DNA of 64,000 nt from Gemmatimonadaceae bacterium (GTDB taxonomy: Bacteria > Gemmatimonadota > Gemmatimonadetes > Gemmatimonadales > Gemmatimonadaceae), in contig DATLUQ010000029.1 of assembly GCA_035533015.1 (NCBI GenBank), positions 62,001 through 126,000 on the forward strand, in the 5' to 3' direction. Of the stretch, positions 1 through 64,000 are shown piece by piece; the stretch's first letter is position 1; every line of letters begins with the position of its first letter. Below the pieces are notes generated by a model. The model did not search any database and was not told the origin of the DNA. It worked only from the letters and a program-made list of their open reading frames with translations. A program made the translations under genes and the position numbers.

Positions 1-175
1 GATGATGTTCGAATACCTGGGATGGACCGAGGTCGCCCGGATGATCGTGCGGGGCCTCGAGAATGCCATCGCGGCCAAGCACGTAACGTACGACCTGGCC
101 CGCCAGATGCCGGGCGCAGTGGAGGTCTCCACGTCGGCGTTCGGCGACCAGATCATCAAGGGCATGACCACCTGA
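1..175 (+). CDS. icd: Isocitrate dehydrogenase (NADP), C-terminal fragment
   Basis: The last 57 codons of a gene cut by the left window edge; the frame begins at base 2. The visible peptide includes LGWTEVARMIVRGLENAIAA, VTYDLARQM and a final FGDQIIKGM, which line up with the C-terminus of E. coli-type NADP isocitrate dehydrogenase (LGWTEAADLIVKGM... VTYDFERLM... FGDAIIENM). The enzyme oxidatively decarboxylates isocitrate to 2-oxoglutarate in the TCA cycle. The active site lies outside the window, so cofactor use is inferred from this short match only. Confidence 0.85.
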   Translation, partial: MMFEYLGWTEVARMIVRGLENAIAAKHVTYDLARQMPGAVEVSTSAFGDQIIKGMTT

Positions 176-217
176 ACGGCCGGCCTGGACCTATCACCAT
201 ACACTCATATCCACCCC

Positions 218-1696
218 ATGGCCATTCCGATCGCAGCGCGTGCCGCCGAGTTTGGCACGCTCGACACGCCGCTCCTCGCCATCGCACTCGGCGCCGGTGA
301 TGCGCTCCCGCCCGCGCTCGCCCCTGTGGACGCGGCCACCCTCGGCGCGATCGGCCGCGCCCTCGCATCGCGTGACTTCCGCGGCGGCCGCGATGAAGTC
401 CTCACGCTCGCCGGCGGCGCGCAAGGCATCCGCCGCGTGCTGCTCGTGGGCACGGGAAAGCCGACGCGGCGCACCGACGCGCTGCGCCGGGCCGCCACGC
501 TGGCGGCCCGAAACGCGGCCCGGCTGGGCACCGGCGCCATCGCCTTCTACGCCGGTCCACTCACCGCCGCCGAGTCCGAAGCCGTGACCGTGGGGCTCAT
601 CGCCGGCGGGTGGCGCTACGACGACGTCAAGACGCCGCCGCCGGCCGATGAACGGCGCGCCGCGCTGGCGGCCGGCACCGTCCTCGCTCCCGACCTTGCG
701 GCCGCCGAGCGCGGCGTCGTGACCGGAACGGCGATCGGCGAGGGCCAGTCGCTGGCCCGCACGCTCGGTATGATGCCGGGCAATCTCTGCACGCCTGATT
801 TCCTCGCCGACACGGCGCGTGACATCGCCAAGCGACACGGCTTGCCGTGCACGGTGCTCGGCCGCGCCGACATGGAAAAGGAGGGGATGGGGTCGTTCCT
901 GGCCGTGGCCCAGGGTACGCCGCAGGACCCCAAGCTCATCGCGCTCGAATACCGGAAGGGCCCCAAGAACGGCAAACCGGTGGTGCTCGTCGGCAAGGGA
1001 CTGTGCTTCGACTCGGGCGGTATCTCCATCAAGCCGGCCGCGAGCATGGAATGGATGAAGTACGACATGTGCGGGGCAGCCGGCGTGCTGGGCGCCATGG
1101 AGGCGATCGCCCGCCTGGGGCTCGCCGTGAACGTGGTTGGCCTCGTGGGCTCCACCACCAACATGGTCTCGGCCACGGCGGTCAAGCCGGGCGACGTGGT
1201 GAAGAGCCACCTGGGCAAGTACATCGAGATCATCAACACCGACGCCGAGGGGCGGCTCGTGCTGGCTGACGTCCTGTCGTACGCCCGCCGCTACGAACCG
1301 ACGGCCGTGATCGACGCGGCCACGCTCACCGGTGCCTGCGTGATCGCGCTTGGACACAGCGCCACGGCCGTGCTCGGCACCGACCGACAGCTCGTGCAGG
1401 AAGTGCTCGACGCCGGCGACCGGTCGGGCGAACGCGGCTGGGAGTTGCCGCTGTGGGACGATTACAAGCCGCTCATCAAGTCCGAAGTGGCCGATATCAA
1501 GAACGTCGGCGGCCGCGCGGCGGGAACGATCACGGCCGCGCTGTTCCTGGCTGAATTCGCCGAGGCGTTCCCGTGGGTTCACCTCGACATCGCCGGCACC
1601 GCGTATAGTGAGACCGATCTGGTGACCATCCCCAGCGGCCCCACGGGCGTACCGGTGGGCATCTTCGTCGAGTTCGTGCGGGGGCGGGCGAGCTGA
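218..1696 (+). CDS. pepA: Leucyl (cytosol) aminopeptidase, M17 family
   Basis: A 492-residue protein of the usual PepA length. The C-terminal catalytic half carries the two-metal signature: VGKGLCFDSGGISIK at about residues 258-272 (catalytic Lys and metal Asp) and NTDAEGRL at about 340-347 (the M17 hallmark with metal Asp and Glu and the nearby Arg). The N-terminal third is the variable macro-like domain. It should remove N-terminal residues from peptides in the cytoplasm, using Zn or Mn. The ATG at 218 follows a 42-base gap after icd. The stop at 1694-1696 may overlap the start of the outer-membrane protein gene that follows. Confidence 0.96.
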   Translation: MAIPIAARAAEFGTLDTPLLAIALGAGDALPPALAPVDAATLGAIGRALASRDFRGGRDEVLTLAGGAQGIRRVLLVGTGKPTRRTDALRRAATLAARNAARLGTGAIAFYAGPLTAAESEAVTVGLIAGGWRYDDVKTPPPADERRAALAAGTVLAPDLAAAERGVVTGTAIGEGQSLARTLGMMPGNLCTPDFLADTARDIAKRHGLPCTVLGRADMEKEGMGSFLAVAQGTPQDPKLIALEYRKGPKNGKPVVLVGKGLCFDSGGISIKPAASMEWMKYDMCGAAGVLGAMEAIARLGLAVNVVGLVGSTTNMVSATAVKPGDVVKSHLGKYIEIINTDAEGRLVLADVLSYARRYEPTAVIDAATLTGACVIALGHSATAVLGTDRQLVQEVLDAGDRSGERGWELPLWDDYKPLIKSEVADIKNVGGRAAGTITAALFLAEFAEAFPWVHLDIAGTAYSETDLVTIPSGPTGVPVGIFVEFVRGRAS

Positions 1697-3738
1697 CGCG
1701 TTCACTGGTCCGCGCCCTCTGGTGTGCCGGCCTCGGCCTCCTGGTCGGGGCCGCTTTGCCTTCGGCGGCCCGCGCCCAGGGGCGGGACACGGTCGTCAAG
1801 CGCGACACGTTGGTCAGGCGCGATACCTCGGCCAAACGCGACACGCTGGTGAAAACGGACTCCGCGGCCAGAGCGGCGGCCCGCGTGCCTGGCAACACCG
1901 TGCCACCAGCGGACACGACGGTGCGGGCCGACACCGCTCCGCCGCACATACCGCTGCCCGTCGATACGGTGCGGCGCGACACGATCAAGGCACCGTTGGC
2001 CCACGCCGAACTGCCGCAGACCGCGGATCCCACGGGCAGCTATCACCTCGACCGGGACGAGATCTTCGCCACCGGTGCCCAGAACGTGGGCGATCTGCTC
2101 GACCGGCTGCCCGGCGTCACGCAACTGCGCGCCGGATGGATGGCCGCGCCCATGACGGCGACGTACCTCGGCGACGCGGCGCGGGTGCGCGTGTTCCTGG
2201 ACGGGGTGGAATACCAGTCCTTCGATCCCCATGCCGGCGGCTCCCTCGACTACAGCCAGATCCCGCTCTGGCCCATCGAGGCGGTCACCGTCGAGCGGTC
2301 GGCGAGCGAAGTCCGGGTGTACATGAACACCTGGGAAGTGGACCGCACCACGCCGTACACGCGCACCGACATCACCACCGGCGACCATCAGACCAACCTC
2401 TACCGCGGGTTCTTCGGGCGCCGGTTCAAGCACGGGGAGTCGCTGCAGTTCGGGGTGGAACAGTACGGAACGGCTCCCGAACCGCAGGGAGCCACCAGCG
2501 ATCAGCTTTCGCTTATGGGACGAGTCGGCTGGGCCCATGGTCCGTTCAGCGTGGACGCGTTCATGCTCCAGGTGCGCACCCATCGAGGAACGATCACCGA
2601 CCCGTACAGCCTCGACTCGCTCGATCAGTTGGATGCGACGCGGCGTGATGCGTATCTGCGGTTCGGGGTCGGGAGTCCGGACCGGGGCCCCTGGTTGCAG
2701 GCCATCGCCGCGACGACGCGCTACCAGTTCGCCGGCGGAGCGACGACGGTGCCCACGATCATCGACTCCACCAAGGCGGCCGGCGACACGACGGTGTCCG
2801 GCGCCCAGTACCTGCTGACCGGCGGATTCACGCGGTGGGGGGTGCGGGTGAGCGGGGCCGCCCGCTATTTCGCGTCGTTCAATCGCGCGTTCGTGGCTCA
2901 GGACAGCGCGCACGACACGACGACCGTCCAGGGATCCCCGGCCGCCGATTCGTCCGGGGCGCCTTCCGTGAAACCCTGTTGCTGGCGCCACGGACTGTTC
3001 GTGCCGAGCGTGCGGGCCGACTTCAATCTGTGGAAGTTCTCGGTGTCGGCGTTCGCCGAGGGGCAGGGACCCGATTCCGTGTCGCGCCGCGAGGCGAACG
3101 CCGTGTTCGCTCCGTTCAGCTTTCTCCGGTTTGCGGGAGCGGTGGGCTCGGAGCGAGATGCCCGAACTCCGGACAGCCTCCTCACGCCGGGCTACCGGCG
3201 CCTCGAAGCCGGCCTCCGCATCCACGACCTCTGGCTGGGCGGCGGCACCATCATGCGAGGCGCGGTGATGCTGGCGGCCCCGGCGCTGGTCAACGATTCC
3301 CTCACCCGGGTGAGCGAACCGTCGGCCACGGCCACGTTCATTTCGGTCCGGGGGCGGATCTGGAGGGGCATCAACGCCGACGCTTTTGCGCTCAAGTGGA
3401 ACGACAGCACGGGGTTCTACCGTCCGCAGTACCAGACCCGGGCCCAGTTGTACATCAGTACATCGCTCCTCGACCGGTTCCCGGACAACTCATTCCATAT
3501 TTTCTTCGGCGCCACCCACGAGTACCAGTCTGCGACGTACTTTCCCGTCGGCGCCGCCGGAGTGGAGCGGCTGCCGGGCTACCGGACGATCGGGGCTCAA
3601 CTCGAAATCCGCATCGAACGGGCGGTACTGTCGTACCGGTTCACCAACGCGCTCGGGGAGAAATACCAAACGGTGCCCGGGTTCCAGATGCCACGGCAGT
3701 CTTCGGTGTACGGCATACGTTGGTACTTCTGGAATTGA
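1693..3738 (+). CDS. TonB-dependent receptor plug-domain outer-membrane protein, short barrel
   Basis: From the first standard start (TTG 1756) the protein has 660 residues but begins inside a signal peptide. Extending in frame to CTG 1693 restores a full one: a basic start (TRSLVRAL), a hydrophobic core (WCAGLGLLVGAAL) and PSAARA-Q as cleavage site. The CTG overlaps the pepA stop (CTGA), as at many junctions here. A periplasmic linker of D-T-x-V-K/R repeats follows, then a plug domain (VGDLLDRLPGV, VRVFLDGVEY, IPLWPIEAVTVERS). About 470 residues of alternating barrel-like strands end in IRWYFWN, with the aromatic C-terminus expected of an outer-membrane protein. The barrel is shorter than that of classical 22-strand receptors. 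No TonB box is obvious and the substrate is unknown. Confidence 0.8.
   Translation: MTRSLVRALWCAGLGLLVGAALPSAARAQGRDTVVKRDTLVRRDTSAKRDTLVKTDSAARAAARVPGNTVPPADTTVRADTAPPHIPLPVDTVRRDTIKAPLAHAELPQTADPTGSYHLDRDEIFATGAQNVGDLLDRLPGVTQLRAGWMAAPMTATYLGDAARVRVFLDGVEYQSFDPHAGGSLDYSQIPLWPIEAVTVERSASEVRVYMNTWEVDRTTPYTRTDITTGDHQTNLYRGFFGRRFKHGESLQFGVEQYGTAPEPQGATSDQLSLMGRVGWAHGPFSVDAFMLQVRTHRGTITDPYSLDSLDQLDATRRDAYLRFGVGSPDRGPWLQAIAATTRYQFAGGATTVPTIIDSTKAAGDTTVSGAQYLLTGGFTRWGVRVSGAARYFASFNRAFVAQDSAHDTTTVQGSPAADSSGAPSVKPCCWRHGLFVPSVRADFNLWKFSVSAFAEGQGPDSVSRREANAVFAPFSFLRFAGAVGSERDARTPDSLLTPGYRRLEAGLRIHDLWLGGGTIMRGAVMLAAPALVNDSLTRVSEPSATATFISVRGRIWRGINADAFALKWNDSTGFYRPQYQTRAQLYISTSLLDRFPDNSFHIFFGATHEYQSATYFPVGAAGVERLPGYRTIGAQLEIRIERAVLSYRFTNALGEKYQTVPGFQMPRQSSVYGIRWYFWN
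1786..1875 (+). repeat. In-gene six-residue repeat, five copies
   Basis: Five consecutive degenerate hexapeptide units read DTVVKR, DTLVRR, DTSAKR, DTLVKT and DSAARA, directly after the predicted signal peptide cleavage site. The repeat is clear in protein and visible in DNA (recurring cgcgacac). It probably forms a charged, flexible periplasmic linker ahead of the plug domain. Confidence 0.7.
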
Positions 3739-3763
3739 CAAGGTCGTTGTGGTGCCGTAACTT
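3735..3763 (+). promoter_or_regulatory. Sigma-70-type promoter for yicC-gmk-rpoZ
   Basis: A consensus -35 TTGACA (3735-3740) is followed after 17 bases by TAACTT (3758-3763). The -35 contains the TGA stop of the upstream gene. The predicted start of transcription, near 3770, is only about 6 bases before the yicC ATG. Confidence 0.65.
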
Positions 3764-3775
3764 ACGAGTCTGTCC

Positions 3776-4657
3776 ATGATTCGGAGCATGACGGGATTCG
3801 GCACCGCCGACGGCGCGGTGGGCGGCGCACGGGTCACCGTGGAACTGCGCTCGGTCAACCACCGGTTTTTCAATCCCAGCATCAAACTGCCGGGTGCCAT
3901 GGCGCGATGGGAAGGCGAGGTGCGGGAGGCGGTGCGCCGCGGTATCGGCCGCGGCGCGGTGACCGTCACGGCGCGCGTGGAGGCCGCGGCGTCCGCGAGC
4001 GCGGCGATCGACGAACAGCGGTTCGGAGCATACGTGGCGCGGTTGCGCGAGTTGCAGCAGCGGCACGGACTGCCACCGGAGTCGCTCGACGTGGCGGCGG
4101 TGCTGCGCCTGCCCGACGTGGTGGTGAGCGGTAGCGCCGAGCCGGCGGTGGAAGGCACGGCCGACGAGTTGGTGGACGTGGTGGACCGGGCCGTGGCGGC
4201 GCTCACGGCCATGCGGGAGGCAGAGGGCGCTCGGCTGGCAGTCTACCTCGACGAGCGGCTGGCGATCGTGGAGGGGGCACTGACGCGCATCGGTGCGCGC
4301 GCGCCGGAGCGTGTGGTGGAGCAGCGCGATCGCCTGCGGGCGTCGGTCCAGGAGTTGGCCGGCGGCGTGGCGCTCGACGAGGGTCGGCTGGAGCAGGAGA
4401 TCGCGCTCCTCGCCGATCGGCTGGACGTGAGTGAGGAGATGTCGCGGTTCCGCGCCCACGTGGCGGCATTCCGCGACACGATTCGCGGCGCGAGCGGTGA
4501 CGGGGTGGGCAAACGGCTGGGGTTTCTTCTGCAGGAAATGCTCCGCGAGGCGAACACCACGGGGAGCAAGGGGAACGATGCGGTGGTGGTGACCGACGTG
4601 GTGCTGATCAAGGAAGAGTTGGAACGGATTCGCGAGCAGGTCGAGAATCTCGAATGA
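3776..4657 (+). CDS. yicC: YicC/YloC family endoribonuclease
   Basis: A 293-residue protein with the family N-terminus MIRSMTGFG and LRSVNHRFF (YicC-like N domain, about residues 1-155). The C-terminal DUF1732 domain has KRLGFLLQEMLREANTTGSK and ends in IREQVENLE. Family members are RNases; E. coli YicC affects stability of certain small RNAs. It sits immediately upstream of gmk with a 4-base ATGA overlap, a very common pairing in bacteria. There is almost no leader and no clear Shine-Dalgarno sequence before the ATG. Family assignment is firm; the cellular RNA target is not known. Confidence 0.93.
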   Translation: MIRSMTGFGTADGAVGGARVTVELRSVNHRFFNPSIKLPGAMARWEGEVREAVRRGIGRGAVTVTARVEAAASASAAIDEQRFGAYVARLRELQQRHGLPPESLDVAAVLRLPDVVVSGSAEPAVEGTADELVDVVDRAVAALTAMREAEGARLAVYLDERLAIVEGALTRIGARAPERVVEQRDRLRASVQELAGGVALDEGRLEQEIALLADRLDVSEEMSRFRAHVAAFRDTIRGASGDGVGKRLGFLLQEMLREANTTGSKGNDAVVVTDVVLIKEELERIREQVENLE

Positions 4658-5295
4658 GTAATTTTCCCGTCATCCTGTCGGCCCCGTCGGGCGGCGGGAA
4701 GACGACGATCGCCCGGACGCTGCTGGCCCGCCGGCCGGACCTGGGATACTCGGTGTCGTGTACGACGCGGAGCCCGCGGGCTGGTGAAGTGAATGGACGG
4801 GACTATTACTTCTTGTCGCGCCGGGAATTCATCGACCGACAGGGGCACGGGGATTTCGCGGAGTCGGCGGAAGTGCACGGGAACCTCTACGGCACCCTGC
4901 AGGCGGAAGTGGATCGAGTGTTGCAAGCCGGCAAGCACGTGATCATGGACATCGACGTTCAGGGGGCGCTGCAGTTCCGGCGCGTCTTCCCACAATCGGT
5001 GACCGTGTTCGTGTTGCCGCCGTCCGGCGAGGTGCTGTTGCAGCGACTGCGGGAGCGCGATACGGAAAGCGGCGCCCAGATGGTGGCGCGGCTGCACTCC
5101 GCGCTCCAGGAATTGCAGGCGGTGGATGAGTATCAGTACGTGGTGGTGAACGATGATCTCGGCACGGCGGTAGATCTGGTGTCGTCGATCATCGATGCGG
5201 AAGTGGCCAGTCGCGATCGCGTGGCGAACCTGCGGCATCAGGTCACGCAGTTGATCGACCGGTTGGAGCGGGAAATCGAGAACCATTCTCTCTGA
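4654..5295 (+). CDS. gmk: Guanylate kinase
   Basis: A 213-residue protein with a P-loop at residues 10-18 (APSGGGKTT), the GMP-binding stretch SCTTRSPRAGEVNGRDYYF, and the lid/base region DIDVQGALQFRR. It phosphorylates GMP to GDP with ATP. Length and motifs are typical; the usual GA/SGKS variant of the P-loop is GGGKTT here. It starts inside the yicC stop (ATGA) and is followed 13 bases later by rpoZ, the same order as in many Proteobacteria and Firmicutes. Confidence 0.97.
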   Translation: MSNFPVILSAPSGGGKTTIARTLLARRPDLGYSVSCTTRSPRAGEVNGRDYYFLSRREFIDRQGHGDFAESAEVHGNLYGTLQAEVDRVLQAGKHVIMDIDVQGALQFRRVFPQSVTVFVLPPSGEVLLQRLRERDTESGAQMVARLHSALQELQAVDEYQYVVVNDDLGTAVDLVSSIIDAEVASRDRVANLRHQVTQLIDRLEREIENHSL

Positions 5296-5308
5296 ACAGG
5301 GCCGTCTA

Positions 5309-5518
5309 ATGCGAGTGTTCACACCCAGGGAAGTCGCGCAGCATGCCGCCAACAAGTATCTCGGCGTGCTCGTGGCATCGAAGTACGCGCGCGTCCTCAA
5401 CGAGTTCCCGCGCGACCGTTCCGCGATGGGCGAGAAGAAGCTCACCACGCGCGCCATGGAAGAGCTGTCCAGCGGAAAGCTCGTCTATCGCGTCGTGCCG
5501 CGGCGCCGCGGCGAGTAG
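5309..5518 (+). CDS. rpoZ: RNA polymerase omega subunit
   Basis: A 69-residue protein. The core shows NKYLGVLVASKYARVLNE, KKLTTRAMEELSSGKLVYR and a basic tail RRRGE, matching the RpoZ helix that ends in the AL.EL..GK..Y signature. It helps assemble the beta-prime subunit of RNA polymerase. Its place between gmk and coaBC is the common bacterial arrangement. It overlaps the first codons of a longer reading frame that belongs to coaBC; the true coaBC start is downstream of the rpoZ stop. Confidence 0.9.
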   Translation: MRVFTPREVAQHAANKYLGVLVASKYARVLNEFPRDRSAMGEKKLTTRAMEELSSGKLVYRVVPRRRGE

Positions 5519-5564
5519 CCGCGCCCAGCCATCGCGGGCACACGCCCGCCTCGCTTCGAGTCGC

Positions 5565-6785
5565 ATGAGTCTCGCGTCCCCTCGGCCCTACGCGTCGCGC
5601 CGCGTTCTGCTCGGCGTCACCGGCGGAATCGCCAGCTATAAGTCCGCCTGGGTGGCGCGTTTGCTCACCAAGGCGGGCGTCGAGGTGGACGTGGTGATGA
5701 CCCGCGCCGCCACCGAATTCGTGGGGCCGGTTACGTTCGAAGCCCTCACCGGCCGGCCCGTGCATACCGAGCTGTTCGACCCCGGCCACGCCCTCGAACA
5801 CATCACCCTCGCCCGCCAAGCCCACGCAATCGTCGTCGCGCCGGCGACGGCCGACTTCCTGGCGCGCGCCGCCTCGGGACAGGCCGACGACCTCCTCACC
5901 GCCTGCCTCCTTGCCGCCACGTGCCCGGTGCTGCTCGTGCCGGCCATGAACGACCGCATGTGGGCACACCCGCAAACCCAGCGCAACGTGCGGCACCTGG
6001 CGGAACTCGGCTACCACGTCCTGCCGCCGGACGAGGGCCTGCTCGCGGTGGGCGAGGGCAGCGGCCCGGGGCGTATGCCGGAACCCGAGACGATCGTCGC
6101 ACACGTGGGGCGCCTGCTCGAGACGCGCGGGCCACTCACCGGCAAGCGCGTAGTGGTCACCGCCGGACCGACTCGCGAGGCGATCGACCCGGTGCGATTC
6201 ATCTCCAACCACAGCAGCGGCAAGATGGGCGTGGCCGTCGCCGCAGCCGCCTGGCGGCGCGGGGCCGACGTGGAATTGATCGCCGGGCCGCTGTTGGTCG
6301 AGCCTCCCGTGGGCCCGCGGGTCACCCACGTGGAGACCACGGCCGAAATGGCCGACGCGGTGCGGCGTGCGCTGGGAGCCGCCGACGCGCTGGTGATGGC
6401 GGCGGCGCCCGCCGACTTCACCCCGGCGCACGTGGCGACGTCCAAGATCAAGAAGGGCGCCACGGCGCCGACGCTCACCCTCGATTTCACGGTGGACATT
6501 CTGGTCTCGACGCGCAGCGCGCGCCGGCCGGGGAGCGTGATCGTCGGATTCGCCCTCGAAACGAACGACGTGCTCGCACACGCACGCGCGAAACTCGACG
6601 ACAAGGAACTCGACCTGATCGTCGTCAACGACGCCACCGAGCCGGGCGCGGGGTTCGGCGTGGACACGAACCGGGTCACGCTGCTCGATCGCGCGGGTGG
6701 AGAGACCCGCCTCGACCTCATGCTCAAGACCCAAGTGGCCGAGGCCATCCTGGACCGCGTAGAGGGAATGCTCGGTGGACGCTAG
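5565..6785 (+). CDS. coaBC: Bifunctional phosphopantothenoylcysteine decarboxylase / phosphopantothenate-cysteine ligase
   Basis: 406 residues from the ATG at 5565. An N-terminal flavoprotein decarboxylase half has GVTGGIASYKSAW and PAMNDRMWAHPQTQRN (the Cys-active-site flavodoxin fold, CoaC). A C-terminal ligase half has VVTAGPTREAIDPVRFISN, NHSSGKMG and AAAPADF (CoaB). Together they convert 4-phosphopantothenate to 4-phosphopantetheine in CoA synthesis. The reading frame is open upstream into rpoZ, but the homologous protein starts at MSLASPRPYASRRVLLGV. It overlaps the following glycosylase gene by 11 bases. Confidence 0.95.
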   Translation: MSLASPRPYASRRVLLGVTGGIASYKSAWVARLLTKAGVEVDVVMTRAATEFVGPVTFEALTGRPVHTELFDPGHALEHITLARQAHAIVVAPATADFLARAASGQADDLLTACLLAATCPVLLVPAMNDRMWAHPQTQRNVRHLAELGYHVLPPDEGLLAVGEGSGPGRMPEPETIVAHVGRLLETRGPLTGKRVVVTAGPTREAIDPVRFISNHSSGKMGVAVAAAAWRRGADVELIAGPLLVEPPVGPRVTHVETTAEMADAVRRALGAADALVMAAAPADFTPAHVATSKIKKGATAPTLTLDFTVDILVSTRSARRPGSVIVGFALETNDVLAHARAKLDDKELDLIVVNDATEPGAGFGVDTNRVTLLDRAGGETRLDLMLKTQVAEAILDRVEGMLGGR

Positions 6786-7755
6786 GGAGCAACTGCGACG
6801 GTACCTGGAGCAGCGCCGAGAGATGGGCGAGTCGGAACTCGTGCTCGATAATCTCTCGGTGGAGGACGCCCTGCGTCTGCTCGGCGCCGGGAACCCGGTC
6901 CCGGGGGGCAGCGCCGACTGGCGCGCCACGCTCAAGCAGGCGGGCGCGACCCCTGGCGATGCGGCCCCGGTCAAGCCTCCGCCGCGCCAAACACAGCCGC
7001 CCGCCCGCGAGCACGAGCCGGCCCCCGAGGCGCGGAACGCGCCGGCCGTCGATCCGATGCGCAAACGCGGGGCCTTCGAGCCGCCGCGGGCCCAACCCCA
7101 GTCGACGGCAGCCCCCACCGGCGCTCCGCCCAATGGACTCGTCGTGGGGAATAGTTCGCGCGAACTATTCGGCGCCCAGCAGCAGCCGCAGTACGGCACG
7201 TTGGATGAGATCGCCAGAGCGGTGAGTTCCTGTACCAAGTGCGCGCTCCACAAGGGGGCGCGAAACGCGGTGCCCGGTGAAGGCAGCCCGAATGCCGCCC
7301 TCATGTGCGTGGGGGAGGCGCCGGGCGCCACCGAGGACGAGACCGGGAGGCCCTTCGTGGGGCAGGCAGGCCAACTCCTCACCAAGATCCTTGCCGCGAT
7401 CGACCTGAAGCGCGAGGATGTGTTCATCGGCAACGTGCTCAAACACCGCCCGCCCGGCAACCGCAACCCGTTGCCGGACGAAGTCCGGGCCTGCAGCCCG
7501 TATCTGATCCGTCAGATCGAGTTGATCCGGCCCAAGGTCATCCTGGCGCTGGGTACGTTCGCCGCGCAGACGTTGCTCGAAACGAAACTCACGATTGGGA
7601 AGCTCCGGGGACAGGTGCACCGATACTATGGCGTGCCACTGATCGTCACCTATCATCCGGCCGCCCTGCTCCGAAACCCCTCTTGGAAGCGCCCTACCTG
7701 GGAAGATGTCCAGCTTGCCCGCCGAATACTCGACGACACCATCGCCCGTGGGTGA
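6775..7755 (+). CDS. Uracil-DNA glycosylase, family 4-like, with N-terminal extension
   Basis: 326 residues from GTG 6775. Residues 1-38 are helical (REQLRRYLEQRREMGESELV); 40-135 are Pro/Ala-rich linker; the glycosylase domain begins near 140. Motif 1 is GEAPGATEDETGRPF and motif 2 is YHPAALLRNPSWKR, both typical of family 4 (thermophile-type) enzymes that excise uracil from DNA. The iron-sulfur ligands are C153, C156 and C240, but the expected third Cys (usually KCRPPGNR) is H224 (KHRPPGNR). The spacing to C240 is kept. The KHRPP motif is distinct from the UdgX KRRIH-type signature. The gene lies between coaBC and dnaB and overlaps both. Confidence 0.9.
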   Translation: MDAREQLRRYLEQRREMGESELVLDNLSVEDALRLLGAGNPVPGGSADWRATLKQAGATPGDAAPVKPPPRQTQPPAREHEPAPEARNAPAVDPMRKRGAFEPPRAQPQSTAAPTGAPPNGLVVGNSSRELFGAQQQPQYGTLDEIARAVSSCTKCALHKGARNAVPGEGSPNAALMCVGEAPGATEDETGRPFVGQAGQLLTKILAAIDLKREDVFIGNVLKHRPPGNRNPLPDEVRACSPYLIRQIELIRPKVILALGTFAAQTLLETKLTIGKLRGQVHRYYGVPLIVTYHPAALLRNPSWKRPTWEDVQLARRILDDTIARG

Positions 7756-9112
7756 CGCGTTCCGCGACCGGCAGCCGCCGTACTCGGAAGACGCCGAACT
7801 CGCCGTGCTGGCCGCCATGCTCATGGACCAGGACGCGATCGAGCGCACTGGAGAGATCCTCAACGACTCGATGTTCTATGTCGAGCGCAACCGGCGCGTC
7901 TTCCGGGCCATCACGGCGATCTCCCAGCAGGGCACGGTGGTCGATCCGCTCACACTCGCCGAGGAGCTGAACCGGCGGGGCGAACTCGACGCGGCGGGCG
8001 GCAAGGAATACATCGGCTTCCTGGTGGACGCCGTTCCGACCGCCGCCAACGTCGAGTATCACGCCAAGATCGTCCTCGAGAAGGCGCTGATCCGTTCGCT
8101 CATCCAGGTCTCGACCGGAATCGTCACCGACGCGTTCGCCGGCCAGCATACGGCGGCGGAGCTGCTCGATGCGGCGGAATCGCGGATCTTCCAGGTGAGC
8201 GAGCAGCGGAAGAATGCCGGGTTTGTCCGCCTCAAGAATCTGATGTGGCCGGCCATGGAGCACATCGAGTTGCTGCAAAAGGGCGGCAAGACGATCACCG
8301 GCGTGGCCAGCGGTTTCACCGACCTCGACGAGATTACGTCGGGGTTCCAGAACTCCGAACTGGTGATCGTCGCGGCGCGGCCCTCCATGGGGAAGACGGC
8401 CTTCACGCTCAACCTCGCGCAGCACGCGGCGATCGAGAACAATGTCGCGGTGGCCTTCTTCTCGCTGGAAATGAGCAAGGAGGCGCTGGTACAGCGCATG
8501 CTGACCAGCGAGGCCCGCGTGGACGCGCAGCGCCTGCGCAAAGCGACGCTGCGCGACGACGACCTGCCGCGCCTCGCCCGCGCGGCGGGCATTCTCAGTT
8601 CGGCGCCGATCTGGATCGACGACTCGCCTGGCCTCACGCTGCTCGAGATGCGTTCCAAGGCCCGCCGCCTCAAGGTGGAGGCCAACATCGGGCTCGTCAT
8701 CGTCGACTACCTGCAGCTCATGTCCGGGCCTACCAATGCCGAGAGCCGGCAGCAGGAGGTGAGCCAGATTTCGCGCGGGCTCAAAGCGCTGGCCAAGGAA
8801 CTCGGGGTCCCGGTCGTGGCGCTCTCCCAGCTCTCGCGCGCCCCCGAGCTGCGTACCGGCGAGAACAAGCGGCCACAATTGTCCGATCTGCGGGAATCTG
8901 GTGCGATCGAGCAGGACGCCGACCTTATCATGTTCCTCTACCGCCAGGAGTTCTACGACGGTCCCACCGACAAGGACGGCAACTCGCTCGAAGGCAAGTC
9001 GGAGGTCATCGTGGGCAAGCAGCGCAATGGTCCCACCGGCATCGTGAACCTGTACTTTCACAAGCACTACACGCGGTTCGAGAACTACACGCAGCGTAAC
9101 ACCGGGCCGTGA
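7706..9112 (+). CDS. dnaB: Replicative DNA helicase DnaB
   Basis: 468 residues from ATG 7706, which lies 50 bases inside the preceding gene. An alternative GTG at 7748 gives the short overlap seen elsewhere and would still keep the conserved start RQPPYSEDAELAVLAAML. The N-terminal DnaB domain is followed by a RecA-like helicase core with Walker A (ARPSMGKTAF), Walker B-like IVDYLQLM and the QISRGLKALAKEL / SQLSR stretch. The C-terminal motif is LRESGAIEQDADLIMFLYR. It unwinds DNA at the replication fork as a hexamer. No intein interrupts the P-loop. Confidence 0.97.
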   Translation: MSSLPAEYSTTPSPVGDAFRDRQPPYSEDAELAVLAAMLMDQDAIERTGEILNDSMFYVERNRRVFRAITAISQQGTVVDPLTLAEELNRRGELDAAGGKEYIGFLVDAVPTAANVEYHAKIVLEKALIRSLIQVSTGIVTDAFAGQHTAAELLDAAESRIFQVSEQRKNAGFVRLKNLMWPAMEHIELLQKGGKTITGVASGFTDLDEITSGFQNSELVIVAARPSMGKTAFTLNLAQHAAIENNVAVAFFSLEMSKEALVQRMLTSEARVDAQRLRKATLRDDDLPRLARAAGILSSAPIWIDDSPGLTLLEMRSKARRLKVEANIGLVIVDYLQLMSGPTNAESRQQEVSQISRGLKALAKELGVPVVALSQLSRAPELRTGENKRPQLSDLRESGAIEQDADLIMFLYRQEFYDGPTDKDGNSLEGKSEVIVGKQRNGPTGIVNLYFHKHYTRFENYTQRNTGP

Positions 9113-10506
9113 GTTCAAAGGCCAGAACCGTGTACCGCTGCACCGAGTGCGGCGCCGACCACCCCAAGTGGGCCGGCCGCTGCGAGACGTGCGGCGAATG
9201 GAACACGCTGGTCGAGGAGCCGGTGGCGATGGCCGTGGCGCCCCGCACCGGCGCGCAACGGCGTGCGCTGGGCGCGCGCGGGTTGGGGGGCGGGGGCAGC
9301 GTCGCACCCGCGCCGCGCCTGCGCGAGGTGAAGGGGGGCGCCACCGAGCGCTGGGCCACCGGCATCGACGAATTCGACTTCGTGCTCGGCGGCGGACTGG
9401 TGCCGGGCTCCATGGTGCTCGTGGGCGGCGAGCCCGGGATCGGCAAATCGACCATCCTGCTGCAGGTGGCGGCCAGTCTGGAACAGGCCGGACGCGCGAC
9501 GCTCTACGCCTCGGGCGAGGAGTCGCCGCTCCAGGTGAAACTGCGCGCCGACCGGCTGGGCGGCGCCGCAGCCGAGGTGTCGCTCCTCGCCGAGACGAAT
9601 CTGGAAACCGTTATCGCCACGGCAGCGGAGCGCGCGCCGGCGCTCCTCGTGGTGGATTCCATCCAGACCCTGTTCACCTCCGATCTCGAGGGAGCGCCAG
9701 GCAACGTGGGGCAGGTGCGGGAGTGCGCCGCCCGCCTCATGCGCTTCGCCAAGGAGAGCGGCACGGCGGTGATGGTCGTGGGGCACGTGACGAAGGGGGG
9801 AGGGATTGCCGGCCCCAAGACCCTGGAGCACATCGTGGACACGGTGCTCTACTTCGAGGGAGACGCCACCCTCGACCACCGGTTGCTCCGCGCCACCAAG
9901 AACCGGTTCGGCAGCGTGGACGAGATCGGCGTGTTTCGTATGACCGAGCAGGGGCTGGTGCCGGTGGCCAATCCGTCGGAGCTGTTCCTGGGCGACCGCA
10001 ACTCATCGGCCTCCGGCAGTGCGCTCACGGCATTGATGGAGGGCTCGCGACCGATCCTGCTGGAAATCCAGGCGTTGGCCACGCGCGCCGGATTCGGTAC
10101 GCCGCAGCGCGTGAGCACGGGGCTCGACAACCGGCGGTTGGCCCTGCTGCTCGCCGTGCTCGACAAGCGCGCCGGACTCACCTTCGCACAGTTGGACGTG
10201 TTCGTGAACGTGGTCGGCGGCGTGCGCCTCCAAGAGCCCGCCGGCGACCTCGCCGTGGCGGCGGCGCTCGCGTCGAGCATCCACGACCGCGCCCTGCCGA
10301 GCGACGTGCTGTTCCTGGGCGAGGTCGGGCTCGGCGGCGAGGTGCGCCCCGTGTCGCAGGCGGAACGACGAATCGCCGAAGCGGCCAACCAGGGCATGAG
10401 CCGCGTGTATCTGGCCGAACGTGGCATTCCCAAGCGACGCAACCCCAAGGTGCAAACGGTGGGCGTGCGCACGGTGAACGACCTGTTCGAACGGCTGTTC
10501 GCGTGA
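9109..10506 (+). CDS. radA: DNA repair protein RadA (Sms)
   Basis: 465 residues from GTG 9109, overlapping dnaB by 4 bases. An N-terminal zinc finger has C11-x2-C14 and C25-x2-C28. The RecA-like domain has Walker A GGEPGIGKST near residue 106 and the RadA-specific KNRFGS near 264. The C-terminal Lon-protease-like domain includes NVVGGVRLQEPAGDLAVAAA and FLGEVGLGGEVRPV. RadA is a branch-migration helicase in recombinational repair. Coupling to dnaB places two fork or recombination helicases in one message. Confidence 0.97.
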   Translation: MSSKARTVYRCTECGADHPKWAGRCETCGEWNTLVEEPVAMAVAPRTGAQRRALGARGLGGGGSVAPAPRLREVKGGATERWATGIDEFDFVLGGGLVPGSMVLVGGEPGIGKSTILLQVAASLEQAGRATLYASGEESPLQVKLRADRLGGAAAEVSLLAETNLETVIATAAERAPALLVVDSIQTLFTSDLEGAPGNVGQVRECAARLMRFAKESGTAVMVVGHVTKGGGIAGPKTLEHIVDTVLYFEGDATLDHRLLRATKNRFGSVDEIGVFRMTEQGLVPVANPSELFLGDRNSSASGSALTALMEGSRPILLEIQALATRAGFGTPQRVSTGLDNRRLALLLAVLDKRAGLTFAQLDVFVNVVGGVRLQEPAGDLAVAAALASSIHDRALPSDVLFLGEVGLGGEVRPVSQAERRIAEAANQGMSRVYLAERGIPKRRNPKVQTVGVRTVNDLFERLFA

Positions 10507-11201
10507 GCCCTCCCCCCCGGAACGTGGGCGCCGTGATCGTCGCCGGTGGCACCGGCACGCGCGTGGGCGGCGCGGAACTCAAGCAGTTCCGGTGGATCGC
10601 GGGCAAGCCGATGCTGCTCCACTCGCTGCAGACGTTCATGGCCCACCCGCGCGTGGTGGCCGTGGTGTGCGTGCTTCCCCGCCAGTATGCCGGCGACCCG
10701 CCGCCGTGGATCTTCCAGTGCGATGTGGACCGGCTGCTCGTCTCGGTGGGCGGCCGCACGCGCACCGAGTCGGTGTACAATGGGCTCGACGACCTGGCAG
10801 ACGAGGCCGAGATCGTGCTCGTACACGACGCCGCGCGTCCGTTCGTCGACGCGGCGACCATCGACCGCGTGATCGCCGGCGTGGAGCAGGGCGGTCCCGC
10901 CGTGGCGGCGCTCCCCGTGGTGGACACACTCAAGGAAGTGGACGACGCACGAAACGTGGTGCGTACGGTGGATCGATCGAACCTCTGGCGCGCGCAGACG
11001 CCGCAAGGGTTCCCGCGTCGCCTCATCGTGGACGTGCACCGCGAGGCGCACGCGCGCCACCTCGATGCCACGGATGACGCCGCGCTGTGCGAACAGTTCG
11101 GACATCCGGCGGTCGTGGTGCGCGGTGACGAACGAGCCATGAAGATCACCGAAGAGGCGGACTTCGCGCGCGCCGAGGCGTTGTTTCCCCTGCAGGCATG
11201 A
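10503..11201 (+). CDS. ispD: 2-C-methyl-D-erythritol 4-phosphate cytidylyltransferase
   Basis: 232 residues from GTG 10503, overlapping radA (GTGA). Motifs are AVIVAGGTGTRVGG with LKQF (CTP-binding loop), LVHDAARPFV, SNLWRAQTPQGF and AMKITEEADFARAE. It forms CDP-methylerythritol in the MEP isoprenoid pathway. The loop is slightly unusual, with GGAELKQF where many IspD proteins read ..PKQ. The partner ispF is elsewhere in the window (57177), so isoprenoid genes are split. The next gene starts inside the ispD stop. Confidence 0.95.
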   Translation: MSPPPRNVGAVIVAGGTGTRVGGAELKQFRWIAGKPMLLHSLQTFMAHPRVVAVVCVLPRQYAGDPPPWIFQCDVDRLLVSVGGRTRTESVYNGLDDLADEAEIVLVHDAARPFVDAATIDRVIAGVEQGGPAVAALPVVDTLKEVDDARNVVRTVDRSNLWRAQTPQGFPRRLIVDVHREAHARHLDATDDAALCEQFGHPAVVVRGDERAMKITEEADFARAEALFPLQA

Positions 11202-11869
11202 GACCGGCCCCCCTCAGCTACCCGTTCTGGTCCCCGCAGGAGGTGCAGTCGGCCCTCCGGCCGGCTCTGGATCAGATGGAACGCCGCAAGGTGCTCGCCT
11301 ATCCCACCGAGACGGTATACGGGTTCGGCGGGGCGATCGACCGCGAGTCGGTGGGCGCGCTCATCCGCCTCAAGCGTCGCCCCACAGGCAAGCCCTTCCT
11401 GCTCCTCGTGGACGGAACGGAAACACTGGCCCGGCTCGATCTCCATATGCCGAGCTACGCCGCGAACCTCGTAGCCCGCCACTGGCCGGGGCCGCTCACG
11501 CTGGTGCTCTCCGGGGGCGAGAACCGGGTGCCACCGCAGCTGCGAGGCCCCGAGGGAGGCGTGGCGGTCCGCTGGACGAGCCACCCCGCCACGGCGCGCC
11601 TCATCCAGGCGCACGGCGACGCGATCACGTCCACCAGCGCCAACCGCCCGGGGGTTCCGCCGGCGATGACCGCAGGGGAGATTCTGGCGCAGTGGTCTGA
11701 TGCCGTGGCGCTCGGCGAGCTGCGCGTGCTCGACGGCGGCCGCCTCGCGCCCTCTGCTCCCTCAACCGTGGTGGACTGCATGGGTCGTCATCCCCGCGTG
11801 ATCCGGCCCGGCGCCATCTCGGCGCGTGTGCTGCGCGAGAGCGTGCCCACTCTGGTCGGAGACGCTTGA
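11198..11869 (+). CDS. tsaC: L-threonylcarbamoyladenylate synthase (Sua5/YciO/YrdC family)
   Basis: 223 residues. YrdC-domain motifs are AYPTETVYGFGG, LIRLKRRPTGKPFLLLV, WPGPLTLVLSGG and TSTSANRPGVPP. The enzyme uses Thr, bicarbonate and ATP to make threonylcarbamoyl-AMP for the t6A37 modification of tRNA. There is no long C-terminal Sua5 domain, so it is of short TsaC/YciO type, but with a YciO-like sister family the exact activity cannot be settled by eye. It is followed 3 bases later by a phosphatase gene, the same order as ywlC-ywlE in Bacillus. Confidence 0.88.
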   Translation: MRPAPLSYPFWSPQEVQSALRPALDQMERRKVLAYPTETVYGFGGAIDRESVGALIRLKRRPTGKPFLLLVDGTETLARLDLHMPSYAANLVARHWPGPLTLVLSGGENRVPPQLRGPEGGVAVRWTSHPATARLIQAHGDAITSTSANRPGVPPAMTAGEILAQWSDAVALGELRVLDGGRLAPSAPSTVVDCMGRHPRVIRPGAISARVLRESVPTLVGDA

Positions 11870-11872
11870 GCG

Positions 11873-12349
11873 GTGCGCCTGCTCTTCGTCTGTACCGGCA
11901 ATACCTGTCGCAGCCCGCTGGCCGCGGCCATCGCCCACACGGTGGCCGCCGAGCGCGGACTGGACGATATCGACGCATCGAGCGCCGGCACGAGCGCCTG
12001 GGAAGGGGCGTCGGCGTCGGACGGCGCGCTGCTCGTTGGGCTCGAGCGCGGGCTCGATCTCAACGCGCACCGTTCGCGGCAACTCGATCGCGAGTTGGTG
12101 GAGCAGGCCGATCTCGTGCTCGCCATGGGGCCGCACCATCTGGAACGCATCGAAGCGCTGGGCGGAGCGGGCAAGTCGTTCCTGCTCACCGCCTATGCGT
12201 CCCATGGAAAGAACACGCGGCCGGTGAACGACCCGATGGGCGCCGAGTTGGACGTCTATCGCGCTACCGCGGACGAACTGGACCGTGCCGTGCGCCAGAC
12301 GATCGACCGCCTGATGGCCGAACGCGGGTCCGCCGGGGACACCGCGTGA
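11873..12349 (+). CDS. Low-molecular-weight phosphatase, arginine-phosphatase (YwlE) type
   Basis: 158 residues from GTG 11873. The P-loop VCTGNTCRSP gives C7 and R13 of the CX5R motif. D120 in VNDPMGAELDVYR is the general acid. Residue 11 is Thr, the position that in Bacillus YwlE selects phosphoarginine, whereas tyrosine phosphatases of this fold usually have Ile there (C.GNICRS). Together with the Sua5 neighbour, this points to a protein-arginine phosphatase. No McsB-type arginine kinase is in the window, so the specificity remains an inference. It overlaps aroE by 4 bases. Confidence 0.85.
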   Translation: MRLLFVCTGNTCRSPLAAAIAHTVAAERGLDDIDASSAGTSAWEGASASDGALLVGLERGLDLNAHRSRQLDRELVEQADLVLAMGPHHLERIEALGGAGKSFLLTAYASHGKNTRPVNDPMGAELDVYRATADELDRAVRQTIDRLMAERGSAGDTA

Positions 12350-13161
12350 CACTCCGCCCGGGGCGGCTGGTGCTGATCGGCCATCCGGTGGCGCACTCGC
12401 TCTCTCCCAAGATCCAGAACGCCGCGCTCCGCGCCGCGAACATCCAGCTCACCTACGAACTGCTCGACGTTGCGCCCGCGTCGCTGGACCGCGTGCTGAC
12501 CTCGCTGGCCGCCCAGTCAGCCGCCGGCAACGTGACCATCCCGCACAAGAGCCGCGTGGCCGAGCACTGCCACCGGCTGCTGCCGATGGCCCAGCGCACC
12601 GGAGCCGTCAATACCTTCTGGACCGAGCATGGCGGCCTCGTGGGCGACAATACGGACGCGGATGGATTCGACGACGCCGTGCGCGACCTGCTCGGCACGC
12701 TTCCGCACGACGCCGAGGTCGGCGTGATCGGGGCGGGCGGGGCCGCAGCAGGGATTATCGCGGCAATCGAACGATGGGATGCCTGCCGCGTTCGGCTGTA
12801 CAATCGGACGGACTTCCACGCGCGCGCGTTGGCGGCCCGATTCGAAGGCATCGCCACCGTCGCACGCTCGGTCCGGGACGCCGTCGCCGGCGTTCCGCTC
12901 GTCGTCAACGCCACACCGGTGGGAATGCACGATGACACGCTGTCCATTCCGCTCGACGCGCTGGCACCCGGCGCCGCGGTGTTCGACGTCGTGTACCGGC
13001 GCGGTGGCACCGCGCTCGTGCGCGAGGCGCGCGTCCGCGGCCACCGCGCCGGCGGGGGACTTCGCATGCTGGTGGGCCAGGGTGCCCGCTCGTTCGAGCG
13101 GTGGTTCGGGTTCGCCCCCGACCGGGATCTGATGTGGGAGGCGGTCCGCGATCTGGGCTGA
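12346..13161 (+). CDS. aroE: Shikimate dehydrogenase
   Basis: 271 residues from GTG 12346, sharing GTGA with the phosphatase stop. Motifs are GHPVAHSLSPKIQNAAL (shikimate binding), NVTIPHK with the catalytic Lys, GAVNTFW, GDNTDADGF with the catalytic Asp, a dinucleotide loop GAGGAAAG and VNATPVGM. It reduces 3-dehydroshikimate to shikimate with NADPH in aromatic synthesis; its product also feeds chorismate for the futalosine menaquinone route encoded later in the window. Length is typical. Confidence 0.96.
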   Translation: MTLRPGRLVLIGHPVAHSLSPKIQNAALRAANIQLTYELLDVAPASLDRVLTSLAAQSAAGNVTIPHKSRVAEHCHRLLPMAQRTGAVNTFWTEHGGLVGDNTDADGFDDAVRDLLGTLPHDAEVGVIGAGGAAAGIIAAIERWDACRVRLYNRTDFHARALAARFEGIATVARSVRDAVAGVPLVVNATPVGMHDDTLSIPLDALAPGAAVFDVVYRRGGTALVREARVRGHRAGGGLRMLVGQGARSFERWFGFAPDRDLMWEAVRDLG

Positions 13162-13169
13162 TCCGCCGC

Positions 13170-13901
13170 ATGATTCCGGCGGCCCTCGCTCTCCGTGACC
13201 TGCTCCTGCCGGTGGCCTGCGCGGCGTGCGGGCGCCCGCTGGACCTCGGAGAACCGGGCATCGTGTGCGGGCGCTGCTGGGCGCGGCTGGCGGCGTTGCC
13301 GGCGCCGCGCTGCGCACGGTGCGGGCATCCCAAGCTGCGCCCCGAGTGCCGCTGGTGCGAACTCCTCCCGCCCTATGTGCGCGCGGCCCGGTCGGTGTGC
13401 TGGGTGCACCGCGGCACCGGCCAGGCGATCGTCCACGCGCTCAAGTATCGGGGGTGGCACGCCGTGGCGCCGGGCATGGCTGAACGTCTGGGCCGGCTCG
13501 ACTGGCCGGACGACGTGCTGGCGGAGCGCGCCGCGGTGGTACCGGTGCCGTTGGCGCCCGCCCGGGAACGCGAACGCGGGTACAACCAGAGCGAACGGCT
13601 GGCCCGCGCGCTCGCCCTGTGGTGGGGCCTCCCCGTCTGGCCTCAGGTGCTCACACGCACGCGCCACACGGGAACGCAAACGCAATTGACACCGGAGCAG
13701 CGACTGGTGAACGTTTCAGGCGCGTTCAGCGTGCCGGAATTCTCGCGCGGTGCGCTGCGGCGATCGCACGTCGTGTTGGTGGACGACGTGGTGACGACTG
13801 CCGCCACGCTCAATGCGTGTGCCGCCGCGCTGCACGCGGCAGGTGCGCGCCTCATCAGTTTCGCAACATTCGGCCGGGCACCCGCGGAGGGCGACCGGTG
13901 A
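13170..13901 (+). CDS. comF: ComF family phosphoribosyltransferase-like protein
   Basis: 243 residues from ATG 13170 (the frame is open further upstream inside aroE). The N-terminal zinc-ribbon part has CAACGRPL, CGRCW, CARCGHP and C..C pairs. The type I phosphoribosyltransferase domain has VVPVPLAPARERERGYNQSE and the PRPP loop VLVDDVVTTAATL. ComF proteins act in DNA uptake and have been linked to fork restart. No other competence gene is nearby. The stop is followed 18 bases later by gap, which has its own GGGAG ribosome-binding site. Confidence 0.9.
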   Translation: MIPAALALRDLLLPVACAACGRPLDLGEPGIVCGRCWARLAALPAPRCARCGHPKLRPECRWCELLPPYVRAARSVCWVHRGTGQAIVHALKYRGWHAVAPGMAERLGRLDWPDDVLAERAAVVPVPLAPARERERGYNQSERLARALALWWGLPVWPQVLTRTRHTGTQTQLTPEQRLVNVSGAFSVPEFSRGALRRSHVVLVDDVVTTAATLNACAAALHAAGARLISFATFGRAPAEGDR

Positions 13902-14930
<1,029 letters not shown>

Positions 14931-14940
14931 GGGCGGGGCG

Positions 14941-16136
14941 ATGAACAAGAGAACGGTTCGCGACCTGCGCGACGCCGAGGTGAAAGGGCGTCGCGCCCTA
15001 GTGCGTGTGGACTTCAACGTCCCGCTCGACGACGCCGGCCGGATCACCGACGACACGCGCATCCGCGCCGCGCTCCCCACCATCGAACTCCTGCTCGCTC
15101 GTGGCGCGCGCGTGGTGCTCCTCTCACACCTGGGCCGCCCCAAGGGCAAGCCTGACGAGAAGTTCTCGCTGCGTCCGGCCGCCGCGCGCCTCGCCGAGTC
15201 GCTTCCCACCCGCCGCGTGAAGTTCGTGAGCGCCACGGTGGGTGCCGACGCCGTAGCCGCCACGCGCGACCCGAGCGCCGACGTCGTGCTGCTGGAGAAC
15301 ACCCGCTTCTTTGGCGGCGAGGAGAAGAACGACGAGGCGCTCGCCCGGCAGATGGCCGAGTTGGGGGACTTCTACGTCAACGATGCCTTCGGCAGCGCGC
15401 ACCGAGCGCACGCATCCACCGAGGGCGTGGCTCGGTTTCTCAAGCCCGCCGTCGCCGGACTCCTCATGGAACGCGAGCTGCAGTACCTCGGCACCGCACT
15501 GACCAACCCCAAGCGGCCCTTCGTTGCGCTGCTGGGGGGCAGCAAGATCTCGGGCAAGATCGACGTGGTCGAGGCCCTGCTCCCCAAGGTCGATGCGCTG
15601 CTCGTCGGCGGCGCCATGGCGTGCACGTTCTTCAAGGCCATGGGACTTGAGACGGGCAAGTCGCTCGTCGAGGACGACCGGGTGGCCATGGCCAAGGAGC
15701 TGCTGGCGCGGGCCGGCACTCGGCTCATCGTGCCGCACGACGCCACCGTGGCGCCGAGCGTGGACGACGCCGCCAAGGCACACGCCGTGAAGCGCGACGC
15801 GATTCCCCCCGGCGAAGCCATGCTCGACATCGGCCCCGATACCGCCGGGTCGTACGCACGCGCGATCGCCACTGCCAAGACCGTGGTGTGGAACGGACCG
15901 ATGGGCGTGTTCGAGAAGCCGCCGTTCGATGCCGGCACCAACGCCGTGTCCCGCGCCATGGCCGACGCCACGGCCCACGGCACCACCACGATCGTGGGCG
16001 GCGGCGACTCTGCAGCGGCCGTCGAGGAAGCAGGACTCGCCGCGCGCATGAGCCACGTGTCCACCGGCGGTGGCGCGTCGCTGGAGTTCCTCGAAGGCAA
16101 GACGCTTCCCGGCGTCGCAGCGCTGGACGACGCGGC

Positions 16137-16140
<4 letters not shown>
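14941..16140 (+). CDS. pgk: Phosphoglycerate kinase
   Basis: 399 residues. Signature [51 protein letters not shown], the hinge [13 protein letters not shown] and the nucleotide loop [13 protein letters not shown]. It makes ATP from 1,3-bisphosphoglycerate. It starts 10 bases after gap and its stop overlaps the tpiA GTG start, so the three lower-glycolysis genes are likely co-translated. Confidence 0.98.
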
Positions 16141-16886
<746 letters not shown>

Positions 16887-16932
16887 TGCGGCGTCCTTGA
16901 CGCGGCGGGCTAAGTCTCGCGATATTTATGGC

Positions 16933-16962
16933 TTGCGTAGTTTTCCGATCTCCTGATACGAT
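16933..16962 (+). promoter_or_regulatory. Promoter for secG-carA, predicted leaderless
   Basis: -35 TTGCGT (16933-16938), 18-base spacer, -10 TACGAT (16957-16962). Counting 7 bases from the -10 puts the transcription start exactly on the secG ATG (16969). There is no Shine-Dalgarno sequence between. Confidence 0.5.
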
Positions 16963-16968
16963 ACGCCC

Positions 16969-17385
16969 ATGCTGTACAAGATTCTCCTGTTTCTCCTCGT
17001 CGTCGACAGCGTCTTCCTGCTGGCCGCAATCTTGATGCAGGCCGGGCAGGGCGGTGGGCTCGCCGCGACGTTTGGCGGCTCCAGCAGTTCGGCCGAATCC
17101 ATCTTTGGCAGCCGGCAAACCGGGAATCTGCTCACCAAGGCCTCGTGGTGGTGCGGCGGGCTGTTCCTCGCGCTCGCCTTCATGCTCTCGCTCGCGACGT
17201 CGCGGAGCGCCTCCCCGCAGTCGGTGCTGGACAACGCGTTCCAGAATCCGCCCGCCTCGGCACCAGCACCGCTGGGCAGCGGCGAGACCAGCGGCGCGGT
17301 ACCCTTGCAGACGGCGCCGACCACCACTCAGCCGGCCGCGCCGGCAACGAAGACTCCGCCCACCGACACCAAGAAGAAGCCCTGA
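16969..17385 (+). CDS. secG: Preprotein translocase subunit SecG
   Basis: 138 residues. Two membrane helices (about residues 4-22 and 53-75) flank the SecG loop LMQAGQGGGLAATFGGSSSS and the conserved FGSR. It assists SecYE in protein export. The C-terminal 55 residues are a Pro/Thr/Ala-rich tail ending in KKKP, longer than in most SecG proteins. Position directly after tpiA is the order seen in many bacteria. Confidence 0.93.
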   Translation: MLYKILLFLLVVDSVFLLAAILMQAGQGGGLAATFGGSSSSAESIFGSRQTGNLLTKASWWCGGLFLALAFMLSLATSRSASPQSVLDNAFQNPPASAPAPLGSGETSGAVPLQTAPTTTQPAAPATKTPPTDTKKKP

Positions 17386-17387
17386 CG

Positions 17388-18503
17388 GTGACCACGGCTC
17401 AGTATCATCCGGGGTTCCTCCTCCTCGAGGACGGAACCCTTTTTCACGGCACCCTGAGCGCCCCGATTCCGCCCACGGTGGCCGAGGTCGTGTTCACGAC
17501 CAACATGAGCGGCTACCAGGAGGTCTTCACCGATCCCTCCTACCGCGGGCAGATCGTCGTGATGACGGCGCCGATGATCGGCAACTACGGCGTGAACGAC
17601 GAAGACCCCGAATCAGCCGGCGTGCAGGTGTCGGGCGTGGTGGTGCGCGAGCTGTCGTCGGCCTACTCGAGTTGGCGGGCGACGAGTGGACTCCCCGCTT
17701 GGCTTGAAAATGCGCACGTTCCTATTATTCAAGACGTTGATACTCGTCGTCTCACGCGTCACTTGAGGACTGCTGGCGTGATGCGTGGGGTCCTCGGAAC
17801 CGGGGACGCACCAGGCGCGGAAGCGATGGCGGCCCTCGAGGCCTGCCCGTCCATGGAGGGGCTGGACCTCGCCTCCCGCGTGACCACGCGCGAGCCATAC
17901 ACGTGGGGCGACCGGTCGGCGACGCATCATATCGTGGCCTACGACTACGGCATCAAGCGCAACATCCTGCGGCTGTTCGAGGAACACGACTGCCGGGTGA
18001 CAGTGCTTCCAGCCGAGACCCCCGCCCAGGTGGCGCTGGAGTTGAAGCCGCACGGCGTATTCCTGGCCAACGGCCCCGGCGACCCGGCGGCCGTCACCTA
18101 CGCCCCGCAGACGGTGCGGACCATTGCAACGGCTGGCGTACCCATCTTCGGAATCTGCCTCGGCCATCAGATCCTTGGGCTCACATTTGGCGCCCGAACG
18201 GTGAAGATGCCCTATGGCCACCGCGGCGGAAACCATCCGGTCAAGGAGTTGGCCACCGGAAAGGTGCTTATCACGTCGCAGAACCATGGATTCGCTGTGG
18301 CCGGGGACGAATCGGGCATTCCGGGAGCGCCGGCGCTGGCTGTGACCCATGTGAATCTCAACGACGGGTCCATTGAGGGGTTGCGGCACAAAGAGTTACC
18401 GATTTTCGGGGTGCAGTACCACCCCGAGGCGGCTCCTGGCCCGCATGACGCCCGGCCTCTCTTTGACGAATTCATGGACGTGGTCGAGAATTTCGGGGCT
18501 TGA
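17388..18503 (+). CDS. carA: Carbamoyl-phosphate synthase small (glutaminase) subunit
   Basis: 371 residues from GTG 17388, two bases after secG. The N-terminal CarA domain has LEDGTLFHG, FTTNMSGYQEVFTDPSY and IIQDVDTRRLTRHLR. The C-terminal class I glutamine amidotransferase has GICLGHQILGL with the nucleophilic Cys (near residue 256) and VQYHPEAAPGP with His and Glu. It hydrolyses glutamine to feed ammonia to CarB. No carB is present in the window. Product carbamoyl phosphate supplies pyrimidine and arginine synthesis. Confidence 0.97.
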   Translation: MTTAQYHPGFLLLEDGTLFHGTLSAPIPPTVAEVVFTTNMSGYQEVFTDPSYRGQIVVMTAPMIGNYGVNDEDPESAGVQVSGVVVRELSSAYSSWRATSGLPAWLENAHVPIIQDVDTRRLTRHLRTAGVMRGVLGTGDAPGAEAMAALEACPSMEGLDLASRVTTREPYTWGDRSATHHIVAYDYGIKRNILRLFEEHDCRVTVLPAETPAQVALELKPHGVFLANGPGDPAAVTYAPQTVRTIATAGVPIFGICLGHQILGLTFGARTVKMPYGHRGGNHPVKELATGKVLITSQNHGFAVAGDESGIPGAPALAVTHVNLNDGSIEGLRHKELPIFGVQYHPEAAPGPHDARPLFDEFMDVVENFGA

Positions 18504-18517
18504 CGCGCTCCAAACTC

Positions 18518-18547
18518 TTGACACACAACACTTAACGTCCATAAGTT
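18518..18547 (+). promoter_or_regulatory. Promoter for the IHF/HU-like gene
   Basis: -35 TTGACA (18518-18523), 18-base spacer, -10 TAAGTT (18542-18547). The predicted start near 18554 leaves a leader of about 39 bases that contains a self-complementary GGAGCGCTCC and a GAGG ribosome-binding site (18582-18585) 7 bases before the ATG. Confidence 0.6.
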
Positions 18548-18592
18548 CGGGGAGCGCTCCGGCCTTGGAGCGCCTGACCCCGAGGCTCTTTC

Positions 18593-18949
18593 ATGACCAA
18601 AGCTGATCTGGTTGAGCACGTCACGACGCAGATTGCCCGTACCGCCGGGCCGATGATATCCAAGAAGGACTGCGCCAGGGTCGTCGACGCCTTTCTCGAT
18701 GCGATCAAAGAAGCGCTGCACGATCAGAAGAACATTGAGGTGCGCGGCTTTGGCACGTTCAAGATCCGCCACCGCAAGACACGCATGGCGCGCAATCCCC
18801 GCACCGGCTCTCCCGTGGAAGTGTCGGCCCGCCCCGTTCCCGTGTTCAAGCCTTCCAAGGAGTTGCGCGCCATGGTGGCGGACATCGAGATGGACGATCT
18901 GGACGACGACGAGGACTCCGCCGATTCCATCAAGGCCTCCAAGGCGTAG
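18593..18949 (+). CDS. HU/IHF family DNA-binding protein with acidic tail
   Basis: 118 residues. The DNABII fold is complete: TKADLVEHV, VVDAFLDAIKEAL, IEVRGFGTFKIR and the arm tip ARNPRTGSPVEV with the intercalating Pro. After FKPSKELRAMV the protein carries an extra 20-odd residues rich in Asp and Glu (MDDLDDDEDSAD), absent from classical 90-residue HU. It should bend or compact DNA as a dimer. Wording of the arm (NPRTG) is IHF-like, but the family cannot be split further by eye. Confidence 0.93.
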   Translation: MTKADLVEHVTTQIARTAGPMISKKDCARVVDAFLDAIKEALHDQKNIEVRGFGTFKIRHRKTRMARNPRTGSPVEVSARPVPVFKPSKELRAMVADIEMDDLDDDEDSADSIKASKA

Positions 18950-19041
18950 TCGTTGCAGCGCTTACATGGTCGCCTCGTCGCTTCATGCCGGGGCGATTCG
19001 TTTGTGTGGCCCTCACGCTGCCCGCGTGGACCGTATCGCGT
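18950..19041 (+). other. Intergenic spacer, no gene recognised
   Basis: About 90 bases after the IHF/HU-like gene. I see no convincing terminator, RNA gene or small coding region here; the regulatory elements of moaD begin directly after it. Confidence 0.5.
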
Positions 19042-19059
19042 GAGGTAAGTGCTTACCTC
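19042..19059. promoter_or_regulatory. Perfect 18-bp palindrome, candidate operator of moaDEA
   Basis: GAGGTAAG and CTTACCTC are exact reverse complements separated by TG. The right arm overlaps the predicted -35 of the moaD promoter. No T-run follows, so it is not a terminator. Position and symmetry suggest binding of a dimeric repressor; the factor is unknown. Confidence 0.6.
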
Positions 19060-19081
19060 CCGACACCCGTTCCGATAGCAT
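19053..19081 (+). promoter_or_regulatory. Promoter for moaDEA, predicted leaderless
   Basis: -35 TTACCT (19053-19058), 17-base spacer, -10 TAGCAT (19076-19081). The expected transcription start at about 19088 coincides with the moaD ATG at 19089. No ribosome-binding site is visible. Confidence 0.45.
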
Positions 19082-19088
19082 TCGCTCT

Positions 19089-19331
19089 ATGACGTTGCGC
19101 GTGCTGCTGTTTGCCTCTTACGCCGATGCGCTCGGCGCCTCGGAAATCGACGTGGACCTGCCGGCGGGTGCGACGGTGCGCGATCTGATCGCCTCTGTGC
19201 ACCGGCGCGCGGGGAACGGTCGGATCCCGCCGTCTCCGCTGGTGGCCGTGAACCAGCGTTACGCCTCGCTCGATACGCCGGTGTCCGCAAGTGACGAAAT
19301 CGCGATCATCCCACCGGTCGCCGGCGGCTGA
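19089..19331 (+). CDS. moaD: Molybdopterin synthase sulfur carrier subunit MoaD
   Basis: 80 residues with the ubiquitin-like ThiS/MoaD fold: VDLPAGATVRDLIASV, LVAVNQRYA, DEIAIIPPVAGG. The C-terminal Gly-Gly, the site of adenylation and thiocarboxylation, is intact. It donates sulfur to precursor Z in complex with MoaE, whose gene follows with a one-base overlap (TGATG). Confidence 0.93.
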   Translation: MTLRVLLFASYADALGASEIDVDLPAGATVRDLIASVHRRAGNGRIPPSPLVAVNQRYASLDTPVSASDEIAIIPPVAGG

Positions 19332-19773
19332 TGCGCAGCGCGATCGTCGACCGCCCGCTCGCCCCGACCGCGCTCGTGGCCGAAGTCTCGGCGCCTGACT
19401 GCGGCGCCGTGGTGCTGTTCGTTGGCACGGTGCGCGACACGAATGACGGGCGCGCAGTCACCGGCATCGAATATTCGTCGTATCGCACGATGGCCGAGCG
19501 CGAACTCGCGACGATCGTGGATGAATCCGCCACGCGGTTCCATGGCGCGCGGGTGGTTGCGGAGCACCGCGTAGGAATGCTGGGCCTCGGGGAAGCCAGC
19601 GTGGCGATCGCCGTGGCTCACGGGCACCGTGGCGCCGCGTATGAGGCTTCGCGCTACGTGATCGAGGAGATCAAGCGCCGGCTTCCGATCTGGAAGCGCG
19701 AGCATTACGCCGACGGCACGCGGGAATGGGTGCACGCCAGAAGCGGAACGGCGCGCACCCCGGAGCCGGTCGC

Positions 19774-19777
<4 letters not shown>
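19331..19777 (+). CDS. moaE: Molybdopterin synthase catalytic subunit MoaE
   Basis: 148 residues. Core motifs are GAVVLFVGTVRDTNDGR, YSSYRTMAERELA, VAEHRVGMLGLGEASVAIAV and the catalytic-region VIEEIKRRLPIWKRE with two Lys and the final Trp/His-type YADGTREWVHA. It forms the dithiolene of molybdopterin with MoaD. It overlaps moaA by 4 bases (GTGA). Confidence 0.95.
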
Positions 19778-22000
<2,223 letters not shown>

Positions 22001-22011
22001 GCGGGACGGCC

Positions 22012-22050
22012 GATGCGGGAAGGGGGATGAGCGATCCCACTTCCCGCATC
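22012..22050 (+). repeat. Strong intergenic hairpin between mdh and sdhC
   Basis: GATGCGGGAAG (22012-22022) pairs perfectly with CTTCCCGCATC (22040-22050). The inner GGGAT and ATCCC (22024-22028, 22034-22038) add 5 more pairs after one G-A mismatch, around a GAGCG loop. No T-run follows, so termination is unlikely; RNA processing, stability control or attenuation are possible. Confidence 0.75.
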
Positions 22051-22088
22051 CCGCGTTCCGAACCTCTCACCCCGAACGTCCCCACACG

Positions 22089-22772
22089 ATGAGCTGGTTC
22101 GTCAACCTGTACCGGTCCACGATCGGAAAGAAGATCATCATGGCGGTCACGGGGCTGATCGGTATCGCCTTCGTGATCGGCCACATGATGGGCAACCTCC
22201 AGGTCTTCATCGGCCAGGACAAGTTCGATTCGTACGCCGCATTGCTGCACGGCCCCCTGGCGGAGGTCGTGTGGGTGGTGCGGATCGTGCTCGTCGTGGC
22301 GGTGCTGCTCCACATCCTCATGGCGTGGCAGCTCACGCGGCGCGCCAAGGCGGCACGACCCGTGGGGTACCGCAAGCGCGAGCCGCAGGTTTCCACGCTC
22401 GCGTCGCGGACCATGCGGTGGGGCGGCGTGCTGCTGTTGGCGTTCATCGTATTCCACATCCTGCATTTCACGGTCGGGGCGATCGATCCGGCCGGCGCAT
22501 TCCACACCACCGACTCCGCCGGGCGTCACGACATCTACGGCGACGTGGTGGCGAGCTTCCGCATCTGGTGGGTCTCGGGGTTCTACCTGCTGTCGATGGC
22601 GTTCCTCGGGCTCCACCTCTTTCACGGCGCCTGGAGCTCGCTGCGCACGCTGGGCGTGGTGCGGCCCTCCGAACATCCGCTGCACCGGCGCATCGCCGCC
22701 GTCGTGGCCATCGCCGTCTGGCTTGGCTTCACCCTCGTTCCGCTCGGCGTCCTCGCCGGCATCGTGCACTAG
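22089..22772 (+). CDS. sdhC: Succinate dehydrogenase cytochrome b subunit (b558 type)
   Basis: 227 residues with five predicted membrane helices. Histidines suited to bind two haems lie in the helices: [25 protein letters not shown] and [10 protein letters not shown]. This is the one-subunit, di-haem anchor type found with menaquinone in Bacillus and Wolinella relatives, so no separate sdhD is expected and none is present. It anchors SdhAB in the inner membrane and passes electrons to quinone. The futalosine menaquinone genes at 54037-57119 agree with this. Confidence 0.9.
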
Positions 22773-22774
22773 CC

Positions 22775-24688
22775 ATGGAACTCAAGTCGCGCATTCCGCC
22801 GGGTCCCATCGACGACAAGTGGGGCACGCACAAGTTCGCCATGAAGCTCGTGAACCCCGCCAACAAGCGGAGGCACACGGTGATCGTGGTGGGGTCGGGG
22901 CTGGGCGGCGCGGCGGCCGCCGCGTCGATGAGTGAGCTTGGCTACCTGGTGAAGAATTTCTGTTTCCAGGACTCGCCGCGGCGGGCCCACAGCATCGCCG
23001 CCCAGGGCGGCATCAACGCCGCCAAGAACTATCCCAACGACGGGGACAGCATCTGGCGCCTGTTCTATGACACCGTGAAGGGCGGCGATTTCCGCTCGCG
23101 CGAAGCCAACGTGTACCGGCTGGCCGAAGTGAGCGTGCAGATCATCGACCAGTGCGTGGCGCAGGGCGTGCCGTTCGCGCGCGAGTACGGCGGGCTGCTC
23201 ACCAACCGGTCGTTCGGCGGCGCGCAGGTGTCGCGCACCTTCTACGCCCGCGGCCAGACGGGGCAGCAACTGCTGCTCGGGGCCTATCAGGCGCTGGAAA
23301 AGGAGATCGCCAAGGGCGGCGTGACGATGTACCCACGCACCGAGATGCTCGACGTCATCGTCGTCGATGGGCGGGCGCGTGGCATCGTGGTGCGCGACCT
23401 CGTCACGGGCAGGATCGAGAGCCATCTGGCCGATGCCGTGGTGCTGGGCACGGGCGGCTACGCCAACGTGTTCTTCCTGTCCACCAACGCCAAGGGATCG
23501 AACGTGACGGCCGCGTGGCGCGCCTACAAGCGCGGCGCGGCGTTCGCCAACCCGTGCTTCACGCAGATCCACCCGACCTGCATTCCAATGAGCGGCGAGC
23601 ACCAGTCCAAGCTCACGCTGATGAGCGAGTCGCTACGCAACGACGGCCGGGTGTGGGTACCCAAGAAGGCGGGCGACACGCGGCCGCCGAATCAGATTCC
23701 CGAAGCCGATCGCGACTACTATCTCGAGCGGAAGTATCCGAGTTTCGGCAACCTCTCGCCCCGCGACATCGCCTCGCGCGCCGCCAAGGAGGTCTGCGAC
23801 GAGGGACGGGGCGTGGGCCCCGGTGGACGTGGCGTGTATCTCGACTTCGCCGACGCCATCAAACGGCTCGGCCGGGACACGATCGCCGAGCGATACGGCA
23901 ATCTGTTCGAGATGTACGAGCGGATCACCGCCGAGAATCCGTACCAGGTTCCCATGCGCATCTACCCGGCGGCGCACTACACCATGGGCGGGCTGTGGGT
24001 GGACTACAATCTCATGAGCACGATTCCGGGGCTGCACGTGATCGGCGAGGCGAATTTTTCCGACCACGGGGCCAACCGCCTCGGCGCGAGCGCGCTCATG
24101 CAGGGGCTGGCCGACGGCTACTTCGTGATCCCGCTGACTATCGGCGACTACCTGAGCAGCAACAAACTGGAGCCCGTGACGGCCGACCACCCCGACGTGC
24201 AGGCCACCGAGGCGGCGGTCGTTGAACGGACCCAACGCCTGCTCTCGATCAAGGGCCAGCGCACGGTCACGTCGTTCCACCGCGAACTGGGCAAGATCAT
24301 GTGGGAGTTCTGCGGAATGGCGCGCAGCGCCGACGGGCTCAAGCACGCGCTCACCGAGATCCCCAAACTGCGCGAAGAATTCTGGCGCAACGTGACGGTG
24401 CCCGGCACCGGCGCCGAGTTGAACCAATCGCTCGAGCACGCCGGACGCGTGGCCGATTTCCTGGAGCTCGGCGAACTGATGTGCCTCGACGCGCTGCACC
24501 GCGAAGAGTCGTGCGGCGGCCACTTCCGCGTGGAGCACCAGACCGCCGATGGCGAGGCCAGACGCGACGACGAACACTTCGCCTACGTCGCGGCGTGGGA
24601 GTACCAGGGCGACCGCAAGGAGCCCGCGCTGCACAAGGAACCGCTGGAATTCGAGAACGTGCACCTGGCCACACGGAGCTACAAGTGA
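22775..24688 (+). CDS. sdhA: Succinate dehydrogenase flavoprotein subunit
   Basis: 637 residues from ATG 22775, two bases after sdhC. FAD-binding loop [14 protein letters not shown], covalent-FAD His in [17 protein letters not shown], substrate region QIHPTCIP, catalytic Arg and His in the [17 protein letters not shown] and [11 protein letters not shown] stretches. The C-terminal helical and capping part ends in [13 protein letters not shown]. It oxidises succinate to fumarate. The length matches the longer B-type family. Confidence 0.97.
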
Positions 24689-25458
24689 ACCTCACCCTTC
24701 ACGTGTGGCGGCAGCCGGCCCCGAACGCGGCGGGCCGCTTCGACCGCTACGAGGCGCGCGACGTCAGCCCCGACATGTCGTTTCTGGAAATGCTCGACGT
24801 GGTCAACGAGCGGCTGATCGGGGAGGGCAAGGAGCCCATCGCGTTCGACCACGACTGCCGCGAAGGCATCTGCGGCATGTGCGGCATGATGATCAACGGC
24901 ACCGCCCACGGGCCGATGAAGATGACCACCACCTGCCAGCTGCACATGCGCAGCTTCAACGACGGCGACGAACTGTGGCTCGAGCCGTGGCGGGCCCGCG
25001 CGTTCCAGGTGGTGAAGGACCTCGTGGTGGACCGCAGCGCCTTCGACCGGATCATCCAGGCCGGCGGGTTCATCACGGCGCCCACCGGTTCGGCGCCCGA
25101 AGCGAACAACCTCGCCGTGCCCAAGCAGAGCGCCGAAGACGCGATGGATGCCGCGGCGTGCATCGGATGCGGCGCGTGCGTCGCGGCCTGTCCCAACGGC
25201 TCAGCCTCGCTGTTCACGGCGGCCAAGATCTCGCACCTGGGTCTGTTGCCCCAGGGCCAGGCCGAACGCTACCGGCGGGCGCTCAAGATGGTCGCCCAGA
25301 TGGATCTCGAGCAGTTCGGCGGCTGCACGCTATTCGGCGAGTGTCAGGAGGCATGCCCCAAGGGCATCAGCATCGACTTCATCGCGTGGATGAACCGCGA
25401 CTATTTCTCGGCCGTGGTCACGGAGCGCGAGGAGAAGACCATGGGCGGGGCCGGGTAG
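24685..25458 (+). CDS. sdhB: Succinate dehydrogenase iron-sulfur subunit
   Basis: 257 residues from GTG 24685, overlapping sdhA (GTGA). The [2Fe-2S] ligands are in [12 protein letters not shown] and TTCQLH. The two further clusters are bound by [15 protein letters not shown] and [15 protein letters not shown]. It carries electrons from FAD in SdhA to the cytochrome subunit. A 17-base gap separates its stop from the convergent dcd stop. Confidence 0.97.
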
Positions 25459-25475
25459 CCCGCGCCCCGCGTGGG

Positions 25476-26030
25476 TCAGATCTTTGGCAGGGTCACGCCG
25501 CGCTGGCCCTGGTACTTGCCCTTCTTGTCGGCATAGGAGACTTCGGGCGGCTCGTCCCCCTTGAAGAAGAGCACCTGCGCGATGCCCTCGTTGGCGTAGA
25601 TCTTGGCCGGCAGCGGTGTGGTATTCGAGATCTCGAGCGTCACGAACCCCTCCCACTCGGGCTCGAACGGAGTCACGTTCGTGATGATCCCACAGCGGGC
25701 GTAGGTGGACTTGCCGACCGTCACGGTCAGGATGTCGCGCGGAATCCGGAAGTACTCCACGGAGCGGGCCAGCGCGAAGGAGTTGGGGGGCACGATGCAG
25801 ATGTCCCCTTCGAACTCCACGAAGCTCCGCGGGTCGAAGTTCTTCGGATCGACGATCGAGCTCAGCACGTTGGTGAAGATCCGGAACTCCCGGGCCACCC
25901 GCATGTCATAGCCGTAGGAGCTGACGCCGTAGGAGATGACGCCGGCTCGGACCTGGCGGTCCTCGAAAGGCTCGATCATCCCGTGCTCCTTGGCCATCCG
26001 GGTGATCCAGCGGTCGGACATGACGCTCAT
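25476..26030 (-). CDS. dcd: dCTP deaminase
   Basis: 184 residues from ATG at 26030 ([12 protein letters not shown]). An in-frame start 14 codons further upstream at 26072 is possible but adds a Pro-rich stretch unlike the family. Catalytic and binding motifs are GKSTYARCG (Ser and Arg), [14 protein letters not shown] with the catalytic Glu, and the nucleotide C-terminus [13 protein letters not shown]. It makes dUTP from dCTP for dTMP synthesis. It is the only gene on the minus strand, divergent from nuoA and convergent with sdhB. Confidence 0.93.
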
Positions 26031-26083
26031 GACGGAGTGTGGGGCGAGGGGAACGGAGGGTGGCGCGGCCAACCGCGCGCCGG

Positions 26084-26112
26084 AATGTACCCGTCGGCGG
26101 GGCAGGCGCCAA
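26084..26112 (-). promoter_or_regulatory. Promoter for dcd
   Basis: On the minus strand, -35 TTGGCG (26112-26107) and -10 TACATT (26089-26084) are 17 bases apart. The predicted start near 26077 leaves about 47 bases of leader before the ATG at 26030. Confidence 0.45.
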
Positions 26113-26140
26113 GCATGTCGTCAATCGCCGCGCAATCCGG

Positions 26141-26169
26141 TTGACCCCTGTGCGACGGATGGATAACTT
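26141..26169 (+). promoter_or_regulatory. Promoter for the nuoA-N operon
   Basis: -35 TTGACC (26141-26146), 17-base spacer, -10 TAACTT (26164-26169). The same -10 hexamer occurs at yicC. Predicted start near 26176, giving a leader of about 39 bases with GGAG 6 bases upstream of the nuoA ATG. Confidence 0.6.
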
Positions 26170-26182
26170 TTCCGCGCTGGAG

Positions 26183-26202
26183 TTAGTGAAAGTTTTCACG
26201 AA
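26183..26202. promoter_or_regulatory. Rex-like inverted repeat in the nuo leader
   Basis: TTAGTGAAAGTTTTCACGAA: exact arms GTGAAA and TTTCAC around GT, with TT and AA at the outer ends. The core GTGAA-N4-TTCAC matches the inner ten fixed positions of the Rex operator consensus TTGTGAA-N4-TTCACAA; one base per side is changed and inserted at the edge. It lies about 8-27 bases after the predicted transcription start, a blocking position. Rex senses NADH/NAD and represses nuo in Streptomyces. Confidence 0.45.
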
Positions 26203-26214
26203 GTTCGGAGCGCT

Positions 26215-26619
26215 ATGGATCGCACGTATTTCCCCGTCCTGCTCCTGCTCGGATTCGTCATCGTCAACGCGGTGGCGATGCTCGGGTTATCCGCGCTCAC
26301 GCTGCGGTCGCGCCCCACGCCGGTGAAGCAAACCGCGTATGAGTCGGGGATCCCGCCGCTCGGCGACGCCCGCGAGCGATTCTCCGTGAAGTTCTACATG
26401 GTTGCGGTGCTGTTCATCATCTTCGACATCGAGACCGTGTTCATGATCCCCTGGGGCGCGCACTACCAGCAGCTCTCATGCGCCGTGCCGCTCGTCGGCG
26501 GCGCGTGTCCTGCCGGCCAGATCTCGTTCTTCGGTCTCGGGGAAATGCTCGTGTTCGTGGCCATCCTCCTCGTCGGCTTCATCTACGTCTGGAAGAAGGG
26601 TGCCCTGCAATGGGACTGA
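26215..26619 (+). CDS. nuoA: NADH-quinone oxidoreductase subunit A
   Basis: 134 residues with three membrane helices (about 7-28, 60-80, 101-122). The complex I signature [28 protein letters not shown] and the end WKKGALQWD are present. Between helices 2 and 3 there is a longer loop than usual, with two Cys ([15 protein letters not shown]). NuoA sits next to the quinone cavity in the membrane arm. First gene of the operon. Confidence 0.95.
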
Positions 26620-27233
26620 CCCCGAGCCCTGAGTCGGCCGTCTCCTACGCCCCGGTCTCGCAGGAAGGCTGGGTGGCGACGAAGCTCGACTTCCTGGTCA
26701 ACTGGGCTCGCGCCAACTCCCTGTGGCCGATGCCATTCGGCACGGCCTGCTGCGCGATCGAGTTCATGGCCAGCGCGGCCAGTGACTTCGACCTCGCACG
26801 ATTCGGCATGGAGCGGATGAGCTTCTCCCCGCGGCAGGCCGACGTGCTCATCTGCGCGGGCCGCGTGCCGTTCAAGTTGGCGCCCATTCTGCGCCGCATC
26901 TGGCAGCAAATGCCGCAGCCCAAGTGGGCCATCTCGATGGGCGCCTGCGCGTCATCGGGGGGCATGTTCGACAACTACGCGGTGGTGCAGGGCATCGACA
27001 CGATCATTCCGGTGGACGTCTACGTGCCCGGCTGCCCGCCCCGCCCGGAAGGTCTGATCTACGGCATCATGCTCCTGCAGGAAAAGGTCAAGAAGGAACG
27101 CGCCGCCGACAAGACGCTGCGCAACGAGATGGACCCCGACCCCAAGAGCCAGTTGTACATCCCGCCGTCGTTGATCGACCAGATCTCCGAGCCGTTCGGA
27201 AACTCGGTGCATCAGACCCGGTCCAGCCTGTGA
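26610..27233 (+). CDS. nuoB: NADH-quinone oxidoreductase subunit B
   Basis: 207 residues from ATG 26610, overlapping nuoA by 10 bases. The N2 cluster ligands are in GTACCAIEF (tandem Cys), [10 protein letters not shown] and [13 protein letters not shown]2 is the last cluster before quinone. The C-terminal tail of about 45 residues ([13 protein letters not shown]) extends past the core domain. It ends in an overlap with the nuoC GTG start. Confidence 0.97.
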
Positions 27234-27934
27234 GCAACGCCTTCCAGCCCGTCGTGGCGGGGAGTGCGTGCGCGACCGACGCGCCTGCGCCGGCCACGCC
27301 GCGCAACGTGCCGCTGGCCGGCGGCGACGCCAACCCGTCCGCCGCCGCCCTCCAGCGCCAGTTCGGCGATGCGGTCGCCGGTACATCCGTGGTGCGCGGG
27401 GAGACCAACGTGGTCGTCGCCAACGCGAGGCTGCTCGATGTCGTGCGCTGGCTGCACGACGATCCGTCGCAGCGCTACGAGTACCTGTCGGACGTGACGG
27501 CCGTGGAGTTCCGCGACCCGGAACAGCCCATCGAGGTCGTCTGGCACCTGCGCTCGTTGGCCTACCGGCAGTTCCTGCGGCTCAAAGTGGAACTGCCTCG
27601 CGGCGCCGAGCTGACCGTGCCCAGCATATGGACGGTGTACGCGAGCGCCGATTGGATGGAGCGCGAGTGTTACGACATGTTCGGGATCACCTTCGCAGGG
27701 CATCCCGATCTGCGGCGCATCCTCATGTGGGAGGACTACCGCGAGGGGTTCCCGCTGCGCAAGGACTTTCCGCTCCGTGGGCGGTTCAGCCGGTCGGAAC
27801 AGCTTCGCCAGGCACTGGCCGCCAACCCGGAAGCTCGGTACTCCATGGAAGAGTTGTCGGTGGCCGATGCCTTCGCGGATCTGCCCACCGAGATGCGCCG
27901 CCGCCTGCGCGCCGGCGAGAAGGCGGGGGAATAG
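27230..27934 (+). CDS. nuoC: NADH-quinone oxidoreductase subunit C
   Basis: 234 residues from GTG 27230. A loosely conserved N-terminal 45 residues precede the 30-kDa domain: [51 protein letters not shown] and [17 protein letters not shown]. It forms part of the peripheral arm next to NuoD. It is a separate gene here, unlike the NuoCD fusion of E. coli. A 5-base gap leads to nuoD. Confidence 0.95.
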
Positions 27935-27939
27935 CGGAC

Positions 27940-29253
27940 ATGCCGACGACCAAACGCACGGTGGAAGTCGACCTGTCCACCAGTGGCCTCGACGCACAGG
28001 GGCGTCCGGTGCGGGTGCCGCTCGTCACCGACGATCGCGGCAACGTGGTGCCCATGGAAGCGCCCGATGCGCTGGAGCCCGACCTCGCCGGCGAGCACAT
28101 GCTGATCAACATCGGCCCGCAGCACCCGGCCACGCACGGCGTGCTCCGGCTGGTGCTGGAGCTGGACGGCGAGACGGTGGTGCGATGCGTGCCGCATATC
28201 GGCTACCTGCACTGCGGATTCGAGAAGATCGGGGAGTACCGCACGTACAACCAGATCATCCCGTGGACGGACCGCGAGGACTACCTGAACTCGCCGGGCA
28301 ACAACGTGGCGTTCGCGCTGGGCGCCGAGCGCCTGTTCGGGATCGAGATCACGGAGCGGTGCAAGGTGCTGCGCGTGATCGCCATGGAGCTATCGCGCGT
28401 CATGTCGCACCTCGTGTGGTGGGGCACGACCTGTATCGACATCGGCGCGTTCACGCCGTTTCTCTGGCTGTTCGAGGAACGCGAACGCATCTATGAGCTT
28501 TTCGATATGTGGATCGGCGCCCGGCTCACGACCTCGCTCACCCGCGTGGGCGGGATGGGGGCCGACATCCCCGACGGATGGATGGACAAGCTCACCGGAT
28601 TCGTGCGGAGCTTTCCCAAGACCATCGACGAAGCCGAGCGGATGCTCTCCAAGAACGCGGTGTGGGTGGGCCGCACGATTGGGCTCGGCGTGATGTCGGC
28701 CGACGAGGCGCTCAACTACGGCCTGTCGGGCCCCATGCTCCGTGCCTCGGGCGTGGCCTACGACGTGCGCCGCGACTTCCCGTATCTGGACTACGAGACG
28801 TACGACTTCGACGTCCCTGTGGGCACGAGCGGCGACGTCTACGACCGGTACCTGGTGCGCGTGGAGGAGTTGCGGCAATCCGTGCGGATCCTCGAGCAGG
28901 CCATCCGGCGGCTGCCCGACGGGCCCGTGAACGTGGACGACCACCGCGTCGTGCTCCCGCCCAAGCACAAGGCGACCAGCGATATGGAGTCGATGATCCA
29001 TCACTTCAAGCAGGTGATGGAAGGGCCGCGGCCGCCGATCGGTGAGTGCTACGTCGCGGTGGAGAGCCCCAAGGGTGAGAAGGGCTACTACATGGTCTCC
29101 GACGGCACGCCAAAACCGGTGCGGTGGCGCATCCGGCCGCCGTCGTTCGTCAACCTGTCCGCCATTCCCAAGATGGTGGAGGGGCACTTGCTGTCGGACG
29201 TCATCGCGATCAATGCGAGCATCGACATCGTCATGGGAGAGATCGACCGGTGA
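27940..29253 (+). CDS. nuoD: NADH-quinone oxidoreductase subunit D
   Basis: 437 residues from ATG 27940. Signature INIGPQHPATHGVLRLV with the quinone-binding His, IGYLHCGFEKIGEYRTY, RVMSHLVWWGTTCIDIGA, and the C-terminal PSFVNLSAIPKMVEGHLLSD and a final Asp/Arg. It shapes the quinone cavity with NuoB. The first 45 residues (STSGLDAQGRPVRVPLVTDD) are an extension ahead of the core. Confidence 0.97.
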   Translation: MPTTKRTVEVDLSTSGLDAQGRPVRVPLVTDDRGNVVPMEAPDALEPDLAGEHMLINIGPQHPATHGVLRLVLELDGETVVRCVPHIGYLHCGFEKIGEYRTYNQIIPWTDREDYLNSPGNNVAFALGAERLFGIEITERCKVLRVIAMELSRVMSHLVWWGTTCIDIGAFTPFLWLFEERERIYELFDMWIGARLTTSLTRVGGMGADIPDGWMDKLTGFVRSFPKTIDEAERMLSKNAVWVGRTIGLGVMSADEALNYGLSGPMLRASGVAYDVRRDFPYLDYETYDFDVPVGTSGDVYDRYLVRVEELRQSVRILEQAIRRLPDGPVNVDDHRVVLPPKHKATSDMESMIHHFKQVMEGPRPPIGECYVAVESPKGEKGYYMVSDGTPKPVRWRIRPPSFVNLSAIPKMVEGHLLSDVIAINASIDIVMGEIDR

Positions 29254-29795
29254 GCACGCGAGAGATGGGCGGCGTGGACGCGCCCGCGGACACATCGCAC
29301 GGCACGCACGCCGAGTCCTACACGCCGGTGTTCGTGGGTCCGCGGCGCGAGCAGCTCGACGCCGTGCTCACCCGCTATCCGACCAAACGAGCCGGCCTCC
29401 TGCCGGCGCTGTGGATGGTGCAGGAAACCCGCGGCTGGATCAGCGAAGAGGGCATGGCCGAGGTGGCCCAGGTCCTGGAACTCACCCCGGCATACGTGAA
29501 GGGCGTGGTCACGTTCTACACCATGTACCATCAGCACCCGGTGGGTAAGTACTTCATCCAGGTGTGCACGACCTCGCCGTGCGCCGTGTGCGGCGCCGAG
29601 GGCGTGCGCGACGCCTTCCTGCGCCATACCGGCTGTGAGGAGTTGGGCGTCACGTCGGACGACGGAAGATTCACCGTCATCGAGGTCGAGTGCCTCGGCG
29701 CGTGCGGGTTCGCCACGCCGGTGATGATCAACGAACGGTTCCTCGAATCAGTGACGCCGGAGAACGTCCCGGACATCCTGGCAGGTCTGGCGTAA
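29250..29795 (+). CDS. nuoE: NADH-quinone oxidoreductase subunit E
   Basis: 181 residues from GTG 29250 (overlap GTGA with nuoD); an ATG at 29265 is the alternative. The thioredoxin-like domain binds the N1a [2Fe-2S] cluster through CTTSPC and ECLGACGFA. Upstream is the helical bundle ALWMVQETRGWISEEGMAEV and VKGVVTFYTMYHQHPVGKY. It belongs to the NADH-dehydrogenase module with NuoF and NuoG. One-base overlap with nuoF. Confidence 0.95.
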   Translation: MSTREMGGVDAPADTSHGTHAESYTPVFVGPRREQLDAVLTRYPTKRAGLLPALWMVQETRGWISEEGMAEVAQVLELTPAYVKGVVTFYTMYHQHPVGKYFIQVCTTSPCAVCGAEGVRDAFLRHTGCEELGVTSDDGRFTVIEVECLGACGFATPVMINERFLESVTPENVPDILAGLA

Positions 29796-31108
29796 TGGGA
29801 TATCCGCACAAGCCCCACGAGCGCGAAGCGGTGGTCCTCTCCAAGTACTTCGGCGATCCCGAAGCGGCCACGCTCGACGGCTGGAAGAAGCGTGGCGGGT
29901 ACGCGGCGCTCCAGAAGGCGCTCGGCATGTCGCCGCCGGAGATCGTGAGCATCGTCAAGGACTCCGGGCTGCGCGGGCGCGGCGGCGCCGGCTTCCCGAC
30001 CGGCGTGAAGTGGTCGTTCATGAAGCTCGACGACGGCAAGCCGCACTACCTCTGCTGCAACGCCGACGAGTCCGAGCCGGGGACGTTCAAAGATCGCGAG
30101 ATCATGCGCTGGACGCCGCACGGCCTGATCGAAGGGTGCGCCATCGGCGCCTACGCGATCGGCGCCGAGACGTGCTACATCTACATCCGTGGCGAGTTCA
30201 CCGATCCGCTGGAGCGCGTGGAAGCCGCCCTCAAGGAAGCGTACGCCGCCGGCATCCTCGGCGCGAACGCCATGGGCACCGGCAAGACGATCAACATCTA
30301 CATCCACCGGGGCGCCGGCGCCTACATCTGCGGCGAGGAAACCGCCCTCATGAATTCCATCGAGGGGCGGCGCGGCAACCCGCGCATCAAACCGCCCTTC
30401 CCGGCGGTGTCGGGCGTGTTCGGCCAGCCAACCACGATCAACAACGTCGAGACGTTGGCCGCGGTGCCGCACATTCTCAACAACGGCGCCGACTGGTACA
30501 AGAAGTTCGGGCGCCCGGACAACCCGAAGAGCCCGGGCACCAAGCTGTTCTCGGTGTGCGGCAACGTGCAGCGCCCCGGCAACTACGAGGTCCCGCTCGG
30601 CTTCCCGTTCAAGGACTTCCTGTACGACCTCTGCGGCGGCCCCAAGCCCGGCCGCCGATTCAAGGCCATCATCCCCGGCGGCATCTCGGTGCCCATCCAG
30701 ACACTGGATGAAGCCGAGGCCAGCTTCATGGATTACGAAGGGTTCGTGGAGCAGGGCACCATGCTCGGCTCGGGCGGCGTGATCGTGATCGACGACGCCC
30801 AGAATCTGGTCAAGCAGATCGCGCGCGCGGCTCGGTTCTTTGCCCACGAGAGCTGCGCCCAATGCACCCAGTGCCGCGAGGGCACCTCGTGGACGACGCG
30901 CATCCTCGAGCGAATCGTGGCCGGCGACGGATCCAGCGAAGACCTCGACACACTCCTCGAGATCGCGGACAACATGACCGGCAAGACCATCTGCGTGCTC
31001 AGCGACTCGTGCGCCGTGCCGGTGGTCTCGGGCATCCACAAGTTCCGCGGCGACTTCGAAGCGCTGATCAAGAAGAAGACGGTCCATATGGTCCCGGCGG
31101 TGGCGTAG
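29795..31108 (+). CDS. nuoF: NADH-quinone oxidoreductase subunit F
   Basis: 437 residues from ATG 29795. FMN loop GLRGRGGAGFPTG, NADH-binding GAGAYICGEETALMNSIEG, NNVETLAAVPHI, and the N3 [4Fe-4S] ligands in ESCAQCTQCREGT plus a downstream Cys (TICVLSDSC). It oxidises NADH and passes electrons to NuoG. The stop abuts the nuoG ATG with no gap. Confidence 0.98.
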   Translation: MGYPHKPHEREAVVLSKYFGDPEAATLDGWKKRGGYAALQKALGMSPPEIVSIVKDSGLRGRGGAGFPTGVKWSFMKLDDGKPHYLCCNADESEPGTFKDREIMRWTPHGLIEGCAIGAYAIGAETCYIYIRGEFTDPLERVEAALKEAYAAGILGANAMGTGKTINIYIHRGAGAYICGEETALMNSIEGRRGNPRIKPPFPAVSGVFGQPTTINNVETLAAVPHILNNGADWYKKFGRPDNPKSPGTKLFSVCGNVQRPGNYEVPLGFPFKDFLYDLCGGPKPGRRFKAIIPGGISVPIQTLDEAEASFMDYEGFVEQGTMLGSGGVIVIDDAQNLVKQIARAARFFAHESCAQCTQCREGTSWTTRILERIVAGDGSSEDLDTLLEIADNMTGKTICVLSDSCAVPVVSGIHKFRGDFEALIKKKTVHMVPAVA

Positions 31109-32677
31109 ATGGCCGATGCAAAGTTGATCAACCTGACGATCGAAGGGCGGACGGTGGCGGTGCCGGCGGGCACCTCGATCCTCGAGGCGGCCAAGGCGGC
31201 GGGGATCCTCGTGCCCCACTACTGCTACCACCCCGGGCTCCCGGTGGCCGGCGTGTGCCGCATGTGCTTGGTGGAAGTCGAGAAGGCGCCCAAGCTGGCG
31301 CCGTCGTGCGCCACCGCGGTGGCCGAGGGGCAGGTCGTGCACGTCCATTCGCCCAAGGCACTCGAGGCGCGCAAGGGAGTGCTCGAGCTCCTGCTCATCA
31401 ACCATCCGCTCGACTGCCCGATCTGCGATCAGGCAGGCGAATGCGAACTGCAGGACTACACCTACCAGGAAGGGCGAGCCGAGGGCCGGCTGCGCGACGG
31501 CAAGCGGTTCAACCCGGTGGAGGACTTCGGCGGCGACGTCATGTACGTCACCAACCGGTGCATCCTCTGCACGCGCTGCGTGCGGTTCATGGACGACGTA
31601 GCCCACGACGCCGCGCTCAACGTCAGCGAGCGCGGCGACCGCGCGCTGATCGGCAAGTTCGAGGGGAAGGACCTCACGCACCCGTGGGCCGGCAACGTGA
31701 TCGACCTCTGCCCGGTGGGCGCCCTTCTCTCCAAGGACTCGCTCAACAAGGTGCGCGCCTGGGAAGTGGATCGCACCGCGTCCATCTGCCCCGGCTGCTC
31801 GCAGGGGTGCAACATGATCATCGAGACGCGCGACAACATGGTCGTGCGCCTGCGACCGCGTCCCAACGACGCCGTGAATCAGTACTTCATGTGCGATCAA
31901 GGGCGGCTCGACTATCGCTGGATGAACCGGCAGGACCGCGTGGAGCTGCCCATGGTGCGCCAGGGAGCCACGCTGGCCGCGGCTGACTGGGAAGCCGCCG
32001 TGTCAGCCGCCGCGTCGGTGCTCAAGGACAAGCGGGCGTACCTACTGGCCTCCCCGGGGCTCCCCAACGAAGCGCTGTTCCTGCTCTCTCGGCTCGTCAA
32101 GAAGACCGGCGGGGCGGGGGCGTTCCGTGTGCGTCAGGGCGACGAAGCGCCGCTGCCGGGCGTGCCCGATCTGGCTCGTCGCGCCGATCTCGCCGCCAAC
32201 GCCCGCGGCGCCGAGATGCTGGGCCTCTCGCGCCGGCCGGCGCCCCTGGCCGATCTGCAGCCCGGCGACGTGCTGATCGTGGCCGATGAAGAACTGGCCG
32301 GACTGGACGCGCCTGACGTGGCCAGGGCCGGTGCAATCATCGTCATCGGCACGACGCTCCCTGTGTGGGCGCGTCATGCCGCTTCGGTCGTGCTGCCGAT
32401 CACCAACATCGCGGAAGAAGAGGGGACGTTCACCAACCTTCGGGGTCGCGTACAGCGGTTCCACCAGGCGAAGTCGGGCCCTGGCTTCTCGCGTCCGAGT
32501 TGGCTGGTGGTCGCCGACCTGCTCGCCGCGTTGGGCGAGTCCGCCAACTATCGGCAGGCCCAGGACGTGTTCGCCGCGCTGTCGGCGTCGCACCCGGAAT
32601 TCGCCGGCATGTCCTACGATTCGCTGGGACTCAAGGGCGCGCTCGTGACGAGCGCCGCTGCAGGGGCGGTGGCATGA
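31109..32677 (+). CDS. nuoG: NADH-quinone oxidoreductase subunit G, shortened
   Basis: 522 residues, well below the 700-900 usual for NuoG. The N-terminal clusters are complete: HYCYHPGLPVAGVCRMCLVE (N1b), CPICDQAGECELQ (N5 region), NRCILCTRCVRF with NVIDLCPVGAL (N4). The extra N7-type motif is also kept, with CPGCSQGC and the fourth Cys 27 residues on (MCDQGR). What is cut down is the molybdopterin-oxidoreductase-like C-terminal domain, of which about 250 residues remain (PITNIAEEEGTFTNLRGRVQ is recognisable). The reading frame is intact, with clean junctions on both sides, so it is not a frameshifted remnant. Confidence 0.92.
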   Translation: MADAKLINLTIEGRTVAVPAGTSILEAAKAAGILVPHYCYHPGLPVAGVCRMCLVEVEKAPKLAPSCATAVAEGQVVHVHSPKALEARKGVLELLLINHPLDCPICDQAGECELQDYTYQEGRAEGRLRDGKRFNPVEDFGGDVMYVTNRCILCTRCVRFMDDVAHDAALNVSERGDRALIGKFEGKDLTHPWAGNVIDLCPVGALLSKDSLNKVRAWEVDRTASICPGCSQGCNMIIETRDNMVVRLRPRPNDAVNQYFMCDQGRLDYRWMNRQDRVELPMVRQGATLAAADWEAAVSAAASVLKDKRAYLLASPGLPNEALFLLSRLVKKTGGAGAFRVRQGDEAPLPGVPDLARRADLAANARGAEMLGLSRRPAPLADLQPGDVLIVADEELAGLDAPDVARAGAIIVIGTTLPVWARHAASVVLPITNIAEEEGTFTNLRGRVQRFHQAKSGPGFSRPSWLVVADLLAALGESANYRQAQDVFAALSASHPEFAGMSYDSLGLKGALVTSAAAGAVA

Positions 32678-33954
32678 ACGCCTTCATCCATCCGCTGCTG
32701 CAGGTGGCGAGCCCGCAGCTTCCACCGCCGTCGATCACGGTGTACCTCGTGGCCACCGCGATCAAGATCCTGGTCGTCTTCACGGTCTACCTCACGGGCG
32801 TGGCGCTGCTCACGCTGGCCGAACGCAAGGTCTCGGCCTGGATCCAGGACCGGCACGGGCCCAATCGCGTGGGACCCGGTGGCCTGCTCCAACCGGCAGC
32901 CGACGGGCTCAAGAATTTCATGAAGGAGGAGACGTACCCGGGACAGGCCAACCTGCCGCTGTTCGTGCTCGCGCCCGCAATCGCGTTCATTCCGGCGCTC
33001 CTCACGTGGTGCGTGATCCCGTTCGCATCGCCGCTCCCCACGCGGTGGGGGCTGATCGACATGGTCGTTGCCCCGCTGCCGGTGGGCTATCTGTTCATCC
33101 TGGCCATCTCGTCGCTCGGCGTGTACGGCATCGTGCTCGCCGGGTGGAGTTCCAACAACAAGTACGCGCTCCTGGGCGGGTTGCGGTCCAGCGCTCAGAT
33201 GGTGTCATACGAGATCGCGATGGGCATGTCCACGATCCCGGTGCTGCTCCTGTCCGGCAATGTGGCCCTCAACGACATCGTGCTCCAGCAGGCGCGCGGG
33301 ATGTGGAACGTGCTCGGGCTCACGATCGCGTTCCTGATCTTCCTCGTGGCGGCGTTCGCCGAGACCAACCGCCTGCCGTTCGATCTTCCCGAGGCGGAAT
33401 CCGAGTTGGTGGCCGGCTATCACTCGGAGTACAGTGCGATGAAGTTCTCGATGTTCTTCATCGCCGAGTACGCGAACATGGTGACGGCCAGCGCGCTGAT
33501 GGTCACACTGTTCTTCGGCGGGTGGGATATTCCGGGACACTGGGACGTCGCGCCCTGGAGCGCCTGGAAGACCCTGGCCACGGGCGGATTCTTCGTCTTC
33601 AAGGTGCTGTTCTTCCTGTTCTTCTACATGTGGATCCGTTGGACGCTGCCGCGGTTCCGCTACGACCAACTGATGGCGCTGGGCTGGAAGCTCATGCTCC
33701 CGCTGTCGCTGGGCTACATCGTCGTGATGGCGAGCGCCATCCTCGGGCTCGACGCCTCGGGCGTGGCCCGCGGGTCGTGGGCGTTCGGTCTGTCCCTGCT
33801 GGCCCTCAATGTGGTGCTGGTGGTCATCCTGTTCTTCCTGATCGATCGCGGCCGGCTGATCAGTCCGGCCTATTCCAGACTCGAGAAGCGCGACGTCGAC
33901 AAGCTGCAGGCCGTCGCATCGCGTTCGTCGTTGACGACGGAGGGCCGTAACTGA
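32674..33954 (+). CDS. nuoH: NADH-quinone oxidoreductase subunit H
   Basis: 426 residues from ATG 32674, overlapping nuoG by 4 bases. About eight to nine membrane helices. Conserved ERKVSAW, QDRHGPNRVGP, LQPAADGLKNFMKEE, ETNRLPFDLPEAESELVAGY and the cytosolic loop charges shape the quinone entry. The protein is about 100 residues longer than the E. coli subunit, mostly in the last helices and tail. Confidence 0.97.
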   Translation: MNAFIHPLLQVASPQLPPPSITVYLVATAIKILVVFTVYLTGVALLTLAERKVSAWIQDRHGPNRVGPGGLLQPAADGLKNFMKEETYPGQANLPLFVLAPAIAFIPALLTWCVIPFASPLPTRWGLIDMVVAPLPVGYLFILAISSLGVYGIVLAGWSSNNKYALLGGLRSSAQMVSYEIAMGMSTIPVLLLSGNVALNDIVLQQARGMWNVLGLTIAFLIFLVAAFAETNRLPFDLPEAESELVAGYHSEYSAMKFSMFFIAEYANMVTASALMVTLFFGGWDIPGHWDVAPWSAWKTLATGGFFVFKVLFFLFFYMWIRWTLPRFRYDQLMALGWKLMLPLSLGYIVVMASAILGLDASGVARGSWAFGLSLLALNVVLVVILFFLIDRGRLISPAYSRLEKRDVDKLQAVASRSSLTTEGRN

Positions 33955-34451
33955 TGGCAATCGGCATCAAGGTCGTCGACCGCCCGATCGAGCAGACGAG
34001 CTACATTCGCGCCACGCTCAAAGGCATGGCGCTCACCGCCAAGCACCTGCTCAATCCGCAGAAGGTGACCACGCAGTATCCCGAGCAGAAGAAGTCCCTC
34101 TCGCCTCGGTGGCGGGGGACGCATCGGATGCTGACCACCGAGGACGGCAAGGCCAAGTGCGTGGCCTGTGGGCTGTGCCCATCGATCTGTCCGGCCAACT
34201 GCATCAAGCTCGTGCCCGGTGAGGATGAGAAGGGCAACCGGTATCCGCTCCTGTTCGAGATCGACGAATTCCGGTGCATCTTCTGCGGGTACTGCCAGGA
34301 GGTCTGTCCGGAGGAAGCGATCCACGTCGGGCGGCATTACGAGAACTCGGAATACAGCCGGGAGGGGTTCGTGTACGACCTCGAGCGGCTGACGGCGCAG
34401 ACGCACCCGGTATGCGAGATGTGGGATCCTGCCGACCCCAAGGGGGAGTGA
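33954..34451 (+). CDS. nuoI: NADH-quinone oxidoreductase subunit I
   Basis: 165 residues. Two [4Fe-4S] clusters (N6a, N6b) are bound by CVACGLCPSICPANCI and CIFCGYCQEVCPEEAI, followed by EYSREGFVYDLERL. It connects NuoG to NuoB. One-base overlaps on both sides (with nuoH and nuoJ). Confidence 0.97.
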   Translation: MAIGIKVVDRPIEQTSYIRATLKGMALTAKHLLNPQKVTTQYPEQKKSLSPRWRGTHRMLTTEDGKAKCVACGLCPSICPANCIKLVPGEDEKGNRYPLLFEIDEFRCIFCGYCQEVCPEEAIHVGRHYENSEYSREGFVYDLERLTAQTHPVCEMWDPADPKGE

Positions 34452-34999
34452 TGCCGGACGCCCCCTCGCTGTTCTACGCGTTTCACTTCTACCTGTTCGG
34501 CCTCATCGCGATCGTGTCGGCCGTGGTCTTCGTGACGCGCCGCAGTCCCGTGGCGGCCGCCATGTGGCTGGTGGTCGTGATGTTCTCTCTGGCGGCGCTC
34601 TACGTGATGCTGGACGCCCAGTTCATCGGCGTCATCCAGGTGCTGGTCTATGCCGGCGCGATCATGGTGGTGTTCCTGTTCGTGGTCATGCTGCTCAACC
34701 TCGGGCAACCATCCCAGACGGCCGACGCCCGCGGATTGGGCTGGAAGCTCGCCGCGGGCGCGATGGGCATTGGGCTCGTCGCCGAACTGTTCACGCTCGT
34801 CCACGGCGTATCGGCCGCTCCGTACACGCTCCCCGAGGGCTACGCGGCCACGCAGGTGGCCACCCAAGGCGCCATCGCGCCGTTCGCCGGGGCGCTCTTC
34901 CATCAATATCTGCTCCCCTTCGAAATCACGAGCGTGGTGCTCCTTGCCGCCATCGTCGGCGCCGTGGTCCTGGGAATCCGGAGGACCGATGCTCGCTGA
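34451..34999 (+). CDS. nuoJ: NADH-quinone oxidoreductase subunit J
   Basis: 182 residues from ATG 34451. Five membrane helices with the conserved core [20 protein letters not shown] (the pi-bulge helix), [11 protein letters not shown], and a last helix [17 protein letters not shown]. It belongs to the E-channel part of the membrane arm. It overlaps nuoK by 11 bases. Confidence 0.95.
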
Positions 35000-35282
35000 G
35001 TCGCTGTTCTTCTCCGCTGTGCTGTTCGCGATCGGGGTGGTGGGCGTGCTCACGCGCCGCAACGCCATCATTCTCTTCATGTGCGTGGAACTGATGCTCA
35101 ACGCCGTGAACCTGACGTTCATCGCGTTCGCGCGCGAGTACGGCGCCGGCGGACAGGTCTTCGTCTTCCTCGTCATGACCGTCGCAGCCGCCGAAGCCGC
35201 CGTGGGCCTCGCGATCATCATCGCGCTCTTCCGTCACCGGCACACGGTCGACCTTCAGAACATCAACCTGCTGAAGGGCTGA
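34989..35282 (+). CDS. nuoK: NADH-quinone oxidoreductase subunit K
   Basis: 97 residues, three membrane helices. Conserved [20 protein letters not shown] with the proton-pathway Glu, and a second Glu in [14 protein letters not shown]. The MrpC-like subunit of the proton path. It overlaps nuoL by one base (TGATG). Confidence 0.96.
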
Positions 35283-37483
35283 TGCTCCTTCAAACCGCCG
35301 TCTCCCCGGGCGCCCATCCGCTGGCCGGCACCATCGCCGCCTGGATGTGGGCCATCCCGCTCCTGCCGCTCCTGGGATTCCTGATCAACGGAGCGCTGTC
35401 GCTGTTCGCCGTGGCGCGATGCGGGCCGGCCGATCCGAGCGCCGCGTCGCACGACACGCACGGCGACGCCGGGGCCGACGCCCATCCCGCCGTCCACGAC
35501 GAGCACGCGGCCACGCGTCATCGCTTCGCCGCCATCACGAGCGTCGTGGGGCCGGGCGTGCTGGTGGCCGCCTTCCTGCTCGCCTTCTCGATCTTCCTCA
35601 CGATGCGCGCCGTACCCGACATGACGGCGCCCTTCGTGCAACGCTACTTCTCGTGGATGCCGGTGGGTGACCTGTCCATCGACGCGGCGTTCCGCCTCGA
35701 CCAGCTCTCGATGGTGATGGTGCTCGTCGTGACTGGCGTCGGGATGCTCATCCATCTGTTCAGCGTCGGCTACATGCGCGAAGACCCGGGGTATCCGCGG
35801 TACTTCGCGTATCTGAACCTGTTCGTCTTCTTCATGCTCGTACTGGTCCTCGGCGCCAACTACCCGATCCTGTTCATCGGCTGGGAGGGCGTGGGCCTCT
35901 GCTCATATCTGCTCATCGGATTCTGGTTCAGCGAGAAGGCCAACGCCGATGCCGGCAAGAAGGCGTTCATCGTCAACCGCATCGGGGACTTCGGATTCCT
36001 CATCGCGATGTTCCTGCTGTTCGCGAACTTCAAGACGCTGGACTTCAGCCAGTTGCAGGCCCAGTCGGGGCAGATCGTCTTCGGGGGCGCGCTGATCACG
36101 GCCATCTGCCTGTTCTTCTTCCTCGGCTGCGCGGGGAAGAGCGCCCAGATTCCGCTCTACATCTGGCTCCCCGACGCGATGGCCGGCCCCACCCCCGTGT
36201 CGGCCCTGATCCACGCCGCCACCATGGTGACGGCGGGCGTGTACCTGATCGCGCGCAGCAATTTCCTGTTCGCCGCGGCGCCCGTGGCCGGGCTCACCGT
36301 GATCGCCGTGGGCGCGGTCACCGCGCTGTTCGCCGCCACCATCGGCCTCAAGCAGTGGGACATCAAGAAGGTGCTCGCCTACTCCACCGTCTCGCAGCTC
36401 GGCTACATGTTCGTGGCCGTCGGGGCGGGGGCGTACGTGGCTGGCATTTTCCACCTGATGACGCACGCCTTCTTCAAGGCGTTGCTCTTCCTTGGTGCCG
36501 GCTCGGTCATCCACGTCATGCACGAGGCGTACCACCACACGCACAACCACGACGACGCCCAGGACATGCGCAACATGGGTGGCCTCAAGCAGTACATGAA
36601 GGTCACCTGGATCCTGATGTGGATCGCCACCCTCGCCATCTCGGGTATTCCCCCGTTCTCCGGCTTCTTCTCCAAGGACGAAATCCTGGGCACCGTGTTC
36701 GCCCGCGCCCAGGGAAGTACGCTCGCCCAGGCCAGCTGGCTGGGCGTGCCCGGCACGGCGGTGCTCTACGGCGCGTATGCCCTCGGACTCGCCGCGGCCC
36801 TGCTCACCGCCATCTACATGACTCGCCTCATGCTCTACACCTTCCACGGCCCCAACCGGACCGGGGAGAAGGAGCGCGCGCACCTGCACGAAGCCCCGTG
36901 GATCATGACCGGGCCGCTCGTCGTGCTCGGCATCCTCGCCGCAGTGGGCGGCTGGTTCAATCTGCCGGAGATCATCACCCGCGCGATTCCGCTGGGGCCC
37001 TCCGGCCTGCTGGAACACTGGCTCGACCCCGTGGTCGGGGCCGGCACTGCCCGGGTGATCGGCACCGGCGCCCAAACGGCCCCGAGTACCGAAGGAATGC
37101 TCATCGCGGTGGCGGTCGCCATCGCCATCGCGGGCATCGCCACCGCCGTGGTCGTGCTCAAACCGGCGGCACTCGTTCCCAAGTCGCAGGCCAAGCCCGA
37201 GGAAGGATTCGACCTCGTGCTCGCCAACAAGTATTACGTCGATGAGATCTACGATGCGACGGTAGTCGAGCCCGTCTACGCGGTCTCGCGCAATGTGCTC
37301 TGGCGCGGAATCGACGTTGGGCTGATCGACGGACTCTTCGTGAACGGCAGTGCCTGGGCGGCCCGCTTCGCCGGCTGGGTCGGATCACAGCTCCAATCGG
37401 GGCAGCTCGGCACGTACGCGTGGGTGCTCGTGCTGGGCGTGCTGCTCGTGCTCGGCGCCTTACGCCACTCGGTGCTGCCATGA
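35282..37483 (+). CDS. nuoL: NADH-quinone oxidoreductase subunit L
   Basis: 733 residues from ATG 35282, longer than the E. coli 613. Antiporter-like core with GWEGVGLCSYLLIGFWF (key Glu), FFFLGCAGKSAQIPLYIWL, PTPVSALIHAATMVTAGVYL and the second-channel Lys/His helix KALLFLGAGSVIH. Extra length comes partly from a hydrophilic N-terminal loop (DTHGDAGADAHPAVHDEH, about residues 59-76) and a long C-terminal amphipathic arm. It pumps protons at the far end of the membrane arm. Confidence 0.97.
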   Translation: MLLQTAVSPGAHPLAGTIAAWMWAIPLLPLLGFLINGALSLFAVARCGPADPSAASHDTHGDAGADAHPAVHDEHAATRHRFAAITSVVGPGVLVAAFLLAFSIFLTMRAVPDMTAPFVQRYFSWMPVGDLSIDAAFRLDQLSMVMVLVVTGVGMLIHLFSVGYMREDPGYPRYFAYLNLFVFFMLVLVLGANYPILFIGWEGVGLCSYLLIGFWFSEKANADAGKKAFIVNRIGDFGFLIAMFLLFANFKTLDFSQLQAQSGQIVFGGALITAICLFFFLGCAGKSAQIPLYIWLPDAMAGPTPVSALIHAATMVTAGVYLIARSNFLFAAAPVAGLTVIAVGAVTALFAATIGLKQWDIKKVLAYSTVSQLGYMFVAVGAGAYVAGIFHLMTHAFFKALLFLGAGSVIHVMHEAYHHTHNHDDAQDMRNMGGLKQYMKVTWILMWIATLAISGIPPFSGFFSKDEILGTVFARAQGSTLAQASWLGVPGTAVLYGAYALGLAAALLTAIYMTRLMLYTFHGPNRTGEKERAHLHEAPWIMTGPLVVLGILAAVGGWFNLPEIITRAIPLGPSGLLEHWLDPVVGAGTARVIGTGAQTAPSTEGMLIAVAVAIAIAGIATAVVVLKPAALVPKSQAKPEEGFDLVLANKYYVDEIYDATVVEPVYAVSRNVLWRGIDVGLIDGLFVNGSAWAARFAGWVGSQLQSGQLGTYAWVLVLGVLLVLGALRHSVLP

Positions 37484-39072
37484 ACGAGTTCCTGACCTCC
37501 ATCGGCTACATGCACTGGGTGCTCCCGGTGTTGCTGGTCGTGCCGACGCTGGGCGCGATCGCGATCTGGCTGCAGGGTCTCCCCGGCGGCGCCCCCGGCG
37601 ACGACGACGTGGTCTCGGGCACGGCCACGACGCCGCGCATGATCGCCCTCGTCACGTTCGTCATCGAATTCGTGATCTCGCTCGGTCTCTGGTGGTCATT
37701 CGTTCCCGCGGCCGTGGGGTGGCAGGCCCTATACAGCATTCCGTGGATTCCGTCGTGGGGCATTCGCTTCACCGTGGGGATCGACGGGATCTCGCTGATG
37801 ATGATCCTCCTCACCACGTCCATGATGGTGCTGGCCGTGTTGGGCAGCTGGACCAGTATTCGCAAACGCGCCCATTCGTACTACGCCTTGCTGCTCATCC
37901 TCACGGCGGGCATGCTCGGCGTGTTCATGGCGCTCGATCTGTTCCTGTTCTACGTGATGTGGGAAGTGATGCTCGTGCCGATGTACTTCATCATCGGCGT
38001 GTGGGGCGGGGACCGTCGCCTCTACGCGAGCCTCAAGTTCTTCCTCTACACGATGGTCGGCTCGCTGCTCATGCTGGTCGCCATCATCTACCTCGGACTG
38101 GCCGCCAAGTCGCGCCTCACCGGCATCCCGAACTTCGGCTACGACGCGGTCCTCGCTACGGCCACGTTCTCACCGACCGTCGGGCTGTGGCTGTTCGGCG
38201 CCTTCTTCCTGGCCTTCGCCGTGAAGGTGCCGATGTTCCCGTTCCACACATGGTTGCCCGATGCGCACGTCGAGGCGCCGACGGCGGGGTCAGTCGTCCT
38301 GGCCAGCATCATGCTCAAGCTGGGAACGTTCGGATTTCTGCGCCTCGCCGTGCCCCTCTTTGCCGGCGCGGCCACCAACCCGACGGTGCGGGGCATCGTC
38401 CTCACGCTGGCCGTGGTCGGCATCGTCTACGGCGCCCTCGTATCGCTGGTGCAGCCCGACTTCAAGAAGCTCGTAGCCTATTCGTCGGTCAGCCACCTTG
38501 GGTTCGTGATGCTCGGCATCTTCGCGCTCACCGTGCAGAGCGTGCAGGGCGCGCTCATGGTGATGATCAACCACGGCATCTCCACCGGCGCGCTGTTCTT
38601 CCTGATCGGCATGATCTATGAGCGGCGCCACACGCGCCTCATCGAAGACTACGGCGGGCTCGCGCGCGTCGTCCCGATGTTCGCGACGGCGCTGACCCTC
38701 GTCGCCCTCAGCAGTATCGGCGTGCCCGGCACCAACGGCTTCGTCGGCGAGTTCCTGGTACTGATCGGCGCTTTCCGCAACTACCCCGGGTTCGCCTTCA
38801 TCGCCACCACCGCCGTCATCTTCTCGGCCGCGTACCTGCTGTGGGCCATCCAGCGCATCCTGTTCAATCGGTTGGATAAGCCGGCCAACGCCCACATTCC
38901 GGACCTCAACCGCCGTGAAATCGCCCTGCTCGTGCCCCTGCTCGCCGCCATCGTCTGGCTCGGCATCTACCCCCAGCCCGTTCTCCGGCGCATGGAACCT
39001 ACGGTGGAGCGGTTCGTGCAGACCGTGCAGACGCGGGCCATGATGAGTGACGATACGGGAGGGATCAGGTGA
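37480..39072 (+). CDS. nuoM: NADH-quinone oxidoreductase subunit M
   Basis: 530 residues from ATG 37480. Antiporter fold with WEVMLVPMYFIIGVWGG (conserved Glu), FLAFAVKVPMFPFHTWLPD, HVEAPTAGSVVLASIMLKLG and FKKLVAYSSVSHLGFVMLG. 13-14 membrane helices expected. It overlaps nuoL by 4 bases and nuoN by one. Confidence 0.97.
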   Translation: MNEFLTSIGYMHWVLPVLLVVPTLGAIAIWLQGLPGGAPGDDDVVSGTATTPRMIALVTFVIEFVISLGLWWSFVPAAVGWQALYSIPWIPSWGIRFTVGIDGISLMMILLTTSMMVLAVLGSWTSIRKRAHSYYALLLILTAGMLGVFMALDLFLFYVMWEVMLVPMYFIIGVWGGDRRLYASLKFFLYTMVGSLLMLVAIIYLGLAAKSRLTGIPNFGYDAVLATATFSPTVGLWLFGAFFLAFAVKVPMFPFHTWLPDAHVEAPTAGSVVLASIMLKLGTFGFLRLAVPLFAGAATNPTVRGIVLTLAVVGIVYGALVSLVQPDFKKLVAYSSVSHLGFVMLGIFALTVQSVQGALMVMINHGISTGALFFLIGMIYERRHTRLIEDYGGLARVVPMFATALTLVALSSIGVPGTNGFVGEFLVLIGAFRNYPGFAFIATTAVIFSAAYLLWAIQRILFNRLDKPANAHIPDLNRREIALLVPLLAAIVWLGIYPQPVLRRMEPTVERFVQTVQTRAMMSDDTGGIR

Positions 39073-40598
39073 TGCCTCCGTTCGATCTCTCCGTCCCGTC
39101 GCAGCTGATGGCGGCCCTCGGCCCCGACCTCGTGCTGATGGGGGGCGCCATGCTGCTCCTCCTCTGGGCCGCGTGGCGGCCGGCATCGGTGGCCCACCAG
39201 CGCAGCGTGGGAGTCGCCAGCCTCGCGCTCACCGTAATCACCGGCGCCTACGTGGTGTGGAGTCTGTACCAGCAGCGCACGGCGACCGCTGGGCCGATCG
39301 CCGTGGACAACTTCCGCTGGATGGCCGACCTCGTCATCCTGCTCGGCACCGTATTCGCCATCGCGCTCACGATTGACGACAACGACCGGATGGGGCTCAC
39401 GGTAGCCGAGTCGCACGTGCTCATCCTCCTCGCCTCCGCGGGGATGATGCTGCTGGCCGCCGCCCAGGATCTGATGATCGTGTTTCTCGGCATCGAGTTG
39501 ATGTCGTTGTCGGTGTACGCATTGGCGGGCATCAACCGGCGCAGCGCGCGCGGAGCGGAAGGCGCGCTCAAGTACTTCCTGCTGGGCGCCTTCGCCACGG
39601 CCTTCCTGCTCTACGGCATGGCGCTCGTGTACGGCGCCACCGGAGCGACCAACCTGATCGACATCGCCGACCGCGTGAATACGCTCGGCCTCGCGCACAG
39701 TCCGCTGCTCATCATGGGCATCGGTCTCATGCTCATCGGGTTCGGCTTCAAGGTAGCAGCGGTTCCGTTCCACATGTGGGCGCCCGACGTGTACGATGGT
39801 GCGCCCTCCCCGATCACGGCCTACATGGCCGCGACGGTCAAGGCGGCGGCGTTCGCCGCGCTGCTGCGCGTCTGGACGGAGGCGTTCCCAACCGTCTACC
39901 ACGCCTGGCATCCGGCCGTGGCCGGGCTGGCCATCGCCACAATGGTCGGGGGCAACGCCATCGGGCTCGCCCAACGCAACATCAAGCGCATGCTCGCGTA
40001 CTCCAGCATCGCGCACGCCGGATTCCTGCTCGTCGCGCTCGCCGCCGGCACCACGCAGGCCACCGGCGCCGTGCTGTTCTACCTCCTGGCGTATACGCTC
40101 GCCACGTTCGGCGCGTTCGCGGTCATCATCGTGATGTCGCGACCGGGCGACCGGCCGGTGATGGTCGACGACTTCGCCGGGCTCTGGTCCGTGCGGCCAT
40201 GGCTGGCCCTGGGCACGGGGGTCCTGATGCTGTCCCTGCTCGGCTTCCCGATCTTCGGTGGCGCCGGATTCTTTGCCAAGTGGTACGTGCTGCAGGCCGC
40301 CCTCCAGGCCCCCGTTCCGCAGACCATGCTCGCCGTGGTCCTCGTGCTTACCACCGTGGTGTCGGCAGGCTATTACCTCTCCGTGGTAATGGTGATGTTC
40401 ATGAAGCCGCGTCCCGACGACGCGGCCGTCCCAGGCCCCATCGCTGCGCTCACCCGGGCCGTGGTCGTGGTGACCGTGCTCGCGATCCTGGTGCTCGGCG
40501 TCGTACCCGACAACTTCGCCGGGTTCGCCCAGGCGGGCGCGATCGCGCCACCACCGGTCAACGTGGCGGGGAGCACGCCGTCTCCCGTCGCCCGCTAA
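39072..40598 (+). CDS. nuoN: NADH-quinone oxidoreductase subunit N
   Basis: 508 residues from ATG 39072 (TGATG with the nuoM stop); a GTG at 39069 would also work. Core motifs IVFLGIELMSLSVYAL (key Glu), GAEGALKYFLLGAFATAFLL, FKVAAVPFHMWAPDVYDGAP and IKRMLAYSSIAHAGFLL. Third antiporter-like subunit and last gene of the complex I operon. A hairpin terminator follows. Confidence 0.97.
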   Translation: MPPFDLSVPSQLMAALGPDLVLMGGAMLLLLWAAWRPASVAHQRSVGVASLALTVITGAYVVWSLYQQRTATAGPIAVDNFRWMADLVILLGTVFAIALTIDDNDRMGLTVAESHVLILLASAGMMLLAAAQDLMIVFLGIELMSLSVYALAGINRRSARGAEGALKYFLLGAFATAFLLYGMALVYGATGATNLIDIADRVNTLGLAHSPLLIMGIGLMLIGFGFKVAAVPFHMWAPDVYDGAPSPITAYMAATVKAAAFAALLRVWTEAFPTVYHAWHPAVAGLAIATMVGGNAIGLAQRNIKRMLAYSSIAHAGFLLVALAAGTTQATGAVLFYLLAYTLATFGAFAVIIVMSRPGDRPVMVDDFAGLWSVRPWLALGTGVLMLSLLGFPIFGGAGFFAKWYVLQAALQAPVPQTMLAVVLVLTTVVSAGYYLSVVMVMFMKPRPDDAAVPGPIAALTRAVVVVTVLAILVLGVVPDNFAGFAQAGAIAPPPVNVAGSTPSPVAR

Positions 40599-40622
40599 CC
40601 CGGCGGCGGCCACGAGGAGGAG

Positions 40623-40648
40623 GGACGGGGCCTGCGACGGCCCCGTCC
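40623..40648 (+). terminator. Probable terminator of the nuo operon
   Basis: GGACGGGGCC pairs with GGCCCCGTCC over 10 bp around a TGCGAC loop, followed by gcatttcg. The T-run is weak. It lies between nuoN and the phosphohexomutase gene, within a 67-base gap. Confidence 0.6.
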
Positions 40649-40665
40649 GCATTTCGAGGACTACG

Positions 40666-42033
40666 ATGACCGTTGAATCAGGAATCTTTCGCGAATACGA
40701 CATTCGAGGCGTGGTAGGCAAGGACCTCACCACCGAGGCGGCTCGCGCCGTCGGCGCCGCCTATGCCCGCTATCTCGCCGAGCGTGGGAGCGCCGGGCCC
40801 CTCGTCGTCGGGCGCGACAACCGGCCCAGCGGCGGTGCCCTTCGCGATGCCCTGGTGGAGGGACTCACCGCGCGCGGCGTGAACGTGGTTGACATCGGCG
40901 TTGTGCCCACGCCGCTCATGTACTGGAGTCTCAACCACCTTGATGTCGCCGGCGGTATCCAGATCACCGGCTCGCATAATCCACCCGAATTCAACGGCTT
41001 CAAGATCTGCCGCGGCACGACCTCCGTGTACGGGGCGGAAATCCAGGAGTTGTACCGCCTGACGCAGCAACCCGGTGGGCCCACCGGAGCGGGCACGGTG
41101 CGCACCGAACAGGTGATCGACCGCTACGTGGACGACATCGTCGCGCGCATCGGACCTCTGGCGCGCAAGGTGAAGGTGATCTATGACTGCGGCAACGGGG
41201 CAGGGGCGCTGGTCGCGCCGCGCCTCTTCGCACGATTGGGCGTGGACGGCCGCGGCCTGTTCTGCGAGAGCGACGGCACGTTTCCCAATCATCACCCCGA
41301 CCCGACCGTTCCGGCGAACCTCAGCGCGCTGATCGCTGCAGTGCGCGCGGAGGGCGCCGAGTTGGGCATCGCCTTCGATGGCGACGCTGATCGCATCGGC
41401 GTGGTCGATCAGGATGGAGAGATCATCTGGGGTGACCGGCTCCTGATCGTCTACGCGCGTGACGTGCTCCGCCGCACCGGCCGGGGGCAGTCCATCATCT
41501 TCGACGTGAAGTGCTCGCAGGCCCTCCCCGACGCCATCCGTGCCGCGGGGGGCGAGCCCGTGATGTGGAAGACCGGGCATTCGCTGATCAAGGAGAAGAT
41601 GAAGGCACTGCACGCGCCGCTGGCCGGCGAGATGTCGGGGCACATGTTCTTCACCGAAGGGTTCTACGGTCACGACGACGCGCTGTACGGAGCGGGCCGC
41701 CTGCTGCGCATCGTGGCCGATGCCGGCCGCACCGTGCGTGAACTGCTCGCCGACGTGCCCGCCTCCTTTGCCACGCCCGAGATCCGCATCGATTGTCCCG
41801 ACAATCTCAAGTTCGACGTCGTGGCCCGGGCCGTCGCGCATTTCCGCGCCACCCGCGACGTGATCGACGTGGACGGTGTGCGCGTGCTATTCGGCGACGG
41901 CTGGGGCCTGATCCGCGCGTCGAACACGCAACCCGTGATCGTGGCCCGGTTCGAAGCACGCACGCCGGAACGGCTGGACGCCATCCGCGCCGAGATGGAA
42001 GGCTGGCTGCGCGCGCAGGGCGTGCGGGTGTGA
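40666..42033 (+). CDS. Phosphomannomutase/phosphoglucomutase
   Basis: 455 residues of the alpha-D-phosphohexomutase family. N-terminal FREYDIRGVVGKDL, active-site phosphoserine loop ITGSHNPPEFNGFKI, metal loop FDGDADRIGVVD, sugar-binding GEMSGHMFF and the C-terminal phosphate loop RASNTQPVIVARFEA. The motif set fits AlgC/ManB enzymes that use both mannose- and glucose-phosphate, supplying sugar nucleotides for envelope polysaccharide. GAGGA lies 7 bases before the ATG. Substrate range is inferred from the family. Confidence 0.93.
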   Translation: MTVESGIFREYDIRGVVGKDLTTEAARAVGAAYARYLAERGSAGPLVVGRDNRPSGGALRDALVEGLTARGVNVVDIGVVPTPLMYWSLNHLDVAGGIQITGSHNPPEFNGFKICRGTTSVYGAEIQELYRLTQQPGGPTGAGTVRTEQVIDRYVDDIVARIGPLARKVKVIYDCGNGAGALVAPRLFARLGVDGRGLFCESDGTFPNHHPDPTVPANLSALIAAVRAEGAELGIAFDGDADRIGVVDQDGEIIWGDRLLIVYARDVLRRTGRGQSIIFDVKCSQALPDAIRAAGGEPVMWKTGHSLIKEKMKALHAPLAGEMSGHMFFTEGFYGHDDALYGAGRLLRIVADAGRTVRELLADVPASFATPEIRIDCPDNLKFDVVARAVAHFRATRDVIDVDGVRVLFGDGWGLIRASNTQPVIVARFEARTPERLDAIRAEMEGWLRAQGVRV

Positions 42034-42034
42034 C

Positions 42035-44500
42035 GTGACGTCGCGGCGGTGGCTCGCTTTCGCCCTGATCGCGAGCGGCATCACGCTGCTCGCCGCGCGG
42101 GAAGCCTCGCAGTTCTACGCCGGCTATCGCTGGTACCAGGCGCTCGGCGCGCTTTCGGTCTGGCGGGCCCGGCTCATCGCACTCATCGTGCTGCGCGCCG
42201 CAGGCGGACTCGCCGTCGGACTCTTCGCCTTCGCCAACTTCTACGCCGTGCGACGGTCGGTCGTGTCGCTGGTGCTCCCGCGCCGGGTCGGCAACCTCGA
42301 TATCGGCGAAGAGGTGTCCAGCCGAATGCTCACCGGCATGACGGTACTCGTCGCGCTCATCGTGACCCTGCCGCTGGCCCTCGCCCTTCAGGACTGGACC
42401 GGCCTGCTGCTGGCCAACGCCGGACGCCCATTCGGCGAGAGTGATCCCTACTTCAACGCCGACCTCGGCTTCTTCACCTACCGGTTGCCGTTCGAACAAT
42501 CGCTGTTCATCTGGGCCACGGCCTGCGTGCTCTGCGTGTTGGCGGTCGTGGTGTTCCTGTACATCCTCACGCCGGGCCTGCGACTGGAGCGCGGCCGCCT
42601 GCACATCTCCGAATACGTGCGGCGCCACCTGGCTGTGCTCGCCGGCGTGTTGATGCTCCTGCTCGCCTGGCACTTCCGCCTCGAAATGTACGGCCTGCTG
42701 CTCCAAGGCTCGGGGCCGGACGGGACGTTCACGGCGCTCGACCACCACGTCGGCATTCCCGGCGAGTTGGTGCTCGCCATGGTGACGCTGGCCGCGGGAT
42801 TCGTCGTCATCTGGGCCGGTTGGACCGGGCAGCGACGACTCATGTTCACCGCTGTGGCCGGCGTGCTCGCCACCGGCGTCGTCACGCGTGACATCGCACC
42901 ACTCATCGGCAGCCGATTTCCCGATGAGCCCGACCCGGTGCTCCGGGAGCGGCCGTACGAGGCCACGCGCGCCGGGTACACCCGTCGCGCGTACGGCGTG
43001 GACCGCGTCGTGATCGGCGATTCGGCCGACGCCTATGCCACGCTCGCCGCGGCGGCCATCGGGGTGCCGGCCTGGGACGCCCTCCCGCTGGCTCGCGCTG
43101 TCGAGGCCGAATCGCGCCTCGGCCGCGGCGCACGTGTCGGGTGGCGCGGCGGCCCCGACGGCATCATCGGCGTCGTCACCTCACCGGAGCCGCCCCCTGA
43201 TCCGGGGGAGGCAGCCCCCGTGGGCATCGCCGTGCGCACGGTCGCGTCGGCCGCCGACGACCGTGGCAATCCCGCGCGCGTGCCGGAGCCGGGGAGCGAG
43301 GACGACGCGATCGTCCTCGCCCCGTCGATCGTCCTCGATTCCACCTCCGGATACGTGGTCGTGTCGGACTCGGCGCGCCACGTGAAGGGCGTGCCGCTCA
43401 CCTCGCCCATCGAGCGGCTTGCCGAAGCCGTGAGCGTGCGCAATCCGCGCCTCTGGGTGCAGGAACTGCCGGAGCCGGGCCCGGTGCTCGTCACGCTGCG
43501 CGACGTGCGCGACCGCGTCGCAGCCTTGGCGCCCTTCTTCGTGCAGGCCAGCCGCGTGGAGCCGCTCCTGCTCGGCGACTCGCTATACTGGGTGATCGAC
43601 CTCTATTCGGCCTCGTCCGCGTACCCGTTGAGCCAGCGGCTCGTCATCGACGGCGCCGTACGGAGCTACTTCCAACACGCGGCGACCGCGCTCGTACTCT
43701 CGCAGACCGGCGAGGTGTGGATCCTGCCCGACCCCGTGCTCGATCCTATCGCGGCCACGTGGGCCGGCGAATTCCCCCGGTTATTCGTGGACCGTGCGTC
43801 CCTGCCGGCGGCCGTGCTGGCCGCGCTGCCCCCGGCCGCCGACGCCGCACGCACGCAGGCGCTCGCCTTCGGACGGTTCGGCCCGCGCGCGAACGTGGGA
43901 CGGCCCATCCATCTGCCCGTGGTCGACGGCGCCGATAGCAGCCTTGCCGCACAGTGGCCGGTGTTCGCGCTTCCCGGTGGGGGCCCGACGGCCATCGAGA
44001 TTCCGATGCTCGATCAGGGCGAGCGCGTGCGCGGTGTGCTGGTGAGCGAAGGAGGGCCCGACCACCGCACGGTGTGGCTGCCAGCCGCCGGCGCCAGCGG
44101 CCCCCTCTGGCACAACGTGCTCGACCGCCTGGCGGCCGCTGACAGCGCAGCCCGCGCCCCGAACGTCAGCGCCGTGCACGGCGTCGTGCGGGCGTTCATG
44201 CTCGGCGACCACCTGGCGTACATGCAGCCCGTGTACCAATGGACCCCGGGCGCGGTGCCGCGCCTCCTGCACGTGGTCTACCTCGTGGGCGACTCGGTGC
44301 GCGTCGCGCCGACCCTTCGGCAGGCGAGTGGCGTCGTGATTCCTCCGCGAGGCGCGTCGCCGGGGTCGCCGGTGGAAACGCGCCGCCTCACGGCCCGGCT
44401 CTATCAGGACATGCGCGACGCCCTGCGGCGCGGCGACTGGCTGGCGTTCGGCCGCGCGTTCGACGCCCTGGGACGGCTGCTCGGCGTGCGAGCGCCATGA
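42035..44500 (+). CDS. UPF0182 family membrane protein
   Basis: 821 residues from GTG 42035, one base after the previous stop. Seven membrane helices (about 7-24, 46-70, 99-118, 155-178, 199-213, 243-262, 268-285) then a large soluble domain of about 530 residues. Family signatures are DPYFNADLGFFTYRLPF (137-153), RERPYEATRAGYTRRAYG, YWVIDLYSASSAYPLSQR and the VEP/DP-rich stretch LPDPVLDPIAATWAGEFP. The function of the family is not established. It is a diverged member and its place between a sugar mutase and carbamate kinase gives no clear clue. Confidence 0.85.
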   Translation: MTSRRWLAFALIASGITLLAAREASQFYAGYRWYQALGALSVWRARLIALIVLRAAGGLAVGLFAFANFYAVRRSVVSLVLPRRVGNLDIGEEVSSRMLTGMTVLVALIVTLPLALALQDWTGLLLANAGRPFGESDPYFNADLGFFTYRLPFEQSLFIWATACVLCVLAVVVFLYILTPGLRLERGRLHISEYVRRHLAVLAGVLMLLLAWHFRLEMYGLLLQGSGPDGTFTALDHHVGIPGELVLAMVTLAAGFVVIWAGWTGQRRLMFTAVAGVLATGVVTRDIAPLIGSRFPDEPDPVLRERPYEATRAGYTRRAYGVDRVVIGDSADAYATLAAAAIGVPAWDALPLARAVEAESRLGRGARVGWRGGPDGIIGVVTSPEPPPDPGEAAPVGIAVRTVASAADDRGNPARVPEPGSEDDAIVLAPSIVLDSTSGYVVVSDSARHVKGVPLTSPIERLAEAVSVRNPRLWVQELPEPGPVLVTLRDVRDRVAALAPFFVQASRVEPLLLGDSLYWVIDLYSASSAYPLSQRLVIDGAVRSYFQHAATALVLSQTGEVWILPDPVLDPIAATWAGEFPRLFVDRASLPAAVLAALPPAADAARTQALAFGRFGPRANVGRPIHLPVVDGADSSLAAQWPVFALPGGGPTAIEIPMLDQGERVRGVLVSEGGPDHRTVWLPAAGASGPLWHNVLDRLAAADSAARAPNVSAVHGVVRAFMLGDHLAYMQPVYQWTPGAVPRLLHVVYLVGDSVRVAPTLRQASGVVIPPRGASPGSPVETRRLTARLYQDMRDALRRGDWLAFGRAFDALGRLLGVRAP

Positions 44501-45453
44501 CCGCCGGCCGCGCGGTGCAGACCGCCATCGTTGCCATTGGCGGCAACGCGCTCGCCCCCCAGGGCGAGCGGTGCACCATCTACGACCAGTTCCGCCACAC
44601 TCGCGAGAGCCTGGCGCCGATCGTCGATCTCATTCTCGCGGGATGGAACGTCTGCATCGTGCACGGCAACGGGCCGCAGGTGGGCGACGAGTTGGTGCGC
44701 AACGAGCTGGCCCGCCGCGACGCCAGCCCGCTGCCACTCGGCGTGCTCGTGGCCGAAACCGCAGGCTGGATCGGCTACATGATCCAGCAGTCGCTCGACA
44801 ATGCGCTGCGCCGGGCCGGGCACCCGCGGGACGTGGTCACGCTGATCACGCAGGTGCACGTGGACCCGCACGACCCGGCGCTGCAGATGCCGACGAAATT
44901 CATCGGCCACGCCCTGACGCCGGAGCGGGCGCGACAGGTGGAGGCCGAAGGCTACGCCGTACGCCCCGACGGGCGCGGACGGCTGCGACGCGTCGTGGGA
45001 AGCCCGACGCCGCTTGCGGTACATGAGGCGCGTGTAGTCCAGCGTCTCCTCGAGTCGGGCACCGTGGTAATCGCCTGTGGGGGCGGAGGGGCGCCCATTT
45101 ACGAGGATTCGTCGCTAGGTTGGGAGGGGGTCGACGCCGTGGTGGACAAGGACCTGGCGGCGGCCGTGCTCGCGCGCGACCTCGGCGCCGAGATGCTGCT
45201 GATTCTCACCGATGTGGACGCGGTATACGCCGAGTGGGGCACGCCCCAGCAGCGAGCGCTGCCGCGGCTCACAGTGGAAGAAGCGGTTCGCATGGATGGC
45301 GCGGGCGCATTCGGCGAGGGCAGCATGGCGCCGAAAATCCGTGCCGCAGTGGACTTCGTGCGCCGCACCGGCGGCCGTGCGATCATCACAGAGCTGAGCC
45401 GGGGCCGCGAAGCGGTCCGTGGCGAGGCCGGAACGACCATCACACCGGAGTAG
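44497..45453 (+). CDS. arcC: Carbamate kinase
   Basis: 318 residues from ATG 44497, overlapping the UPF0182 gene by 4 bases. Conserved AIVAIGGNAL, VHGNGPQVGDELVRNE, KFIGHALT, CGGGGAPIYED, GVDAVVDKDLAAAVLA and GSMAPKIRAAVDFV. It interconverts carbamoyl phosphate plus ADP with carbamate plus ATP. No arginine deiminase (arcA), catabolic ornithine carbamoyltransferase (arcB) or purine-degradation gene is beside it, so the substrate-level role here is open. Two bases separate it from the GTG start of sucC. Confidence 0.95.
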   Translation: MTAGRAVQTAIVAIGGNALAPQGERCTIYDQFRHTRESLAPIVDLILAGWNVCIVHGNGPQVGDELVRNELARRDASPLPLGVLVAETAGWIGYMIQQSLDNALRRAGHPRDVVTLITQVHVDPHDPALQMPTKFIGHALTPERARQVEAEGYAVRPDGRGRLRRVVGSPTPLAVHEARVVQRLLESGTVVIACGGGGAPIYEDSSLGWEGVDAVVDKDLAAAVLARDLGAEMLLILTDVDAVYAEWGTPQQRALPRLTVEEAVRMDGAGAFGEGSMAPKIRAAVDFVRRTGGRAIITELSRGREAVRGEAGTTITPE

Positions 45454-45455
45454 GC

Positions 45456-46601
45456 GTGAACATTCACGAATATCAGGCCAAGGACATTCTGCGCGCTCAG
45501 GGCGTGCCGATTCCCCCGGGGGAGGTGGCGACGACCCCCGATCAGGCAGAAGCGATTGCCAGAACCTTCAACACTGCCGTGGTCGTCAAGGCCCAGGTGC
45601 ACGCGGGTGGGCGGGGCAAGGCGGGCGGAGTGAAACTCGCCAAGGATCCGGCCGAGGCCAAGGCCGTCGCGGCCAAGATTCTGGGCATGCAGATCAAGGG
45701 GCTCACCGTTCACAAGGTACTCGTGACGCCTGCCGAGGACATTGCCAGTGAAGCCTACGTCGGCGTGATTCTCGATCGCGCTTCCAAAGCGCCCGTGTTC
45801 ATGGTGAGCCGCGCGGGCGGCATCGACATCGAAGAGGTTGCCGCCAAGACGCCGGAAAAGATCACGAAGCGGCGCGTCGATACGCGCTACGGGTTGCAGA
45901 GCTTCCAGGCCATGGAACTCGGCTTCGCGCTGTATGACGACCTCAAGCAAGCGCGGGCCGCTGCATCGATCATGCAGAAGCTCTACGCCGCGTTCATGAG
46001 CAGCGGTGCCTCCCTGGCCGAGATCAACCCGCTCGTCACCACGCCGAACGGCGATGTCGTGGCGCTCGACGCCAAGATGGTCATCGACGACAATGAACTC
46101 GACCGCCGCCCCGAGATCGCCGCCCTGCGCGACGACAGCGGCGAAGCGCCCAGCGAGGTCGCCGCCCGCAACGCGAACCTCACGTTCATCAAGCTCGACG
46201 GCGACGTGGGTTGCGTGGTCAACGGCGCCGGGCTCGCCATGGCTACCATGGATCTCGTCAAATACTACGGCGGCCACCCCGCCAACTTTCTCGACATCGG
46301 CGGCTCGTCCAATCCGGAGAAGGTCGTGAACGCACTCCGCATCATCACCGCCGACCCCAACGTGAAGGCCATTCTCTTCAACATCTTCGGCGGCATCACC
46401 CGCACCGACGACGTGGCCAACGGCATCGTGACCGCCACCAAGGCCAATCCGCTCAAGGTGCCGATCGTGATCCGCCTCACCGGCACCAATGAGGACATCG
46501 CCGTCAAGATCCTCAAAGCCAATGGGTTCTCGGCCTCGGCCGACATGGACGAAGCGGTGAAGCACGCCGTGGCCCTCGCCAAGGGAGGAAAGGCCGCGTG
46601 A
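45456..46601 (+). CDS. sucC: Succinyl-CoA synthetase beta subunit
   Basis: 381 residues from GTG 45456. N-terminal [22 protein letters not shown]-grasp [24 protein letters not shown], and the C-terminal CoA-ligase part [31 protein letters not shown] and [14 protein letters not shown]. It forms the nucleotide-binding half of the TCA enzyme making ATP or GTP from succinyl-CoA. Overlaps sucD by 4 bases. Confidence 0.97.
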
Positions 46602-47470
46602 GCATCTTCATCGACAACTCCACCACGGTCATCGTACAGGGCATCACGGGTCGCGATGGCTCGTTCCACGCCAAGCAGATGCTGGAGTACGGCACCAGGG
46701 TCGTGGGCGGCGTCACGCCCGGCAAGGGCGGCCAGACGTTCGAAAAGACCGTGCCGATCTTCAATACGATGCGCGACGCTGTCGTGGCCACCGGCGCCAA
46801 CACGAGCGTCGTGTACGTGCCGCCGATGTACGCCGCCGACGCGATCATGGAAGCGGCTGATGCCGGCATCAAATTCATCGTCGCCATCACCGAAGGCGTG
46901 CCCGTCCTCGACATGACCAGGGTGTACCCCTTTGTGCAGGAGAAGGGTGCGCGGCTTCTCGGCCCCAATTGCCCGGGCCTCATCACGCCCGGTCAGTGCA
47001 AGGTCGGCATCATTCCCGGTCGCATCTGCGCGCCGGGCGATGTCGGCGTCGTGAGCCGGTCCGGCACGCTCACCTACGAGATCGTGTACCAGCTCACCCG
47101 CGCGGGTCTCGGCCAATCCACGTGCGTCGGCATCGGCGGCGACCCGATCAACGGCACCAACTTCATCGATTGCCTCGCGGCATTCGAGAAGGACCCGCAC
47201 ACCAAGGCGGTGGCGTTGATGGGTGAGATCGGCGGCACCGACGAGCAGCAGGCCGCCGAGTTCGTCAAGCAACACATGACCAAGCCGGTGGTCGGATTCA
47301 TTGCCGGGCAGACCGCGCCGCCAGGCCGCCGCATGGGCCACGCCGGCGCCATAATCTCCGGGTCGTCGGGCACCGCGGCTGAGAAGCTCGCCGCGTTCGA
47401 GGCGGCCGGCATGGGCGTGGCCAAGCGCCCCATCGATTTCGTGGATCTCATCAGGGCACGCCTCAAGTAG
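46598..47470 (+). CDS. sucD: Succinyl-CoA synthetase alpha subunit
   Basis: 290 residues from GTG 46598. [16 protein letters not shown] (CoA binding), [30 protein letters not shown] and the catalytic phosphohistidine in [15 protein letters not shown]. Partner of SucC. A typical SucD, not the acyl-CoA-like FdrA that can sit beside carbamate kinase in purine degradation. Confidence 0.97.
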
Positions 47471-47518
47471 GTGCGCCCGCACGTCGCTTTTTTCACAATG
47501 ACTCGGAACATTCACCCA

Positions 47519-47947
47519 ATGGCTGCCAACTATACGCTGACCATCGTCAAGCCGGACGCCGTCGGCGCCGGCAAGGCCGGCAAGATCATCGCGCACCTCG
47601 AGGCGCAGGGCTTCGTGGTGCGCGCGGCCCGCCTCATGCACCTTACAACCGCGCAGGCGGGCGAGTTCTACGCCGTGCACCGCGAGCGGCCGTTCTATGC
47701 GTCGCTGGTCGCCTTCATGACGTCGGGCCCCTGCCTGCCGATGATCCTCGAGAAGGCCGGTGCGGTCGCCGCGCTGCGCAAGGCGATTGGCGCTACCGAC
47801 CCCGCCGAGGCCGAGGCGGGCACGGTCCGCAAGCTCTACGCCGAGTCCAAGGAGCGGAACGCCATCCACGCCTCGGACAGCGATGAGAACGCCGAGCGCG
47901 AGGCCCGCTTCTTCTTCGCGGAGAGCGATACCATCGCCGCACGATAG
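47519..47947 (+). CDS. ndk: Nucleoside diphosphate kinase
   Basis: 142 residues from ATG 47519 (MAANYTLTIVKPDAV); an in-frame GTG at 47471 is less likely. The signature YTLTIVKPDAVGAGKAGKII, HRERPFYASLVAFM and the phospho-His motif RNAIHASDSDENAEREARFF are intact. It balances NTP pools. In many bacteria ndk neighbours sucCD, as here. Confidence 0.97.
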   Translation: MAANYTLTIVKPDAVGAGKAGKIIAHLEAQGFVVRAARLMHLTTAQAGEFYAVHRERPFYASLVAFMTSGPCLPMILEKAGAVAALRKAIGATDPAEAEAGTVRKLYAESKERNAIHASDSDENAEREARFFFAESDTIAAR

Positions 47948-48009
47948 GATTCCGGCGCGGGGCCGATGTGCCTCCCGCGGGAACCCCTAACTTCACGCGT
48001 GGCGCAGAC

Positions 48010-48038
48010 TTGTGAAGCCCCTGCAAGACAAGTAGTTT
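48010..48038 (+). promoter_or_regulatory. Promoter for the yceD-like/rpmF/lipid run
   Basis: -35 TTGTGA (48010-48015), 17-base spacer, -10 TAGTTT (48033-48038). Predicted start near 48045, between the two candidate ATG codons at 48041 and 48047 of the following gene. Confidence 0.4.
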
Positions 48039-48040
48039 TG

Positions 48041-48571
48041 ATGGCTATGCTGTCCTTTGACATTCGCGACCTCGAGTCTGCCGCCGTTACCGTAAACGGG
48101 GAAGTGCTCCCCGACGACGCCATCTGGCAGGCGGGAGACCCGGTGCCATCGGGCGCCATTCGCGTAGCCGGGCGCCTTTCGGCGGCCGGCGCGGGGCGGT
48201 TCTACTGGCACAGCCGCATCGCGGGCACTGCCGTGCTGCCGTGTCGGCGCTGTTTGACTGAAACGTCGGTTGCGGTGGAGGACGAGGCGCACCTCATCTT
48301 CGCCGAGGCCGGCGACGCCAAGACCGACGACGAGGTTGACGATCCGGACGTGTACAGGTTCGATCGTCGGGCCAAGGAACTCGATCTGCGCCCGGCGGTG
48401 CGCGAACTCTGGCTGATCAACGCGCCGGCGTTCGTCCTCTGCCGGGAGGACTGCCCGGGTCTCTGTCCCACTTGCGGCGCCGATCTCAATGCCGGACCGT
48501 GCAGCTGTCCCCCCACGCACGACGCGCGGTGGGACGCCCTGCACAAGCTCGATTCCTCCTCCACGACGTAA
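48041..48571 (+). CDS. yceD: YceD family (DUF177) protein
   Basis: 176 residues from ATG 48041 (MAMLSFDIRDLE); ATG 48047 fits the predicted transcription start better and gives 174. Domain motifs are FYWHSRIAGTAVLPCRRC (first Cys pair), LDLRPAVRELWLI and a Cys-rich end LCREDCPGLCPTCGADLN. The family is almost always immediately upstream of rpmF, as here (35 bases apart), and has been linked to 23S rRNA or ribosome maturation. The biochemical activity is not established. Confidence 0.85.
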   Translation: MAMLSFDIRDLESAAVTVNGEVLPDDAIWQAGDPVPSGAIRVAGRLSAAGAGRFYWHSRIAGTAVLPCRRCLTETSVAVEDEAHLIFAEAGDAKTDDEVDDPDVYRFDRRAKELDLRPAVRELWLINAPAFVLCREDCPGLCPTCGADLNAGPCSCPPTHDARWDALHKLDSSSTT

Positions 48572-48606
48572 ATTCCGTTCTGACTCTCTAACGATCCGAT
48601 CGACCC

Positions 48607-48789
48607 ATGGCCGTCCCGAAGCGCAGAACCTCCAAGCGAAAGAAGCGCGCCCGCAACACGCACAAGAAAGCGGCGCCCATCGCCCTCCAGAAGTGTCCCC
48701 GCTGTCAGGCGATGAAGCGCCCCCATCGCGTGTGTGACGAATGCGGGTACTACGCCGGCAAGCAGCGAGTCGCCGCCAGGGAAGCCTGA
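48607..48789 (+). CDS. rpmF: 50S ribosomal protein L32
   Basis: 60 residues: AVPKRRTSKRKKRARNTHKK, then a zinc-ribbon C-PRC ... CDECGYYAGK. Typical L32 length and charge. It sits between the yceD-like gene and plsX, the near-universal order that couples ribosome assembly with fatty acid synthesis. Confidence 0.97.
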   Translation: MAVPKRRTSKRKKRARNTHKKAAPIALQKCPRCQAMKRPHRVCDECGYYAGKQRVAAREA

Positions 48790-48791
48790 CG

Positions 48792-49814
48792 TTGGCGCGG
48801 ATCGCGTTGGACGCCATGGGGGGAGACCACGCCCCACAGGCGACCGTTGCCGGCGCGCTACTCGCCGCCGCCGAGCTCGATCCCTCGCACGCAATCCACC
48901 TCGTCGGCCAGGCGGCGCTCATCGAGCGCACGCTCGACGCGCTGCTGCGCGGTGAATACGCCGCGTTCGCCGCGCATCGTGCACGCCTCAACGTCGTCGA
49001 CGCTCCCGACGTCATCGAGATGGCCGAGAAGCCCAGCGCGGCCATCCGCGGCAAGCCCAACAGCTCCATGATGGTGGGGCTCCGCATGCACGCCGAAGGC
49101 CGCTGTGACGCGTTCGTCTCGGCCGGCAACACCGGGGCCCAGATGGCCGCCTCGATGGTCCTCCTCAAGCTGCTCGACGGGCTCAAGCGGCCCGCCATCG
49201 TCACGCTCTTTCCCACCGCCCAACAACCCGTCGTTGTGCTCGATTCGGGCGCCAACGTCGACTGCACGGCGGTGGAACTCGTTCAGTTCGCGCGCCTCGG
49301 CAGCGTCTACGCCCATGACATGCTCGGCCGCCAGAATCCGGCGGTCGGGCTGCTGAACATCGGCGAGGAAGCGGAGAAGGGAAACGCCGTCTGCAAAGAA
49401 GCGCACGCCCTCCTCGCCGAATCCGGCCTCAATTTCGTGGGCAACGTCGAAGGACGCGATCTCCCCGCCGGCCGTAATCATCAGGGCCCGGTCGACGTCG
49501 TCGTGTGCGACGGATTCGTGGGCAACGTGGTCCTGAAATTCTACGAAGCCGTCGCGCCGCTCATGGTTGGACTGCTCGTCAAGGCCGGCCTGGAGCAAGA
49601 GCGGATCACGGCCGCCCTGCGACAGCTCGACTACTCCGAGTACGGCGGCGCTCCGCTCCTCGGCGTGCGCGGGGTGAGCATCATCTGCCACGGCCGCTCG
49701 TCGCCGCGTGCGCTCAAGAACGCGATCAACGTGGCCGTCCAGGCCGTGGAGAGCCGTCTCGTGGACCATATCGGCAACCGGCTGAACGCCGCCGCCGACG
49801 GGGCCGCCGCATGA
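48792..49814 (+). CDS. plsX: Phosphate acyltransferase PlsX
   Basis: 340 residues from TTG 48792 (LARIALDAMGGDHAP), two bases after rpmF. CTG 48786, overlapping the rpmF stop, is an alternative. Motifs are IALDAMGGDHAP, SAGNTGAQMAASM, LDSGANVDC, LLNIGEEAEKGN and VCDGFVGNVVLK. It makes acyl phosphate from acyl-ACP for phospholipid synthesis. It overlaps fabH by 4 bases. Confidence 0.95.
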   Translation: MARIALDAMGGDHAPQATVAGALLAAAELDPSHAIHLVGQAALIERTLDALLRGEYAAFAAHRARLNVVDAPDVIEMAEKPSAAIRGKPNSSMMVGLRMHAEGRCDAFVSAGNTGAQMAASMVLLKLLDGLKRPAIVTLFPTAQQPVVVLDSGANVDCTAVELVQFARLGSVYAHDMLGRQNPAVGLLNIGEEAEKGNAVCKEAHALLAESGLNFVGNVEGRDLPAGRNHQGPVDVVVCDGFVGNVVLKFYEAVAPLMVGLLVKAGLEQERITAALRQLDYSEYGGAPLLGVRGVSIICHGRSSPRALKNAINVAVQAVESRLVDHIGNRLNAAADGAAA

Positions 49815-50800
49815 AGCGCCCCATCGCATATTTCGCGTCCACCGGACGCGGCGTGCCCGAGCGCGTGATGACCAACCACGACTTCGCGGCGATCGGCATC
49901 GAGACCTCCGACGAGTGGATCGTCGGGCGAACCGGGATCCGCGAGCGCCACATCGCCGCCCCCGGCGAGACCACCTGCACCATGGCAGCGGTCGCGTCGC
50001 GGCAGGCCATGGAGCGCGCCGGCGTGCACGCCGGCGACATCGACACGATCGTGCTCAGCACCGCCACGACCGACCGGCTCCTCCCGTCCACGGCCGTGGA
50101 TCTGCAGGCCGAGTTGGGCGCCTCCCGCGCCGCAGCGTTCGACATCAGCGCCGCCTGCGCCGGGTTCATCTACGGCACCACGGTGGCCGAGGCGATGATC
50201 GCCGCCGGCAGCGCCGAGACGGTGCTCGTGGTGAGTGCCGAGCGCATGAGTTCGATCATCGACTGGACCGACCGCGCCACCTGCGTGCTGTTCGGTGACG
50301 GCGCCGGCGCGGCGATCGTGCGCCCCGCCGAACGCGACCGCGGCATCCTCGGCTCCTACATCCGCAGCGACGGCACCCTCGCCAACCTGCTGTACCGGCC
50401 AGCCGGAGGCGCTGCCCATCCGTTCGACCAGCAGGTACTCGACGACCGCAGCTCCTACGTGAAGATGGCGGGGCGTGAGGTCTTCAAGCACGCCGTGCGG
50501 TCCATGGCCGACGCCTGCGACCGTGTGCTCGATGCCGCCAAGCTCACCAGCGCCGATATCGACTTGCTCATTCCGCACCAGGCGAACGTTCGCATCATCG
50601 AAGCCACCGCCAAGCACGCCAACATGCCCATGACCAAGGTCTACGTGAACGTGGACCGCTACGGCAACACGTCCTCGGCATCCATCCCGATCGCCCTGGA
50701 CGAAGCCCTCCAGACGGGGCGAATCAAGGAAGGCAGCACCGTCCTCCTCGTCGGGTTCGGCGCCGGATTCACCTGGGGCTCGATGGTCATCCGGTTCTGA
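49811..50800 (+). CDS. fabH: 3-oxoacyl-ACP synthase III
   Basis: 329 residues from ATG 49811. Active-site Cys in SAACAGFIYGT, His in PHQANVRII and Asn in RYGNTSSASIP give the KAS III triad. TSDEWIVGRTGIRERHIA is typical of FabH. It starts fatty-acid chains by condensing acyl-CoA with malonyl-ACP. Whether it prefers acetyl-CoA or branched primers is not readable by eye. Two bases separate it from fabD. Confidence 0.96.
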   Translation: MKRPIAYFASTGRGVPERVMTNHDFAAIGIETSDEWIVGRTGIRERHIAAPGETTCTMAAVASRQAMERAGVHAGDIDTIVLSTATTDRLLPSTAVDLQAELGASRAAAFDISAACAGFIYGTTVAEAMIAAGSAETVLVVSAERMSSIIDWTDRATCVLFGDGAGAAIVRPAERDRGILGSYIRSDGTLANLLYRPAGGAAHPFDQQVLDDRSSYVKMAGREVFKHAVRSMADACDRVLDAAKLTSADIDLLIPHQANVRIIEATAKHANMPMTKVYVNVDRYGNTSSASIPIALDEALQTGRIKEGSTVLLVGFGAGFTWGSMVIRF

Positions 50801-50802
50801 GC

Positions 50803-51744
50803 ATGCGCTTCGTCCTGATCTTTCCAGGGCAGGGCTCGCAGATCCCTGGAATGGGCAAGGATCTGGCGGCCGCATTCCCGGCGGCCCGGAGCGCGTTCGC
50901 GGCCGTGGACGACGCACTCGGCGCGCGCATCAGTGCACTCTGCTTCAACGGGCCGGCCGACGAGTTGACCCTCACCCTCAACGCTCAGCCGGCGCTGCTC
51001 GCGCACGGCGCCGCAGTGTGGGCCGTAGCCCGCGAGGCGCTGGAGGGCCGCGTGGACGCCGCCGCGGGACACTCGCTGGGCGAGTTCACGGCCTACCACG
51101 CCGCCGACGCGCTGACGCTCGGCGCCGCCGCCCGCCTCGTCCGGCGCCGCGGCGAACTCATGTATGAAAGCGGCATCGCCCGTCCCGGCGCCATGGCGGC
51201 GATCCTCGGCGAGACCCTCGAGCCGATCGCGGCCATTTGCGCGCAGGCCACCCGCGAGGCGGGACTCGTCGTGCCGGCCAACTATAACTCGCGCGAGCAG
51301 GTCGTGATCAGCGGCGAACCGGCCGGCGTGGACCGCGCGATGGCATTGGCTAGGGAGTTGGGAGCGAAGCGCGCCATCAAACTCAACGTGAGTGGCGCCT
51401 TTCATTCGCCCCTCATGGAAACAGCTTTAGATGGCTTTTCCCAAGCCATTGACAAGTCGTGCTTTACGGAGGCACGCTTTCCGGTGTACTCCAATGTCAC
51501 GGCCGACGCCGGTATTTCCGCGGGACGAGCGCGCGCGCTGCTGGCCAGGCAACTCACGAACCCCGTGCGGTGGACCGACGAGATTTCTACCATGGCGGCT
51601 GCGCACCCCGACTCGACGTACGTGGAAATGGGCCCCGGCACGGTGCTCGTGGGGCTGCTCAAGAAGATCGCGCCGCAACTCCGGACGATGAGTTGCGGCG
51701 GCCCCGCCGACATCGACAAGCTCATGGAGATCGCGGCCGCATGA
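50803..51744 (+). CDS. fabD: Malonyl-CoA:ACP transacylase
   Basis: 313 residues. IFPGQGSQIPGMGKDLA, the nucleophile Ser in AGHSLGEFTAYH, and the catalytic His in VSGAFHSPLM. It moves malonyl from CoA to ACP. It overlaps fabG by 4 bases. Confidence 0.97.
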   Translation: MRFVLIFPGQGSQIPGMGKDLAAAFPAARSAFAAVDDALGARISALCFNGPADELTLTLNAQPALLAHGAAVWAVAREALEGRVDAAAGHSLGEFTAYHAADALTLGAAARLVRRRGELMYESGIARPGAMAAILGETLEPIAAICAQATREAGLVVPANYNSREQVVISGEPAGVDRAMALARELGAKRAIKLNVSGAFHSPLMETALDGFSQAIDKSCFTEARFPVYSNVTADAGISAGRARALLARQLTNPVRWTDEISTMAAAHPDSTYVEMGPGTVLVGLLKKIAPQLRTMSCGGPADIDKLMEIAAA

Positions 51745-52478
51745 ACATCGACCTCACGGGAAAGTCGGCCCTGGTCACGGGAAGCACCCGCGGTATCGGG
51801 CGGGCGATCGCCGATGCGCTGGCCGGCTGCGGCGCGCGGGTCGGCGTCGTTGGGCGCGACCCGGCGCGGGCCCATGAGGCCGCCGCTGCCATCTCGCCCA
51901 ATGCGCGCGGATTCGCTTGCGACGTGGGCGACACCGCGTCGGTTGCGGCTCTGGTGGCCGCAGCCGAGGAGGCATTCGGCGGGCTCGACATCCTGGTCAA
52001 CAACGCTGGCATCACGCGGGACAACGTGCTCTTCCGCCTCAAGGACGATGACTGGGACGCGGTGCTGGACGCCAATCTGCGGGGGGCGTTCGCGAGCATG
52101 CGGGCCGCGGCGCGGGGCATGATGAAGCGCCGCTGGGGGCGGATCATCAACATCTCCAGCATCGTGGGCCTCGTGGGGAACAAGGGGCAGGCGAATTACG
52201 CGGCCAGCAAGGCGGGGCTGGTCGGGCTCACCAAGTCGGTGGCCAAGGAGCTGGCCTCGCGCAACGTGCTGGCCAATGTGGTCGCGCCGGGCTTCATCCT
52301 GACCGACATGACCGCGGCGATGACCCCCGAAGCCCGCAGCGCGCTCGCGCAGCAGATTCCGTTGGAACGACTGGGCACGCCCGAGGATATTGCGGGCGTG
52401 GTGGCGTTCCTGGCGTCGGACCACGCGTCGTACATCACGGGGCAGGTTGTCGTGGTGGACGGCGGCATGGTCATGTGA
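51741..52478 (+). CDS. fabG: 3-oxoacyl-ACP reductase
   Basis: 245 residues from ATG 51741. Short-chain dehydrogenase: cofactor loop VTGSTRGIGRAI, NNAG, catalytic Ser (NISSIVG), Tyr and Lys (YAASKAG), and the C-terminal ASYITGQVVVVDGGM typical of FabG. It reduces 3-oxoacyl-ACP with NADPH. A 67-base gap with its own promoter element precedes acpP. Confidence 0.97.
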   Translation: MNIDLTGKSALVTGSTRGIGRAIADALAGCGARVGVVGRDPARAHEAAAAISPNARGFACDVGDTASVAALVAAAEEAFGGLDILVNNAGITRDNVLFRLKDDDWDAVLDANLRGAFASMRAAARGMMKRRWGRIINISSIVGLVGNKGQANYAASKAGLVGLTKSVAKELASRNVLANVVAPGFILTDMTAAMTPEARSALAQQIPLERLGTPEDIAGVVAFLASDHASYITGQVVVVDGGMVM

Positions 52479-52499
52479 CTCACAGGTGTGATTCGTCGC

Positions 52500-52508
52500 T
52501 GCTAGATT
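52500..52508 (+). promoter_or_regulatory. Extended -10 element upstream of acpP
   Basis: TGC-TAGATT is an extended -10 (TGnTAnnnT) without a good -35. The predicted start near 52515 leaves a leader of about 31 bases with a strong ribosome-binding site GGAGAG (52531-52536) 9 bases before the ATG. It would lift acpP above its neighbours, as ACP is needed in large amounts. Confidence 0.35.
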
Positions 52509-52545
52509 ACTCTGATTGACCACCCTTTCCGGAGAGCCACGTCCC

Positions 52546-52785
52546 ATGGCTGACAATGCACAGAAGGTCCGCGACATCATCGAGAAGGAGCTTGGCGTGG
52601 AGCGCGAGAAACTCACCAACGAGGCGAGTTTCATCGAGGACCTCGGCGCCGACAGCCTCGACATCGTCGAACTCGTGATGGAATTCGAGAAGGAGTTCAA
52701 CATCGACATCCCCGACGAGGACGCCGAGAAGCTGCGCACCGTGGGTGATGCGGTCGCGTACCTGAACCAGAAGGTTGGCGGCTGA
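52546..52785 (+). CDS. acpP: Acyl carrier protein
   Basis: 79 residues from ATG 52546. The phosphopantetheine Ser is in [17 protein letters not shown], followed by acidic [13 protein letters not shown] and [10 protein letters not shown]. It carries growing acyl chains. It overlaps fabF by one base (TGATG). Confidence 0.98.
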
Positions 52786-54032
52786 TGAAGCGTCGGGTCG
52801 TCGTCACCGGCATCGGGGCGATCACGCCCGTCGGCAATGACGTGGCGACGACGTGGCGGGGGCTCGTGGACGGCCTGTCGGGCGCGGCCCCGATCACGAA
52901 GTTCGACGCCTCCACCTTTCCCGTGCGTTTCGCATGCGAGGTGAAGGGGTTCGATCCGCTGACGTACATGGACCGCAAGGAAGCCAAACGCTCCGATCAG
53001 TACTCGCAGTACGCCATCGCCAGCGCCTTCCAGGCGATGACCGACGCGGGGCTGGGAGACGTGTTGAGCGGTGAACTCTCCGAGCGCACCGGCGTGATCC
53101 TCGGGAGTGGCATCGGCGGCCTCAAGAGCTTCGAGGAACAGCACGACCAGTACCGGGAGCGGGGCGCGAGCAAGATCAGCCCGTTCTTCATTCCGATGTT
53201 CATCGCCGACATCGCTGCGGGCTTGGTGTCCATGCGCTTCAAGGCCCGCGGCCCGAACTACGCCACGGTGAGCGCGTGCTCCACCGGTGCGCACGCGATC
53301 GGCGAAGCCTATCGGACCATCCAGTACGGCGACGCCGATGTGATGCTGAGCGGCGGCACCGAGGCCACGGTGACCCCGATGGCGATCGGCGGATTCGCCA
53401 ACATGAAGGCGCTTTCCGAACGCAATGATTCCCCGGCCACGGCGTCGCGCCCGTTCGACCTCACGCGCGACGGATTCGTGATGGGTGAGGGATGCGGCAT
53501 CGTCGTCCTGGAGGAGCTGGAGCACGCCCGGCGCCGCGGCGCCAGGATCTACGGTGAGATCGTCGGCTACGGCGCCACCGCCGACGCCCACCACCTCACG
53601 GCGCCCGCGCCCGACGGCGAAGGAGCGCAACGGGCCATGCGACGCGCCCTCGCCGATGCCGGCCTCACCACCGCCGACATCCAATACATCAACGCGCACG
53701 GCACCTCCACCCCAGCCGGCGACATCGCCGAGACGTCGGCCATCGAGAAGGTCTTCGGCTCGCATGCGGCCGGGCTCAACGTCAGCTCCACGAAGTCAGC
53801 CACCGGGCACATGCTCGGCGCGGCCGGCGCCGTGGAGTTCATCATCACCACCCTCGCCGTGCGCGACGGCATCGTGCCGCCGACGATCAATTATCAAACG
53901 CCCGACCCGGACATCAGGCTCAACATCACGCCCAACACAGCGGTGAAGCGTCCGATGACCGCGGCCCTCAGTAACAACTTCGGATTCGGCGGCCACAACG
54001 TCACGCTCGCCGTTCGCAATTGGGAGGAATGA
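52785..54032 (+). CDS. fabF: 3-oxoacyl-ACP synthase II
   Basis: 415 residues. Active Cys in SACSTGAHAIGEA, first His in NAHGTSTPAGD, second His in KSATGHMLGAAG, and the C-terminal NNFGFGGHNVTLAV. It elongates acyl-ACP with malonyl-ACP. Four bases separate the stop from the GTG of mqnE. Confidence 0.97.
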   Translation: MKRRVVVTGIGAITPVGNDVATTWRGLVDGLSGAAPITKFDASTFPVRFACEVKGFDPLTYMDRKEAKRSDQYSQYAIASAFQAMTDAGLGDVLSGELSERTGVILGSGIGGLKSFEEQHDQYRERGASKISPFFIPMFIADIAAGLVSMRFKARGPNYATVSACSTGAHAIGEAYRTIQYGDADVMLSGGTEATVTPMAIGGFANMKALSERNDSPATASRPFDLTRDGFVMGEGCGIVVLEELEHARRRGARIYGEIVGYGATADAHHLTAPAPDGEGAQRAMRRALADAGLTTADIQYINAHGTSTPAGDIAETSAIEKVFGSHAAGLNVSSTKSATGHMLGAAGAVEFIITTLAVRDGIVPPTINYQTPDPDIRLNITPNTAVKRPMTAALSNNFGFGGHNVTLAVRNWEE

Positions 54033-54036
54033 GCCC

Positions 54037-55215
54037 GTGCCAGCCGACTCCGACCTCGTCATCGATCGCCACCGCATCACCGATCGCGCGCTGCTGCCCA
54101 TTGCCGATAAGGTGGAGCAGGGCGCGCGGCTCACCCCGAACGACGGGCTGACCCTTTTCCGCACGCCCGATCTCCTCGGGCTCGGAACCCTCGCTGACGC
54201 ACGTAATCGCGCGCTCCACGGCGACCGCGTGATGTTCGCCGCCAACCAGCACATCAACCCCACCAACGTCTGCATCCTCCGCAAGACGTGCGTGTTCTGC
54301 TCCTACGCCCGGCTTCCCAAGGAGGACGGCGCGTACCGCTACACGCTGGAGCAGGTGCTGGCCGAGTCGGACGACGCCAACAGCACGCTCACGCGAGAGT
54401 TCCACATCGTGGGCGGCCTCGACATGCAGGCGGGCCTCGCGTACTACGCCGACATGTTCCGCGCCCTCAAGGCGCGCCACCCGCACGTGCACATCAAGGC
54501 GCTCACCGCCGTGGAGATCGCCCACATCGCGCGCATCGAGAAGATGTCGGTGCAAGACGTGCTCATCGCCCTGCGCGAGGCCGGCCTCGACACCATGCCG
54601 GGCGGCGGCGCCGAAGTGTTCAGCCCCGGCGTGCGAGCGACGATCGCCGACAAGAAGCTGGCCGGCGAGGAATGGATCGGCGTGCACCGCGAGGCGCACC
54701 AACTCGGCATCCGCACCAACTGCACGATGCTCTACGGCCACGTCGAAACGCTCGAGGACCGGATCCACCACCTGTCCATGCTGCGTGAACTGCAGAGTGA
54801 GACCGGCGGGTTTCTGGCCTACATCCCCCTCGCCTACCACCCGGACAACAACGAACTGGGCGAGACGCTCCACCGCCAAGGCACCGCGACGTCGGGGTTC
54901 GACGACCTCCGCAACCTCGCCGTCGGCCGCCTGTTCCTCGACAACATCCCGCATATCAAGACGCACTGGGTGATGGTCACCCCATTCCTTTCCCAGACCG
55001 CGCTCGCCTTTGGCGTGAACGACATGGAAGGAACGATGGTCCGCGAAAAGGTCTACCACGAGGCAGGCGCCCATACGGCGCAGGCCATGCCCCTCGAGGG
55101 TCTGCTGCGCCTCATTCGAGGCGCCGGCAAAGTGCCGGTGGAGCGGGACTCGCTCTACAATGTGGTGCGCACCTTCGACGACGACCGCGTCCCCTCGGCC
55201 CACCAGGCGGCGTAG
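54037..55215 (+). CDS. mqnE: Aminofutalosine synthase MqnE
   Basis: 392 residues from GTG 54037. Radical-SAM TIM-barrel protein: INPTNVCILRKTCVFCSYAR, EFHIVGGLDMQAGLAYY, KALTAVEIAHIA, GLDTMPGGGAEVF and TNCTMLYGHVET. The cluster Cys are C79, C85, C88, giving CX5CX2C instead of the usual CX3CX2C. It attacks the enolpyruvyl product of MqnA with the adenosyl radical to make aminofutalosine. Placement with mqnA and mqnC confirms the pathway; the motif is the odd part. Confidence 0.93.
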   Translation: MPADSDLVIDRHRITDRALLPIADKVEQGARLTPNDGLTLFRTPDLLGLGTLADARNRALHGDRVMFAANQHINPTNVCILRKTCVFCSYARLPKEDGAYRYTLEQVLAESDDANSTLTREFHIVGGLDMQAGLAYYADMFRALKARHPHVHIKALTAVEIAHIARIEKMSVQDVLIALREAGLDTMPGGGAEVFSPGVRATIADKKLAGEEWIGVHREAHQLGIRTNCTMLYGHVETLEDRIHHLSMLRELQSETGGFLAYIPLAYHPDNNELGETLHRQGTATSGFDDLRNLAVGRLFLDNIPHIKTHWVMVTPFLSQTALAFGVNDMEGTMVREKVYHEAGAHTAQAMPLEGLLRLIRGAGKVPVERDSLYNVVRTFDDDRVPSAHQAA

Positions 55216-56073
55216 ATGCGCATCGGCCGCATTCCCTACATCAACTGCTACCCGGTCTACGGGGCGATCGATCGCGGCATCGTCCCCCTGGACGGCGAAT
55301 TGGTGGACGGCGTCCCCACGGTGCTCAATCGTGGCATGCGCGACGGAACGCTCGACGTGAGCGTGATCTCGGCGGTGGAATACGCCGCCGACGCATCACG
55401 CTACCTGCTGCTCCCCGATCTTGGCATCACGAGCGACGGTCCGGTGCGCAGCGTCGTCATGTTCTCCAAGCGGCCGGCCGAGGCACTCTCCGGGCAACGC
55501 GTGCTCGTGAGCCGCAGTTCCATGACCAGCGTTGCGCTCCTCGAACTGCTGTTCGAGCACGTGTGGCACGCCACCCCCCAGTTCGTACCCGCCGACGCCG
55601 AGATGTCCGACGTCGAGTCATTCGAGCGCGACCCGCACGAGGCGCGACTCGTGATCGGCGACGCCGCGCTCCTGCTCCATACCAGGCTCCACGCGCCCGG
55701 CGACGCGCCGCTCGCCCGGCCCAGCGACTACCAGCACGCCTACGACCTGGGCGCCGAATGGAAGCGGTGGACCGGCCTCCCGTTCGTGTTTGCCGTGTGG
55801 GTGGCGCAACGCACTGCCGATGTGCAACAGGCGCTGGCCGCGCACGGCCGCCTCATCACCTCACGCGACTGGGGGCTGGCCCACCTCGATACGCTCGCCG
55901 CCCAGGCCTCGCTCGCCACCGGGGTGGCGCGTTCGGTGTGCCTCGAATACCTCTCCGGCCTCGACTACCGGCTGTCGTACAGCCACCTGGCCGGCCTCAC
56001 GGAATTCTTCCGCCGGCTGGTGGCGGCGGGCCGCGTCCCCGATGGCTCGCTCCGTTTCCTCCCCGCGGCCTAG
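55216..56073 (+). CDS. mqnA: Chorismate dehydratase MqnA
   Basis: 285 residues, starting directly after the mqnE stop. Periplasmic-binding-protein-like fold of the MqnA/MqnD family: RIGRIPYINCYPVY, GTLDVSVISAVEYA, GPVRSVVMFSKRP, VIGDAALLL and GLPFVFAVWVA. It dehydrates chorismate to 3-enolpyruvylbenzoate, first step of futalosine menaquinone synthesis. YLSGLDYRLSY near the C-terminus is typical of MqnA. Confidence 0.93.
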   Translation: MRIGRIPYINCYPVYGAIDRGIVPLDGELVDGVPTVLNRGMRDGTLDVSVISAVEYAADASRYLLLPDLGITSDGPVRSVVMFSKRPAEALSGQRVLVSRSSMTSVALLELLFEHVWHATPQFVPADAEMSDVESFERDPHEARLVIGDAALLLHTRLHAPGDAPLARPSDYQHAYDLGAEWKRWTGLPFVFAVWVAQRTADVQQALAAHGRLITSRDWGLAHLDTLAAQASLATGVARSVCLEYLSGLDYRLSYSHLAGLTEFFRRLVAAGRVPDGSLRFLPAA

Positions 56074-56084
56074 ACGGTACCGCT

Positions 56085-57119
56085 ATGCGCGATCTTCTGG
56101 ACTTCTATACCAATGCCCCGCTGCTCGAACTCGGCGCCGAAGCCGATCGCGTGCGGCGCCAGCAACATCCCGACGACATCGTCACCTTCATCGTCGACCG
56201 CAATATCAATTACACCAACGTGTGCGTGGCCGACTGCGGGTTCTGCGCGTTCTACCGCCGCCCCAAGCACGCCGAAGGATGGACGCTGTCGTACGAGCAG
56301 ATCGGCGCCAAGATCGAGGAGGCCAAAGCCCTCGGCGCGGTGCAGATCCTCATGCAGGGCGGGCACAACCCGTACATCCCGTTCGAGTGGTACCTCGACC
56401 TGCTGCGCTACATCAAGCGGAATCACCCCATCCACATCCACGGCTTCAGCCCGAGTGAGGTGGATTTCTTCGCCAAGCTGTTCCGGCTCGACGCGCGCGA
56501 CGTGATCCGCGAACTGATGAAGGCGGGACTCGACTCCATCCCCGGCGGCGGCGGCGAGATCCTCGTCCAACGGGTGCGCGACCAGGTGGCCCGCAAGAAG
56601 GCCGGCGCCGACCGCTGGCTCGAAATCATGGAGATGGCCCACGAGGCGGGGATGAGAACCTCGGTCACCATGATGTACGGCATCGGCGAGACCCTGGCCG
56701 AGCGCATCGAGCACCTGGAACGCGTGCGCGACGTGCAGTCGCGCACCCACGGCTTCACGGCGTTCATTTGCTGGCCGCTCCAGCCGGAGAACACGCCCCA
56801 GATGTCCCACATGCCCAAAACGGACGCCGTGGACTACCTGCGCACGGTAGCCATGGCGCGCGTTGTGCTCGACAACGTGCCCAACCTGCAGGCCAGTTGG
56901 GTCACGATGGGAATGAAGGTCGGCCAGATCGCCCTCCGGTTCGGCTGCAATGATTTCGGATCGCTCATGATCGAGGAGAACGTCGTCTCGGCAGCCAATA
57001 CCACCTTCCGGACGACCACCGACGAAATGGAACGGCTGATCCGTGACGCCGGCTTCACTCCCGCACGACGGCGCCAGGACTACTCGATCATCCCCCTGCG
57101 TGCGGATGCCGCGGCGTAG
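56085..57119 (+). CDS. mqnC: Cyclic dehypoxanthinyl futalosine synthase MqnC
   Basis: 344 residues from ATG 56085. Canonical radical-SAM CX3CX2C at C47, C51, C54 (NVCVADCGFCAFYR). Further motifs are ILMQGGHNPYIPFEWY, IHGFSPSEVDFFAK, GLDSIPGGGGEIL and CNDFGSLMIEENVV. It forms the spiro-ring intermediate after MqnE. MqnB or MTAN and MqnD are not in the window. Confidence 0.95.
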   Translation: MRDLLDFYTNAPLLELGAEADRVRRQQHPDDIVTFIVDRNINYTNVCVADCGFCAFYRRPKHAEGWTLSYEQIGAKIEEAKALGAVQILMQGGHNPYIPFEWYLDLLRYIKRNHPIHIHGFSPSEVDFFAKLFRLDARDVIRELMKAGLDSIPGGGGEILVQRVRDQVARKKAGADRWLEIMEMAHEAGMRTSVTMMYGIGETLAERIEHLERVRDVQSRTHGFTAFICWPLQPENTPQMSHMPKTDAVDYLRTVAMARVVLDNVPNLQASWVTMGMKVGQIALRFGCNDFGSLMIEENVVSAANTTFRTTTDEMERLIRDAGFTPARRRQDYSIIPLRADAAA

Positions 57120-57137
57120 CCGGCGCGGCCGCACCCC

Positions 57138-57153
57138 GCGGCCGGCCGGCCGC
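57138..57153. repeat. GC palindrome between mqnC and ispF
   Basis: GCGGCCGGCCGGCCGC is a perfect 16-bp palindrome in the 57-base gap. It could form a short hairpin but no T-run follows. In such GC-rich DNA it may be incidental. Confidence 0.4.
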
Positions 57154-57176
57154 CGCTCCCGCTCCGTGGTCGCCGC

Positions 57177-57656
57177 ATGACCCGCACCGGCATCGGATAC
57201 GATTCGCACCGCTTCGCCCCCCCGGGACCGATGGTCCTCGGCGGGGTCACGATCGAGAGCGACGTGCGCCTCGCCGGCCACTCCGATGGCGACGCCGTGG
57301 CCCACGCCGTGACCGACGCCGTGCTCGGCGCCGCCTCGCTCGGCGACATCGGGCACCTCTTTCCCGATCACGATCCGGCCAACGAGAACCGTGACTCGAT
57401 CGAGATGCTTCGCATCGCCGTCGACCGTATACACCAGGCTGGCTGGCGCGTCCAACAGGTCGACGTCGTCGTCGTCGCGGAATATCCGCGGGTAGGCCCG
57501 CACCGCGACGCCATGCGCACCTGCCTGGCCGACGCGCTCGGCGTCACCCTCGCCGACGTCAGCGTCAAGGGCAAGTCCAACGAGGGGATGGGCTGGATCG
57601 GCCGCGGCGAGGGGCTCGCCTGCATCGCGACCGCAAGCATCGTCCGCGCGGCCTGA
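57177..57656 (+). CDS. ispF: 2-C-methyl-D-erythritol 2,4-cyclodiphosphate synthase
   Basis: 159 residues. Metal and substrate motifs GIGYDSHRF, LAGHSDGDAVAHAVTDAVLG, DIGHLFPD and VSVKGKSNEGMGWIGRGEG. It closes the cyclodiphosphate in the MEP pathway. Its distance from ispD (10503) is unusual compared with the frequent ispDF pair; here it follows the menaquinone genes, whose product needs an isoprenoid tail. Confidence 0.97.
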   Translation: MTRTGIGYDSHRFAPPGPMVLGGVTIESDVRLAGHSDGDAVAHAVTDAVLGAASLGDIGHLFPDHDPANENRDSIEMLRIAVDRIHQAGWRVQQVDVVVVAEYPRVGPHRDAMRTCLADALGVTLADVSVKGKSNEGMGWIGRGEGLACIATASIVRAA

Positions 57657-57660
57657 GGCC

Positions 57661-58269
57661 GTGAACCCCTCGACGGTGCTCGATTGGCTCGGGGCATTGC
57701 CCCTCGGGACGTTGTACGTCGTGCTCGCCGCCTTTGCCGCCGCTGAGAACGTCTTTCCACCGCTCCCCGCCGATTCGGTGGTCGCAATAGGCAGTTTTCT
57801 CGCTGCCCGAGGTCAGGGCACCGCGTTCGCCGCCTTTGCCGCCGTCCTCGCCGGGAATCTCGCGGGCGCTATGGCCACGTACGCCGTGGGCCGGCGGTAC
57901 GGAGCCGACCGGCTCGAGCGGCGGATGTTCGGCAACCGGGCGGCGGAAGTCGACGCGCAGCTCGATGCCTATTACGGGCGGTACGGGCTGGCGGCGCTCT
58001 TTCTCGGGCGGTTCATACCGGGGGTGCGCGCCCTCGTGCCTCCATTCGCGGGCGCGCTTCGCGTTCCGCCGCTCACTGCGGCGCTGCTCATCGGCCTCGC
58101 GTCCGCCATCTGGTACGGCACGGTGAGCTACGTCGGATTCACGCTCGGCGCCGACTGGCCAACCGTGGCCCGCGCCCTGTCGCGCGAGGGCAGGACCGTG
58201 GCCGCCATCGCGGCCGTGCTCGCGCTCGGACTGGCCACCATGTGGTACCTGCGGTGGAGGAAGCAGTGA
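57661..58269 (+). CDS. DedA family membrane protein
   Basis: 202 residues from GTG 57661. SNARE-associated/VTT domain: AAENVFPPLPADSVV near the start, the conserved GxxxG region GNLAGAMATYAVGRRYG, and YGLAALFLGRFIPGVRALVPPFAG. Four to five membrane helices. DedA proteins are membrane transporters, with undecaprenyl-phosphate flipping shown for some; the exact substrate here is unknown. It overlaps xerD by 4 bases. Confidence 0.9.
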   Translation: MNPSTVLDWLGALPLGTLYVVLAAFAAAENVFPPLPADSVVAIGSFLAARGQGTAFAAFAAVLAGNLAGAMATYAVGRRYGADRLERRMFGNRAAEVDAQLDAYYGRYGLAALFLGRFIPGVRALVPPFAGALRVPPLTAALLIGLASAIWYGTVSYVGFTLGADWPTVARALSREGRTVAAIAAVLALGLATMWYLRWRKQ

Positions 58270-59174
58270 CGGACGAGGGCATCGCTCGAGCGTTCTTGCT
58301 GGAGCGGTTCACCGACTATCTGTCGCTGGAGCAGGGGGCCTCGCCACGCACGCAGGAGGCGTACGCCCGTGATGTGGGCCGAATGGCCGAATTCGCCACT
58401 GCCAGCGGGGCCAAACAGCCGGCCGATGTCACCCCCAAGTTGCTCCGCGAGTTCATGTACCACCTCAAGGACCTCGGGCTCGCGCCCGCATCCATCCGCC
58501 GCGGTGTGTCCGGCGTTCGCACCTACTTCCGGTTCCTGCTCGCCGACGGGCTGCTGCTCCAGGACCCCAGCGAGCGGCTGGAGACACCCAAGAAGTGGCG
58601 CACGCTTCCCGACGTGCTCACCGTGGCGGACGTCGCCAGCCTGCTCGCCGCTCCGACGATGGACGATCCGCTCTACTTCCGCGACCGCGCGATGCTCGAA
58701 CTCGCGTACGGGGCGGGGCTGCGTGTTTCGGAGTGGATCACGATCGGGATCAAGGATCTGCTGTTCGACCAGGGAGTGGTGCGCGTCCTGGGCAAGGGGA
58801 ACAAGGAGCGCCTCGTGCCCCTGGGCCGGAACGCGATCGCCACGCTCGCGATCTACCTCCGCGAGCTACGGCCCAAGTTGGAGCGCGGCGCCGGCAAAGG
58901 AGCGCTTTTTCTGAACGCGCGCGGCGAACCGCTCACCCGCATGGGTGCCTGGAAGATTCTCCGGAAATACGTCGAGCGGGCGGGCATAGAGAAACACGTG
59001 TCGCCCCACACGCTGCGTCACTCGTTCGCCACGCACCTGCTGGAAGGGGGGGCCGACCTGCGCGCCGTCCAGGAAATGCTCGGCCATTCCGATATCTCCA
59101 CCACACAGATCTATACGCACGTCGACCGGGAGTACCTGCGGAGCGTGCACCGGCAGTATCATCCCCGGGCATGA
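58266..59174 (+). CDS. xerD: Tyrosine recombinase XerC/XerD
   Basis: 302 residues from GTG 58266; an in-frame ATG at 58242 inside dedA is less likely. SAM-like N-terminal domain ([19 protein letters not shown]), then catalytic residues Arg (GAGLRVSEW), Lys ([13 protein letters not shown]), His and Arg ([16 protein letters not shown]), His ([16 protein letters not shown]) and the nucleophile Tyr. It resolves chromosome dimers at dif. The length fits XerD, but C versus D cannot be decided by eye. No sign of an integron or prophage around it. Confidence 0.93.
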
Positions 59175-59196
59175 TCTCGCTCTCACCGCTGCGCCC

Positions 59197-59781
<585 letters not shown>

Positions 59782-59908
59782 AACGGAGCGCGACCGGGCC
59801 CGCGGATCGTCCAAAGTGGCGGTCCGGCCCACATTTGCGTTGCGTCGGGCGAATCGATATCTTAGCTGGCGTGAATCTTGCGGCTGATCGCGCGGTCTTG
59901 CGCCGCCC
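59782..59908 (+). other. Intergenic region with kdsB promoter
   Basis: 127 bases between pabA/trpG and kdsB. It has a short GC-rich inverted region near 59790-59830 and the promoter below. I see no small gene or clear terminator. Confidence 0.5.
59835..59863 (+). promoter_or_regulatory. Promoter for kdsB-pyrG-kdsA-kdsC-kdsD
   Basis: -35 TTGCGT (59835-59840), 17-base spacer, -10 TATCTT (59858-59863). The -35 hexamer is the same as at secG. Predicted start near 59870, leader about 39 bases. Confidence 0.55.
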
Positions 59909-62340
<2,432 letters not shown>

Positions 62341-62341
62341 C

Positions 62342-63151
62342 GTGACGCGAGCATTCCCCGCCGACGCGTTCTTTCTCATCGCCGGTCCCTGCGTGCTCGA
62401 GGACGACGCGCTCAACCTGCGCGTCGCCGACCACCTCGCGGCGCTCGCCGAACGCGTGCCGGGCGGCATCATCTACAAGGCCTCATTCGACAAGGCCAAC
62501 CGGTCCAACGCCGCGGCGCATCGCGGCCCCGGGCTCGACGAGGGCCTGGCGGCCCTCGACCGCGTGCGCCGCGCCACCGGGCTGCGTATCCTCACCGACG
62601 TCCACCTGCCGGAGCAGTGCGGCGCCGCCGCCCAGGTGGCCGACGTGCTGCAGATCCCCGCATTCCTCTGCCGCCAGACCGACTTGCTCGTGGCCGCTGG
62701 TGCTACCGGCAAGCCCGTGAACATCAAGAAGGGCCAGTGGATGCATCCCGAGGGGATGCGCGGCGCCGTGGACAAGGTCCGCGGCGCGAGCACCCCGGTG
62801 CCTGAGGTCGCGGTCACCGAGCGCGGCACCTTTTTCGGATACGGCGACCTCGTGGTAGACATGCGCGACTTCAAGCGCATGCGCGAAGCCTGCGATGCGC
62901 CCACGATCTTCGACGCCACCCACAGCGTGCAGCAGCCGGGCCGTGGGGAGGGAGGCGCCAGCGGCGGCGCCCGCGAATTCGTGCCGCCCCTCGCCCTCGC
63001 CGCCGTCGCGGCCGGCGCCAACGGGATGTTCATGGAAACCCACCCCGATCCCGATCACGCCCCAAGCGACGGCCCCAACATGATGCCCCTCGAGCAGCTC
63101 GACGCCCTCGTCGAGCGCGCCGTGGCGCTCTGGGCGCTGGTCCGCGCATGA
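62342..63151 (+). CDS. kdsA: 3-deoxy-D-manno-octulosonate 8-phosphate synthase, metal type
   Basis: 269 residues from GTG 62342. FFLIAGPCVLED places a Cys at the metal site, as in Aquifex-type enzymes, where E. coli has Asn (metal-independent). Other motifs are KASFDKANRSN, TDVHLPEQ, LQIPAFLCRQTDLLVAA, NIKKGQWMHPEGM, FDATHSVQQPG and METHPDPDHAPSDGPNM. It condenses phosphoenolpyruvate with arabinose-5-phosphate. It overlaps kdsC by 4 bases. Confidence 0.95.
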   Translation: MTRAFPADAFFLIAGPCVLEDDALNLRVADHLAALAERVPGGIIYKASFDKANRSNAAAHRGPGLDEGLAALDRVRRATGLRILTDVHLPEQCGAAAQVADVLQIPAFLCRQTDLLVAAGATGKPVNIKKGQWMHPEGMRGAVDKVRGASTPVPEVAVTERGTFFGYGDLVVDMRDFKRMREACDAPTIFDATHSVQQPGRGEGGASGGAREFVPPLALAAVAAGANGMFMETHPDPDHAPSDGPNMMPLEQLDALVERAVALWALVRA

Positions 63152-63711
63152 TCGACCGTGCCCTCGCGCGCCGCATCAAGCTCGTCGCCCTCGACGTCGA
63201 CGGCGTGCTCACCGACGGCGGCATCTACCTCGGCGCGGTGCAGGGACAGCCCCTGGAGTTCAAGCGCTACGACATCCAGGACGGACTCGGCATCCACCTC
63301 ATGCGCCGGGCCGGCCTGCACGTGGTCATCGTCACCGGCCGCGTGTCGGAGAGCGTGCGCCTGCGCGCCGCCGAGATGGAGATCGATGACGTGGCCCAAG
63401 TGGTCGACGCGCACAAGCTCCCCGCGCTCACCACGATCCTCCAGCGGCGCGCGGTCGCGCCCGCCGACGTGGCGTTCGTGGGTGACGACTTTCCCGACCT
63501 GGCCGCGATGCGTACGGTGGGCCTCGCCGTGGCCGTCGGCAATGCGGTGCCGGAGGTGAAGCGCGAGGCCGCCTTCGTCCTCGCCTGCCGCGGCGGCCAC
63601 GGCGCCGTGCGCGAATTCGCCGAGGTGCTGCTCCGCGCGCGCGGCGAATGGGACGCATTGTGGGGCACCTACGTCGAAGAGCGCTCGACGCAGGGAGCCG
63701 AGGTCCCATGA
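63148..63711 (+). CDS. kdsC: 3-deoxy-D-manno-octulosonate 8-phosphate phosphatase
   Basis: 187 residues. HAD fold with nucleophile and acid Asp in ALDVDGVLTDGGIYLG, Ser/Thr motif IVTGRVSESVRLRAAEM and Mg-binding GDDFPDLAAM. The substrate-binding FKRYDIQDGLGIHLMRRAG is typical of KdsC. It dephosphorylates Kdo-8-phosphate between KdsA and KdsB. It overlaps kdsD by 4 bases. Confidence 0.95.
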   Translation: MIDRALARRIKLVALDVDGVLTDGGIYLGAVQGQPLEFKRYDIQDGLGIHLMRRAGLHVVIVTGRVSESVRLRAAEMEIDDVAQVVDAHKLPALTTILQRRAVAPADVAFVGDDFPDLAAMRTVGLAVAVGNAVPEVKREAAFVLACRGGHGAVREFAEVLLRARGEWDALWGTYVEERSTQGAEVP

Positions 63712-64000
63712 CGCGCGACGAGATCGTCGCCATGGGGCGGCGCGTCCTGCGCCTCGAATCGGAGGCTCTGGCGGTTGCCGAGTCCCGGCTGGGCGACACC
63801 TTCGCCGGCGCCGTGGCACTCATCGCCGGTTCCCGTGGCCGCGTGATCGTGGCCGGCGTCGGGAAGTCCGGACTCATCGGACGCAAGATCGCCGCCACGC
63901 TCACCTCGACCGGCACGCCGGCCAGCTTCCTCCATCCGGTGGACAGCGTCCATGGCGACCTCGGCATCGTCGGCGCCGACGACGTGGCCATACTGATTTC
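63708..64000 (+). CDS. kdsD: Arabinose-5-phosphate isomerase, N-terminal part
   Basis: 97 codons before the right window edge. The SIS-domain start has VIVAGVGKSGLIGRKIAAT with the sugar-phosphate loop, TLTSTGTPASFLHPVDSVHG and DLGIVGADDVAILIS, matching KdsD/KpsF/GutQ enzymes. It makes arabinose-5-phosphate for KdsA. The C-terminal CBS domains lie outside the window. Confidence 0.93.
   Translation, partial: MTRDEIVAMGRRVLRLESEALAVAESRLGDTFAGAVALIAGSRGRVIVAGVGKSGLIGRKIAATLTSTGTPASFLHPVDSVHGDLGIVGADDVAILI

Follow-up and report, generated by a model that had tools for sequence, protein, structure and literature searches.

An ordinary leaderless promoter of the sigma-70 type probably drives the moaDEA operon, and the perfect palindrome on the conserved −35 region of this promoter is likely a coincidence and not a selected repressor operator. 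Because the palindrome has a single copy in the genome and is absent from the related species examined, we regard the conserved part as the promoter and the symmetry as most likely accidental. This is a case in which a striking promoter palindrome dissolves on comparison with close relatives, while the conserved leaderless promoter remains. The features are listed below. Positions are those of the window, which is the whole stretch of 64,000 nucleotides that was analyzed.

18593 to 18949, forward strand: gene for an HU/IHF-family DNA-binding protein, upstream of moaD
18970 to 19005, forward strand: probable intrinsic terminator for HU, located between the HU gene and the moaD promoter; stronger versions in congeneric species
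19042 to 19049, forward strand: GAGGTAAG, the left palindrome arm; unconserved within the genus
19050 to 19051: centre, TG, between the palindrome arms
19052 to 19059, forward strand: right arm, CTTACCTC; contains the −35-like TTACCT (19053 to 19058), which four congeneric species keep as CTTWCC
19076 to 19081, forward strand: −10 element TAGCAT, 17 bp after TTACCT and 7 nt before the ATG
19089 to 19331, forward strand: moaD, ThiS/MoaD family; its mRNA is predicted to be leaderless and to start at the ATG or adjoining it
19331 to 19777, forward strand: moaE, molybdopterin synthase large subunit
19774 to 20757, forward strand: moaA, GTP 3′,8-cyclase

Conserved promoter upstream of moaD

An earlier reading of this DNA, made from the sequence only, had identified the three genes as moaDEA, and these identities are right. 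Nearly all relatives examined, across the taxonomic order, have the same gene order, HU-moaD-moaE-moaA. An HU/IHF-family gene directly upstream of moaDEA (window positions 18593 to 20757) is kept in relatives L008 to L036 and L091 to L110, which represent more than one family of the order.

The putative moaDEA promoter would be composed of the −35-like TTACCT, a 17-bp spacer and the −10 element TAGCAT, and transcription from it would begin at the moaD ATG or within 1–2 bases of it. TTACCT matches TTGACA at 3 of 6 bases. TAGCAT, which begins 13 bp before the ATG, matches TATAAT at 4 of 6. A consensus promoter scanner did not call the moaD promoter; the −35 is weak against TTGACA. No Shine-Dalgarno sequence was seen before moaD.

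We aligned the upstream regions of four congeneric species (this species, represented by one strain, and three others) without gaps, anchored on the moaD ATG. The four species have GCTTWCCY-N17-TASSAT-N7-ATG in common: the −35 element TTWCCY stands at the 17-bp spacing in each, and 7 nt separate the −10 from the ATG throughout. The mean pairwise identity was 0.83 for the −10, 0.77 for the right arm of the palindrome and 0.62 for the stretch from the −10 to the ATG; the neutral flanks gave 0.31 (far upstream) and 0.33 (in the −35/−10 spacer). The fixed position of the −10 and the lack of a visible Shine-Dalgarno sequence strengthen the earlier claim that the moaD promoter is leaderless, and we consider this claim correct; the transcription start and the use of sigma-70 are what we infer. 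The further claim that the right arm holds the −35 stands in part. TTACCT is loose when judged by the consensus and by the scanner, but it is backed by its conservation.

Zheng et al. (2011, PMC3160421) described TA-led leaderless bacterial genes, in which a TANNNT −10 is located about 12 bp upstream of the initiation codon. The moaD promoter resembles this class in the distance between TAGCAT and the ATG (13 bp), in having no Shine-Dalgarno sequence that could be seen and in the fixation of this arrangement in four species. For moaD, the start site is a predicted one. TANNAT shows a modest enrichment 4–7 nt before ATG codons in 464 kb of the genome, and a general −35 consensus sought from the TANNAT sites in these 464 kb gave no clear signal. 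Upstream of moaD in three relatives from other genera (L012, L022 and L029), TTTCC/TTCCG-like hexamers are present 17 bp upstream of TANNNT. These hexamers hint at a common −35 preference, of which the window's genome gave no general signal.

Comparison of the palindrome among relatives

The palindrome, GAGGTAAG-TG-CTTACCTC, is exact and occupies 19042 to 19059, as the sequence-only reading had reported; relative to the moaD ATG (19089) it extends from −47 to −30. Its pairing comprises 8 + 8 bases around a 2-nt centre and not 18 paired bases. In the alignment of the four congeneric species, the mean pairwise identity of the left arm was 0.25. The left and right arms pair at 8 of 8 positions here, as against 2, 1 and 2 of 8 in the three other species. 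Furthermore, a comparable palindrome on the promoter was found in none of the 47 relatives with a readable moaD upstream region; the repeats upstream of moaD in these relatives are mostly GC-rich stems, as expected for HU terminators. Conservation upstream of moaD in related genomes had been proposed as a test of the palindrome, and the palindrome turned out to be absent even within the genus.

We propose that the right half of the palindrome would be the conserved −35 region, and that the left half would be a species-specific sequence, which became the reverse complement of the right half either accidentally or through a local quasi-palindrome (template-switch) mutation. We infer that no regulator binds the palindrome. 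The moaDEA operon may be constitutive.

Chance expectation and further copies

The window has a GC content of 68%, and the numbers of inverted repeats expected in it were obtained from first-order Markov sequence. For arms of at least 8, we counted 31 perfect inverted repeats with spacers of 0–8 (21.3 ± 3.9 expected) and 13 with spacers of at most 2 (8.9 expected). Thus, perfect repeats of the palindrome's size are common in this GC-rich window, whereas tight AT-rich ones are rarer. The latter class (at least 8 A/T, spacer of at most 2) was drawn up post hoc after the palindrome had been seen; 3 such repeats were counted, where 0.43 were expected, in 76 kb of non-coding DNA taken from 464 kb of the genome by crude gene calling. 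The rarity of tight AT-rich palindromes in non-coding DNA here counts against coincidence, as does the position on the −35, where an operator would serve. The palindrome is mildly unusual for its place. However, when the search space is counted, it is not convincingly beyond chance, and by itself it is without significance. A stronger palindrome is present at 7149 to 7170 of the window: GAATAGTTCGCGCGAACTATTC, a perfect 22-bp palindrome with 11-bp arms and no spacer, lies within a called gene (6775 to 7755).

The sequence-only reading had also suggested a search for further copies and for a regulator with a copy in its own promoter. When up to 3 mismatches were allowed, the 18-mer matched only four weak places in the genome besides itself, fewer than a reversed-pattern control. 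The 12-bp core, with up to 1 mismatch, matched two other places, one beside exbD/tonB-like genes and one inside a riboflavin synthase-like gene, both with 1 mismatch. These full-site and core searches of the genome revealed no second full copy of the palindrome, no regulon and no self-regulated regulator that carries it. The same searches in 79 relatives gave no regulon; nearly all matches carried a mismatch, and none of those retrieved was at a moa locus.

In 257 Gb of sequence, GAGGTAAGNNCTTACCTC had 24 exact matches, where about 60 are expected from 16 fixed bases in uniform sequence; this is no more than chance. No match is close to moa genes, and 17 of the 24 lie within ORFs of at least 100 aa. 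The exact match in the viral collection falls within a phage-like ORF, and the matches in the viral and genome collections are scattered. A literature search for an operator containing GGTAAG/CTTACC found no paper.

Possible regulator binding to the palindrome

With a leader riboswitch excluded, the sequence-only reading had considered a protein repressor to be the natural explanation of the palindrome. The exclusion of a riboswitch alone does not demand a repressor, and the comparisons above speak against such an operator: the left arm is unconserved in the genus, the genome holds a single copy, and no self-regulated regulator carries the site.

The alternative that survives best, which we nevertheless consider unlikely, is a species-specific operator, at which a dimeric HTH regulator (of the HxlR, MarR, ArsR or TetR type, for instance) would bind the palindrome, cover the −35 and repress moaDEA. 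The perfect symmetry on the −35 and an AT-richness that is high for this genome are in line with this explanation. Even among species of one genus, transcription-factor sites can turn over, and no other copy would be expected of an operator with a single target. Moreover, the same 18-bp core is found within a longer palindrome beside HxlR genes in two genomes, so the core can belong to a plausible regulator site. However, a Pfam scan of the ten genes neighbouring moaDEA showed no HTH regulator, the two HxlR genes in the genome of the window have no similar palindrome beside them, and the window site corresponds to the inner 18 bp only, without the outer TACTT/AAGTA arms. A more specific version, in which an operator of the HxlR type or for another HTH protein evolved recently and privately in this species over the leaderless moa −35, and would thus place the operon under a protein repressor in a lineage that has neither ModE nor a Moco riboswitch there, has a still smaller chance of being right. 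Proof of an operator would mean that molybdopterin synthesis has a new mode of control in a group without ModE.

The longer palindrome was found in Flectobacillus sp. BAB-3569 and in a record named Cellulophaga sp. BC115SP. In these two HxlR-bearing genomes an almost 40-bp palindrome, ATACTTTCTTGGAGGTAAG-CC-CTTACCTCCAAGAAAGTAT, sits between divergent HxlR-family and DoxX-like genes and has the 18-mer as its core. At L073 (4272 to 4311) and L082 (7405 to 7443), the palindrome TACTTTCTT-S-GAGGTAAG-NN-CTTACCTC-S-AAGAAAGTA is conserved in two genomes and is a likely HxlR operator. The window site is like this palindrome in that it contains GAGGTAAG-NN-CTTACCTC. In contrast, it is 18 bp only and has no adjoining regulator gene. 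With the HxlR lead a private operator is possible, but the lead gives it no support.

RNA hairpin and known controls of molybdopterin genes

A role of the palindrome as an RNA hairpin in read-through transcripts from HU, as a 3′-end or a backup terminator, is very improbable. It does lie downstream of HU and before moaD, a 7-bp stem with a GUGC loop (−7.1 kcal/mol) is predicted, and two of the unrelated exact matches are located immediately 3′ of genes, as terminator stems would be. However, no U tract follows the palindrome, a terminator-like stem for HU is already present upstream of it, the whole leader folds no better than shuffled sequences (z = −0.21), and the congeneric species are without the palindrome.

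The preferred explanation, a leaderless promoter with a coincidental palindrome, was also compared with the known controls of molybdopterin genes. The ModE site has a consensus of the type CGNTATAT-N4-ATATANCG. No match to it within 3 mismatches was present in the window, and TIGR00637 had no match to a ModE gene in the genome. Therefore, the earlier statement that the palindrome does not resemble the ModE site is borne out. The sole TOBE protein is a WtpC/ModC-like transporter ATPase.

An Rfam search for the Moco riboswitch (RF01055) at the moaD locus gave no match even at E ≤ 1, and none was found in 20 moa loci or in the genome of the window, which agrees with the earlier exclusion of riboswitch control. 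Transcription of moaDEA from farther upstream, with a longer leader and a Moco-type riboswitch, is extremely improbable: such a riboswitch exists in the order, above the cut-off before a separate moaA, but the Rfam searches above were negative and four species keep the −10 at the same 7-nt distance from the ATG.

In E. coli, the long leader of moaABCDE contains a Moco riboswitch, and ModE and FNR also control the operon (PMC2408646). Like the E. coli region, the region analyzed here is the promoter of an operon for molybdopterin synthesis. Unlike it, the moaDEA operon of the window has no ModE match, no riboswitch and, as predicted, no leader. The Moco riboswitch of the order (46.5 bits) is at locus L134 of genome G061, before a stand-alone moaA (337 to 1491, minus strand), and no other was found among 60 genomes of the order.
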